The position numbers and the translations under genes are program-made. DNA of 40,323 nucleotides from a virus. The notes beneath the pieces were generated by a model. The model was not told the origin of the DNA. It saw nothing but the letters and a program-made list of their open reading frames with translations, and ran no database searches. How positions within the stretch are numbered: the stretch's first letter is position 1; each line of letters starts with the position of its first letter. This document shows, in pieces, positions 1-40,323 of this stretch. The stretch lies in IMG/VR virus record IMGVR_UViG_3300042545_000496, positions 1 to 40,323 of that record. One strand, given 5' to 3'.

Positions 1-13
1 TGGCGCATGGGCC

Positions 14-60
14 GAAATTAGTTTAGAAATTGCTTCAGAAATTAGCTAAGAATTGGCCCA
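14..60. repeat. Four imperfect 12-bp tandem repeats at the left edge
   Basis: Units beginning GAAATTAG or GAAATTG start at 14, 26, 38 and (shortened) 50. Read on the plus strand in the frame of base 2, the repeats give E-I-x-x steps ending at a TAA at 47-49. They could therefore be the tail end of a rightward gene cut by the window edge, or short iterons. The same frame stays protein-like for some 15 codons after the TAA. From 61 to 180 I see no gene, only A/T-rich sequence with a weak AAAAAGT/ACTTTTT inverted repeat at 151-165. Confidence 0.4.
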
Positions 61-180
61 GATTGGGCCGGGAGTTGAAAAAATCGCCCCAGAATAAATC
101 GTATAAATATATCCTTAGTTTTCCTCACTATGTTCAATTTCCGCTTTAAAAAAAAGTGACTTTTTAATTCTAGAGATTTC

Positions 181-447
181 CTAACTACGGTCTAATTCCT
201 CTTTAGCTATCAGCTTTGCTATATCTGATTCTCGTTGGATCTGGAATGCTTCCTCAGCCCCAGCGCAGTATTCTTCCCACTGACTTTCCAGCAGGAGGAG
301 CGCATCAGACACGGTAATCCTAAATTTATCAGGATCAATTCTATCTGAGTATACAAACTCTTTTAGTTCAGCTAGTCTTTTTAGTTTTAGACCACTCATC
401 GACGAATTCTGGCTTGGGTTCATATCCATCGAATCCGCTCTCCCCAT
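181..447 (-). CDS. Small hypothetical protein, last gene of the leftward early operon
   Basis: An 88-residue product with no family I recognise. It is mostly charged, with a predicted helical core and an acidic C-terminal half. It overlaps the end of the upstream gene (368-619) by about 80 bases. The start is uncertain: the ATG at 447 has a weak GGAAT ribosome site, while internal ATGs at 423 and 399 would shorten the overlap. It is the last leftward gene before an A/T-rich stretch. No signal peptide or membrane segment is visible. The function is unknown. Confidence 0.6.
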   Translation of the reverse strand: MGRADSMDMNPSQNSSMSGLKLKRLAELKEFVYSDRIDPDKFRITVSDALLLLESQWEEYCAGAEEAFQIQRESDIAKLIAKEELDRS

Positions 448-619
448 ATTTATTCCAGATAGATTCTAGCATTTCCCAATGCTCATGATCTGATTCTAAC
501 TCAACTAATCTATTGATCTGCTCAACACTAATGCTTCCATTATTAACTTTAGATTCTAGAACATAAATCTCCCCTTTCAATGCCCTCATCTTATTCCAAA
601 TGTAATAATATGTCATCAT
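368..619 (-). CDS. Small hypothetical protein coupled to the RusA gene
   Basis: An 83-residue product. The chosen start is the ATG at 619, whose ATGA overlaps the TGA stop of the RusA-like gene at 616-618. A longer frame reaches 670 but would run inside that gene. The N-terminus is aromatic (MMTYYYIW), followed by a helical, acid-rich middle and a C-terminus with several Trp and Lys residues. No family is recognised. The overlap implies translation together with the resolvase, so a role in DNA metabolism is possible but not shown. Confidence 0.65.
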   Translation of the reverse strand: MMTYYYIWNKMRALKGEIYVLESKVNNGSISVEQINRLVELESDHEHWEMLESIWNKYGESGFDGYEPKPEFVDEWSKTKKTS

Positions 620-1035
620 AAAATGCTCTCTGGATATACAGAAATTACGGCATAACCTTCGTGGATACATTCAATAACTGGTCTACCAAAATAGCATAGT
701 GAACCAACTACATATTTTCGACTATCGTCTGCTAGCACTCCATGCCGTACAAGGCAATCAATGCTAGCTTTTATGAATCCATCTGAATCAGATTTATCGG
801 TCATTGTCTGACCCGGCCTAACTTCGATCCCAATAAATACACGCCCATCTATTACTGGGCTATTCCATTCAAGCAAGTTTAGACTGTCTCGCCACAATCT
901 ATATTCTGGACTGATTATTAGCCTGCTCCCGCCCCTTCCTTTGCCACCCACTGGCATATACATCTTGTTATTGCTGGTTGGGGCTGGAACAGTAATTGAC
1001 CAGATAGGATCGCCAAGTCTAGATAGAATACTCAT
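616..1035 (-). CDS. RusA-like Holliday junction resolvase
   Basis: A 139-residue protein matching the RusA endodeoxyribonuclease family, which cuts four-way DNA junctions as a dimer using clustered acidic residues. Visible signatures are an N-terminal P-x-S-N-N-K segment, a basic glycine-rich stretch (GGKGRGG), and the hallmark order D-S-D-G-F-I-K, then a D-x-L-x-x-x-G-V segment, then A-D-D-S. In RusA the matching aspartates bind the catalytic metal. The size is close to the usual 120-140 residues. The start at 1035 forms an ATGA overlap with the upstream gene's TGA; an in-frame ATG at 1101 would lie inside that gene. It fits a phage recombination role together with the annealing protein at 5664-6365. 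Confidence 0.8.
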   Translation of the reverse strand: MSILSRLGDPIWSITVPAPTSNNKMYMPVGGKGRGGSRLIISPEYRLWRDSLNLLEWNSPVIDGRVFIGIEVRPGQTMTDKSDSDGFIKASIDCLVRHGVLADDSRKYVVGSLCYFGRPVIECIHEGYAVISVYPESIL

Positions 1036-1313
1036 AAATTTGGCCCATCGGGTAATTCGTCGATCAGGATCAGTGGCGATTGTGGTCCATAATAGGCGCA
1101 TTCAATATTGAATTCATAATAATCTAATGCGTCGAGATATTGCCATCCATTGTCATTCATCAACTTATCTAGAATCTTAGACCTACTATAAACTACATAA
1201 TATTTATTTTTCTTATAAATCACACCAGCAATACAATCATCAAAATCTGCAAGCATTGGGATGTCTTGTTCATTGGAAATGGCTAACTCCTGTATCTGTT
1301 CATATCTCAGCAT
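1032..1313 (-). CDS. Conserved phage hypothetical protein
   Basis: A 93-residue product. The order 'D-D-C-I-x-G-V', a central Tyr-rich strand pair, a helix, and then 'Y-Y-E-F-N-I-x-x-A-Y-x-G-x-x-x-P-L' resembles a small conserved phage and bacterial protein often found in early regions. I know no function for it. It is the second gene of the leftward operon and is coupled to the resolvase by an ATGA overlap at 1032-1035. About 120 bases of highly structured sequence separate it from the first gene (1433-1600), so it may be regulated through that structure. Confidence 0.7.
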   Translation of the reverse strand: MLRYEQIQELAISNEQDIPMLADFDDCIAGVIYKKNKYYVVYSRSKILDKLMNDNGWQYLDALDYYEFNIECAYYGPQSPLILIDELPDGPNL

Positions 1314-1330
1314 AATTTATCCTTTGGGGT

Positions 1331-1430
1331 GCGGGGTATCCCCGCAATTATCTAGCCGGGATTATGCCCGTAAAGGCGGGGTATAGGGGGCGACGAAGGA
1401 GATCCCCGCCCGCCGAAGGGCAATAATCCC
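1331..1430 (-). ncRNA. Two adjacent stem-loops, candidate structured leader RNA
   Basis: Between two leftward genes there is a compact hairpin (GCGGGG at 1331-1336, CCCCGC at 1340-1345). Next to it lies a nested pair of inverted repeats: GGGATTATGCCC (1358-1369) against GGGCAATAATCCC (1418-1430) with one bulge, enclosing GGCGGGG (1375-1381) against CCCCGCC (1404-1410). The G/C-rich stems stand out from the A/T-rich surroundings. In the leftward transcript this would form a long stem with an internal stem, then a short hairpin, just ahead of the gene ending at 1032. It could be a cis-regulatory leader, an attenuator or a processing site. I recognise no riboswitch class. Confidence 0.5.
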
Positions 1431-1432
1431 AA

Positions 1433-1600
1433 CTATCCATTCAACACTTCACTCTGCTTCTTAAATAAGTCCTTCCTGATTAGATCTATTTCATCTGGAC
1501 TTGGATTTGATTTTTTATTGATAATCAACCCAATGGCCTTGTCGGTCAATTTTGCCAATAGCATTACATTTTCGGGCCGGTATAAATCTTTGTAATTCAT
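1433..1600 (-). CDS. Small hypothetical protein, first gene of the leftward operon
   Basis: A 55-residue product. The ATG at 1600 is preceded by a strong GGAGATGGGAGA ribosome site, so it is preferred over an upstream in-frame ATG at 1651, which would overlap the predicted promoter at 1642-1670. The product has a short basic/aromatic N-terminus followed by helices rich in Leu, Ile, Lys and Asp. I recognise no family. As the first gene behind the divergent control region it may be an immediate-early product, but nothing in the sequence shows its role. Confidence 0.65.
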   Translation of the reverse strand: MNYKDLYRPENVMLLAKLTDKAIGLIINKKSNPSPDEIDLIRKDLFKKQSEVLNG

Positions 1601-1641
1601 TCTCCCATCTCCATTTTTTTGAATCTTAATTACGCTGAAAT

Positions 1642-1670
1642 ACTCTAGCAACGAACAGCCGTTTTCTCAA
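1642..1670 (-). promoter_or_regulatory. Candidate leftward sigma-70-type promoter
   Basis: On the minus strand TTGAGA (1670-1665) and TAGAGT (1647-1642) are separated by 17 bases. These match the -35 and -10 consensus at 5 of 6 and 4 of 6 positions. A run of eight A residues lies directly upstream of the -35 box and could act as an UP element. Transcription would begin near 1635, about 35 bases before the ATG at 1600. Confidence 0.5.
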
Positions 1671-1689
1671 TTTTTTTTCCGCCTATTAT

Positions 1690-1804
1690 TTATTTAACTA
1701 AGCTAATTAAAAAATTTACGGCGGGAGGCGGGTTGTCGTCGTTCCTCCTCCGCCCCTCTAACCTCCCTATACCCGTAAATTTTTTGACTATATTATTTAA
1801 CTAA
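1690..1804. repeat. Large inverted repeat flanked by 12-bp direct repeats in the divergent control region
   Basis: AAAAAATTTACG (1709-1720) is mirrored by CGTAAATTTTTT (1774-1785), with GGGAGG (1723-1728) against CCTCCC (1762-1767) inside. The whole is bracketed by identical copies of TTATTTAACTAA at 1690-1701 and 1793-1804. Each side ends in a T-run when transcribed, so it could work as a bidirectional terminator. Lying between two divergent promoters, it could also be a replication origin or a transcription insulator. No gene is seen between 1601 and 2068. The stretch 1805-1991 is A/T-rich and holds nothing else I can name. Confidence 0.55.
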
Positions 1805-1991
1805 CTTATTATACTATATACTAATAGCAAATCCCGTGCCAATCGTTTTGGATTCCATAAGTCACTATTCCAGAAGGAGATGTGAATAGCCATAAAGATT
1901 GTGCGTAATTAGGATAAGCCATTTTTAGGCCAACTAGCTATTTAGAAAACACTAGAGAATAAAAAATAATAAAAATAATTCAACAAATGAC

Positions 1992-2020
1992 TTGACACGG
2001 TTCGATAGGTGGTCTATAAC
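1992..2020 (+). promoter_or_regulatory. Near-consensus rightward sigma-70 promoter
   Basis: A perfect -35 box TTGACA (1992-1997) is followed after exactly 17 bases by TATAAC (2015-2020), five of six matches to the -10 consensus. Transcription would start near 2027. It is the obvious start for the rightward early operon, whose first gene begins at 2069. An operator-like repeat overlaps it. Confidence 0.75.
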
Positions 2021-2044
2021 TTAATCATCGAACAACGGGTTCGA
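2000..2044. promoter_or_regulatory. Operator-like repeats on the rightward promoter
   Basis: GTTCGA occurs inside the promoter spacer (2000-2005) and again at 2039-2044. The second copy is paired with its reverse complement TCGAAC at 2028-2033, giving a 6-bp inverted repeat with a 5-base gap that covers the predicted start site. A dimeric repressor bound here would block the promoter. The helix-turn-helix protein at 8486-8827 or 14376-14768 could be the binder, but this is a guess. Confidence 0.5.
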
Positions 2045-2068
2045 CTAAAGGACAGAGGAGATAGGACA

Positions 2069-2311
2069 ATGATTACCCCCGCAATTGATTTGATTGATAA
2101 ACGATACCGCCATCCTAAATGGACTAAGGCCAATCCGTGGATGATCCTAATTGACATTCAACGCAATGTGTGGCTTGATACTGGCTACGGTAATTGCGCC
2201 TATCTTGGTCAATTTGCCCCACCATCTAATGGTTTACCATTGTCACCCGGATGGCATAAACGGGAATACAAATTTACAAAATCTAATATCCTCAAGTTTT
2301 CTGGTTGCTAG
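2069..2311 (+). CDS. Small hypothetical early protein
   Basis: An 80-residue product, first gene behind the strong rightward promoter. The ATG at 2069 is chosen because the 12-base ribosome site AGGAGATAGGAC ends one base before it. An upstream GTG at 2009 would lie inside the promoter. The protein is rich in aromatic residues (many Trp and Tyr) and basic residues, suggesting a small compact fold, possibly one that binds a nucleic acid or a host protein. No family is recognised. Confidence 0.7.
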   Translation: MITPAIDLIDKRYRHPKWTKANPWMILIDIQRNVWLDTGYGNCAYLGQFAPPSNGLPLSPGWHKREYKFTKSNILKFSGC

Positions 2312-2340
2312 ATTAAAATTATTCAACAGGAGATAGGACT

Positions 2341-2604
2341 ATGAAAACTGCATGGCGTATCAATAGCTCAAACAATTCACTATGGGCTTGTATCGAAATA
2401 CCAAAAAATAAAGACATAATGCTAACGGTTTACCTAACGGTTTACCGATGCATTGTCACTGGAAAATATTCACAAATGGTATGGCATGAAGGCGACAGAT
2501 TAAAAACACCATCTAGATCTGAACATGATTGCTGCATAGAGGCTATGGCTTGTTCTGAAAAAGCTGCCAACGATTTACTGGCCACAATTAAAGAGGAAGT
2601 CTAA
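2341..2604 (+). CDS. Small hypothetical early protein
   Basis: An 87-residue product with no recognised family. It has the same AGGAGATAGGAC ribosome site (2328-2339), one base before the ATG, as the genes at 2069 and 3929. The middle looks like a beta hairpin with repeated VYLTVYR-type strands. A His-Asp-Cys-Cys segment follows, and then a C-terminal helix with an acidic end. It is the second gene of the rightward operon. Confidence 0.7.
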   Translation: MKTAWRINSSNNSLWACIEIPKNKDIMLTVYLTVYRCIVTGKYSQMVWHEGDRLKTPSRSEHDCCIEAMACSEKAANDLLATIKEEV

Positions 2605-2606
2605 CC

Positions 2607-2846
2607 ATGCCACCAATTATTGGCGATTCGTTTCTAGTTGTGCTACGCTACTGGCGTGATGGAAAAACCATCCAGAAGCAGAGACTGACTAAATGCGAGA
2701 CTGAAGCCTATAAACTTGCCCGCAATGCCTCCGAATTTTGCATTACAGACGGTTTGGACTACTTCGTTGAGGTGTTGCCCAAGTTTGGCAAAACAGTGGC
2801 TCAGGGATCAAAATTGGGCCTCCAGAGACGAAAGGAACTATTCTAG
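2607..2846 (+). CDS. Small basic hypothetical protein
   Basis: A 79-residue, Lys/Arg-rich product starting two bases after the previous stop, with GAGGAAG upstream as ribosome site. It has strand-like segments (FLVVLRYW, YFVEVL) and a basic C-terminus (RRKELF). No family is recognised. Its stop TAG at 2844-2846 shares its last base with the GTG start of the sigma-like gene, suggesting coupled translation. Confidence 0.65.
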   Translation: MPPIIGDSFLVVLRYWRDGKTIQKQRLTKCETEAYKLARNASEFCITDGLDYFVEVLPKFGKTVAQGSKLGLQRRKELF

Positions 2847-3559
2847 TGGTTTCCCCATTTGCGATTGACGGGAGGATGACTGATGAAGGGCATAAGCTAT
2901 TTAATGAAAATATAAAACTAGCTAAGTTTTTCTCTAAAAAAGTCAAATGCCCAATTGGATTTGATGACGAGGACTGGTATCAGGAGGTTCTATCGTGTTT
3001 AGTTCAAACTATTTTGTACTACGATCCAGAGAAGGGGAAGTTGTCTACGCTCATGTTTCGTTTGGTTCTGCATAAACGATCATGGGTAATCAGTCAGGCC
3101 AAGAAGAATGCCCATGTATCGCTAAACCATATATCAGAAAAAACTGATGTACCAGTCTGCGATATGGTTGAGGATAAGAAAGCTATAGATCCGTCATTCA
3201 ATATAGAAAATAAGGATTCAATTGAAAATCTTGTGAGTAGGCTCAGTGGTAAAAGGAGAACTATATGTGATGGTATTTTAGCTGGTAAAACACTACAGCA
3301 GATTGGGAAAGGACTAGGGATAACCCGTGAAGCCGTTAGGCAAGCAATTAAGCGAATGAGCGATGAATACGCTTCTGATGAGCTTATTGCCCGCATTGGT
3401 CGTTGCATGGACTGTGGATGCGAATACAGTTGCAAGGTCAGTATGCTAAATCGCAATAGGAATCTGAGGTGTAAGGTGTGTAAGGCCCGGAACAAGTATT
3501 TAAAAAATAAATTGTTTCGTTGGCAAAACAAATTGCAGAAGGAGCAATCGAATGTATGA
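2846..3559 (+). CDS. Sigma-70-family factor with C-terminal zinc-ribbon
   Basis: A 237-residue protein with the layout of a small sigma factor. Residues ~20-82 look like region 2 (DEDWYQEVLSCL, then YDPEKGKLSTLMF, the usual 'YDP..G.FSTY' core motif). Residues ~125-172 look like region 4, with a helix-turn-helix (LQQIGKGLGITREAVRQAIKRM) that would read a -35 element. An added tail at ~187-212 has C-x2-C and C-x2-C pairs and is probably a zinc ribbon. It may redirect host RNA polymerase to phage promoters. The start is either the GTG at 2846 or the ATG at 2876; the latter has a GGGAGG too close for ideal spacing. It ends with an ATGA overlap onto the next gene. A second sigma-like gene follows at 3929. 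Confidence 0.8.
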   Translation: MVSPFAIDGRMTDEGHKLFNENIKLAKFFSKKVKCPIGFDDEDWYQEVLSCLVQTILYYDPEKGKLSTLMFRLVLHKRSWVISQAKKNAHVSLNHISEKTDVPVCDMVEDKKAIDPSFNIENKDSIENLVSRLSGKRRTICDGILAGKTLQQIGKGLGITREAVRQAIKRMSDEYASDELIARIGRCMDCGCEYSCKVSMLNRNRNLRCKVCKARNKYLKNKLFRWQNKLQKEQSNV

Positions 3560-3807
3560 TGAATGATTTTGGAGATATATCCATGCTTCGTTCTGCTACC
3601 ATTACTGGCATTCAAAAACTGGCCAAAACCAATAAAAAATGCCATTGCGGATTAGCCGAAGAAATAGTAGAGTTTGTTGGGCAATCGGGCGATAAAACAG
3701 ACTGGCTAGAGATGGTTGGAGATAGGATACGGATTAGGTCATCGGAACAGGAGGTTTGCATCCAATGCGATTCACCACCATCAGTCTGTTCGTGTTGCCG
3801 TGGATAG
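3556..3807 (+). CDS. Small cysteine-rich protein
   Basis: An 83-residue product whose ATG at 3556 overlaps the sigma gene's TGA (ATGA) and has AGAAGGAG 11 bases upstream. An in-frame TTG at 3520 is less likely. It has a C-x-C pair near residue 30 (KCHCG), and the C-terminus is cysteine-dense (CIQC, then CSCC), suggesting metal binding. The gene's last 43 bases also encode the start of the small lipoprotein at 3765-3917 in another frame. Position next to two sigma factors could mean a regulatory role, but no family is recognised. Confidence 0.65.
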   Translation: MMNDFGDISMLRSATITGIQKLAKTNKKCHCGLAEEIVEFVGQSGDKTDWLEMVGDRIRIRSSEQEVCIQCDSPPSVCSCCRG

Positions 3808-3917
3808 TAGGTTGCCAATCTTCGAGGCATTCTACTATGCCTAAACCAATTGAAGTTTCAGTAACGGCTACATACCAAAGTAAGGATAGTTGTGTAGCTA
3901 TCACAGTTAAACAATAG
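3765..3917 (+). CDS. Small lipoprotein nested between early genes
   Basis: A 50-residue product with an unusually good ribosome site (CAGGAGG at 3748-3754, ten bases before the ATG). The N-terminus is a short positive start (MR), a hydrophobic stretch (FTTISLFVLPW) and a lipobox I-V-G-C with the acceptor cysteine at residue 16. The mature part is about 35 residues, polar, with one further cysteine. It would be lipid-anchored and face the periplasm or outer membrane. Such tiny phage lipoproteins act as outer-membrane spanins (Rz1 type) or as receptor-blocking superinfection-exclusion proteins. The early location favours exclusion or host modification over lysis, but this is inference. Confidence 0.65.
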   Translation: MRFTTISLFVLPWIVGCQSSRHSTMPKPIEVSVTATYQSKDSCVAITVKQ

Positions 3918-3928
3918 GAGATAGGACG

Positions 3929-4498
3929 ATGGCGAAGGTTGACGAGAATAGGACACGGACAGTCGAAGAACTCGTTAATGAGAATCTGGGTTTGATTGGA
4001 TTCTACATGGGTAGGTACCCAGCAATTAAGGGCTATACTTATGATGAGTATCAGTCTGAGCTACTGATAGCACTATGGAAAGCAGCTACCACATACGATG
4101 CAACTGGATGCAAGTTTTCTACCTATGCTGTTAGAGCATTTCATTTTTGCCGGATGACAATGCGTAGGGCAGTTATTCGCTCTAGCAAAGTTCGACCATG
4201 CTACAGTGATGATCCTTCGTCAGTGGTAGCACAAGCATCCTGTACAGATAGAACTGATTTAGAAGATTTAGAAGTATTACAATATAACAAGGAATTCCTT
4301 TTTAAGCTGATTAACATGATCGATGGCAAACGCCGGGAGATCATCCTCCGCCATCTGGATGGTCTATCACATGGCGAGATTGCTGAGGAGAGAGGAATTC
4401 AATATCACAATGTGACTGAACTGAAGCGGTTGGCTATAAAGAATATTCGTGAGGCTATTCAGGAATCAGGAATTGAATGGGAGTATCTATATGACTGA
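3929..4498 (+). CDS. Second sigma-70-family factor
   Basis: A 189-residue sigma-like protein. Residues ~12-80 carry region 2: an ENLGLI helix, then YDEYQSELLIALWKAA and YDATGCKFSTYAVRAF, which closely follow the core-binding and -10-melting motifs. Residues ~130-178 carry region 4 with a helix-turn-helix (SHGEIAEERGIQYHNVTELKRLA). No sigma region 1 or 3 is present, as in small alternative sigma factors. The ATG has the AGGAGATAGGAC ribosome site. It lacks the zinc tail of the 2846-3559 protein, so the two are distinct and not a simple recent duplication. A likely role is transcription of a later gene class. Confidence 0.8.
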   Translation: MAKVDENRTRTVEELVNENLGLIGFYMGRYPAIKGYTYDEYQSELLIALWKAATTYDATGCKFSTYAVRAFHFCRMTMRRAVIRSSKVRPCYSDDPSSVVAQASCTDRTDLEDLEVLQYNKEFLFKLINMIDGKRREIILRHLDGLSHGEIAEERGIQYHNVTELKRLAIKNIREAIQESGIEWEYLYD

Positions 4499-4739
4499 GC
4501 CAGTGAATCCAATCCATCCAGACTATTATCTATCTAAATCTATAGATGGAGTTAGCTGTTGGAATGCAATTGAATCGTCTGTTGGGCAGAAGGGATTTGA
4601 GGATTATTGCGTTGGTTGCATAACCAAATACCTATTCAGATTCCGAGAAAAAAACGGGGTTCTGGATTTGCAAAAAGCCCAAAACTATTTGAGATTCCTG
4701 ATTGAATCCTATTCTAGGAAAGGACAAGGAGATGTCTGA
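4491..4739 (+). CDS. DUF3310 family protein
   Basis: An 82-residue protein matching DUF3310, a small family common in phages and sometimes annotated as a nucleotide kinase domain. Visible signatures are an N-terminal 'NPIHPDYY' segment, a central 'WNAIESSVGQKGFEDYCVGCITKYLFRF' helix pair, and 'REKNGVLDLQKAQNYLRFLI', which follows the 'R.K.KNG.EDL.KA..YL..LI' consensus. The ATG at 4491 overlaps the sigma gene stop and has GGGAG in front; a longer in-frame start at 4449 would run inside that gene. The biochemical role is not established. Confidence 0.8.
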   Translation: MTEPVNPIHPDYYLSKSIDGVSCWNAIESSVGQKGFEDYCVGCITKYLFRFREKNGVLDLQKAQNYLRFLIESYSRKGQGDV

Positions 4740-4899
4740 TTATTTGTTGTTTGCTGGATGGTTCTGCTTATTTGTTCCACTCGCCGGAACATTTATTGGT
4801 GTATGGTTTCTTGCTGGGATCTTGTTAAAATATGTCACCCACATCGAAGTCCACCAAGCTGAGGGGGCTAGCGATGGCAAAGAATTCTCCAGAAACTGA
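4732..4899 (+). CDS. Small membrane protein
   Basis: A 55-residue product. After a 4-residue start it is almost entirely hydrophobic for about 32 residues (positions 5-36: two closely spaced membrane segments or one long one with Pro-Leu-Ala-Gly in the middle). A polar acidic tail follows. The ATG at 4732 has AAGGACAAGGAG directly upstream and overlaps the DUF3310 gene's end. Early phage membrane proteins of this size can act in superinfection immunity or host membrane takeover. The sequence does not show which. Confidence 0.6.
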   Translation: MSDYLLFAGWFCLFVPLAGTFIGVWFLAGILLKYVTHIEVHQAEGASDGKEFSRN

Positions 4900-5338
4900 A
4901 TCATCGATCATATATTTCAGACAGATTGGTAGGCTTCATGCCGAAACTGTCGATATGATGCGGATCTCCATAAAAGATCTAGATGGTACTCATGATGGTG
5001 CTATCTACAATCAGCTGATGAAACACTTTTTGCATAACAATGCAACCAAAGCGTTAGCATTCTTGCGTGATAAGGTTTCAGTTGATAACTTTCCACCAGA
5101 GCATCCGCTTATCTTGGCGAGTGGCATGATCCAAAATTACCTTGGCGCATTGCCATTGAATCAGGATCAGATTATTTCGGTTGCGTATAGTGTATGTGGC
5201 CTCAACGAAATCAACTCGTTGTTGAATGATGTTGTGCCAGAAGTATGCACTTCCAATCTCAGGATTCTGAACAACGGTCGTTGGCAGATTGAGCGATTGG
5301 AAATGCTGCTTGTGATTGTTGCGAAGAGCATGGCATAA
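4874..5338 (+). CDS. Hypothetical helical protein
   Basis: A 154-residue product, predicted mostly alpha-helical, with no family recognised. The ATG at 4874 is preceded by GAGGGGG and overlaps the upstream gene by 26 bases; an in-frame start at 4832 lacks a good ribosome site. Several stretches (KALAFLRDKV, LEMLLVIVAKSMA) look amphipathic. It lies between a small membrane protein and the CsrA-like gene. Confidence 0.65.
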   Translation: MAKNSPETESSIIYFRQIGRLHAETVDMMRISIKDLDGTHDGAIYNQLMKHFLHNNATKALAFLRDKVSVDNFPPEHPLILASGMIQNYLGALPLNQDQIISVAYSVCGLNEINSLLNDVVPEVCTSNLRILNNGRWQIERLEMLLVIVAKSMA

Positions 5339-5348
5339 GGAGAGTGGA

Positions 5349-5630
5349 ATGCAGCGTATTGGCGGTTTGATTATCATGCGGAAAATGACTGAAGCAATTC
5401 AACTTAGATACAAAGGAGGATTGAATAGGCTAGTTAAATTTGAAAAGATCAACCCAGACGGTTCTGCCCACATTTCTTTGGATGGTCAGCGTTATGATTT
5501 GTTCCCCAACGATTCTATCGGGCTGGATGGTGATGCAATCTATCTAGAGAATATTGAAGGCGGTCGAGTGGCATTGCGATTAATTATGTCTGACGATGTT
5601 CGTATTTTGCGTAGTGAGTTGTTGCGATAG
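5349..5630 (+). CDS. CsrA-like RNA-binding protein with N-terminal extension
   Basis: A 93-residue protein whose C-terminal half (~47-93) follows the CsrA/RsmA pattern. A strand like the CsrA N-terminus and 'SIGLDGDAIYL' correspond to CsrA 'GE.I.IGD.I.I'. A 'GGRVALRLI' segment corresponds to the 'G..VRIGI.AP' strand. The end 'DVRILRSELL' corresponds to 'V.V.R.E', with Arg88 at the place of the RNA-contacting arginine. CsrA dimers bind GGA in hairpin loops near ribosome sites and block or stabilise mRNAs. The ~45-residue N-terminal extension is not typical. The canonical Ala-Pro after the fourth strand is replaced by Met-Ser, so binding must be shown. The ATG at 5349 has AAGGAGAG in front. Confidence 0.55.
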   Translation: MQRIGGLIIMRKMTEAIQLRYKGGLNRLVKFEKINPDGSAHISLDGQRYDLFPNDSIGLDGDAIYLENIEGGRVALRLIMSDDVRILRSELLR

Positions 5631-5663
5631 TCTAGTTGTTTTCCCGATTAACAGGAGACTGAA

Positions 5664-6365
5664 ATGGAAATTGAAGCGAAGGTTGATAATGCGATTGTCG
5701 AGAAAAAACCAGTCAATTGGTCTGCTGTTGAATCAGCACTGGTTAAAAATGACTATTCCAAGCTAAGTCCAGAAGAGCGGATGGCACTGCTCAATAAGAC
5801 TTGCGAGAGCATGGGATTGAATCCGCTTGGGCAACCATTTGGATTCTTTAACCTGCAAGGGAAAGAAGTTCTGTATGCCAAGCGGAACTGTACTGACCAA
5901 CTGTCTAAGTTATATGGATTGTCGATAATCGAAGCAGATGAAAACTACAACAAGGAGACTGGCATATTCACAGTTCGGGTTAAAATGCAGGACAGGGATG
6001 GACGCATATCCATTAATCGTGGAGATGTATTTATACCTAAAACTTTAGTTGGAGTTGACTTGGCCAATGCGTTTATGAAGGCGCATACCAAGGCAATCAG
6101 GCGAACCACTCTAGCAATGTGCGGTCTTGGATTCTTGGATGAAACAGAGGTTTCTGATATTCCGCATTACTCTCAACAACCAACAGTTAAGTTTGCTTCC
6201 AAAGCTGACAAAGCTGCATTGTTTGCTAGATTCTCTGAGGTTGCAAAAAATGTAGAAAATCTAAAGGAAACTATGAAAAATAAATTTCCTAAACTTGACT
6301 CTTCGACAATGACTGACTATGATATTAGAGAGGTCAACGATTGGCTTGATACGGTTCAACAGTAA
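5664..6365 (+). CDS. Putative single-strand annealing recombinase (SSAP-like)
   Basis: A 233-residue protein resembling phage single-strand annealing proteins, which pair complementary ssDNA in recombination. It shows a Bet-like 'GLNPLGQPF' segment and an 'LYAKRNCTDQLSKLYGLSI' block. It also has the motif 'NAFMKAHTKAIRRTTLAMCGLGFLDETEV', where the K-A-x-T-K-A-x-R-R core is basic and conserved in such phage proteins. The ~50-residue C-terminal part is helical. It lies directly before a helicase, a DUF669 ssDNA-binding protein and a primase-helicase, and the phage also encodes a RusA-like resolvase. This supports a recombination role. I cannot assign it firmly to RecT, Red-beta or Erf. Confidence 0.5.
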   Translation: MEIEAKVDNAIVEKKPVNWSAVESALVKNDYSKLSPEERMALLNKTCESMGLNPLGQPFGFFNLQGKEVLYAKRNCTDQLSKLYGLSIIEADENYNKETGIFTVRVKMQDRDGRISINRGDVFIPKTLVGVDLANAFMKAHTKAIRRTTLAMCGLGFLDETEVSDIPHYSQQPTVKFASKADKAALFARFSEVAKNVENLKETMKNKFPKLDSSTMTDYDIREVNDWLDTVQQ

Positions 6366-6391
6366 AACAGGATAGGATAGGAGAATTAACT

Positions 6392-7975
6392 ATGATTCCT
6401 ACGGCTCAGCAACAATCAATCTATGATATTCTGGCGGGCAATAAAAAGCTGCGCCAAACTGAATCTGGGAACATTAGTGTCAATGCCGTAGCTGGCAGCG
6501 GTAAAACAACTACCGCTGTCCAAGCTGCAAAATATGCTGCTCAGCGTTATGGCAAGATTGCGTTTACTGCGTTTAATAAAGCCATTGCCGAAGAGCTTGG
6601 AAAAAAGCTGGGTGGATCGGCGCAAGCATCCACTCTCCATTCACTGGGCATGAGACTGGTTAAATCAAAGATACCATCTCTTCAGGTGGATCAGTTTGGG
6701 AAGAAATACCAAAAGATTGCTAAGGCAATTTACCCAAACTACTTTGAATCTCGTGGAACTAAAAGCTGGTTGCGTCCAGAGATGGCAAGTCTATTTGCTT
6801 TGATTAATCTGATTCGTAGCCAAGCTATTCCAGTTGATACCCTGACTCAGGATTTGAGGGATCAAGTTTGCAAAGCTGCTGACATTCAGGGTATCACTCT
6901 TCCAGCCAAACAGTATGTTGACGAAGTAATTGGTGCAGCATTCCATATCCTTGAGATTGGATCTGATCCGCAGCATATAGTCGAGATGGATTTTGCGGAT
7001 ATGATCTGGCTACCTGTCCGCCTTGGAATAGCCAATAAGGATTTTGATCTGCTATTTGCTGATGAGGCTCAAGACTTTAATCCATGCCAGCAGAAATTGA
7101 TTCTTAGTGTGTCAGCTAACACGGTAATCGTTGGAGATCCCTACCAATCGATCATGGGTTGGGCTGGAGCAGATACGAATTCATTTAAGAATCTGACCAC
7201 CCAGCTAGATGCTAAGTCGATGCCGTTGTCAGTGTGCTGGCGTTGTCCTTCATCTCATCTCGAATTAGCCCGGATGCTTGTCCCGCATATTGAGGCCCGT
7301 CCAGATGCCATAGCTGGTCAGATAAATCAGATTTCATCCTATGCCCTTGCCGGGCAGTCTAAGGCTGGAGACTTGATTATCTGTCGGAACAATGCCCCGC
7401 TAGTTGGAGCAGCTTATAATCTAATGCGATTGAAAGTTCCATGCGCCGTTAAGGGCAAGTCGATTGGAGACGATATAGTTAATCTGGTTGTTAAACTTGA
7501 CCCTCTTGATATTAAGGATCTACATTCCCGATTAGGCCGATGGAATGAACGAGAGCAGAAAAAACTGCTTGATCGTGATGCCCACGAAACTGCATTCGAT
7601 GCGCTCAAGGACAAGGTCGAATGTATAACGGAATTGTCTCAAGAGTGCGAAACAATCGAACAGATGATTTCATTGTGTCGGGATCTATTCACTGAATCGG
7701 AAGATGTAAACAAAGTGAATCTATCCTCAATACATAGGGCTAAGGGGCTGGAAGCAGACAATGTAACCCTGCTTCGCCCTGACCTAATGTGTACCCGTGC
7801 GAAGGACGAAGAGGCCTTCCAACAGGAAAAGAATTTACTCTATGTCGCACTGACAAGAGCTAAAAGCCATCTAGTGTTTGCAGATGGGTCTGGCGCAAGC
7901 AGGCCGGAACTTAACCAGTGGATTGGGGATATTGCCAGCAGGCAAATGCCTAAGCCTCGTTTTTCTCACAGATAG
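6392..7975 (+). CDS. UvrD/Rep-like superfamily 1 DNA helicase
   Basis: A 527-residue ATP-dependent helicase with the SF1A motifs in order: Walker A 'AVAGSGKTT' (~32-40); motif II 'DEAQD' (~224-228); motif III 'VGDPYQSIMGWAGAD' (~249-263) with the Gln and Trp that couple ATP use to unwinding; motif IV-like 'CWRCP'; motif V 'SIHRAKGLEADNV' (~445-457); and motif VI 'LYVALTRAKSHL' (~483-494). It is shorter than UvrD (about 720 residues), as is common for phage forms with reduced 1B/2B domains. It probably unwinds DNA in phage replication or recombination. It has a ribosome site in the GGATAGGAG run upstream. Confidence 0.93.
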   Translation: MIPTAQQQSIYDILAGNKKLRQTESGNISVNAVAGSGKTTTAVQAAKYAAQRYGKIAFTAFNKAIAEELGKKLGGSAQASTLHSLGMRLVKSKIPSLQVDQFGKKYQKIAKAIYPNYFESRGTKSWLRPEMASLFALINLIRSQAIPVDTLTQDLRDQVCKAADIQGITLPAKQYVDEVIGAAFHILEIGSDPQHIVEMDFADMIWLPVRLGIANKDFDLLFADEAQDFNPCQQKLILSVSANTVIVGDPYQSIMGWAGADTNSFKNLTTQLDAKSMPLSVCWRCPSSHLELARMLVPHIEARPDAIAGQINQISSYALAGQSKAGDLIICRNNAPLVGAAYNLMRLKVPCAVKGKSIGDDIVNLVVKLDPLDIKDLHSRLGRWNEREQKKLLDRDAHETAFDALKDKVECITELSQECETIEQMISLCRDLFTESEDVNKVNLSSIHRAKGLEADNVTLLRPDLMCTRAKDEEAFQQEKNLLYVALTRAKSHLVFADGSGASRPELNQWIGDIASRQMPKPRFSHR

Positions 7976-7988
7976 GAGTTGGCGAATC

Positions 7989-8486
7989 ATGTCTAACGAT
8001 CAACCGAATTATGACTGGGTCGAAGATCTTATTGACTCAATGGCTTCAGAATTTGACCCGTCCAGCAAGGTGAATGCGGATGCACTGGAAGACGGCAATT
8101 ATGTCTTCAAGATCACCGACATGGAGTTGTCAAAGATTGAGCAGACTGGCAATCCCATTCTGCGCTGGAGTTTGAAAATCGAAGCGGGCCCAAGCTGCGT
8201 TGGTGCTAATGTTGACCGCACCAGCTATTTCGCTAAGCCAGTTGCGCTCAATATTCTTGGCTCAGATTTGGTGCTGCTTGGCAGTCTGGATCGTGAGTGG
8301 AAGAAGTCAGGTGTTCCACTATCGAAGCTCTTGATGGGGGCTATTTCTAAATCCATTGGCAAGGTTTTCAATGGTCGTAAAAAAGCCAACACGAACCAGT
8401 CCACTGGAAAGACTTATCACAATATCACTGTGACAAGTCTCAAGAAGTCTGAATCTGAGGAACCAGAACAGGAGACTCCATTCTAA
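7989..8486 (+). CDS. DUF669-type ssDNA-binding protein with SSB-like tail
   Basis: A 165-residue protein. Its central part (a 'G.Y.F.I.D.E' strand, 'GNPILRWSLKIEAGPSCVGANVDRTSYF', then 'GVPLSKLLMG') follows the DUF669 pattern found beside phage recombinases and primases. The last residues are acidic and end in 'EQETPF', like the acidic Pro-Phe tip of bacterial SSB that docks replication partners. This suggests the protein coats ssDNA and recruits the helicase or primase. The ATG at 7989 has TAGGAG upstream; an earlier in-frame ATG at 7878 lies inside the helicase gene. Its stop overlaps the next start (TAATG). Confidence 0.65.
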   Translation: MSNDQPNYDWVEDLIDSMASEFDPSSKVNADALEDGNYVFKITDMELSKIEQTGNPILRWSLKIEAGPSCVGANVDRTSYFAKPVALNILGSDLVLLGSLDREWKKSGVPLSKLLMGAISKSIGKVFNGRKKANTNQSTGKTYHNITVTSLKKSESEEPEQETPF

Positions 8487-8827
8487 TGAGTGAACCACCA
8501 ATTACCACTGAAAAGCGTAAACCCAATATCTTCGACAGGAGAATAATGGAGGTGATGAAGTCGGATGGCATTATCGTTCCCGTGAGCGAATGTTTTCTGA
8601 GTAAGCACTTCTCGAATCTCACATTGTCGAATTGGGTTTTGGTTGGCAAATTACCTGCTATCCGAATTGGAAGCAGGTGGTACACCAACGATGAAGTAGT
8701 GACAGATTGGATATGGGAAAACCAAAGCGATATTACCTTCATGTCTGGAATTCGTGGACCTAAAGCCCATGTAGATTCTGAGCCAGAAGGTGAAGATCCG
8801 ATGGTCGAGTCTGAAGAGATTCTCTGA
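8486..8827 (+). CDS. Winged helix-turn-helix / excisionase-like protein
   Basis: A 113-residue protein. Residues ~35-75 look like a MerR/excisionase-type winged helix: a helix near 'SECFLSKHF', a recognition-like helix 'LTLSNWVLVGKLPAIRI', then a wing 'GSRWYTNDEVVTDWI'. The strand 'IRIGSRWYTNDEV' is the classic end of excisionase-like domains, where the template residue pattern is 'R.G...Y....V..W'. The C-terminus is acidic. Members regulate transcription or direct integrase. Here it lies between an SSB-like gene and the primase-helicase, so a replication-initiation role is also possible. It resembles DUF1580-like small DNA-binding proteins, but I am not certain. Confidence 0.6.
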   Translation: MSEPPITTEKRKPNIFDRRIMEVMKSDGIIVPVSECFLSKHFSNLTLSNWVLVGKLPAIRIGSRWYTNDEVVTDWIWENQSDITFMSGIRGPKAHVDSEPEGEDPMVESEEIL

Positions 8828-8843
8828 TTGGAAGGGATATAGG

Positions 8844-10853
8844 ATGGCTATCTTTGGTATTGCCGATTCTATTCGCCTGCTGGTTGAGCCCGAATCTCTC
8901 ACTGAGGTTCGGGCCCTTCTTCGCTCCCCGCAGAATGAAGATTCTCGCATATGCCGTAACCAATACTATTTTGGTCGTGATGCTGAAGCGGTTGCTACCG
9001 ATGTACATAAGATCGACTCGAAAAATGAATGCGTTGGAATCTATCTTGTTTCTAACCCGGTCAACCCCGATTTGGCCAACTTAAATCAATCAGTTTGGCG
9101 CAAGCCATTCCTGACCAAGATCAAGTCCAGTAGTTCAAAAGAAACAATTTCACGCCGATGGTTATTTATTGACTGCGATTCCAATCGGCCCAGTGATGTT
9201 TCTGCCACTGAATTTGAGCGTAGCAAAGCGTTTGAGCTTGCGGACGATGCAATGGCTACATTGGAAGCATTTGGCTTCAGGGAGCCAATTAAGGCCGATT
9301 CAGGCAATGGTTGCCATCTGCTCTACCCAGTAGATATGCCCGCCAACAAAGCAAGTGATCACCTTATAAAGGAATTCCTTTCTGAGTTAAGCGGAAGGTG
9401 CATATCTTCTGGCGCAAAAATTGACAAGGTAACATTCGATGTCCAGAGGATGGTTCGTGTATATGGCACAATGGCCCGAAAAGGTGACTCTACAGCTGAG
9501 AGGCCTTGGCGTTGTACTGGAATAGTATCTGTTGGCGATACCAGTCCAGAGGCGAGGAAGGCCAATACTGAATCAATCCAAAAATTAGTTGAAGCATGGC
9601 GTGAGCAGAATGCTTATTCGTCTAATCAGGATACGATCAAAAGCCCATTAGATTTGGCTAAGAAGTATATTTCAAATATTGAACCTGCCGTATCAGGACA
9701 GAGTGGGCACAATAAGACTTATCGGGTTGCTTCCATCCTGCTGGAGGGTTTTGGTTTAAGCGAACCAGATGCACTTGTAGCTATTCGTGAATGGAATCAG
9801 GGATGTCAACCACCTTGGAGCGATAACGATTTAGCTCATAAAATTTCATCTGCTGCTGGAAAAATCGACCAATCGAAAATTGGTAGTTTGATTAAAAAGC
9901 AGACGATTTCCGAATCAACTAAAACTGTTCCAGCAGATAAGAGTGATGCGACTGTTGCTGACCTCATCCGCCTTGGACAGTCTATGCAATGGATTTGGCC
10001 CGGTTGGATTCAGCGAGGTGTGCTAGTTGGCATAGCAGCTGAACCGGGTGCGGGTAAAACTCGATTGTGTGCTGATTTGGCGAGGCGTGTTCACAATCAT
10101 ATGCCTTGGCCAGATGGTACTGCTCCAACACTGGATAAAGGATCAAAAGTATTGTGGTTATGCTGTGACAATCAATGGGGCGAAATAGCTCAATTTCCTG
10201 AACAGTTTGGAATTCCAGCTGATGCTATTTATTTGAATGGCTGGAATGACGATCCAACGGAAGGAACCATGCTGGATAAGGCTGAGCAATTCAAGATGCT
10301 TGAAGATCGTATAAAGCGCATTGGTGTTAGTCTGGTGTTTGTTGATACGGTCATGAACAGCACAAGCCACAATACGATGCGTCCAGAGGATGGTGTTAAG
10401 TATTTCAGACCATTGGCTGAGATTGCCCAGCGAACCAATACATCAATTATCATGGTGACGCATTTGTCTTCTGGTGGAGAAGCACTGGGCAGGCGTATTG
10501 TTGGCCAATGTCGTCAAATGATTAACTTGTCCAGAGTGGATGGCGAACCGGCCAATAGCAATAATCGTCGGCTATTCGTGTCTAAATCGAATAGCGTTAT
10601 ACCTGCTGAACTGGATGTTCGCATGGGCAATTCTGGTAATGACTATGTTGTTCCCGGTCAAGTCCAGAATGCGCCAACAATGGATATTAGTTGGTGGATT
10701 GGTTCGTATCTATCTACTGGAAGAAAATTAGTTGATTTGCTCATCCGTGATGCCATCAATTGTGGATATAATGTTACTGAAGTACAAACCAGTTTAAATG
10801 ATATGGCAGTAATTGCTCCTGTAAATGGAGTGCAATTTGCCCGGTTGAGGTAG
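8844..10853 (+). CDS. Primase-helicase fusion protein
   Basis: A 669-residue replication protein in two parts. Residues ~100-225 carry primase-like (archaeo-eukaryotic type) signatures: 'WLFIDCDSNRP' with paired aspartates (~110, 112), 'DSGNGCHLLYP' (~152-162) with the motif histidine, and 'DVQRMVRVYGTMARKGD' (~199-215). A helical linker (~265-345) resembles a primase C-terminal domain. Residues ~380-610 are a RecA-like ATPase: Walker A 'AAEPGAGKT' (~398-406), Walker B 'LVFVD' (~497-501) and a sensor strand ending 'VTHLSSGGEALGRR'. It would unwind and prime at the fork or origin. The ATG at 8844 follows 'GGAAGGGATATAGG'; a longer in-frame start at 8790 lies inside the previous gene. Confidence 0.85.
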   Translation: MAIFGIADSIRLLVEPESLTEVRALLRSPQNEDSRICRNQYYFGRDAEAVATDVHKIDSKNECVGIYLVSNPVNPDLANLNQSVWRKPFLTKIKSSSSKETISRRWLFIDCDSNRPSDVSATEFERSKAFELADDAMATLEAFGFREPIKADSGNGCHLLYPVDMPANKASDHLIKEFLSELSGRCISSGAKIDKVTFDVQRMVRVYGTMARKGDSTAERPWRCTGIVSVGDTSPEARKANTESIQKLVEAWREQNAYSSNQDTIKSPLDLAKKYISNIEPAVSGQSGHNKTYRVASILLEGFGLSEPDALVAIREWNQGCQPPWSDNDLAHKISSAAGKIDQSKIGSLIKKQTISESTKTVPADKSDATVADLIRLGQSMQWIWPGWIQRGVLVGIAAEPGAGKTRLCADLARRVHNHMPWPDGTAPTLDKGSKVLWLCCDNQWGEIAQFPEQFGIPADAIYLNGWNDDPTEGTMLDKAEQFKMLEDRIKRIGVSLVFVDTVMNSTSHNTMRPEDGVKYFRPLAEIAQRTNTSIIMVTHLSSGGEALGRRIVGQCRQMINLSRVDGEPANSNNRRLFVSKSNSVIPAELDVRMGNSGNDYVVPGQVQNAPTMDISWWIGSYLSTGRKLVDLLIRDAINCGYNVTEVQTSLNDMAVIAPVNGVQFARLR

Positions 10854-10855
10854 CA

Positions 10856-11200
10856 ATGAGCAGCGAATTTGAGGAATTTATAGACGATTCTATTGATGCT
10901 GATTTTGAGTATGACGATATTATCCGTGTATCCAAATTACTCGATGCTGGCGAAGGAATAGATCATCTGGATTCCGAAAAGTTAATTCCAGATTTTTGCT
11001 CATTGCGCTACAAGTTCATTTTTATGTATATGTCATTTAGCATCATTCATTATATAGCTCGTCCAAAGAAGAATTACGATGAGAGCATCAAGCATTTAAA
11101 ACGGGCTGGTGGATTGCTTGCATCTTTAGTGCATGAGATGAAGCGTATTAAGAAGGAAATTGATAATATCGAACCGGAGAATGGCAATGAATCAGGATGA
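10856..11200 (+). CDS. Acidic hypothetical protein
   Basis: A 114-residue product starting two bases after the primase-helicase stop, with GAGGT in front. The N-terminal third is strongly acidic (EFEEFIDDSIDADFEYDD), and the rest is helical with a basic segment near 'HEMKRIKKEI'. No family is recognised. The acidic N-terminus could mimic DNA or bind a basic partner, but that is only a possibility. It is followed by an overlapping gene at 11187. Confidence 0.65.
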   Translation: MSSEFEEFIDDSIDADFEYDDIIRVSKLLDAGEGIDHLDSEKLIPDFCSLRYKFIFMYMSFSIIHYIARPKKNYDESIKHLKRAGGLLASLVHEMKRIKKEIDNIEPENGNESG

Positions 11201-11405
11201 TGTATGGCCAGAGTTTTGGCCTAATAAATCAAGGATGACTCGAAAAGAATTTCTGAGCATCATCAACAGGATAGAGCAAGTTCCGCATATAGTAAACTAC
11301 GATGACACGAAGAAATTGATAGAACTAATCAAGATTCTTGTCGTCGAGCTTGGATTCCTCGAACGAGTAGTTGAGGAATATGAGAGGGATGAAGTCCGAT
11401 TTTGA
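11187..11405 (+). CDS. Small helical hypothetical protein
   Basis: A 72-residue product. The ATG at 11187 has CGGAG at the right distance and overlaps the preceding stop at 11200; an earlier in-frame ATG at 11160 is less well placed. The sequence is helical with alternating charged and hydrophobic residues (KKLIELIKILVVELGFLERVVEEYERDE), typical of a coiled coil. No family is recognised. Confidence 0.65.
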   Translation: MNQDDVWPEFWPNKSRMTRKEFLSIINRIEQVPHIVNYDDTKKLIELIKILVVELGFLERVVEEYERDEVRF

Positions 11406-11418
11406 AATGGAGTTCTTT

Positions 11419-11751
11419 ATGCTTCGATTTGCTTTTGGCCTTGCTGCTTGCCTTGGCTTGGTACAGTCTTCTGATGCTGGTGTATTTCGTAAGACACGGG
11501 TAGTTACAGCTGCTCCTGTAGCTGTTAAAGGTGATACATCGACTGCTCAGAATGCAGCATTGCTAATTGTTCAAACTGGTCGATTCCGCCATAATGGCCA
11601 TCCTGCTGGACTGTTTGAGGGGATCGGCATGGGATCGACTCAGCAGGGAGCAATTCAAAATTGCTGCTTTTGGGGCAGGCGTAATGCCGTTGACATTGGG
11701 ACCGCTCAAATGTCAAATGGGACTTGGATTGCTGTGGTACGCTACCGCTAA
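11419..11751 (+). CDS. Exported small protein
   Basis: A 110-residue protein with a signal peptide: MLRFAFGLAACLGLVQSSDA with likely cleavage after the Ala. The ATG at 11419 has TGGAG six bases upstream; in-frame ATGs at 11371 and 11407 would extend the N-terminus with charged residues and spoil the signal. The mature part has 'AQNAALLIVQTGRFRHNG', 'FEGIGMGSTQQGAIQNCCFWGRR' and 'GTWIAVVRY'. This order (a helix, Gly-rich 'EG.G.G', Cys-Cys, and a final W....RY) resembles small secreted proteins I associate with Planctomycetes. Its role in an early phage operon, perhaps on the cell surface or in superinfection exclusion, is unknown. Confidence 0.6.
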   Translation: MLRFAFGLAACLGLVQSSDAGVFRKTRVVTAAPVAVKGDTSTAQNAALLIVQTGRFRHNGHPAGLFEGIGMGSTQQGAIQNCCFWGRRNAVDIGTAQMSNGTWIAVVRYR

Positions 11752-11768
11752 TCCATAGGAATTATAAT

Positions 11769-11858
11769 CACCCGTTGTGCAATACCCGTTGCCATAGGCA
11801 GAAAGAGCATCCGGTCTAAAGGCCGGGAATGAGGGTAATACGGTAATCCCTCCGGGTG
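11769..11858 (+). ncRNA. Multi-branched RNA fold upstream of the 11883 gene
   Basis: A closing stem CACCCG (11769-11774) / CGGGTG (11853-11858) encloses two clear hairpins. One is CCGGTC-TAAA-GGCCGG (11811-11826, one G-U pair). The other is GAGGG/CCCTC (11831-11835, 11848-11852). An 8-base direct repeat ACCCGTTG lies at 11770-11777 and 11784-11791, giving two possible partners for the 3' side, which would allow a switch between folds. The fold ends about 10 bases before the ribosome site AGGAAAGG of the next gene, so a cis-regulatory or riboswitch-like role is plausible. I do not recognise a known class. Confidence 0.45.
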
Positions 11859-11882
11859 TTTCTAATAGGAAAGGAAATTGAT

Positions 11883-12341
11883 ATGGAATTGCTTACGGCG
11901 CAAGATTGCAATTTGATTCAAATGATTGATTTCATGTCTAAGCCAAAGCCTACTAGCCCAACTAGATGGGGGCCAGATAGCGTTACCACTGGGCCATACA
12001 GAATATCACGGGAATCATTTTCTAAATTATTAATTGGCGAAATTCCCAAGGTTACTGTCCAGAAAAATGGAGTTGATATAGGAACTGGAGGTGAAGTTAA
12101 ATTTGCCATTTTAAATCGTGTTGGCAATCACGATTTGAACAATAGAATGAAATTAGTGCTTGATAAAGCTACCTATGATTTGTGGGGTGGCAAAGAAGAG
12201 TATTACCAAATATTCTTCTGGCTTAAAGATGGCAAGTCTCACTCTGATCTGGATAGTGTGGATAATGTTTGCTTTGACTGTGGTACTAGATGTATACCTA
12301 AAGATCAGGCTATTTGCGCTTCATGCTCTATCGCACGATAA
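11883..12341 (+). CDS. Hypothetical protein with C-terminal zinc ribbon
   Basis: A 152-residue product. The first ~125 residues show no known domain: a helix, then strand-rich sequence. The last ~25 hold C-x2-C ('CFDCGTRC') and C-x2-C ('CASC') pairs typical of a zinc ribbon. The ATG at 11883 follows AGGAAAGGAAATTGAT; an in-frame ATG at 11856 falls within the RNA fold. The position directly behind a structured leader suggests post-transcriptional control. The function is unknown. Confidence 0.65.
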   Translation: MELLTAQDCNLIQMIDFMSKPKPTSPTRWGPDSVTTGPYRISRESFSKLLIGEIPKVTVQKNGVDIGTGGEVKFAILNRVGNHDLNNRMKLVLDKATYDLWGGKEEYYQIFFWLKDGKSHSDLDSVDNVCFDCGTRCIPKDQAICASCSIAR

Positions 12342-12363
12342 GCCACTTGAGTGGAAAACCTAA

Positions 12364-12528
12364 TTGATCTCCCGTGCGATTAGGGACATTAAACCGGGAG
12401 GAGTGACAAGGACGGCAACCAAATGGGTATCGAAAATCATTAGGGCTATTTTAGAATATGGCTTTGATGATGCTACTTTCTGTTCATCCGCTGGTTGTGT
12501 GCGCTGGGGTTCGATTCCTTGGGGGTGA
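12364..12528 (+). CDS. Possible small protein, weak call
   Basis: In the 223-base gap between two genes one frame is open from a TTG at 12364 (54 codons) or a GTG at 12403 (41 codons) to TGA at 12526-12528. The product would have a basic helix, 'EYGFDD', then Cys and Trp near the end. A GGGAGGA lies almost against the GTG, too close for a normal ribosome site, and the TTG has only a weak one. It could be noncoding leader for the 12565 gene instead. Confidence 0.25.
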   Translation: MISRAIRDIKPGGVTRTATKWVSKIIRAILEYGFDDATFCSSAGCVRWGSIPWG

Positions 12529-12564
12529 AATGGTTCTTTATCTGTAATCTTTTGGAGTTTTATA

Positions 12565-12813
12565 ATGAAGATGTTTATGACAAAAACTGTCGATATTATT
12601 GATAAGAATTATAACCCTGAAAACCCTTGTATGGCGAAATGGGCCAGCGTCTGCCGTAAAAAAAATGTTTTGATAAACCCAAATCAAATATCATTCGTTG
12701 AAGCCTGCACTGATGAAAGTAACTGGGTATTAGTTCGTATGCAAAATGGTGGTTCAATTCTTGTGGAGGAAAGTATTGAGTCTTTTTGGCTTAAATCAGA
12801 AGATGACAAATGA
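12565..12813 (+). CDS. Small beta-rich hypothetical protein
   Basis: An 82-residue product with TTTGGAG upstream of the ATG. The segment 'VLINPNQISFVEACTDESNWVLVRMQNGGSILVEESIESF' has the strand-turn-strand pattern of small FlbD- or LytTR-like folds ('v.iN...I..ve......v.m.nG....v.es.e..'). That similarity is only structural-pattern level. It ends with an ATGA overlap onto the next gene. Confidence 0.6.
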   Translation: MKMFMTKTVDIIDKNYNPENPCMAKWASVCRKKNVLINPNQISFVEACTDESNWVLVRMQNGGSILVEESIESFWLKSEDDK

Positions 12814-13172
12814 GCAATATTGGTAGTTCTCCTTGGACAATTTTACCAAGTAATGAGGCAACTGGAGTAGACCTTCAATTTTTTGGGTTGAAGATACCGA
12901 ATGTCACAGACATTAAGATTTATCCAGAATACAGTATGAATGCTGAAACTATTAATTCTTTGGATGGGATGCAGTATGTCCAACCAACTTTTAAAGAGCA
13001 ATACTACAAGTTGAACATACAGATTCGTGTAGATAAAAACCCAGTAGAGAATGCGTCAGATGTTCCCAGACTTTACGATTCAATTAAAGATGAAGTACAT
13101 GAGCGATTGATGGCTAGAGTTATTGAACTGGAAGAAGAGAACGAAAAACTGAAAAGGAAGAAGAAGAAATGA
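12810..13172 (+). CDS. Hypothetical protein with C-terminal coiled coil
   Basis: A 120-residue product coupled by ATGA overlaps on both sides (12810-12813 and 13169-13172). The N-terminal two thirds are strand-rich without a known family. The last ~35 residues form a strongly charged helix ending in a lysine run, likely a coiled coil for self-association or nucleic-acid contact. Confidence 0.6.
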   Translation: MSNIGSSPWTILPSNEATGVDLQFFGLKIPNVTDIKIYPEYSMNAETINSLDGMQYVQPTFKEQYYKLNIQIRVDKNPVENASDVPRLYDSIKDEVHERLMARVIELEEENEKLKRKKKK

Positions 13173-13342
13173 GCGACCGTGACGCAGAACATACATTAAC
13201 TGAATTGCAAGAAGCAAGGGCTGAGATCGACAGGCTTAGACATGCTATTCTTCATCACAAGTGGGAAATGCGGAACTACAAAGGTGCTTATTACGATTTG
13301 GAATTGTGGGCAGCCATCGGCCCGCTGTCGGGAGGCGAGTGA
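13169..13342 (+). CDS. Small coiled-coil protein, paralogue of the start of the 13767 gene
   Basis: A 57-residue product with an ATGA overlap to the gene before it. It begins MSDRD, continues as an amphipathic helix (TELQEARAEIDRLRHAI), and ends 'WAAIGPLSGGE'. The gene at 13767 begins MGDRD, has a similar helix, and contains 'HWRPIGPLPKE'. The two therefore share both ends and probably arose by duplication with loss of the middle. The last codons also contain a GGGAGGCGAG ribosome-site-like run overlapping the stop. The function is unknown. Confidence 0.6.
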   Translation: MSDRDAEHTLTELQEARAEIDRLRHAILHHKWEMRNYKGAYYDLELWAAIGPLSGGE

Positions 13343-13410
13343 ACCACGGCGACACCTGCCGTTTCCCAGTGGTGTGACTCCAGAGAGATGGAATGCTACG
13401 AGGTGACAAC

Positions 13411-13707
13411 ATGACTGACGATAAGAGTGTTCCGGGTTTCTGGACTAGTTCGTGCTGTGCTTATTCCGACAGCCACCAGAGGATGCCTGTACTGGCTGCT
13501 GAGCCAAACGGCGACAGCAGCAGGTACGGGTACTTGAAGTACCTTTCGTTCAAGGACAACAAGGCATCCCTGCAAGTTGGTGCGATTTCTGGCGAAGATG
13601 GCAAAAATATCAAGTTTTACGATGTGCCAGACGCTGTTGCTGAGGCTGCTATTAAGGCAGCGATGTCGGTTGTGACTGCTTGGTACAACGGCAGAGTTGG
13701 TGGCTAA
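13411..13707 (+). CDS. Hypothetical protein
   Basis: A 98-residue product. The ATG at 13411 is preceded by GAGGTGAC at ideal spacing; another in-frame ATG at 13393 is possible. The sequence has a Cys-Cys pair near residue 15, a strand-rich middle and an Ala-rich C-terminal helix. No family is recognised. G+C is higher than in flanking genes. Between 13343 and 13410 there is a weak stem (ACCAC 13343-13347 / GTGGT 13369-13373). Confidence 0.6.
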   Translation: MTDDKSVPGFWTSSCCAYSDSHQRMPVLAAEPNGDSSRYGYLKYLSFKDNKASLQVGAISGEDGKNIKFYDVPDAVAEAAIKAAMSVVTAWYNGRVGG

Positions 13708-13719
13708 ACGGTTGTTTGT

Positions 13720-13748
13720 GCCCAGCTAGTCTTTGCGACTGGCTGGGC
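13720..13748 (+). other. Strong 12-bp hairpin between two genes
   Basis: GCCCAGCTAGTC (13720-13731) pairs with GACTGGCTGGGC (13737-13748) over 12 positions with one G-U pair and a 5-base loop. It starts 12 bases after a stop codon and ends 5 bases before the GGGAGG ribosome site of the next gene (13767). There is no T-run, so it is not a classical terminator. An mRNA processing or stability element, or translational control, is more likely. Confidence 0.6.
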
Positions 13749-13766
13749 GTTCAGCGGGAGGATGCA

Positions 13767-14090
13767 ATGGGCGACCGTGATGTGGACTGGCTCGACGAGT
13801 TGGCTGAGCTAAAAGCCGTGAACGCCAAAATGCGTGACCTGCTCCGCTGGCGCAAATGGCCAGAGGAGAAGCCGGAAGCTGAACAGCAATGTCAGCTTAT
13901 TTTGGCAAACAAGTTAGCTCCGATCTTGTGTTGTTCAAAATATCCTTTTGACCATTGGGAAAACTTAAACGCCACCCACTGGCGACCAATCGGCCCGCTG
14001 CCAAAGGAGATGAGCAATGAACGAGTGCTGCAAGAAAACGCTAGAAGAGCTGCTTTGCCGTCTGGACAAAAAGTTTGCACCGCTGATTGA
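13767..14090 (+). CDS. DUF551-like protein
   Basis: A 107-residue product. An N-terminal helix (MGDRD... with Leu/Glu repeats) is followed by a DUF551-like segment. This runs from 'WRKWPEEKPEAEQQCQLIL' through 'CCSKYPFDHW' to 'ATHWRPIGPLP', matching the DUF551 order of W...P..., a strand, then 'THW.PLP.PP'. DUF551 is a small domain common in phage accessory genes, with no known function. The ATG at 13767 has GGGAGG at good spacing; an in-frame ATG at 13680 lies inside the preceding gene. The C-terminal ~25 codons overlap the next gene. Confidence 0.65.
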   Translation: MGDRDVDWLDELAELKAVNAKMRDLLRWRKWPEEKPEAEQQCQLILANKLAPILCCSKYPFDHWENLNATHWRPIGPLPKEMSNERVLQENARRAALPSGQKVCTAD

Positions 14091-14376
14091 TACGCCAGAC
14101 CCAAGCGTACCAATGACGGCAGAGCAATTCGCAAGTTTTAAAGTTCTTATCCACGCTGGAGCAATAGCTTCCGAGATGGCTGGTGAAAAATACATCGGAC
14201 CATCACCACCAGTGATGTACTCATCACGCTGGCTGGATGAAACTGGCGAAAAAGAGTTGGTTAATTACTTTCAGGGCAAACGACGCTACCACGAAATTTA
14301 TGTCAAAGGCGAAGGCTTGCCGGGTGACAATTTGCAGCCCGGATACTGCAAGGCACCGCTGCCGGGAGGGGAGTGA
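14017..14376 (+). CDS. Hypothetical protein of the DUF551 cassette
   Basis: A 119-residue product with AAAGGAGATGAG in front of its ATG. It overlaps the previous gene by 74 bases in another frame. The middle has 'FKVLIHAGAIASEMAGEKYIGPSPPVMYSSRW', a helix and a Pro-rich loop. It ends 'APLPGGE', like the end of the 13169 product, and the GGGAGGGGAG encoding this end serves as ribosome site for the next gene. No family is recognised. Confidence 0.6.
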   Translation: MNECCKKTLEELLCRLDKKFAPLIDTPDPSVPMTAEQFASFKVLIHAGAIASEMAGEKYIGPSPPVMYSSRWLDETGEKELVNYFQGKRRYHEIYVKGEGLPGDNLQPGYCKAPLPGGE

Positions 14377-14768
14377 TGAAAATGCCTTTTCCAGAATTTG
14401 AACCGAAATCAGTTCGTGATTTATGTCTCGAAGTAAAACTTTCCAAACAAAGAATTTGGAAACTTATTAATTCTGGGCGTATTCCAGCACCACTACAAAT
14501 TTCTCCTCAGAAATGGGTTTATCCGCCACAAGCATTTTTAGCTGTTGTAACGATAATTCAATCAGCAAGACAAGATAGGGAAACGCAAAGAATTATGCGT
14601 CAAAAATTGAAAGAAAGAAAAAAGATTTGTTCCAAGGATCGGTGTATGGAATTGATGGAATTTATCTCATTGATTATTCCATATCTACCAACGAAAGATC
14701 TTATTGAAAAAGCTCATAAATTGAGTGGTTATCCGTTGCCGGGAGTTGGTGATGCTGAATCCAATTAA
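14376..14768 (+). CDS. Helix-turn-helix DNA-binding protein
   Basis: A 130-residue protein. Residues ~10-50 look like a MerR/excisionase-type helix-turn-helix: 'VRDLCLEVKLSKQRIWKLINSGRIPAPLQI' followed by a wing 'SPQKWVYPPQAF'. A basic helix (~60-88) and a C-terminal helical tail follow. It could be a transcriptional regulator of the divergent control region or an excisionase. The start ATG at 14376 shares its A with the previous stop (TGATG); an in-frame GTG lies one codon earlier. Confidence 0.6.
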   Translation: MKMPFPEFEPKSVRDLCLEVKLSKQRIWKLINSGRIPAPLQISPQKWVYPPQAFLAVVTIIQSARQDRETQRIMRQKLKERKKICSKDRCMELMEFISLIIPYLPTKDLIEKAHKLSGYPLPGVGDAESN

Positions 14769-14841
14769 CTGGATTTTGCTTGTTGTCGAAATTGTCGATT
14801 TTCTAGACGAAGAAATGGCTGGTTGGGTGAGGATGAGATAA
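14752..14841 (+). CDS. Possible 29-residue hydrophobic peptide
   Basis: An open frame from an ATG at 14752, with GGGAG upstream, to TAA at 14839-14841. The product is hydrophobic then acidic (INWILLVVEIVDFLDEE). It bridges the gap between two genes, overlapping the first by 17 bases and ending just before the next start. Size makes it a weak call. Confidence 0.3.
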   Translation: MLNPINWILLVVEIVDFLDEEMAGWVRMR

Positions 14842-14843
14842 GA

Positions 14844-15269
14844 ATGGATGAGTATTATGCTGGTGATTATTTAGAGTTTATTCGGCAACAAGCAGCTGAA
14901 AGGAACAGAAGACGGCAAGAGCTATTTAAATCAGAATCAAAGAAAAAGCCTGTTCCTAAAAGGGATAAAGATTTAGATGGAAAGTCAAAGTGCAAGAAAT
15001 GCAATTGGCCAACTCTAGATAAAACTGGCATTTGTTTTCGATGTAAACAACATCCATCTAAGCGAGGCAAGAGAAGAGAAAAGTGTCAAAGATGCGGAGA
15101 CTGTTATGTAATTAGACCAAGACTTTTATGTAGGAGTTGCCGGTTGCCTCAGATTAAAAAAGAACAAGATTTGCAAATAATGAAAGATAAAATTGCTAGT
15201 GGTCGTTGTGCAGCTAAAGGTTGCCAGTCCAAAGCAATGCCTAAAAGTAAGACTTGTATCCGGCATTAG
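14844..15269 (+). CDS. Basic protein with multiple zinc-binding cysteine pairs
   Basis: A 141-residue, very basic product. It starts with an acidic/aromatic N-terminus, then a Lys/Arg-rich helix. Successive cysteine pairs follow: 'CKKC' and 'CFRC', 'CQRCGDC' and 'CRSC', and a C-terminal 'CAAKGCQSK...CIRH'. This suggests two or three small zinc ribbons, likely for RNA or DNA binding. The ATG at 14844 follows GTGAGGATGAG; an in-frame TTG at 14823 is a less likely start. It is the last rightward gene, and its TAG overlaps the stop of the convergent HNH gene. Confidence 0.6.
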   Translation: MDEYYAGDYLEFIRQQAAERNRRRQELFKSESKKKPVPKRDKDLDGKSKCKKCNWPTLDKTGICFRCKQHPSKRGKRREKCQRCGDCYVIRPRLLCRSCRLPQIKKEQDLQIMKDKIASGRCAAKGCQSKAMPKSKTCIRH

Positions 15270-15613
15270 ATAAGTGGCGTATCTTCTTCCGGCTTGATGA
15301 GTTTTGGTCTATTAGTATGCTTCTGTAAATACGATGCAGAGTCAGCATGGACATCACAATTAAAACTTGTCCAGTCTTGGAGATGTCCAATAAAGTAATG
15401 GCAATTACGGCATAGTCCAATTAGATTTGATTCCTCTAATTCATCTCCACCATGAGCTAGTGGGATAACATGATGCGCTTCCAGATTCTTCTTTGTCCCA
15501 CAAGCTGAGCAGGATTTCCCCTTTAAGAATTTAGCCCTAACGGATGGCCAACGGGATGAACGCTGAATCTCACCCCAGATACGCTGACCAAAGCTAATAA
15601 TGTCTGATAGCAT
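15266..15613 (-). CDS. HNH endonuclease
   Basis: A 115-residue HNH nuclease. Zinc-holding pairs are C35-x2-C38 and C68-x2-C71. The catalytic core has 'LEAHHVIPLAHGG' (His47/His48), 'ESNLIGLC' (the Asn) and a downstream His in 'CHYFIGH'. The start at 15613 is chosen for the AAGGA upstream; the in-frame ATG at 15661 lies in the hairpin region. In phages such genes lie near terminase, where they aid packaging, or are free-standing homing nucleases. Here it sits at the far end of the late block, next to the convergent early operon, which suggests a mobile or homing origin. Confidence 0.85.
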   Translation of the reverse strand: MLSDIISFGQRIWGEIQRSSRWPSVRAKFLKGKSCSACGTKKNLEAHHVIPLAHGGDELEESNLIGLCRNCHYFIGHLQDWTSFNCDVHADSASYLQKHTNRPKLIKPEEDTPLI

Positions 15614-15625
15614 TAAAGTATCCTT

Positions 15626-15687
15626 GGGGTTGAGCAAGCCCCCACCTTGGCAATCCAACACAGATAGCCAATTACCTGCTCAACCCC
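15626..15687 (-). other. Long stem-loop upstream of the HNH gene
   Basis: A perfect 11-bp inverted repeat, GGGGTTGAGCA (15626-15636) / TGCTCAACCCC (15677-15687), encloses an inner TTGGC/GCCAA stem (15647-15651, 15667-15671). In the leftward transcript it ends just before the HNH ribosome site (AAGGA). It could act as an attenuator, a terminator without a U-run, or a translational control hairpin. Confidence 0.6.
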
Positions 15688-15695
15688 TTGGTTCG

Positions 15696-16034
15696 TTAAA
15701 GAAGATTGGCAAGCAGCTTAATAGCAACTTTGGCCAAAACAACCCACGGGATAATGGTGAAGGTAATTGCCTTTTCTGCGCCATCAACTTGGGAGCCATG
15801 CTGTTGAAGGACGGATGCAATCAGATCGGCCTCATTGATTTCACCAGAGTCCAGTTGAGGCAAATTACTTGCAACCATTTGACCACCACCAAGTGACTGT
15901 CCAAGTGCATAACCTGCTACATTCCATGCAGCATTGACAAGATCTGGGGTAGATACCTCTCTACCTCGAAACTTGTCGAGCATCATCAGCAGTGCTTCTT
16001 GAGGGAAAACCACTGGGTAGGGAAGCAATGACAT
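15696..16034 (-). CDS. Hypothetical protein with C-terminal hydrophobic helix
   Basis: A 112-residue product with AGGAGTTAATT ahead of the ATG. The N-terminal part is helical. The last ~22 residues (FTIIPWVVLAKVAIKLLANLL) form a hydrophobic or amphipathic membrane-seeking helix. It lies directly downstream of the cysteine peptidase, so a part in lysis or membrane targeting is possible. No family is recognised. Confidence 0.6.
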   Translation of the reverse strand: MSLLPYPVVFPQEALLMMLDKFRGREVSTPDLVNAAWNVAGYALGQSLGGGQMVASNLPQLDSGEINEADLIASVLQQHGSQVDGAEKAITFTIIPWVVLAKVAIKLLANLL

Positions 16035-16043
16035 AATTAACTC

Positions 16044-16949
16044 CTAGAGATTCCAATCGACATTGATTACATCTTTGGCTGGGAATCCAGACAGTCCAGA
16101 GAAGGCCCAAGAATCACCTTGGCTTAGCATTTTAGAGATAACTTCGGCATCAGCCCAGAATCCGCTAGTGGGTGGATCACCTTCACCTACTGGGCCAGTA
16201 TGGGCATTTGCGCCCCAACTATTTCTAATCCAGCCCTTTTCACTGCCTTCTGTGGAGTAGCCCCATAGAGACATTTGGTGCATCCAACGCCCTTTGGGCT
16301 GAGCTATCCCCTTGGCATCACGGGACATTGTAAAACCCTGATTAGATGCAACGCTAATCCCATAGCCTTGAGCTAATGCCTTCTTGGCATCTTCCCAAGT
16401 TTTTACTAGCGTAATTCCCTTTACTGGATGCTTTTTAACATCAGGTTCAAGGTCGTCTGGAACCCCGGTATTGCCCCATACACGGCATCGTTCTTCTTCG
16501 TATTTAGTAAGATCGTACTTGCCATAAATAGCTCGATCAATTGTTCCATACTTCATGGCAAATTCAGCTGCCCATGCGCCAATTGAACCATCGCCTCTGC
16601 CAAGCCTGCCCTTGCCAATTTCAATGCGTGAACCAGCATAAATGACTTCCTGACATAGCTGGCGAAATTCCTCTTTCTCTCCACGCATGATTTCATTGAC
16701 CATTGTTCCCTCAATGGCCGAAACTGCTCCAAAAGAAACGCAACTGCCAACTTTTAGTTGGTTATAAGGAATTGGCTTTTGCCCAGTAACCTTCTCATGG
16801 ACTTTCCAAAAGTAGCAGGTTTTAGGCAGCACAATATCCGCCTGCCCTGCTGGAGTGTCACCGAATACAGGCATAGGCTGGAGGTCAGCAATCGCTACAA
16901 CCTCTTCTGGCCGGTCTTCCCATCCCGGCTTGTAAAATTGGTCTTCCAT
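16044..16949 (-). CDS. Papain-like (C1-type) cysteine peptidase
   Basis: A 301-residue protein with a complete papain-type active site: Gln64 (oxyanion hole) exactly six residues before Cys70 in 'QLKVGSCVSFG', His224 in 'RWMHQMSLWGY', and Asn243 in 'RNSWG'. No signal peptide is seen; the N-terminal ~40 residues could be a short pro-region or linker. C1 peptidases are uncommon in phages. Position between a membrane-helix protein and a Pro-rich exported protein could mean a lysis or entry enzyme acting on host surface proteins, or processing of virion proteins. I cannot choose from sequence. Confidence 0.85.
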   Translation of the reverse strand: MEDQFYKPGWEDRPEEVVAIADLQPMPVFGDTPAGQADIVLPKTCYFWKVHEKVTGQKPIPYNQLKVGSCVSFGAVSAIEGTMVNEIMRGEKEEFRQLCQEVIYAGSRIEIGKGRLGRGDGSIGAWAAEFAMKYGTIDRAIYGKYDLTKYEEERCRVWGNTGVPDDLEPDVKKHPVKGITLVKTWEDAKKALAQGYGISVASNQGFTMSRDAKGIAQPKGRWMHQMSLWGYSTEGSEKGWIRNSWGANAHTGPVGEGDPPTSGFWADAEVISKMLSQGDSWAFSGLSGFPAKDVINVDWNL

Positions 16950-16953
16950 GTTA

Positions 16954-17670
16954 TTACCTCAATGATTCCACAAGATTAGCCATACGATCCAGCTGAGATG
17001 CAATCTTTGCCCTCAATTCTGCGCTCAGAATGACGGAAGGATCAATTGGGACCACAGACCTCAACTCCTCACTGATCCTCGATCTGAGCGAAGATAATGA
17101 TGAATCTGGCAATGTAGCCCTACCGATCTCCTTAGATCGTGCAAAAGCCTGTCCAACAGTTAAGAAGGCTGGATCTTTACAGACCTTGGCTGATTCCCGA
17201 TAGACTTGAGCTAGTTTGGCTTTGGATTGAACCTTGTTAGGCTCGTCTAGTGCGCCCCAAATAGCCTCCAATGCTTCTGATAAAGGATCAGTTGGAGAAG
17301 GGGTAGGATCAGGATCAGGAGGATTTGGGGCTGGAGGCTTAGGAGGGAATGGAGTTGGACCGGAATCTCCAATAATGATTTCAATTGATGCTGGATCACT
17401 TGGAATGTCGCCCAGTGCCGTATACCCATAGACAAGGTATTTACCCGGCAGATTGGCAGTTGCAACCGTTGCAGTTTTATCTGATAGAAGGTCAGCTGGA
17501 AATAGATTTAAGCCGGGTGACGGAGTGAAGTATTTGACTGATTTGCCGTCAATCTGAATAGGCTTGACAACAATGAACGATCCCGGCAGACCTTGCAATC
17601 TTGCTGGAAAAGTCAGCTTTGGTTGCTGATTCGCAATTAGAATTAACAGTCCAAGAGTGGTGGTAATCAT
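16954..17670 (-). CDS. Possibly exported protein with proline-rich linker
   Basis: A 238-residue product. The N-terminus (MITTTLGLLILIANQQPKL) is hydrophobic and signal-like. A beta-rich domain (~20-105) follows, then a Pro/Asp/Ser linker (~108-138), then a helical domain of ~100 residues. Bacterial surface proteins with such linkers are frequent in Planctomycetes. The ATG at 17670 has GAGGG upstream and overlaps the phosphoesterase stop; an in-frame ATG at 17694 is less likely. The role may be at the virion or host surface. Confidence 0.6.
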   Translation of the reverse strand: MITTTLGLLILIANQQPKLTFPARLQGLPGSFIVVKPIQIDGKSVKYFTPSPGLNLFPADLLSDKTATVATANLPGKYLVYGYTALGDIPSDPASIEIIIGDSGPTPFPPKPPAPNPPDPDPTPSPTDPLSEALEAIWGALDEPNKVQSKAKLAQVYRESAKVCKDPAFLTVGQAFARSKEIGRATLPDSSLSSLRSRISEELRSVVPIDPSVILSAELRAKIASQLDRMANLVESLR

Positions 17671-18518
17671 GTCTGATAAGCCCTCATATTGCAATCAGTC
17701 CCAACATCTGAATTCCGTAGATAGCGCAATTCAAGCCACCATCCACCCAGAGGCCTTGGCCCCCGTCCTTTTTCTGCGTGATACCCATCATCTTCAATCT
17801 TATAGGTCGAGCTACGAAGGAATAGCTGTTGCCTTGCACAAACTGTTCCTAAGTTGTTTAAATGATATACTATATTCTCATCTAAATTTCGTCTATGGAT
17901 ATGTCCAGATATAAATGCGTCTGCCATATACATACCTCTAGTTCTAGAGTTATCTATAAGGCCTCTTGTAATTTCTCCACCCCCACCTGCTCCGTGGTGA
18001 AAAAATAATGTTTTTGATATTCGATTCTTTGGATTTTCAATCATTCCGATCTGCACGAATCCCCAATACTTTCCAAGAAGTACAGAGGATTTATTGCGCT
18101 TTAGTCCTGATACAAACCGAGCGCAGACATCCGTATCATGGTATTTTTCCCATGAGGTTTCATGGTTGCCCTTTGAGACAAGGGCTAGAACATCCCTGTA
18201 AGGTGTAAACCAGTCGATTGCATCATCAATTACTGTGTCAATGTAATTGTCTGTTTGGTGTTCTGGTCGAAGAGATTTGGCTGATTTACGCTTATCGAAT
18301 TTGCCCTGCATAATATCAAAAGTATCGCCAACCAGAATGACGGGGGTTCCTGTTTTTAACGCTTCGTCTAGATCCCTCTTGAGCAGTTCTCGGTTACATT
18401 GAGCAGAGTCCCAATGTAGATCGGATAGGAGCATGACACGCCGCCAATCTTTGTCCTTTACATTTGAAAAGTCTAAGCGGTAGGCATGAGGATCAGTTTG
18501 ACGGATTGACCAATCCAT
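17667..18518 (-). CDS. Calcineurin-like metallophosphoesterase
   Basis: A 283-residue enzyme with the full metal-binding signature of the family: 'LLSDLHWD' (D-x-H), 'LVGDTFD' (G-D), 'SKGNHE' (G-N-H-E), 'LFFHHG' and 'SGHIHR' (G-H-x-H). Family members cleave phosphomono- or diesters in nucleotides, nucleic acids or other substrates using two metals. In phages they appear in late regions with unknown substrate. The start at 18518 has GGAGAG in front; in-frame ATGs at 18563 and 18575 are possible but lie inside a candidate small gene. Confidence 0.88.
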   Translation of the reverse strand: MDWSIRQTDPHAYRLDFSNVKDKDWRRVMLLSDLHWDSAQCNRELLKRDLDEALKTGTPVILVGDTFDIMQGKFDKRKSAKSLRPEHQTDNYIDTVIDDAIDWFTPYRDVLALVSKGNHETSWEKYHDTDVCARFVSGLKRNKSSVLLGKYWGFVQIGMIENPKNRISKTLFFHHGAGGGGEITRGLIDNSRTRGMYMADAFISGHIHRRNLDENIVYHLNNLGTVCARQQLFLRSSTYKIEDDGYHAEKGRGPRPLGGWWLELRYLRNSDVGTDCNMRAYQT

Positions 18519-18618
18519 TAGACTCTCCAGTAAGAGAAAGGATAACCGGGGCAACCACTCCATGACGCTGTTCATCTTCTGGAGTGGTATAAGGCGTGTC
18601 AGGAAACAGCAAAAACAA
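18493..18618 (-). CDS. Possible small protein starting at TTG
   Basis: The 129-base gap between the phosphoesterase and the next gene holds one frame with protein-like composition. It runs from a TTG at 18618 (41 codons), with a G-rich GGGGCAGGGCGGGG just upstream, to TGA at 18493-18495. The product has a hydrophobic start, then 'PDTPYTTPEDEQRHG' and 'VVAPVILSLTGES'. The same frame is open further upstream into the 18648-18782 gene but lacks ATG or GTG. It may be a true small gene with an unusual start, or a decayed gene end. Confidence 0.35.
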   Translation of the reverse strand: MFLLFPDTPYTTPEDEQRHGVVAPVILSLTGESNGLVNPSN

Positions 18619-18647
18619 CCCCGCCCTGCCCCGGATATGTCGGTTAG

Positions 18648-18782
18648 TTATTTCTTCTTCTTGGATCTCCCAGCCTTGCTGAGTGCTATTGCAACAGATT
18701 GAGCTTGAGGTTTTCCAGCCTTCATCTCTTTCTTGATGTTGGCAGAAATAGTTTTATTAGAAGAACCTTTTTTAAGAGGCAT
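18648..18782 (-). CDS. Small basic conserved phage protein
   Basis: A 44-residue product with GCTAGGAGTT ahead of its ATG. It starts [13 protein letters not shown], continues '[26 protein letters not shown]' and ends in four lysines. This pattern (MPLK.G.S..T...NI..l...G.p..QAVAIAL..AG.SKK) is a small protein I recognise from many phages and prophages. Its function is unknown; the basic helix suggests nucleic-acid or virion-internal binding. Confidence 0.75.
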
Positions 18783-18790
18783 GATAACTC

Positions 18791-19075
18791 CTAGCTAAAT
18801 TGACTTTCCTTGACAATGAACCAAGATTCTGTTGCGGAAGGATTGCCACCATCACCTTCCCAGCGATAATAGTATCTACCACTTTCTAATACTTCAAAGT
18901 CTTTATAGTATATACCAACAGAGTCTGTACTAACGCCAGATGGATATGTATATTGGAAAATCTGTTTGTTAGGGTTTTTTATTTTCAATGTAACTGTTGA
19001 TGGATCTATATTGGTTCCACCATTTGTTGTGGTGAATGTGACTGAGACTCTTACCTGATCTCCAATGTCAAACAT
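18791..19075 (-). CDS. Small beta-sandwich virion-type protein
   Basis: A 94-residue product with GAGGTGAG before the ATG. It starts '[32 protein letters not shown]' and continues '[21 protein letters not shown]'. This is an Ig-like strand pattern found in many phage tail or head accessory proteins ('GD.V.l...F....G...DP..V...v..P'). It is likely a virion surface or fibre-associated module. Confidence 0.65.
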
Positions 19076-19083
19076 GACTCACC

Positions 19084-19980
19084 TCAGTTAATTGGTAGGA
19101 CATTTTTTGCTGCATTGACCGAATTAACGGCATATGCCCTTGGTGTTGCAGTAATGATCGAATAGACCCTTCCTCTTGCCCAAGATGGTGGATTTATTGC
19201 TTCTGCTGATCCATTTAAAGACGTTATGACAATCGAAACAAATTCAGTAGAGGCTACAGCTGATCCAAAAGCCGATCCTGCAACAGGCTGGATTGTTATT
19301 GAGCCGATTGATCCAGATGTTGTAGCCGATCCAGAACCAGAACCATTTTGCTTTACGATTACGATTGAATTACTTAAACCAGATGCTAGAGCAGAACCAG
19401 TCGCCGTTCCACTCTGGACAGTTGATATTGTGATCGTATTGGACAATCCTGAAGCAGAAGCACTTCCAGACCCTGATCCTAATTGCTTAGAAATAACAAG
19501 GTTATTTGATGCACCGGAAGCAGTTGCCGTACCAGTAGCAGAACCAAGCTGCTTGGATATTACGATGGAATTTGATTGACCAGATGCTCCACCGCTCCCA
19601 GTAGCTGAGCCTAATTGCTTGGAAATAATCAGAGTGTTGGACTGTCCGGAAACAAAAGAAGATCCTGATCCAGAGCCGGATAGTTTTGAAATTACAACGC
19701 TATTAGACTGACCAGATGCTAGTGCCGTTCCTGTCGCTGATCCTAACTGCTTGGAGATCGTCAGGCTGTTGGACAATCCAGATGCAGACGAGGAACCAAT
19801 TGACGATCCAGACAGGGGAGAGATTACGATTGATCGGGATATTCCTGAAGCGGAAGCAGTACCAGTTGCCGTTCCACTCTGGGTAGTAAATACTATTGAT
19901 ACGAATGATCCACTAGCTGATGCGGTGAAGAATCCACCGTAGCTTATTGGTGCGTCAGCTAATGGATAACCGCCAAACAT
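19084..19980 (-). CDS. Gly/Ser/Ala-rich repeat protein, probable tail appendage
   Basis: A 298-residue product. After a short start (MFGGYPLADAPIS, typical of small tail-appendage proteins) it is built from about ten copies of a ~22-residue unit of the form G-S-A-T-G-T-A-x-A-S-G-x-S-N-S-I-V-I-S-K-Q-L. The pattern suggests a repetitive beta structure such as a fibrous shaft or adhesin rod. A ~60-residue non-repetitive C-terminus follows. The start at 19980 lies one base after the upstream stop; a longer in-frame ATG at 20034 overlaps the upstream gene. Copy number could vary between relatives. Confidence 0.65.
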   Translation of the reverse strand: MFGGYPLADAPISYGGFFTASASGSFVSIVFTTQSGTATGTASASGISRSIVISPLSGSSIGSSSASGLSNSLTISKQLGSATGTALASGQSNSVVISKLSGSGSGSSFVSGQSNTLIISKQLGSATGSGGASGQSNSIVISKQLGSATGTATASGASNNLVISKQLGSGSGSASASGLSNTITISTVQSGTATGSALASGLSNSIVIVKQNGSGSGSATTSGSIGSITIQPVAGSAFGSAVASTEFVSIVITSLNGSAEAINPPSWARGRVYSIITATPRAYAVNSVNAAKNVLPIN

Positions 19981-19981
19981 A

Positions 19982-20317
19982 TTAGGCCCAACGCTGCTGC
20001 GGTTGAGTAGGATCGCTTGGATTACGCTCAACAATAAACGGCTGGATTTCTGGTGGAATAACCATGTCTACTAGAGAACGCACCATTACCCAGTACTGAT
20101 TATCTGCTACCAGATTGGGAACCTGTTCACCGTTCGGTCCTTCGCTTGTCGTTCCATCTGGATAGTAATGCACCCCTATTACGCAGATGGCTAGCGTGAG
20201 AGTAGCTTGAGTGGTTTGAAACTCACCCGTTTCAGGATCACGGGTAGTGTAGCCAAGCTGCTCACCGATTAGCCCCGCTTGCTCTTGCGATTGGAACTTT
20301 AGAAGTAGGTCAATCAT
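19982..20317 (-). CDS. Small tail protein downstream of the fibre gene
   Basis: A 111-residue product whose ATG overlaps the fibre gene's TAA/TGA region (20314-20317). It begins 'MIDLLLKFQSQEQAGLIGEQLGY' and has 'VIGVHYYPDGTT...NLVADNQYWVMVRS'. This is the layout of small phage proteins encoded right after tail fibres, sometimes called fibre assembly or tail-associated proteins. The exact function is not known. Confidence 0.6.
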   Translation of the reverse strand: MIDLLLKFQSQEQAGLIGEQLGYTTRDPETGEFQTTQATLTLAICVIGVHYYPDGTTSEGPNGEQVPNLVADNQYWVMVRSLVDMVIPPEIQPFIVERNPSDPTQPQQRWA

Positions 20318-23300
20318 GTTGATAGTACCTGTAGAGTGGCGTTTGGAATGCGGACTGGGTAGTAGCGTAGGCGGGCGATGTGGCCGTTGTGATATTCGCC
20401 ATACGCTGGAAAGTTTCCAATAGCTAGTGATGTTGGCGATGGAAGCGATCCAACCGCATCAGTCAACACGGCAGCACCATTGAAAGAACAGGCGAAGTCG
20501 TTTGACTTGTAGCACGCCGCAGAGCGAAATAAAACTCCAGCAGTAGGCATTGACGCAGTTAATCTAGCCTGCTGTACATTGGAATTATAGACATCGAAAT
20601 AAATACCTACGCCCATGCTTCGCCTTTGACCGATCCAACTACTTCCGCTTTGATGTGCTAAATATAAAGAGCTTTGATATTCATTTTCCGATATAACATC
20701 AAACTCAACCGCAAAACTCCCCTCACTCGCATTCCAAAAACCACTAAAATCACCCCCAGTTATCTGACAAACATCTGCTGACCTTGTCACCGCTGCTGTG
20801 GTGGTTGGGATGTAGGAAGTGGGGAATGCGCCAAGCTCAATCTGATAACCCCATCCGTATATGGTAGCCGCCGCATTTGGCCCACCTAAAGCGGTTCTTT
20901 GGTCGATGCCAAACCAGATTTTAATGGGGTTCGCTGCGAATGTTCTTGCGACTGAAAATCTCTGCCAAGAAGTTGTTACCGTAATCGTTGATGTTGTCGA
21001 TTCTCCGCCAGAATCGTTAGCTATGCGAAGCATGACAGTCTGGGTTGAATCAGCTCTAAGCCATACAGAACCTGTCTGCGTTCCAGCCGATCCATATAAC
21101 GGAGACTGGTAAAAAGTCCCAGATGATGTCATTGCCAGCTTATCGGCAGTAGTATTCCCGTCTGGGGCAGCAACCTGATTAGCTAAAACAGTAACGCCAC
21201 TTATTCCATAGGCAGCATTGGAGAAGTCTTCCGAATATGTAGCCATATTCGTCCTCTGCTCCTCAATCAACAACCCTTTAGACACCCAGCTAGACCCGTT
21301 GTAGACATGATTGAAACGGGGAGCGTTTACTGCTGCTGTTGTTAGTACGCCAGACGCATTGAAATAAGTGCCCGTGCTTGCTCGACTATATGAAGGAGTC
21401 GGCCCAGTATACGCCGTAAGTGTTTTATCCGCAGCAAACAACAAATCCAATGTCGGAGCGTAACCTGTCGAATCCACCCAGTAGAACGATGGAACGCCGC
21501 CAATCTGCTTGCTCTTAAGCGTGTATTCCGCACCGTCATTGGGCGCAGATTTGATCAGATTGACTGCCCCAGCAACAGCAGTCGTTCCACCAGTTCCACC
21601 ATTCGTTACAGGCAGCGGATTAGGAACGCTGACATTGATGTTGGTGTAGTTATTCGTGACGGTAGCGTTACCGCTTCCGGTGATGGACTTGTAGCCTAGA
21701 TTGTTGATCCCACCGCTGAGTTGAACGAGTGTTTGATTGTCGAGACGAGTGTTGAAGTAGCGAAGTCTGGATAGGTGACCATTGAAAAATGTGCCAGCAT
21801 TAGGATGAAAGTCACCGATTGAGAATTGACTTACTGTCGGAATTGTGACAGTCGTATCTGTTAATGGAGCAACTCCATTTAAAGTGTCAGCGCAATCATT
21901 TAATTTGAATGCTGTAGCTACACGGCTTATTGATCCGATTGGCATTGAGTTTGTCGGTCTGGATATTTGGACGCTTGTTACACTTCCGCTTCTGATAAAT
22001 GCGCCATAATCTCCAACCGTGTTCATTATGTTTCGCACTTGACCAATAACATTGGCAAATGATCCGCTGTTTGCGGTAATTATCGCTTGGTTTCTATTAT
22101 CGTTTGAACCAAGAGGATTTACTTCGCTAGCGAAACTTCCCTCTGTCGCATTCCAAATACCACTAAAGTCCGAGCCGGTGATCTGACATACATCGGCTGA
22201 ACGGACGACAGAGGTGGTCGTTGTTGGGATGTAGGAGGTGCTGAAATTTCCTGCTTCAAACTGGAATCCCCAATACAGTACACCAGATGTACCAGATGGC
22301 GTTGATGTCGTATTGCTGTTTGCGTCTGCCGGGCTTGTGTATATATATTGGGATGTACTATTCGTTACAGAGGTCACACTAATTTTGAACCAACCATTAC
22401 CCGCTGACGCTATACTGACGGAGAATGTGCCTAATCCGCTAGTTCCTTTTGTTCCAACTACACCGTTAATTATATCGACCCAAAAACTTGCAGAACCTGC
22501 TATTTCTACGCCACGAATCCATTGAAATCCTGCCGATTTTGCATAATAGCTGTAAGAGTAAGTAGATCCGCTAGTCAGTCCAGTAATTACCTTTTCAAGT
22601 AAATTTGCACCTGGCAAGGTTGGATACAGCCTATCTGCTGTTAAATTCCCATCAGGTGCTGTTGCGTTATTGGCCAAAACGGCAACGCTGTTGTACTTTG
22701 TCCAACTTGCATTCGTTATGTCTTCGGAATAGGTGCAAAGATTCGTCCGCTGCTCCTCAATCAATAATCCTTTAGATACCCAGCTTGTCCCGTTATAGGT
22801 GTGATCGAAGCGTGGAGCGTTTATTGCTGCTGTGGTTAGTACGCCAGACGAGTTGGTAACTGTTCCAGTCGATGCCCGGCTGAACGATGGCGTTGGTCCG
22901 TATCGAGCGGTCAGAGTCTTATCCGCAGAGAACGCCAGATCAAGCTGTGGCTGAGGCCCGTCATTCACGGCGACAACTGAAGTTGATGATCCAACTGAAG
23001 TGAACAGTTCATTATCGACTATGCGCTCTAAATAACGAGCGGATGCCGTCAGGAATACTTCCTTAGTTCCTGCTCCAAATGTGACAATTGCCCCTGAATT
23101 ACTGCTGGCATGGACTGTTGTTCTTGTCAGCGTATTTGTAGCAGAATAGGTTCCTAATCCAGTCTCCCATTCACCGCTAGTTTGATTGCTAATTCCATAA
23201 AAGAAAGTATCTCCCACAACGCATACGGACGCAAAGGTCCGATACCCTGTAGCAGCACCGGCAAGAGAAAATGTTCCATTGCCGGTGCTTGTGGATGTTT

Positions 23301-23331
23301 CCTTGACCCTATCAGATTTAATCAATGCCAT
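20314..23331 (-). CDS. Tail fibre protein with duplicated lectin-like module
   Basis: A 1005-residue protein. The N-terminal ~105 residues ('ALIKSDRVKETSTSTG...TYSATNTLTRTTVHASSN') are a virion-attachment domain found on many phage tail fibres. Two homologous modules follow at about 130-540 and 628-1005. Each starts 'D..FAADKTLTA..GPTPS.SRASTG', contains 'W.SKGLLIEEQRTN...YSED..NA', and ends with a lectin/LamG-like beta-sandwich. Such modules bind carbohydrates, so this is the best candidate host-recognition fibre. A short Gly/Thr-rich linker ('NPLPVTNGGTGGTTAVAGAVNLI') joins them. Confidence 0.8.
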   Translation of the reverse strand: MALIKSDRVKETSTSTGNGTFSLAGAATGYRTFASVCVVGDTFFYGISNQTSGEWETGLGTYSATNTLTRTTVHASSNSGAIVTFGAGTKEVFLTASARYLERIVDNELFTSVGSSTSVVAVNDGPQPQLDLAFSADKTLTARYGPTPSFSRASTGTVTNSSGVLTTAAINAPRFDHTYNGTSWVSKGLLIEEQRTNLCTYSEDITNASWTKYNSVAVLANNATAPDGNLTADRLYPTLPGANLLEKVITGLTSGSTYSYSYYAKSAGFQWIRGVEIAGSASFWVDIINGVVGTKGTSGLGTFSVSIASAGNGWFKISVTSVTNSTSQYIYTSPADANSNTTSTPSGTSGVLYWGFQFEAGNFSTSYIPTTTTSVVRSADVCQITGSDFSGIWNATEGSFASEVNPLGSNDNRNQAIITANSGSFANVIGQVRNIMNTVGDYGAFIRSGSVTSVQISRPTNSMPIGSISRVATAFKLNDCADTLNGVAPLTDTTVTIPTVSQFSIGDFHPNAGTFFNGHLSRLRYFNTRLDNQTLVQLSGGINNLGYKSITGSGNATVTNNYTNINVSVPNPLPVTNGGTGGTTAVAGAVNLIKSAPNDGAEYTLKSKQIGGVPSFYWVDSTGYAPTLDLLFAADKTLTAYTGPTPSYSRASTGTYFNASGVLTTAAVNAPRFNHVYNGSSWVSKGLLIEEQRTNMATYSEDFSNAAYGISGVTVLANQVAAPDGNTTADKLAMTSSGTFYQSPLYGSAGTQTGSVWLRADSTQTVMLRIANDSGGESTTSTITVTTSWQRFSVARTFAANPIKIWFGIDQRTALGGPNAAATIYGWGYQIELGAFPTSYIPTTTAAVTRSADVCQITGGDFSGFWNASEGSFAVEFDVISENEYQSSLYLAHQSGSSWIGQRRSMGVGIYFDVYNSNVQQARLTASMPTAGVLFRSAACYKSNDFACSFNGAAVLTDAVGSLPSPTSLAIGNFPAYGEYHNGHIARLRYYPVRIPNATLQVLST
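21230..22925. repeat. Intragenic duplication in the fibre gene, two copies about 1494 bp apart
   Basis: The sequence around GAGCGTTTAC at 21321 is repeated, with scattered differences, around 22815. Similarity covers at least 21230-21430 and 22725-22925, and extends at protein level over the whole lectin-like module. Most differences look like single substitutions. Such duplications promote recombination and domain swapping in host-recognition genes. Confidence 0.7.
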
Positions 23332-23347
23332 TGGTGGTCACCCTAAA

Positions 23348-23776
23348 TTAGCTTGGGTTTGTCAGACTCAATGGAGTGGACACGGTTACGGCAAAAGTGC
23401 CGTTTGTTGATGTAATGTTTGACAAGAAATCGACATAGCCAACAAGCTCGTCAGCTGATGACGCACCACCCCGTGACTTGTAAATCACACCAGCCCTTGC
23501 GGTGATCGTAGCACTTGTCCAAGAAGTGACGGAGAAAGAGATTTCGACATCATTGTTTGCATTATCCGTAGCAGCAACAGTCAGCGCACAAGCATTCCCG
23601 CCCGTAGTATAACCGCTACCAGCAGCAACCTCATTTGTAATATCGCTACGCTTTGCGTGGGATTTTGCAGCAGTATAAGTGCTGGTAACCAACAGCATTT
23701 TGAATGTGTCGGTATCACAGTCCACAGCACCTGTAGCTATGTCACGCATGAACGAGTTGTAAACAAGACTTGCCAT
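23348..23776 (-). CDS. Virion protein, paralogue of the 24137 gene
   Basis: A 142-residue product beginning 'MASLVYNSFMRDIATGAVD'. It continues 'DTFKMLLVTSTYTAAKSHAKRSDITNEV', a Gly-rich turn, 'NANNDVEISF.VTSWTSATITARAGVIYKSRGG', and 'DELVGYVDF'. This order is a known small phage structural protein, often in tail or appendage regions. The 24137-24559 product shares the same order, so the two arose by duplication. The ribosome site is GGGAG upstream of 23776. Confidence 0.7.
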   Translation of the reverse strand: MASLVYNSFMRDIATGAVDCDTDTFKMLLVTSTYTAAKSHAKRSDITNEVAAGSGYTTGGNACALTVAATDNANNDVEISFSVTSWTSATITARAGVIYKSRGGASSADELVGYVDFLSNITSTNGTFAVTVSTPLSLTNPS

Positions 23777-23789
23777 GATCTACTCCCGG

Positions 23790-24065
23790 TTATGGCATCC
23801 GCAGATGCTGGGTTACAACGCTTAACTTCTCAACTACTTCTTCCATCTTATCTATTTTAGTATTCATCCGATCTAAGCCAGTCTGTACGCCTTCAAGTAT
23901 TTCAGCCTGCTTTTCAATCGTTCTAGCCAAGGATTTATTCGTTTCTTCAGTTGTATCTAGGAATTTAATGTGCCGGTCTTTTAGCGGTAAAATTACATAC
24001 CAGAACACGGCAACTAGCCCGGCTGAGGCAAGTCCATACTGCTCGACAAATTTGAGCCAGTCCAT
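23790..24065 (-). CDS. Holin-like small membrane protein with coiled coil
   Basis: A 91-residue product. One hydrophobic segment (~10-28, YGLASAGLVAVFWYVILPL) is followed by a charged ~60-residue helix with heptad-like repeats ('TIEKQAEILEGVQTGLDRMNTKIDKMEEVVEKL'). XhlA-type phage lysis proteins have the same parts in reverse order, while many small holin or lysis accessory proteins show this one. It lies between the two paralogous structural genes. No endolysin with a peptidoglycan domain is seen, so assignment to lysis remains tentative. Confidence 0.55.
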   Translation of the reverse strand: MDWLKFVEQYGLASAGLVAVFWYVILPLKDRHIKFLDTTEETNKSLARTIEKQAEILEGVQTGLDRMNTKIDKMEEVVEKLSVVTQHLRMP

Positions 24066-24104
24066 GCAGTATGTTCTCTCAAATTCAATATTGATTATTG
24101 ATTC

Positions 24105-24142
24105 AATATAATTGAGAAATATAAGTCATGCAATACTTATAT
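24105..24142 (-). promoter_or_regulatory. A/T-rich intergenic palindrome and weak promoter candidate
   Basis: Between the holin-like gene and its upstream neighbour, ATATAAGT (24119-24126) and ACTTATAT (24135-24142) form a perfect 8-bp inverted repeat with an 8-base loop. On the minus strand TTGCAT (24133-24128) and TATATT (24110-24105) are 17 bases apart, a poor -35 and good -10. It could be an internal late promoter or a terminator. Confidence 0.3.
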
Positions 24143-24559
24143 ATATTGAAATTTAAGTGAATCGTCCATTGCGACGATAAAATCGCCTGAACTGCTGGTT
24201 TTATCTGTTACAAAATCTATATATTGGATAAGTTCATCTGAATATGATGGTCCACTTCGTTTTTTGTAAATGACTGCTCCACGGGCAGTGATGGAGGATG
24301 AGGACCAAGTTACAGTATCGAAGAAAATTTCAACATCGTTATTCGTATTATCTACTGTCTGGAGCAGCATGGTAACCTGTTTCCCACCAGCTGTATAACC
24401 TGCCCCTGATACCTCATTCGTTATTGAACTCCTTTTAGAATGCGCCCTGTCTGGAGTGTATGCCGATGTGACAAGCATCATGTAGAATACATCTGTTGGG
24501 ATTTTTATTGTATTATAGCATAAATCATAGCAAAAACTATTGTATACGAAATTAGCCAT
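24137..24559 (-). CDS. Virion protein, paralogue of the 23348 gene
   Basis: A 140-residue product (start 24559, GAGGATTATTCC in front; the in-frame ATG at 24598 lies inside the previous gene). 'MANFVYNSF', 'DVFYMMLVTSAYTPDRAHSKRSSITNEV', 'NTNNDVEIFFDTVTWSSSSITARGAVIYKKR' and 'DELIQYIDF' match the 23348 product block by block. Sequence divergence is large, so the duplication is old. It is probably a tail or fibre accessory protein. Confidence 0.7.
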   Translation of the reverse strand: MANFVYNSFCYDLCYNTIKIPTDVFYMMLVTSAYTPDRAHSKRSSITNEVSGAGYTAGGKQVTMLLQTVDNTNNDVEIFFDTVTWSSSSITARGAVIYKKRSGPSYSDELIQYIDFVTDKTSSSGDFIVAMDDSLKFQYI

Positions 24560-26003
24560 TGGAATAATCCTCGCAAGTAATACACTGCTTAACTTCATTT
24601 AGATTATCTATTTTCCTACATTCTCCATGAATGGCGCAATTGTATTTTGAGCATGATCCACAACCGCCTCGATTTGAATTGGGAATTACTTCTCCAAGGT
24701 GGATGCAGTTTAATTTCATCCGCCTGAGCATTTTGATTTGAGATTGATCCTCTGGAATTGGTTCTTGTACTACTTCCGCCTGTATTGGTACTTCTAACGG
24801 AATAAACCCTTCAGCTGGAGGGGTGTAGCATTCCACTGAAAGCAGTTCAGAATTTGGGAAATTAAGCGAGTACAGATAAACAACAAAGGTTGACCGGGAT
24901 GCCGTTAATATATGAGGGCTATTTGCTTGGGCCAATGTTGCAGCAGAACAAATCCACCCAGCCCCGTTGTCATTAGTACAAATGTAAATCGTCCCATTGT
25001 TTATTTGTTTTACAACTACTGCTATTCCACAATCAGTTCCCTTGCCAATTTGCAGCTGCTGCCGTGCGCCAACTGCTTCAATTCCGCCTGCTATTCCAAG
25101 AACCCCATAACTCGTCACAAAAGATGGATCTAGATTGTATGTCGTAGTTCCAGTTGGTGGAGAAGTTGTAGTTAGCGTTATTGTGTCACATTCGCATGGA
25201 GTTCCACCAACTCCTCCACAACCAGAAGGATTAAAGCCAAGCTGGGTGAATTCCCTGATTGATGTATTGCCGGTTGATTTTATGAATCCACGCATACAGC
25301 TGAGCCATTGCGAACCATCCCACATTCCACATACATCTGGAACAGTATTCCCAGTTGATGATGGATCTCCACAACCAACCCTCATACTCTCAGTGCCAAC
25401 CACCATCTTGTAAAAGCTAACTGGATCGCCCTTTCCGCCATTTTGATTTACGCTTAATGCCATATAGGTTGGAGATTGGAATGCCCTACTCCTGTAAAGA
25501 GTCGTATCTATGCTTGCCGTCTCAGTCATTGTTTCGCTAAATGCTGCATACAATGCCCAAGTAGCACCACCAGTTGCCGGAACTAAGACATATACATTTA
25601 CGGATACACTAATTTGCGTGTAATTAAGCGCATTCAATTCCGCTTCAAATTTGTATTGATTGGCGCATGATCCAGATGCAATTCCCCCAAAGTATCCAGT
25701 AGCCACCCATTTATTTGGATTAGGCTCAGCATTCATACCCGGATTAGGACATTGCCATTGCGCTCCCTTTGCTGCTGATCCAAGCCAAAAACTTGGGCTG
25801 GGAGTTGTAGCCGGAGGACAAATTGGGCCATAGAAATTAATTGAAATTTGTCCGCCAAATTGCGGAAATCCAATATTGCATAATGAACAGTCGATATTTA
25901 CTGGAATTGTTGATGGCAATTCGCCACACACATTAGTGGCAACAGTAATATTTGTTGTTGCCGTAACTGTTGCCGATGCCGGTCTTACTTCAATGGTTGG
26001 CAT
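24552..26003 (-). CDS. Tail-region protein with cysteine-rich C-terminal module
   Basis: A 483-residue product. The first ~410 residues are beta-rich, with many Cys, Pro, Gly and Thr and no domain I can name. The last ~50 form a compact cysteine module: 'NCIHLGEV', 'GGCGSC', 'YNCAIHGECRK', 'QCITCEDY'. I have seen this C-terminal pattern (C..lG......C..C....C..HG.C........C..C..Y), probably a metal-binding knob, on planctomycete proteins and on other phage tail proteins. It lies in the tail-tip region between the fibre and tape measure genes. Confidence 0.6.
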   Translation of the reverse strand: MPTIEVRPASATVTATTNITVATNVCGELPSTIPVNIDCSLCNIGFPQFGGQISINFYGPICPPATTPSPSFWLGSAAKGAQWQCPNPGMNAEPNPNKWVATGYFGGIASGSCANQYKFEAELNALNYTQISVSVNVYVLVPATGGATWALYAAFSETMTETASIDTTLYRSRAFQSPTYMALSVNQNGGKGDPVSFYKMVVGTESMRVGCGDPSSTGNTVPDVCGMWDGSQWLSCMRGFIKSTGNTSIREFTQLGFNPSGCGGVGGTPCECDTITLTTTSPPTGTTTYNLDPSFVTSYGVLGIAGGIEAVGARQQLQIGKGTDCGIAVVVKQINNGTIYICTNDNGAGWICSAATLAQANSPHILTASRSTFVVYLYSLNFPNSELLSVECYTPPAEGFIPLEVPIQAEVVQEPIPEDQSQIKMLRRMKLNCIHLGEVIPNSNRGGCGSCSKYNCAIHGECRKIDNLNEVKQCITCEDYSNG

Positions 26004-26004
26004 T

Positions 26005-27099
26005 TTATGGGGTCACATAAATTTGTAGGTTGGATATTCCAAACTTTATTACTTCGCTTCCGCCTCCATAGTGGTTAAATGTTACATCAAATTTCCACTC
26101 AGTTGTCGTCTGGCCACAACTCAAATATATGTATGGGGCACAAATGTTGTATGTCGATGTTGGCTTATTGTAAAACCAATAGCGCACTGAATTCAGGAGT
26201 GGAGATCTTATTTCAGTTGCTCCGCCACCACCACCAACTGGCGCACTAACCATGAAGAGATGACAGTCCAGTGACATGAATTGGTTTTCAGGAGTCACCT
26301 TTATTGGCGGAATAGGCTGAGGATTAATGTAATAGTCTTCTGGCAAGTTTGGCTTGGTTGGAACTCGATTGTATGCGAATCCAAACTCAAATATCATCGT
26401 GTAGCCAATGTGCTGGCCAATAAGTTGGCCAATTTCGTTATAGACATTTAGAGGAGAACAGAACGGAATGAAATATTGATTGTAGTTGTCCGTAAAGACT
26501 GGATACTGGTCAGTATCTTCATAGTAATCAGTTGCCTTGAATGGCTCAGAAAGTCCTTTATTTGTCCAAAATAATCCAGCTGGGTGCATGAATCGCAACC
26601 AGTCTGCTTCGCCATTTATTGGAGCGTTTGAGTCAGTAAAATAATGCGAGTATCTGCCAACATAGTTGGCGTTATTAGGAGATGCTCCTCGTAGTCTCCG
26701 TCTGACCTCTGTAACCATATGCCCTTGGTATACAGCTGGGCCCGAAGTCTTTTTGTTGTATGGATCGGAAACGCCTAGTACCTTCCTTGATCTCCAAGGA
26801 GCAAGGTCTGCTATTTGATAATAAAAATCGAGAGTTAAATTATCAGATGTTCTTCCGTACACTGGCGCACGATTAATATTGCTTGGAATTTTTGGCTGAG
26901 GAAGGAATTGAGTTCCAAGATTCGTTGTTTGTGGACTAGCCATACAACCAAATATTCCAGCTTGTGGATCAATAGGTTGAGCAATACCCGGAGAGTGCAT
27001 CAGCGTATGGATGCAGAACTCTTTAAATGGCATACACAATCTACTGGGAGTTACTACGCAATTCCCAGAAAGCTGATAAACAGGCCCGTGAGTGGCCAT
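26005..27099 (-). CDS. Hypothetical tail-tip region protein
   Basis: A 364-residue product, beta-rich with many aromatic residues, a Gly-run (~285-290) and conserved-looking 'PIGG..HIGYTMIFEFGFAYNRVP'-type strands. No family is recognised. It is in the block of large unknowns between tape measure and fibre, where baseplate, distal tail and receptor-binding proteins normally sit. Confidence 0.6.
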   Translation of the reverse strand: MATHGPVYQLSGNCVVTPSRLCMPFKEFCIHTLMHSPGIAQPIDPQAGIFGCMASPQTTNLGTQFLPQPKIPSNINRAPVYGRTSDNLTLDFYYQIADLAPWRSRKVLGVSDPYNKKTSGPAVYQGHMVTEVRRRLRGASPNNANYVGRYSHYFTDSNAPINGEADWLRFMHPAGLFWTNKGLSEPFKATDYYEDTDQYPVFTDNYNQYFIPFCSPLNVYNEIGQLIGQHIGYTMIFEFGFAYNRVPTKPNLPEDYYINPQPIPPIKVTPENQFMSLDCHLFMVSAPVGGGGGATEIRSPLLNSVRYWFYNKPTSTYNICAPYIYLSCGQTTTEWKFDVTFNHYGGGSEVIKFGISNLQIYVTP

Positions 27100-27102
27100 G
27101 CG

Positions 27103-27552
27103 TCACCCACTAAAAGTTACTGTTATTGGACAAGTACAGAATCCATCTGAGATAATCCCATTGAATGTCAATGTGACAATTCCAGTAGTAGGATTTTGAC
27201 TGCATGATCCAGTTGGAGTACCAGTCACATTATTCAATGACCAGCTTGGGTACAATTCTGCTTGATCTATTGTGCAGCTAAGTGGGATTCCCCCACCAGT
27301 CCAAGCGAAGAGAATACCAAATGATCCAGTGGAATAGCCCCATGTAAAATCACATGGGCCAGTTCTTGTAAGTGTTCCGGTAATTACTGAAGTTGGCCAG
27401 CCAGTATTACATGAGGTATTTGGTGGAATTGGCGTTGACGGTCCAGCAGAAAAAGACATGGTTGAAGGTAATGCTCTTAGCCCCCAGCATGGAAAATATG
27501 CAGGATTATAAGTTAGGCCGGGAGCCAGTGTTTTACAGTCAAGAGTTGCCAT
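27103..27552 (-). CDS. Hypothetical tail-region protein, cysteine- and glycine-rich
   Basis: A 149-residue product with paired cysteines, many Thr/Gly/Pro and predicted beta strands. The end is 'FNGIISDGFCTCPITVTFSG'. No family is recognised. It shares a composition style (Cys, Pro, Gly, Thr) with the 24552 product. Its ATG overlaps the previous stop by one base (TAATG), so both are probably translated together. Confidence 0.6.
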   Translation of the reverse strand: MATLDCKTLAPGLTYNPAYFPCWGLRALPSTMSFSAGPSTPIPPNTSCNTGWPTSVITGTLTRTGPCDFTWGYSTGSFGILFAWTGGGIPLSCTIDQAELYPSWSLNNVTGTPTGSCSQNPTTGIVTLTFNGIISDGFCTCPITVTFSG

Positions 27553-27965
27553 TAATCATAACTCACAATCAAATATCCACCAGTACACTGGACTGATGTT
27601 ACATATCCAGTTCCACCACCACCACCGCCACCCCTTGGCTGAAATTCGTATACAGTTTTTCCATCAGTATCAATAGCCTTAATTCGCATTAGGACAAGAT
27701 CATCAACTGTTGCCTGTCCACCACCAATCATGTAGGCGACATTATCGCTATCGGCCAATGTTCCTGAATCTGCTGACTCAACTGGTGCGTCTTCATAACC
27801 AATTGCATTTTTGCAAACACTCTGTTCAATCCATCCATGAGGATAGCCAATACAGGTTCCGCTTCCAGTCTGACTTGCACCAACCTCTGTAATTCGTGCG
27901 ACGAACCATTCAGGTGTTACAACCTGATTTTTCCCGCCAATATTTCTTACATCTTGCATTGGCAT
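27552..27965 (-). CDS. Hypothetical tail-region protein
   Basis: A 137-residue product with an Ala/Gly-rich middle ('VESADSGTLADSDNVAYMIGGGQATVDDLVLMRIKA'), a seven-residue glycine run near residue 112 and a short C-terminal strand 'TGGYLIVSYD'. The Gly-run probably forms a flexible hinge. No family is recognised; it is part of the tail-tip block. Confidence 0.6.
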   Translation of the reverse strand: MPMQDVRNIGGKNQVVTPEWFVARITEVGASQTGSGTCIGYPHGWIEQSVCKNAIGYEDAPVESADSGTLADSDNVAYMIGGGQATVDDLVLMRIKAIDTDGKTVYEFQPRGGGGGGGTGYVTSVQCTGGYLIVSYD

Positions 27966-27966
27966 T

Positions 27967-29046
27967 TTATATCACCTGAAACAGCCTCTCCATTGGATAA
28001 GACTCGTAGACTGGTCTGCTATTGAAATCACCTTCCACATAATAATATTTCAATTCTCCTGCACGAGGAAGAAGATTGTGACCATATGTTTTTTTGAACC
28101 CAGTGCTTGCCGGGATCTTCGTACTCAAGTCTTTCTCTGGTTGCATGAGGCAATTGAATACGAATGTAATATCGCACAATTTCTGAGCTACTGGGCCAGC
28201 ATTTACTGGGTCAGGCTTAATTGATTGCTCTGGAGGTGGATAACGCTTGACCTCTGTACCCTCCAGTAGAAGCGAACCGGCAGGGAACCCATAGAAACTA
28301 TATTGATTGACTTTTCCAAATCCTGAAGTGACATTTTCGGCAAATATGACTTCGTATGGAACAAAGAACCAAGTAAATTTTATCTTCCGCTTAACTACTA
28401 GCAGATTGATTCCACCACCATTTTGGTTTGTAACTGAGCTACCACCATTAGGAGCAGGTCCACCGGGAGGAGTATTGTCCGAAGTCTTGAATCGGAATTG
28501 ACCTTGAGGACTTGAAAGAAATTCAGCAGCAGGTTCGCATTCAACATCTACGAATCGCAAGTATTCTTTTGGATCAGTAAAATTAACGAAGTCTTCGGCA
28601 AGATTGTAGTACCATTTCTTTTGTTCTTGTTTTCCCTTCAAATCTGTATCGTTTATCATCAGGTAAGGACGAGGTTCAAACTGAACAGATACCTTGTACT
28701 GTTCGTAAGTAACGAAGTCGTAAATATAATTTAGACTTGGATCTTTTTGGTATGTCTCGCCAAGCTCTCTGCCAATTGGGCGAATTCCTTCAATGTTGTT
28801 TATTTTTGAAGCAAATAGCCAATCATAATATGGATGTGCTGCTGGTAATTTACGGATGAGTCTACCAGTACCATCGCCAGCTTTGAAGACGCTTCCAAGA
28901 ATATCCTCAATCACATATCCAACTTTTTTACGCTCGATAATAAAATCCATTGTCGCTGAGCCACCATCCGTTTGGAATGTGGCTTTTGATGGAGAAGTCC
29001 TATCAAGGAGTTCATATAACTCTTTGGATGATGCTGCAATTGCCAT
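27967..29046 (-). CDS. Hypothetical protein downstream of the tape measure gene
   Basis: A 359-residue product lying directly after the tape measure gene with a 1-base overlap (29046). In lambda-like phages this place is held by distal tail or tail-tip assembly proteins. The sequence is strand-rich, with a Gly/Asn/Pro loop (~193-212) and no family I recognise. Assignment to the tail tip rests on position only. Confidence 0.6.
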   Translation of the reverse strand: MAIAASSKELYELLDRTSPSKATFQTDGGSATMDFIIERKKVGYVIEDILGSVFKAGDGTGRLIRKLPAAHPYYDWLFASKINNIEGIRPIGRELGETYQKDPSLNYIYDFVTYEQYKVSVQFEPRPYLMINDTDLKGKQEQKKWYYNLAEDFVNFTDPKEYLRFVDVECEPAAEFLSSPQGQFRFKTSDNTPPGGPAPNGGSSVTNQNGGGINLLVVKRKIKFTWFFVPYEVIFAENVTSGFGKVNQYSFYGFPAGSLLLEGTEVKRYPPPEQSIKPDPVNAGPVAQKLCDITFVFNCLMQPEKDLSTKIPASTGFKKTYGHNLLPRAGELKYYYVEGDFNSRPVYESYPMERLFQVI

Positions 29047-30659
29047 TATCCACGGACTCCAGCTTGCCTTCTATTTCCAACATCTTGCCTTAATCCAAGG
29101 CCAATAAGTTTGTCAATTCCATCAGCTGCCCGTCTTTGCTGTTCAAGTTGTTGATTGGCAACCGCTTCTTTACTTGAACCAAATGCAGCTTGCATCATGC
29201 TCTTTCCAAGGTCAGATATGCCTGCGTAACTTGCTTGTTTTGCTGCCATGCCAGAACCGCCACCCTTTACAGCTGGGGCAACTTTTTTGCTAACATCTCC
29301 AAAAGCATCGGAAAAGGATTTCATTCCCTGATCGCCATATTTTTTAACATTAGCAAATGCGTCTTGTGCGCTTTTATCCATTGCTTTTGCACTATCCTTA
29401 CTAACCCAACTGACTAGCCATCCAGCTGCTTTATTAAAAGCTCCAATTAACGCATATACTCCAGCAATAGCAAAATTGAAAACTCCAATAATTAAATTCA
29501 ATATTGTTGCAAGTCCTCTGAAGCCAGCAATAATTAATGGCATTACCATTGCTGCAAGTGGTTGCATTAATCCAGTTAAGTTGTCAATTACTGGGCCCAT
29601 TTCTGCCAAAGCATAAGCCAGCATTTCAACATATGGAACAGCTATATCTATTAAAGTTAAAGCAAAATTATTTAGTGATGGAACAAGGAATTCCATCACT
29701 GGTTTTAGCTGATCTGCCATCATTTGAAAAATGACAACTGCTGCTGAAATTATTGGCGTAAATGCAATTCCTATTACTGCGCTTAAATTAGCAAATGCCA
29801 GTTCAAGCTGCTGCATCAATGCTGGATCAAGTGCGCCAACAAATGATTTACCAAGTGAAACTATGCTCATGAACGCAGCAGGTATTCCAGCTGCTGCTGT
29901 GGCAATAAGACCCATCACTCCTGCAAATCCAGCAAAACCACCTTTTGAAGCAGCTGCTTTTATTTGAGATCCAAATTTTACAAGCTCAGTTGTAATTGAA
30001 ACAAATGCCGTTCCAATGCCACCAGTTATTCCAGCTAATGCTTTATTGAAACTTGCTCCTCCACCGGATGCTTGATCTCCTTTATTATTTTGATTCCTAT
30101 TATTGTTATTGCCATTTACCAGTTTTTGAATTTCTGCAATAAGTCTTTCACAGCAATCAGAATCTCCCAATTCATTAAAATTCATATTGCTTGCACGAAG
30201 TGATGTCCATAGTACATTTTGTATATCAAGAAGACTTCTTGAAATGTTTTCAAGTACAGCAGTCTGATAAATTAATTCACTTTCAATTGCTCCAGTAGAT
30301 ATTGTAGTTGCTCCTGACATTTGAATTTGAGAAACGATGTTGTTCCCAACCATTACCAAGGTTGCATCAAGATCAATAATTAAATTTGAAATATTTTGTA
30401 GTTCATCAATAACTTGAGTTATTCCATTAACATCTACACTAATAGGTGATGCTAATCCAAGCATCGCAGTCATATTAATAGATTCAACTGTTGATATTAA
30501 TGAATCAAGCCTTAAATTTGTTTCTGTTATTAAGTTATTTATTGAATTGTTTGTTGTGGAGCTTGCAGTTTGAATTGAAACATCAATATTAGACATGATC
30601 CCTTGGATTGCTCCAAAAGATGCAACAAGTGAATCTAGATTGTCAGCTGGAGTTGCCAT
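29046..30659 (-). CDS. Tail tape measure protein
   Basis: A 537-residue protein. The N-terminal ~170 residues are a helical, Asn/Ser/Ile-rich coiled coil. A Gly/Asn-rich linker (~180-205) leads to a hydrophobic central part (~205-430) with several membrane-like helices. The C-terminal part is helical and basic. The long, hydrophobic and Ala/Ile/Gly-rich character and the place just after gpG/gpGT are typical of tape measure proteins. At about 0.15 nm per residue the tail would be near 80 nm, a short siphovirus tail. Confidence 0.75.
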   Translation of the reverse strand: MATPADNLDSLVASFGAIQGIMSNIDVSIQTASSTTNNSINNLITETNLRLDSLISTVESINMTAMLGLASPISVDVNGITQVIDELQNISNLIIDLDATLVMVGNNIVSQIQMSGATTISTGAIESELIYQTAVLENISRSLLDIQNVLWTSLRASNMNFNELGDSDCCERLIAEIQKLVNGNNNNRNQNNKGDQASGGGASFNKALAGITGGIGTAFVSITTELVKFGSQIKAAASKGGFAGFAGVMGLIATAAAGIPAAFMSIVSLGKSFVGALDPALMQQLELAFANLSAVIGIAFTPIISAAVVIFQMMADQLKPVMEFLVPSLNNFALTLIDIAVPYVEMLAYALAEMGPVIDNLTGLMQPLAAMVMPLIIAGFRGLATILNLIIGVFNFAIAGVYALIGAFNKAAGWLVSWVSKDSAKAMDKSAQDAFANVKKYGDQGMKSFSDAFGDVSKKVAPAVKGGGSGMAAKQASYAGISDLGKSMMQAAFGSSKEAVANQQLEQQRRAADGIDKLIGLGLRQDVGNRRQAGVRG

Positions 30660-31358
30660 TTGCTTTGTCCCACTCCGCCTGTAGCTCTTCTATGGACTTT
30701 CCAAAGAAGAGGCCTAACGAAATAAACTGCTGGTAAGCATTGTCTACACTATTATCCCAGCTTGGATTTATCTTCTTTGGAACCCCAGTCTTCTTGTCAC
30801 GCTCCCGGTAGTAAATTAGCGATACCTGTCTCATGGTTAGTTTTGCTACCTGATCCATCGTCAGGCAATATGGCTCATCAATTAACCCAGCAACAAGCTG
30901 GGGCCAATTTGGCCTTACTGGCCCTCCCCCTTCTTCCCCTTTCCCGATGCCACCGGGAATGACCTTTCAATTACCATTTCCATGATTTCGCCAATATCAT
31001 TATTCTCAGCAATAATAATGCTGGCATCATTGGGAGATACCCCGATTAGGATTGCCATTAAATTGGAAATTCCCCAAAGTGTTCTCAATGCGTCAGATGC
31101 AGCTGGGCCACCAAAAATATAATGGCCATCTTTAATTGATTCGATTACCTTTGATATTTCAGCTGAGTATTCATCCTTCTCAAGAACATCTTTAAGCGTT
31201 TTTACTTTCTCAATTGCCCGCTTCTCTAATGCTCGTTCAAACTCTGATTGCTTCTCAAGAGTCATTAACGAGATCTTGTATTTATTCCCCTTGGAACAAG
31301 TCCATTCAATGGCTCCGCCAGACTGTCCAAGAGAGTCAGAAAGCGTATTGATTCCCAT
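30643..31358 (-). CDS. Tail assembly chaperone gpGT (made by -1 frameshift)
   Basis: The frame of gpG is read to the G GGA AAG at 30945-30939, then slips by -1 and continues through a frame with no stop into 'TMDQVAKLTMRQVSLIYYRERD', ending at 30643. The product would be about 238 residues: 140 from gpG and 98 from the T part. In lambda, gpGT binds the tape measure through gpG and recruits tail tube protein through T. The T part begins with no start codon before 30858, so without frameshifting only a 71-residue piece could be made from the ATG at 30858. Confidence 0.75.
30915..31358 (-). CDS. Tail assembly chaperone gpG
   Basis: A 147-residue product, the normal-frame version of the chaperone pair. 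It is helix-rich with a Lys/Glu-rich middle and a basic end (GKGKKGEGQ) just after the frameshift site. Position between tail tube and tape measure genes, plus the downstream frameshift, identifies it. It would bind the tape measure protein while the tail forms. Confidence 0.7.
   Translation of the reverse strand: MGINTLSDSLGQSGGAIEWTCSKGNKYKISLMTLEKQSEFERALEKRAIEKVKTLKDVLEKDEYSAEISKVIESIKDGHYIFGGPAASDALRTLWGISNLMAILIGVSPNDASIIIAENNDIGEIMEMVIERSFPVASGKGKKGEGQ
30939..30945 (-). promoter_or_regulatory. Programmed -1 ribosomal frameshift site
   Basis: GGGAAAG is in the X XXY YYZ phase of the gpG frame (TCG GGA AAG), the same heptamer known from the lambda G/T junction. The -1 frame is open for 28 codons before the first downstream ATG. 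Confidence 0.8.
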
Positions 31359-31360
31359 GA

Positions 31361-31864
31361 TTAAACCTTTGCTGGGTGGGGTACATAATCAATGTCAGTA
31401 GTTAGGACATTGAATTCTATATCATATTCTAAAGCACCAGTCACTGACATATCAAATTTTGAACTAATTACAACAACGCTGTCTGCTTTAAATAGGTTTT
31501 TTTTAAGTCCAGCGTTATTACTATATTTTATTTCAAGTTTTCCACGCTCATTTATGATTGGAATTCTTGCATCATCATTAACGCTTACTGTGTTGTCATA
31601 AAATAGAAATCCGTGCATAGTAATTACTGTTTCACGGAGTCCGCCATTAAGCATTTGCATTGGAATGCCAAAGTCTCTCCAAGCTGGAACAGCTGCGAGA
31701 TCGTTTATGACATTCTTATCACGAAGTGGTTTTATGCTTGTAATATTAATAGACTCGTCCTTAATCTCGATGCCCCATTCATCGGCAAAAAGATTAAGGA
31801 CGGTTCCCGGTCGAGTCTCAGAAGTGAAGACAATACCAGAACCCTTGCCAAGATAGAAGGGCAT
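31361..31864 (-). CDS. Tail-region structural protein
   Basis: A 167-residue, strand-rich product between the tail tube candidate and gpG. It has segments such as 'VLNLFADEWGIEIKDESINITSIKPLRD' and 'VTGALEYDIEFNVLTTDIDY' that look like the beta barrel of tail tube-type folds. It may be a second tube protein, a tube cap or a minor tail protein. No exact family is recognised. Confidence 0.6.
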   Translation of the reverse strand: MPFYLGKGSGIVFTSETRPGTVLNLFADEWGIEIKDESINITSIKPLRDKNVINDLAAVPAWRDFGIPMQMLNGGLRETVITMHGFLFYDNTVSVNDDARIPIINERGKLEIKYSNNAGLKKNLFKADSVVVISSKFDMSVTGALEYDIEFNVLTTDIDYVPHPAKV

Positions 31865-31880
31865 GGTTTGCTCCTATTTA

Positions 31881-32315
31881 TTAAGCAATAGCTAGTGGAG
31901 AATTCTGCGCTTGAACTGGGATTGTGGTTGAAGAATCCATATTGCTCAATGTTCCGCTAAACTCGAAAGTTGCCTTTTCTTTTACATTGTTTCCAATTGT
32001 CAAGCTAGTAAGGACCGCTTTGACAGTTATGCCAATTGAGCCGGTTTTAACAAAACCACACTCAACCTCTATGATTGTTCCCGATGTAGCTGCTGTAGAA
32101 AAGCTGGTCAGGACCGCTGCACCAGCAACGCTATCCATGACTCCCGATCCAGAAACAGTGCCACCACGAATACCACCAAGAATTGACTTCATTCCAAACG
32201 ATTCAAAATTAGTAAATTCTACTTCTTCTGTTTCAAGTTCTAAGCTCCACTCCTCTAATGGCTGAGCAACAGTAGCGATATTAAGGAATCCAGTCTTGCC
32301 AGCGTAATAAGCCAT
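31881..32315 (-). CDS. Tail tube protein candidate
   Basis: A 144-residue, beta-rich product. 'EEWSLELETEEVEFTNFESFGMKSILGGIRGGTVSGSGVMD' has the typical order of the tube fold (W.L..E...T.F...G......G...G...SG). Strands continue through 'VTVKAVLTSLTIGNNVKEKATFEFSGTL'. Size and place before the G/GT chaperones agree with the major tail tube protein of siphoviruses. Confidence 0.65.
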   Translation of the reverse strand: MAYYAGKTGFLNIATVAQPLEEWSLELETEEVEFTNFESFGMKSILGGIRGGTVSGSGVMDSVAGAAVLTSFSTAATSGTIIEVECGFVKTGSIGITVKAVLTSLTIGNNVKEKATFEFSGTLSNMDSSTTIPVQAQNSPLAIA

Positions 32316-32316
32316 A

Positions 32317-32799
32317 TTACTGACCTCCTAAAAATGCAATTTTGTAAGTAGCACCAGCAGAACTAGAAAGAGTCAATGTCTTGTCAGTTCCACTAACTGC
32401 TTGGAAAGTGGGAGTCGTAAATATGAATCCCGCTCCAGCTGGGATGCTAATAGTTGGGCTTGTTCCGCCAAGGAACCACTCTAAACCGTTTGATGCGCCG
32501 GGAGCGTATACAACTGTTCCAGAAGATGAAGTGACGGCTACAGCGAAAATTCGGGCCAATGCGATTGAATTACCAAGGAGATCGGTTAGGCCCGTACTCA
32601 TGTCATAGGTATATGACCCAGAAGCTGCCAAAGTTCGCTGCTCTGCGAATACGATATTTACTGGATTAGTTCCAGTTAGATTTGGGGACACTGATAGCGA
32701 TACGGCATCTGGACCTTGACTTACAGAATCAAATCCAGTAACCGTTTTTTGCTGGTCCCAAGATAAACTCAGTGATGTCGAAGCAGAGTTCAGTGCCAT
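32317..32799 (-). CDS. Structural protein, tail region
   Basis: A 160-residue, Ser/Thr/Ala-rich beta protein. 'LSLSWDQQKTVTGFDSVSQGPDAVSLSVSPNLTGTNP' and 'GLTDLLGNSIALARIFAVAV...GLEWFLGG' suggest a beta sandwich. It starts with a 1-base TAATG overlap to the terminator-like gene. It may be a tail or decoration protein. No family is recognised. Confidence 0.6.
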   Translation of the reverse strand: MALNSASTSLSLSWDQQKTVTGFDSVSQGPDAVSLSVSPNLTGTNPVNIVFAEQRTLAASGSYTYDMSTGLTDLLGNSIALARIFAVAVTSSSGTVVYAPGASNGLEWFLGGTSPTISIPAGAGFIFTTPTFQAVSGTDKTLTLSSSAGATYKIAFLGGQ

Positions 32800-33242
32800 T
32801 AGCTAACTCGCTCCTCAATACTTTTATATCTAATAATTAAACCAGATATATCATAATTGCCCGCATCGCCGGATACAACATCAAAAGGTGCGGTTGTTTC
32901 AATAATTGCATCAATTACTGTGTTTGCACCGGGAAGAGTTGGCTGATAAAGACTATTTCTAATAGATTGGCGTAATTTTAAGAACGATTCAACATCTGCT
33001 TCGTATATACGATTACCGGGCCGGATCATAGTTATTTGGATTTCGTAGATATATTCGACTACCCGCTCAAATGCTTCCATCCCAACCTTTTCCTTGCCCG
33101 GAGTGACAAGGATAAGTGGGATCGTGTCTTCTTGGAGTAGTACAGGTTTCTTGCGAATTTTAACAGTTGGGATTGCTGGAATCGCCTCAAGACGCTGCTT
33201 GGTGTAAACCAGTGCTTCCCAAAATACTGAACTAGCCATCAA
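32799..33242 (-). CDS. Tail terminator / completion-like protein
   Basis: A 147-residue product with the layout of tail terminator proteins: an N-terminal helix ('FWEALVYTKQRLEAIPAI'), a strand pair ('PVLLQEDTIPLILVTPGKE'), 'ERVVEYIYEIQITMIRPGN', a helix ('LKLRQSIRNSLYQP') and a final strand 'YDISGLIIRYKSIEER'. It has an ATGA overlap to the gene before it. It would cap the tail for head joining. Confidence 0.6.
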   Translation of the reverse strand: MMASSVFWEALVYTKQRLEAIPAIPTVKIRKKPVLLQEDTIPLILVTPGKEKVGMEAFERVVEYIYEIQITMIRPGNRIYEADVESFLKLRQSIRNSLYQPTLPGANTVIDAIIETTAPFDVVSGDAGNYDISGLIIRYKSIEERVS

Positions 33243-33571
33243 TTAACCCCAAGTGATGCTTGAGCAGTAGCTTTTACATTCCATCTAGAGCGTAACACGC
33301 CATCCTCAATGCTGTCTACATTATATATTTTTCCTAAATTGTCTGTAATTTTTGCATTTAATTTTGGTATAAATGTTACAGGTGCTTCTAATTTCCAAAT
33401 AATAAATTCAACTGCTACAGTGTACATAATTGTTCCAGCAGCACTTTCAAATGCAAGATTTGCTGGACGGCGAATAACATTTGAAATTACTATAGAGTTT
33501 TCGCCAATATTTTGAAATGAAATATTCTCTTTGTTGTCAAATACTTCATAGTCTGACGATATATCTAGCAT
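33239..33571 (-). CDS. Head-tail joining protein candidate
   Basis: A 110-residue, beta-rich product between the head and tail blocks. Position (after the HK97 gp10-like candidate, before the tail terminator) and size agree with a head closure or stopper protein. 'ITDNLGKIYNVDSIEDGVLRSRWNVKA' is a strand-turn-strand segment like small SPP1 gp16-like folds, but similarity is not certain. The ATG shares a base with the previous stop. Confidence 0.55.
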   Translation of the reverse strand: MLDISSDYEVFDNKENISFQNIGENSIVISNVIRRPANLAFESAAGTIMYTVAVEFIIWKLEAPVTFIPKLNAKITDNLGKIYNVDSIEDGVLRSRWNVKATAQASLGVN

Positions 33572-34158
33572 TACGATCTATCCCCCGGATAGCGTATTTC
33601 TATTTGACCAAATTTACTTGGTTTTGGCATATTATCTGCCGTATCTGCCAATCCAAGTCTTCCTCTTCCAGCCAATATTTTAGAATAAAATGCAGGATCA
33701 GGTTTTCCCTGACTCTTATATCCAATTTTTATCCTGCTGTTATCCTCAAGCGATTCAGCAGTGCGAGGCTTGTAGTAAATGCTTCTTTGCAGTCTCCCAG
33801 ATCGCCTCGCTGGGTATTCTCCCGGCAATGATGCTGGAGGATGCTTAACATTAATATTTTGCTTATGTTTCTCAACAATTTGTGATGCAAACTGAAGCAA
33901 ATATTTCTTTCTAGCTTTTCTATCAACCTCTGGAGGTTCAAATTCAACCATCGTTGGCTCATCTTGAACCACTTCTTTGTCTTTAGCCTTTTTCCCAGAA
34001 AATCTACCAAATAGATTTGTAAAGAAATCGCCTACTTTTGAAAGTATGCCAGTGGGCTTAGTTTTCTCTTCTTTAACTGGAATAGCTGGAAGAATTGGTT
34101 CTTCTGGTGGCAACTCATCAGTGTATTGAATTGTCAATACTGTTCTGAGATTTGCCAT
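33571..34158 (-). CDS. Neck-region protein, HK97 gp10-like by position
   Basis: A 195-residue, basic product. A Pro/Lys/Glu-rich N-terminal ~85 residues precedes a helical segment and a C-terminal part with 'PGEYPARRSGRLQRSIYYKP', 'KIGYKSQGKPDPAFYSKILAGRG' and 'PKPSKFGQIE'. The motif 'P..RSG.L..S' is typical of HK97 gp10-like neck proteins. It probably joins head and tail. Confidence 0.65.
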   Translation of the reverse strand: MANLRTVLTIQYTDELPPEEPILPAIPVKEEKTKPTGILSKVGDFFTNLFGRFSGKKAKDKEVVQDEPTMVEFEPPEVDRKARKKYLLQFASQIVEKHKQNINVKHPPASLPGEYPARRSGRLQRSIYYKPRTAESLEDNSRIKIGYKSQGKPDPAFYSKILAGRGRLGLADTADNMPKPSKFGQIEIRYPGDRS

Positions 34159-34162
34159 TTTA

Positions 34163-34480
34163 TTAGTCCGTTACCAAGTAAGTGAGATGACCACCAACAT
34201 TAGCTGTTGTACTCAGAACTAAATTCAAGGCCTCGCCAATCTCGGTCCTAAACAAGCCAACAGCACCAGCTGGAGTCATTGCCCCATATGCTGCCGTAGA
34301 TCGTATGTGATTGTTTAAATAGAGTGTCCCAGTAATCGCCGTAGCATTTGAGCAAAAGTATGCGTTTTGATTGCCTGAACCCATAAACGAATATACTAAG
34401 ACCAAGATTCTTTTACCAGCAACAGCATCAACAATGGTATTTGATCCAACTGTAGATGCGTCAATCTTGGCGTATTTCAT
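34163..34480 (-). CDS. Small beta-sandwich virion protein
   Basis: A 105-residue product. The start at 34480 makes an ATGA overlap with the previous gene; a longer in-frame ATG at 34585 lies inside it. 'DAVAGKRILVLVYSF', 'NAYFCSNATAITGTLYL' and 'VGLFRTEIGEALNLVLSTTANVGGHLTYLV' follow a pattern seen in many phage proteins near head-tail joining genes ('VaGkkI.Vl.........tv.f.s..t.ltg......g........G.f.t..geaL.l......v.G.l.y'). It is probably a capsid or neck decoration. Confidence 0.65.
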   Translation of the reverse strand: MKYAKIDASTVGSNTIVDAVAGKRILVLVYSFMGSGNQNAYFCSNATAITGTLYLNNHIRSTAAYGAMTPAGAVGLFRTEIGEALNLVLSTTANVGGHLTYLVTD

Positions 34481-34695
34481 CGGGATTTCATCCTTGTCAT
34501 GCGCTGATATGGTCCACCAATAAGCTGCTTGGTCTTTATCAATGATGCCAGTTTGGTTGTCAATGTATCGAGATAGTCCCCCCAAGCCACGGTCTGACCA
34601 TCGACCGTGTAATTGGGCTTGGGACTAGCAGTTATTTCCTTGATCGCTGAAGAGATGTTTGCGATTGCCTGATCTAGATCAGTTTCCGCTGACAT
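34477..34695 (-). CDS. Small conserved head-region protein
   Basis: A 72-residue helical product. 'DLDQAIANISSAIKEITASPKPNYTVDGQTVAWGDYLDTLTTKLASL' follows a small conserved protein found beside capsid and neck genes in many phages ('..l...ia.l..l.a..kpsY.idG..v.w..y...L...i..l'). It has GGAGATGAAAG before its ATG and ATGA overlap after. It probably works in head-tail joining or as a chaperone. Confidence 0.65.
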   Translation of the reverse strand: MSAETDLDQAIANISSAIKEITASPKPNYTVDGQTVAWGDYLDTLTTKLASLIKTKQLIGGPYQRMTRMKSR

Positions 34696-34879
34696 CTTTC
34701 ATCTCCAATGCGATTGGTTGTCTACTTTCATGCAGATGGTAACGAATTCGATATTCGTTCTTGGCCTGTTCTCTGCCATAAGCCTTGATGAAGGCACGGG
34801 GTAAATCGCCATAAGCAACTTCCCATGCCTTCATCATTGGCGTAGCAACAACAGGCTTATCAGATGTGGTGGGTTTCAT
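34679..34879 (-). CDS. Small basic hypothetical head-region protein
   Basis: A 66-residue, charged product downstream of the major capsid gene with GAGGCATACAG before its ATG. The middle is helical ('MMKAWEVAYGDLPRAFIKAYGREQAKNEYRIRYHL'). It may interact with the capsid or connector. No family is recognised. Confidence 0.55.
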   Translation of the reverse strand: MKPTTSDKPVVATPMMKAWEVAYGDLPRAFIKAYGREQAKNEYRIRYHLHESRQPIALEMKDVSGN

Positions 34880-34895
34880 CTGTATGCCTCAGTTA

Positions 34896-36236
34896 TTAAG
34901 CGTTGTTGTTCTTGACGATGTGCCAAGGACTCCAGACGCTTGGGATACCTCGCTCTTCAGCGAAGTAGGATGCTACGATGCCCCGATCCAGCATTTCGTA
35001 CTGGCTTGGGCTTGCTTGGGTTACAGTCAGCGGGAAGTTCTGCATATAGCGGTATGGTTTACCAGCTTGCATCATGAACCACAAGCCATCAGTGTTAGCC
35101 TGATTCAAGTTCAGACCATCAGCTGCCAAGCATCGCTGCTCAACAAGCGGGCTGGTCACAACATTGAACTGGCCACTGTAAGGATTGCCCGGAGTGCTGG
35201 CAATGTTCAATTCAGAAGCAGTAGCCTGAGTTGAACCCGGAGTGGTACGGCGATCAGTGGAGGATGCCCCAATGATCAGATTGATGGTTGCCATCTTCGC
35301 CGGATTGACCAAAATGGTATCTGGCGTAATGAGCAAACGCTTTGCCGTATGAGGATCTTCTTGGCGAGTGAACAGCAGATAAGCAGACTGGAGTGAAGTC
35401 CAATCTACCAGCTGGTTCGTATGGGCATTCAGATAGCCAAGTGTTCGGCTTGCCTGGAAAGTATTGTAAGCAGTACCGCTGTACTTGAATGAGTTGTTGA
35501 TACCAAGGAAGGTATCAATTACTTCAAGTTCCTTACGGTATGCCAACTCAGTGCCGATACTAGATGCCTGCTGGAGAATTGCACCAGTCAGATCAAAGAA
35601 AACCGTTTCCTTGAGAACATCAAGTGCCAAGGCATTTTCACGGGTTTCTGGAGTCTCGATCCAACGCTCCCCGAATTGGGCACGAGGATGAGTTTCACCG
35701 GGAGCCCGCCTACGCCCACGATCACCGATGTTCTGAAGACCGATAATCTTCTGACCATTGAGTTTTGTGGACTCAACAGGCATCAGACGATCAGCAATCA
35801 GAGCAGGATTCTGGAATGCTTCCAAAATCTTTACTTCAACCAGTCCACCAACGATGGAGGTGAAAGTATTGATGTTCAGAAAGGCTGAAGGATCAAGGCC
35901 AAAACCAGTGGCCTCGACCAGTGCCCGTTGCTCATTGGGAAAACCAGTTTCCACCAGCGAACGAGCTACAGTGTACTGATTCATTGTGCCGGATTCAGGA
36001 TTGAAGATCTGCCTCCAGCTTGGCCCAACAATGGATTCAGCAAGCTCTTGCAGGCTGAACTGCTCTGGACGGACGCTACGGTCCTTCAAGATGCGGTTGC
36101 CAGCAAAGTCCTTGTTGTCGTTCCCTTCCTTGTCGCAAAGACCAAGGCCTTGGCGCATTTCGGTTAGGAAACGCCATCGACCGTTGGTTTCTTTGGTTCG
36201 GGACTCGTACAGATTTCTAAGTTTCATCGTGTTCAT
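34896..36236 (-). CDS. HK97-fold major capsid protein
   Basis: A 446-residue protein downstream of the protease/scaffold and decoration genes. The N-terminal ~100 residues are helical and could be a delta-like scaffold region. The core has HK97-fold signs: 'FLNINTFTSIVGGLVEVKILEAFQNPALIADRLMPVES', an extended 'ETVFFDLTGAILQQASSIGTELAYRKELEVIDTFLG' helix, and 'DTILVNPAKMATINLI' before the A-domain strands. The C-terminus 'ASYFAEERGIPSVWSPWHIVKN' is strand-rich. Its size and place make it the most likely shell protein. Ribosome site GAAAGG. Confidence 0.8.
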   Translation of the reverse strand: MNTMKLRNLYESRTKETNGRWRFLTEMRQGLGLCDKEGNDNKDFAGNRILKDRSVRPEQFSLQELAESIVGPSWRQIFNPESGTMNQYTVARSLVETGFPNEQRALVEATGFGLDPSAFLNINTFTSIVGGLVEVKILEAFQNPALIADRLMPVESTKLNGQKIIGLQNIGDRGRRRAPGETHPRAQFGERWIETPETRENALALDVLKETVFFDLTGAILQQASSIGTELAYRKELEVIDTFLGINNSFKYSGTAYNTFQASRTLGYLNAHTNQLVDWTSLQSAYLLFTRQEDPHTAKRLLITPDTILVNPAKMATINLIIGASSTDRRTTPGSTQATASELNIASTPGNPYSGQFNVVTSPLVEQRCLAADGLNLNQANTDGLWFMMQAGKPYRYMQNFPLTVTQASPSQYEMLDRGIVASYFAEERGIPSVWSPWHIVKNNNA

Positions 36237-36266
36237 GGATCAGTACCTTTCTTATTGTGTTGTGGA

Positions 36267-36806
36267 TCAGGCTGAGGTGATGGTGTTGTAATCAGCGAAG
36301 TTGTAAGGCGACCATCGCCCAATCAACCGCACTCGCACCGATGTGGTATTCGATGCATAACGCTCAACTACATAACCAAGTGCCTCACCAGAATCGGTGG
36401 TCTTTACGAGTGTTTGCGCTGCAACATTTCCAGCACCAGCAGTTGCTGCAACCGAAGCTGCAACCAGATCGCCGGGCTCAAAAGTTGCTGCTGCACAAGT
36501 GGCCTCATACAGGGCATCAGGGGCGAAAGTGATTGATTCACCATTGAAGGCTGGATAGCCAGCACTGGCATCAGTTGCCAGCTTGCCTTGAAGGGCAACG
36601 CCAGCGAAAACTGCACGAATTGCAGCTTGATCGGTATTAACCGTCCCAGTTGCTACATAAGCATCGAAGGGCTTCAGCACTTTGTTGGTGCTGTCCCAGT
36701 AAAGCAGATCTCCCACACTGATGGCAGTTGACGCTGCGCTAGCGAGGCTCATCACCGTATCGCTTGCTGGTTTGTAAAGTCTGCCACCACCAAAAGTCGT
36801 ACTCAT
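36267..36806 (-). CDS. Capsid decoration protein, DUF2190-like
   Basis: A 179-residue, Ala/Gly/Thr-rich beta protein between protease and capsid genes. 'ISVGDLLYWDSTNKVLKPFD', 'AIRAVFAGVALQG' and 'GESITFAPDALYEATCAAATFEPGDLVAAS' follow the pattern of DUF2190 and similar head decoration proteins ('..GD.v.......v..a........vfvGVa...'). It has AAGGGGG in front of the ATG. It probably trims or stabilises the capsid surface. Confidence 0.65.
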   Translation of the reverse strand: MSTTFGGGRLYKPASDTVMSLASAASTAISVGDLLYWDSTNKVLKPFDAYVATGTVNTDQAAIRAVFAGVALQGKLATDASAGYPAFNGESITFAPDALYEATCAAATFEPGDLVAASVAATAGAGNVAAQTLVKTTDSGEALGYVVERYASNTTSVRVRLIGRWSPYNFADYNTITSA

Positions 36807-36821
36807 CGTCGTACCCCCTTT

Positions 36822-38144
36822 TTAGTTTTGCAACCAACGGAACAAAGAATCACCTTCAGGAATACCACTACCCTTACTCTCTTGAAGTGGGGCATTGATT
36901 GGTGGGCATTTTGGCTTTGCAGCTTTCTCAGAAGCAGCAATTCGCTTGATCTGACGCTCCAGAGAAGAAGCCGAAAGACTCGAAAGGTCTTCTACGAGAG
37001 AATCTTCAAACTTAATTCCAGCTTGCTCACACAAGTTGCGAATGTTGTCCTTAGCTCTCAAGTATTTCAATTCTTCTTTAGGATCTTTAGATTCCTTTAC
37101 AGCTTTCATCCGCTCCTTCCCATCACCACAAGACCCATCCTCTTCGTTGCACTTTGCCTCTTCAGCCTCCATGCTGCCTTGGCAATCGCAACCGCACTTA
37201 GCACACTTCTTAGTGTCCTTCGCCTCTTCGGTATCATCCGATCCTGAATCAGCTGGCATATCGCCCTTCTGATCCTTATTTGAATCATCAATACGATCCA
37301 TAGCCTCAGTTGCATCCATTTCTTCGTCCCCCATTTCATCCATAAGGAAATCAAGAACAGCATCAGCTTTACGATCATCAGCCATATCATCACGGGTAAT
37401 GATCTGCATAATCCGGTGGTGTAAGTCTTTTCTACCCGTCTCTTTTTCATTAGCTACTGGATTAGTCTCGTCTTCACTCTCTTTAATAGTTCCAGTAGGC
37501 TTGTTTGCGCTTTTACTCTTAGATTTCACGAATCCCCTCCTCGCTTTAGGAGAGCGTTTTTTACTCGTTCGATAAACTCCAGAGTACGCTGCTTCTTCTG
37601 TTTTCTGCTTTGCTGTCGCTGATTCCGTGAGCGATTGTGTCGTTGCCGGGTCTGCGACGAGATCGACATGGCGCACTTCCGTTATCCGTGAGACAACGAA
37701 TATACCTTGTTTATCTACAGATCCTTCGCCCTGAGCATTATGGCTCATTCCGAATACATCATTGAGTTCTTTGCGCTCAGCAGCTTCGCATACGCTCTCA
37801 GCCATCTCATGGCTTTTGAGGTAGAGAAGATCACCGAAAAGACCATCGCCTTCGACGAATCTTACATTGATAAACTTTCCAAAGCGGTCGTATGTCGAAC
37901 GCTGCTGGGTTGGGCCTTTTTCTGGATGGTCAATATTGACCTTTTTTCCTTCGTACAAGGAAATCGCAGCTTTGCAGGCTTCAGGCGTATACCGCCTACC
38001 ATTCTGGGATGTGAACCCAAGAATCTTGATGCCTTTGATGATCCCGGCTTCACGATCAACCGTCAAAGCCTCTTTCCCACTTGACCATTGGCTAAGTGGA
38101 ATAATAGAGTTGAGGTCTTCTAGAAGCGAAAGATTAGTTGGCAT
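36822..38144 (-). CDS. Head maturation protease fused to scaffold
   Basis: A 440-residue protein. The N-terminal ~175 residues are protease-like, with a possible His-Ser-His set as in assemblin-type proteases: His in 'VNIDHPEKG', Ser in 'DVFGMSHNA', and His in 'VRHVDLVADPA'. The remainder is a very acidic/Lys-rich scaffold-like tail with a cysteine cluster ('KKCAKCGCDC', then 'AKCNEEDGSC') and a C-terminal helix. The start is uncertain: the ATG at 38144 lacks a good ribosome site, while a TTG at 38180 overlaps the upstream stop. It would cut the scaffold before DNA packaging. Confidence 0.7.
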   Translation of the reverse strand: MPTNLSLLEDLNSIIPLSQWSSGKEALTVDREAGIIKGIKILGFTSQNGRRYTPEACKAAISLYEGKKVNIDHPEKGPTQQRSTYDRFGKFINVRFVEGDGLFGDLLYLKSHEMAESVCEAAERKELNDVFGMSHNAQGEGSVDKQGIFVVSRITEVRHVDLVADPATTQSLTESATAKQKTEEAAYSGVYRTSKKRSPKARRGFVKSKSKSANKPTGTIKESEDETNPVANEKETGRKDLHHRIMQIITRDDMADDRKADAVLDFLMDEMGDEEMDATEAMDRIDDSNKDQKGDMPADSGSDDTEEAKDTKKCAKCGCDCQGSMEAEEAKCNEEDGSCGDGKERMKAVKESKDPKEELKYLRAKDNIRNLCEQAGIKFEDSLVEDLSSLSASSLERQIKRIAASEKAAKPKCPPINAPLQESKGSGIPEGDSLFRWLQN

Positions 38145-38176
38145 ATTGGATATATTGATAGCAATATAAAATTGTG

Positions 38177-39259
38177 TCAAGGCTTGAATATGATATTTTT
38201 TGCTTTTTTAATTCTTCCTGCCCTTTTTTGCGGAGATTCTGATTTTATTTCATCTAAATCTAGTAACATTCCAGAATCTGGGTCAAGCAGATGCCACCAC
38301 TGGAGCGTTTCGCCCTTCTTTAAACGCTTTGAAGCCATCTGATGCCGTTTAATCCCGATTGCCAATACCTGCTTATCTTTTGTACTTGACCCAAACCATT
38401 GGCTAAAAGTTTTGGCATCTGGAATAATTCTGCCCTTGAAATCATAAAATTTGGTTGGTTCCATATTCAAGATTGGCGTTAGCCAGCACCTGCAATTGAA
38501 TGCAGTTGATCCATCCGCCTCAAGCGGAGGATTTGGCATCTGGTCAAAACCAAGGTTGTCATAGCGAGGATTCTTGTAATAAACCGTCTTATCTCGTTCA
38601 CGATGTGCTGGTCTTGTCTTACTGTCCAGAATGGCATGGATTTGAAAACCCACTAATTCCTTGGGCAATGCCGAATATGTATTTCGTGCAACTTGGCCCA
38701 TCATTGAACTAATTGCCGTCCGGGCAATCATATAGGCATTATTCCGCATAGTTTGGAAATACTGGGTGACCATTGCAGAACGGATTAGCGGATCTTTTTG
38801 GATTGCCACCAGTTGCGCTACGGCAGTTGGATTCATCCGGGTACGAGACATTTTTTGCATAATTCGCTGAGGAATGTTTCTGTTGCGAATTATTTCAAGG
38901 ATTAAATTCTTCGGAATGCCGGGAAAAATATCACGGGCAATTGTGCGCTTTGACTCCTGTAAATCTTTCCCTGCAAGGAGGTCCGCCATAATTGAATTGA
39001 GCCGTCTTGAATGGTCCTCAAGTATTTTTGGGCATAATCTGTTTACCAGACTGTTAATTTCCAGATAGATACATTCCAAATTGAAATGGATTGAAGTGTA
39101 GTCGTTAAGATCTTTGGCATTTGTTGCCAATTTTTGCCGTTGAGATATTAGTCCAAGCAGTTTCCTTGAAGCAATATCTGCGTCATGTAGTGCTTCTATC
39201 TGCTCAATCCCAACTTTTGCAGCTAAGAGTTCGTTAAATCGCCTAGTTGCTGCTTCCAT
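38177..39259 (-). CDS. Phage Mu F-like minor head protein
   Basis: A 360-residue protein of the Mu F / SPP1 gp7 family, which attaches to the portal and may be ejected with DNA. The C-terminal half has the hallmark 'ARTAISSMMGQVARNTY', 'HAILDSKTRPAHRERDKTVYY' and 'EADGSTAFNCRCWLTPIL' (the final C-x-C-W motif). The N-terminal ~150 residues are helical. The ATG has GAGGATGATTCG in front and overlaps the upstream gene by 37 bases. Portal and terminase should lie further right. Confidence 0.85.
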   Translation of the reverse strand: MEAATRRFNELLAAKVGIEQIEALHDADIASRKLLGLISQRQKLATNAKDLNDYTSIHFNLECIYLEINSLVNRLCPKILEDHSRRLNSIMADLLAGKDLQESKRTIARDIFPGIPKNLILEIIRNRNIPQRIMQKMSRTRMNPTAVAQLVAIQKDPLIRSAMVTQYFQTMRNNAYMIARTAISSMMGQVARNTYSALPKELVGFQIHAILDSKTRPAHRERDKTVYYKNPRYDNLGFDQMPNPPLEADGSTAFNCRCWLTPILNMEPTKFYDFKGRIIPDAKTFSQWFGSSTKDKQVLAIGIKRHQMASKRLKKGETLQWWHLLDPDSGMLLDLDEIKSESPQKRAGRIKKAKNIIFKP

Positions 39260-40323
39260 CGAATCATCCTCTTTGGTGGAGGCATAGTTTCCCGGTTTTC
39301 GTTATGTCTTGCCGGAAAAGCGAAAAAGTTTTGAAGAGTGTACTCTACCAAATTTGGGTCTGGTTCAGCTGCCAATATTTTGCAATGGTGGCTGGATAGG
39401 GCAATTCGTGTAATTAGTCCAGTGTTTGAACATGGGATAATTAGAAATGGAACAGTTTTTTCTTGTGCTGATGCGTGTCTCTTAGTTTTGGCAATAAGTT
39501 TTTCTAATGCAAATCTATGAACTCTTGCACCATTGACCGGAGGAGGGAATGCTTCGACATTCGCTGTTAGATGCCTTCCTCTTTCCCTGTCAGTTTCCTC
39601 ATTGAAATGATTCTTCATATGGGAAATAGGTTCAGATTTATTCTTATGGTGAAATGTCGTTATTTGCGAAAAATCACCATTGGAAAATGTATATAGCCCC
39701 TTGACACTGTTACTGTCCAGCAGAGAGGCGAGAAGAGTCGGATCGTTATTTGTAAATGTCCAACCTTCGTCTAATTCAATTAGGTTGGATAGAAAATCAA
39801 ATGCACCATATTCCGCAGTTGTCGCCCTTGGAGCGTTTAACATAACTTTGTAGTATGTTCGGGACTTTGCGCCAAAATTCGCCATCTCAATAAACATATC
39901 TGTGAAAATCTTGTCCTTATAACTACCGCAGTAGATATAAGATCCATCCCTAATTTTCCACAGTTCTCCCGGCTTAACTCCAAGTAGTTCTTCGCCACTC
40001 TTTATCCGCTCTCGCCTTGCCTTATCTTCCTTTTGCTCCTTTTCCTTTAATTCGTTTTCCTCCTCCTCTTTTTTCCTTTGTTTCTCTTCGTCTTCCTCAA
40101 AAATATTTCCTGATGAACTCATTTCACCGAATACATCACCAATATCACTGGTGAATGAATCCATCAGATCATTTAAAATCTTCTCGTCGATTCTCGCCAT
40201 TGATCCGATGGCATCATACGAGGCGAGAATCTTGTTCCCCTCAGCCTCATTCACATCAAGAATTAAGACTGGAATTTCGGCATCGCCACACTCAGCTGCC
40301 CGCATATGCCCATCAATCAGGAT
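39223..40323 (-). CDS. ParB-domain protein with degenerate DNA methyltransferase domain (5' end cut by the window edge)
   Basis: The frame is open from the window edge to 39223. At the right edge 'ILIDGHMRAAE' continuing into 'IPVLILDVNEAEGNKILASYDAIGS' is a ParB-type N-terminal domain. A very acidic Lys/Glu coiled coil follows, then 'VKPGELWKIRDGSYIYCGSYKD', the usual link from ParB to the DNA methyltransferase in phage ParB-MTase fusions ('PGDLW.LG.HRL.CGD'). The next strand should carry DPPY but has NAPR (39837-39826). Near the end 'PCSNTGL' and 'EPDPNLVEY' (39340-39366) match the SAM-site and the E-x-DP..Y segment. The enzyme is likely inactive as a methylase and may bind DNA or SAM only. 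An in-frame ATG exists at 40305, but the domain begins further right. Confidence 0.65.
   Translation of the reverse strand: MLIDGHMRAAECGDAEIPVLILDVNEAEGNKILASYDAIGSMARIDEKILNDLMDSFTSDIGDVFGEMSSSGNIFEEDEEKQRKKEEEENELKEKEQKEDKARRERIKSGEELLGVKPGELWKIRDGSYIYCGSYKDKIFTDMFIEMANFGAKSRTYYKVMLNAPRATTAEYGAFDFLSNLIELDEGWTFTNNDPTLLASLLDSNSVKGLYTFSNGDFSQITTFHHKNKSEPISHMKNHFNEETDRERGRHLTANVEAFPPPVNGARVHRFALEKLIAKTKRHASAQEKTVPFLIIPCSNTGLITRIALSSHHCKILAAEPDPNLVEYTLQNFFAFPARHNENRETMPPPKRMIRWKQQLGDLTNS

Follow-up and report, generated by a model that had tools for sequence, protein, structure and literature searches.

A phage ParB-type protein with a conserved and probably non-methylating methylase-like half

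The window analyzed here, a single stretch of viral DNA of 40,323 bases (IMG/VR virus record IMGVR_UViG_3300042545_000496, positions 1 to 40,323), ends in a minus-strand open reading frame whose open 5' end is cut by the window edge (Table 1). The whole protein, of 424 aa, was read from a relative (L002) that differs from the window by 1 residue over the shared part. Full-length proteins of this kind fall into two clades: clade A (L002, L003, L004, L006, L029 and others), with 424 aa and 96-100% identity, and clade B (L010, L020, L021, L025, L027), with about 407 aa and 60% identity to clade A. Common to both is a layout of ParB/sulfiredoxin domain, acidic coiled coil, PGELW...YIYCGS hairpin and C-terminal part. 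Two viral scans, 84,980 bacterial and archaeal genomes, and a tblastn search of phage records yielded relatives with the C-terminal part in these two clades only, and no description of a ParB pseudo-methylase was found in the open literature searched, which does not prove its absence. Elsewhere in the window, a papain-family cysteine protease (16047-16949, minus strand; PF00112, E 6.3e-7) is followed by a metallophosphoesterase (17670-18575); two nearby sigma-70-like proteins lie at 2846-3556 and 3929-4495 on the plus strand (PF04545; PF04542 and PF08281), and a Ser/Gly-rich repeat protein of the type SGLSNSxxISKxxGSGSGSA, with no Pfam match, lies at 19087-20034 on the minus strand.

Table 1. 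Features of the ParB/pseudo-methyltransferase locus, in window coordinates.
Feature	Position	Strand	Basis or remark
ParB/pseudo-methyltransferase gene	39223..40323	-	366 codons plus stop in window; the 58 before them lie beyond it
ParB/sulfiredoxin domain, in-window part (full-length residues about 59-122)	40132..40323	-	Foldseek, PHROG 498 and 620, invariant pocket residues
DGHMR nucleotide-pocket motif	40300-40314	-	sequence
Acidic/charged coiled-coil linker (full-length residues about 135-167)	39997..40095	-	translation; predicted helix 135-166 / 137-167
PGELWKI..SYIYCGSYKD hairpin opening the putative methylase domain	39913..39972	-	profile of intact ParB-methylases
PGELW	39958-39972	-	hairpin motif
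YIYCG	39925-39939	-	hairpin motif
NAPRA at the putative DPPY (motif IV) place	39823..39837	-	position in domain; NAPR itself 39826-39837
PCSNTGL, putative eroded SAM motif I	39415..39435	-	column-wise I-P-C-S-N-T-G vs D-P-F/C-G-G-S-G
EPDP, putative motif II, E and DP kept	39355..39366	-	alignment of 56 sequences
MuF-like minor head protein, downstream	38177..39259	-	PF04233 E 2.5e-5 (below Pfam cut-off); PHROG 595/241/115 head proteins

The gene order in clades A and B is TerS, TerL, portal, ParB/pseudo-methylase, MuF, protease/scaffold-like protein, small head protein, and major capsid candidate, some of these neighbors being named by position alone. In the window, the last 37 bases of the pseudo-methylase gene also form the start of MuF. 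A portal search recovered a third, sister clade (L136-L141), with portals 71-74% identical, in which the gene is absent between portal and MuF and the MuF start lies inside the portal end; nor was it found elsewhere in the sister-clade contigs, which are short fragments. Because this clade lacks it between portal and MuF, the gene is an accessory one, and head assembly does not need it. The gene is thus not found at the same place in all close relatives, as a core head or packaging gene would be. Intact phage ParB-methylases likewise lie near TerS/TerL/portal in 16 of the 19 loci with 4 kb present on both sides, and given this habit and the sister clade, a general head or packaging role, the latter suggested from the sequence alone, is not supported.

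Other variation was seen in this region. In L006 (1906-4467) and G002 (L123:1011-3560), the portal ORF runs on for about 140 further aa (853 and 849 in all, vs 711), and HNH-like small ORFs, recognized by eye, sit at differing junctions of the terminase-portal-ParB region (L010:5369-5824; L138:1313-1756; L140:1620-2063; L139:2678-3121). The large terminase L008:1289-3487 has an intein-splicing domain (PF14890) at its P-loop, and the terminase L139:315-2681 has extra length similar to that of intein-bearing L008.

The ParB/sulfiredoxin domain spans residues 1-122 of the full-length protein and was modeled at a pLDDT of about 80-94. Foldseek with the full-length model retrieved ParB-CDP (6sdk, E 1.1e-5), as well as Noc and sulfiredoxin; within the pocket motif, G63, H64, and R66 do not vary among 56 proteins, whether pseudo or intact. 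This ParB/Srx fold with its GxHR-type nucleotide-pocket motif places the protein in the ParB/sulfiredoxin superfamily. Its best match, PHROG 498 (the ParB-methylase family; E 1.6e-13 and 5e-15), covers ParB and linker, PHROG 620 being matched as well, and the order of ParB, linker, and hairpin is that of the phage ParB-methyltransferases. When full proteins were compared profile to profile, ParB alone aligned. A clade B match to PHROG 14061 was dropped as weak, lying mostly over the charged linker, and found also in Methanosarcina. ParB/Srx domains are reported to be NTP-regulated, sequence-nonspecific nicking enzymes or NTPases, and the ParB half of a Bacillus cereus ParB-methylase is reported to be one such nicking domain (PMC5512222).

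After the coiled coil comes KPGELWKI-RDGSYIYCGSYKD, and then about 230 residues in which YYKVML-NAPRA, GWTF-TNNDP, GLYT-SNGD, FLII-PCSNTGL, and KILAA-EPDP follow in that order. All 62 phage ParB-methylases sampled for comparison carry a [DNS]PP[YFW] tetrapeptide. In contrast, NAPRA, along with NTGL and AAEPDP, is present in 18 of 18 loci reaching these elements (14 distinct proteins, both clades), which agrees with the loss of the catalytic tetrapeptide asserted in the sequence-only reading; a complete DPPY or NPPY in another place was sought, and [DNS]PP[YFW] occurs nowhere in the protein in any of these 18 loci. Column by column, motif I of the intact enzymes, D-P-[FC]-x-G-S-G, corresponds to I-P-[CS]-x-N-T-G, so the SAM motif is indeed weakened, as had been suspected, and does not fit the pattern D-x-[FC]-x-G-x-G. 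Eight of the 62 intact enzymes also lack the strict D.F.G.G pattern, with close variants such as DLCAGSGT instead. In motif II, E378 is invariant and D380 and P381 are nearly so (56 sequences). Compared with intact enzymes, the loop that follows the tetrapeptide lacks about 20 residues, and there is no HPTMKP segment.

NAPR is placed on DPPY by its position: it follows the strand YKVML, downstream of the hairpin and ahead of the next strand, GWTFT; MAFFT itself did not align the two. NNDP was rejected as the true tetrapeptide place: about 39 extra residues would be needed before it, and GWTFTNND corresponds better to the strand and loop that come next in intact enzymes (GGAIYIAHADS), judged by eye from consensus lines. 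In this enzyme class, the aromatic residue of the tetrapeptide stacks on the flipped base. Since the losses include both this residue and the acid of motif I, it is improbable that the C-terminal part methylates. The two clades share the altered motifs unchanged although their proteins are only 60% identical, so these motifs are neither sequencing error nor fresh decay.

Whether the C-terminal half descends from a methylase was judged against the same 62 proteins. The hairpin PGELWKI...YIYCGSYKD, at its proper place, reached a score against the intact profile that 0 of 1000 shuffles attained; with the PHROG 498 match, this bears out the ParB-methylase domain order first read from the sequence. 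When allowed to slide along the final third of that profile, the motif I-II block landed on the true motif I-II, at a score that 7 of 150 shuffles also attained (p about 0.05). Alignment of the whole domain to the profile of intact methylases was not significant (z 0.4-2.3), an HMM of the intact methylase domain scored the C-terminal part no higher than shuffled sequence, and Pfam and NCBIfam searches left this part unmatched, PF01555 included, whereas the intact L033 protein matches PF01555 at 9e-27. AlphaFold with the family alone gave low confidence (pLDDT 37.5); with intact ParB-methylases added, in an alignment whose DPPY region was misplaced by MAFFT, ParB alone was well modeled and the C-terminal part ranged mostly from 30 to 78. 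The sole methylase among the PDB matches shown was 2zig (probability 0.20), from the low-confidence C-terminal model. The strand and helix order predicted in the likewise low-confidence family-only model follows the generally known order of the beta-class amino-methyltransferases. Structure prediction and alignment with the ParB-methylases, then, were confident for ParB and weak for the C-terminal half; a retained methylase fold, as previously supposed, is likely, although the intact-domain profile finds no match. We consider it likely that the C-terminal half descended from a methylase.

ParB is the more strongly conserved half, with a within-clade dN/dS of 0.00-0.05, compared with 0.03-0.11 in the C-terminal part; the portal, MuF, and capsid genes of these phages show values in the same range. 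Being well below 1, the ratios support the supposed retention of the protein, by selection; between clades, dN/dS is only rough, since synonymous sites are near saturation. The predicted strands are rich in residues invariant in both clades at their C-terminal tips (NAPR, TNND, SNGD, NTGL, EPDP): 19 of 25 there, compared with 9 of 25 on the opposite edges (p 0.0096) and 88 of 214 elsewhere (p 0.0012). Among 238 circular shifts, 5 equaled this clustering, which depends on strand ends taken from the low-confidence model and on two clades only. In methyltransferases, the C-terminal strand tips form the ligand face. If the strand ends are right, this face would be conserved, which counts against an idle remnant. 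The between-clade dN of MuF (0.44) is close to that of the C-terminal part of its neighbor (0.43), the values for portal (0.14) and capsid (0.09) being far lower; MuF and the pseudo-methylase C-terminal part could possibly form a joint module or interact.

With the intact phage ParB-methyltransferases (PHROG 498; e.g., L033:5950-7356, 469 aa, and the B. cereus enzyme, PMC5512222), the present protein shares the ParB domain, acidic linker, PG(D/E)xW...CG hairpin, C-terminal motif I-II, and a place near packaging genes, but these carry DPPY and D-x-[FC]-x-G-S-G, and are longer after the tetrapeptide. A protein of the Stenotrophomonas/Xanthomonas phages StM171, Suso, HXX_Dennis, and QH16 (249/243 aa) has likewise kept ParB with no DPPY and no GxG. 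It consists of ParB, a hairpin (LGQHRLLCGD), and a C-terminal stub resembling the last segment of the methylase domain, and is annotated in StM171 (L017:4968-5714) and QH16 (L164:4501-5229) as a DNA methylase or putative sulfiredoxin. The StM171-type gene lies ahead of the terminase gene. Its methylase, however, has shrunk to about 85 aa under weaker constraint (C-terminal dN/dS 0.53); its different make-up indicates a separate origin. In other phages (L153, L154, L155, L162), ParB stands alone with no methylase attached, and from these and the StM171-type proteins it seems that ParB-methylases have been reduced more than once. Javan476 was rejected as a further reduced protein, being a split but otherwise intact methylase.

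Methylase relatives without catalysis are known in other settings. METTL14, which pairs with active METTL3, is conserved with a non-catalytic tetrapeptide (EPPL; PMC5023411), as here, but belongs to a different family, and these phage genomes show no active partner of the DPPY type. Among nine records of the group and its surroundings, PF01555 matched in the intact control G006 only, and neither the window nor its 50.5-kb and 45.3-kb relatives contain a methylase-like [DNS]PP[YFW]; these searches, which cover methylases of the PF01555 and [DNS]PP[YFW] type, thus reveal no partner enzyme of the same class. In DndH, an inactive Dam domain, similarly eroded in its SAM loop and [SDN]PP[FYW], has been proposed to block sites from methylation (PMC10853773), but DndH acts in host defence and carries HerA/FtsK ATPase and nuclease domains, whereas the present protein has ParB. 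In phage P1 and others, DdrB-like ParB domains likewise put ParB/Srx in late phage genes adjoining virion genes, but they are described as a ParB family of their own, fused to other partners (PMC5512222).

The best reading is that a ParB-type protein with a conserved, non-methylating methylase half is a variant of the known phage ParB-methylases. Its domain order, motif loss, conservation, and optional presence are observed; the explanation we favor, as somewhat probable, is descent from a phage ParB-methyltransferase to a protein that no longer methylates but keeps ParB activity and a binding domain. The same invariant residues on the predicted ligand face could instead mean that the methylase pocket has been re-tooled, the NAPR, TNND, SNGD, NTGL, and EPDP loops forming a new ligand or reaction site coupled to the ParB NTPase/nuclease; with strand ends drawn from a low-confidence model and only two clades, we rate this as unlikely. 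It is rather improbable that the C-terminal half is an unrelated domain fused to ParB, with its motif likeness partly due to chance: although the database and HMM searches and the marginal motif I-II match would permit this, the hairpin block stands at the right place far beyond chance, the match of P0002 to PHROG 498 extends across ParB and linker as far as profile position 199, and the predicted order of elements fits methyltransferases.

That the protein still methylates, by way of an unusual catalytic motif, could be argued from the kept E378, from the last G of motif I, and from the N and P of NAPR, which occupy places permitted by (D/N/S)PP(Y/F/W). With the base-stacking aromatic replaced by R, the first P by A, the motif I acid by I, and the first G of motif I by N, and with the roughly 20 residues after the tetrapeptide and HPTMKP missing, such an enzyme is very unlikely. 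A decaying pseudogene would account for the lost catalytic motifs and for the sister clade's want of the gene at this place, but is contradicted by the low dN/dS, by the intact ORF, and by identical altered motifs in every locus reaching them, and we give it hardly any weight.

Under the favored descent from a ParB-methyltransferase, the ParB half, with its kept DGH-R, would probably still bind or hydrolyse NTP and nick or clamp DNA, by analogy with biochemically studied ParB domains. The methylase half, without tetrapeptide, following loop, and SAM-loop acid, would not methylate but would be kept as a folded domain that may bind DNA, a partner, or a small ligand. We infer this ancestry, fold, and activity, as well as the timing: the gene, though optional, would be expressed late in infection, together with the head genes. 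The simplest model has ParB acting on phage or host DNA at that stage, with the ex-methylase as a binding domain. Another possibility, as proposed for the DndH Dam domain, is that sites are shielded against methylation or restriction by the host.

Phages widely carry ParB-methylases beside their packaging genes, and natural non-methylating versions separate the two halves of these proteins. That selection has kept this protein despite the loss of methylation points to a job apart from methylation and offers ready test material, and a second phage group with an independent reduction of its ParB-methylase suggests that this path is a recurrent one.
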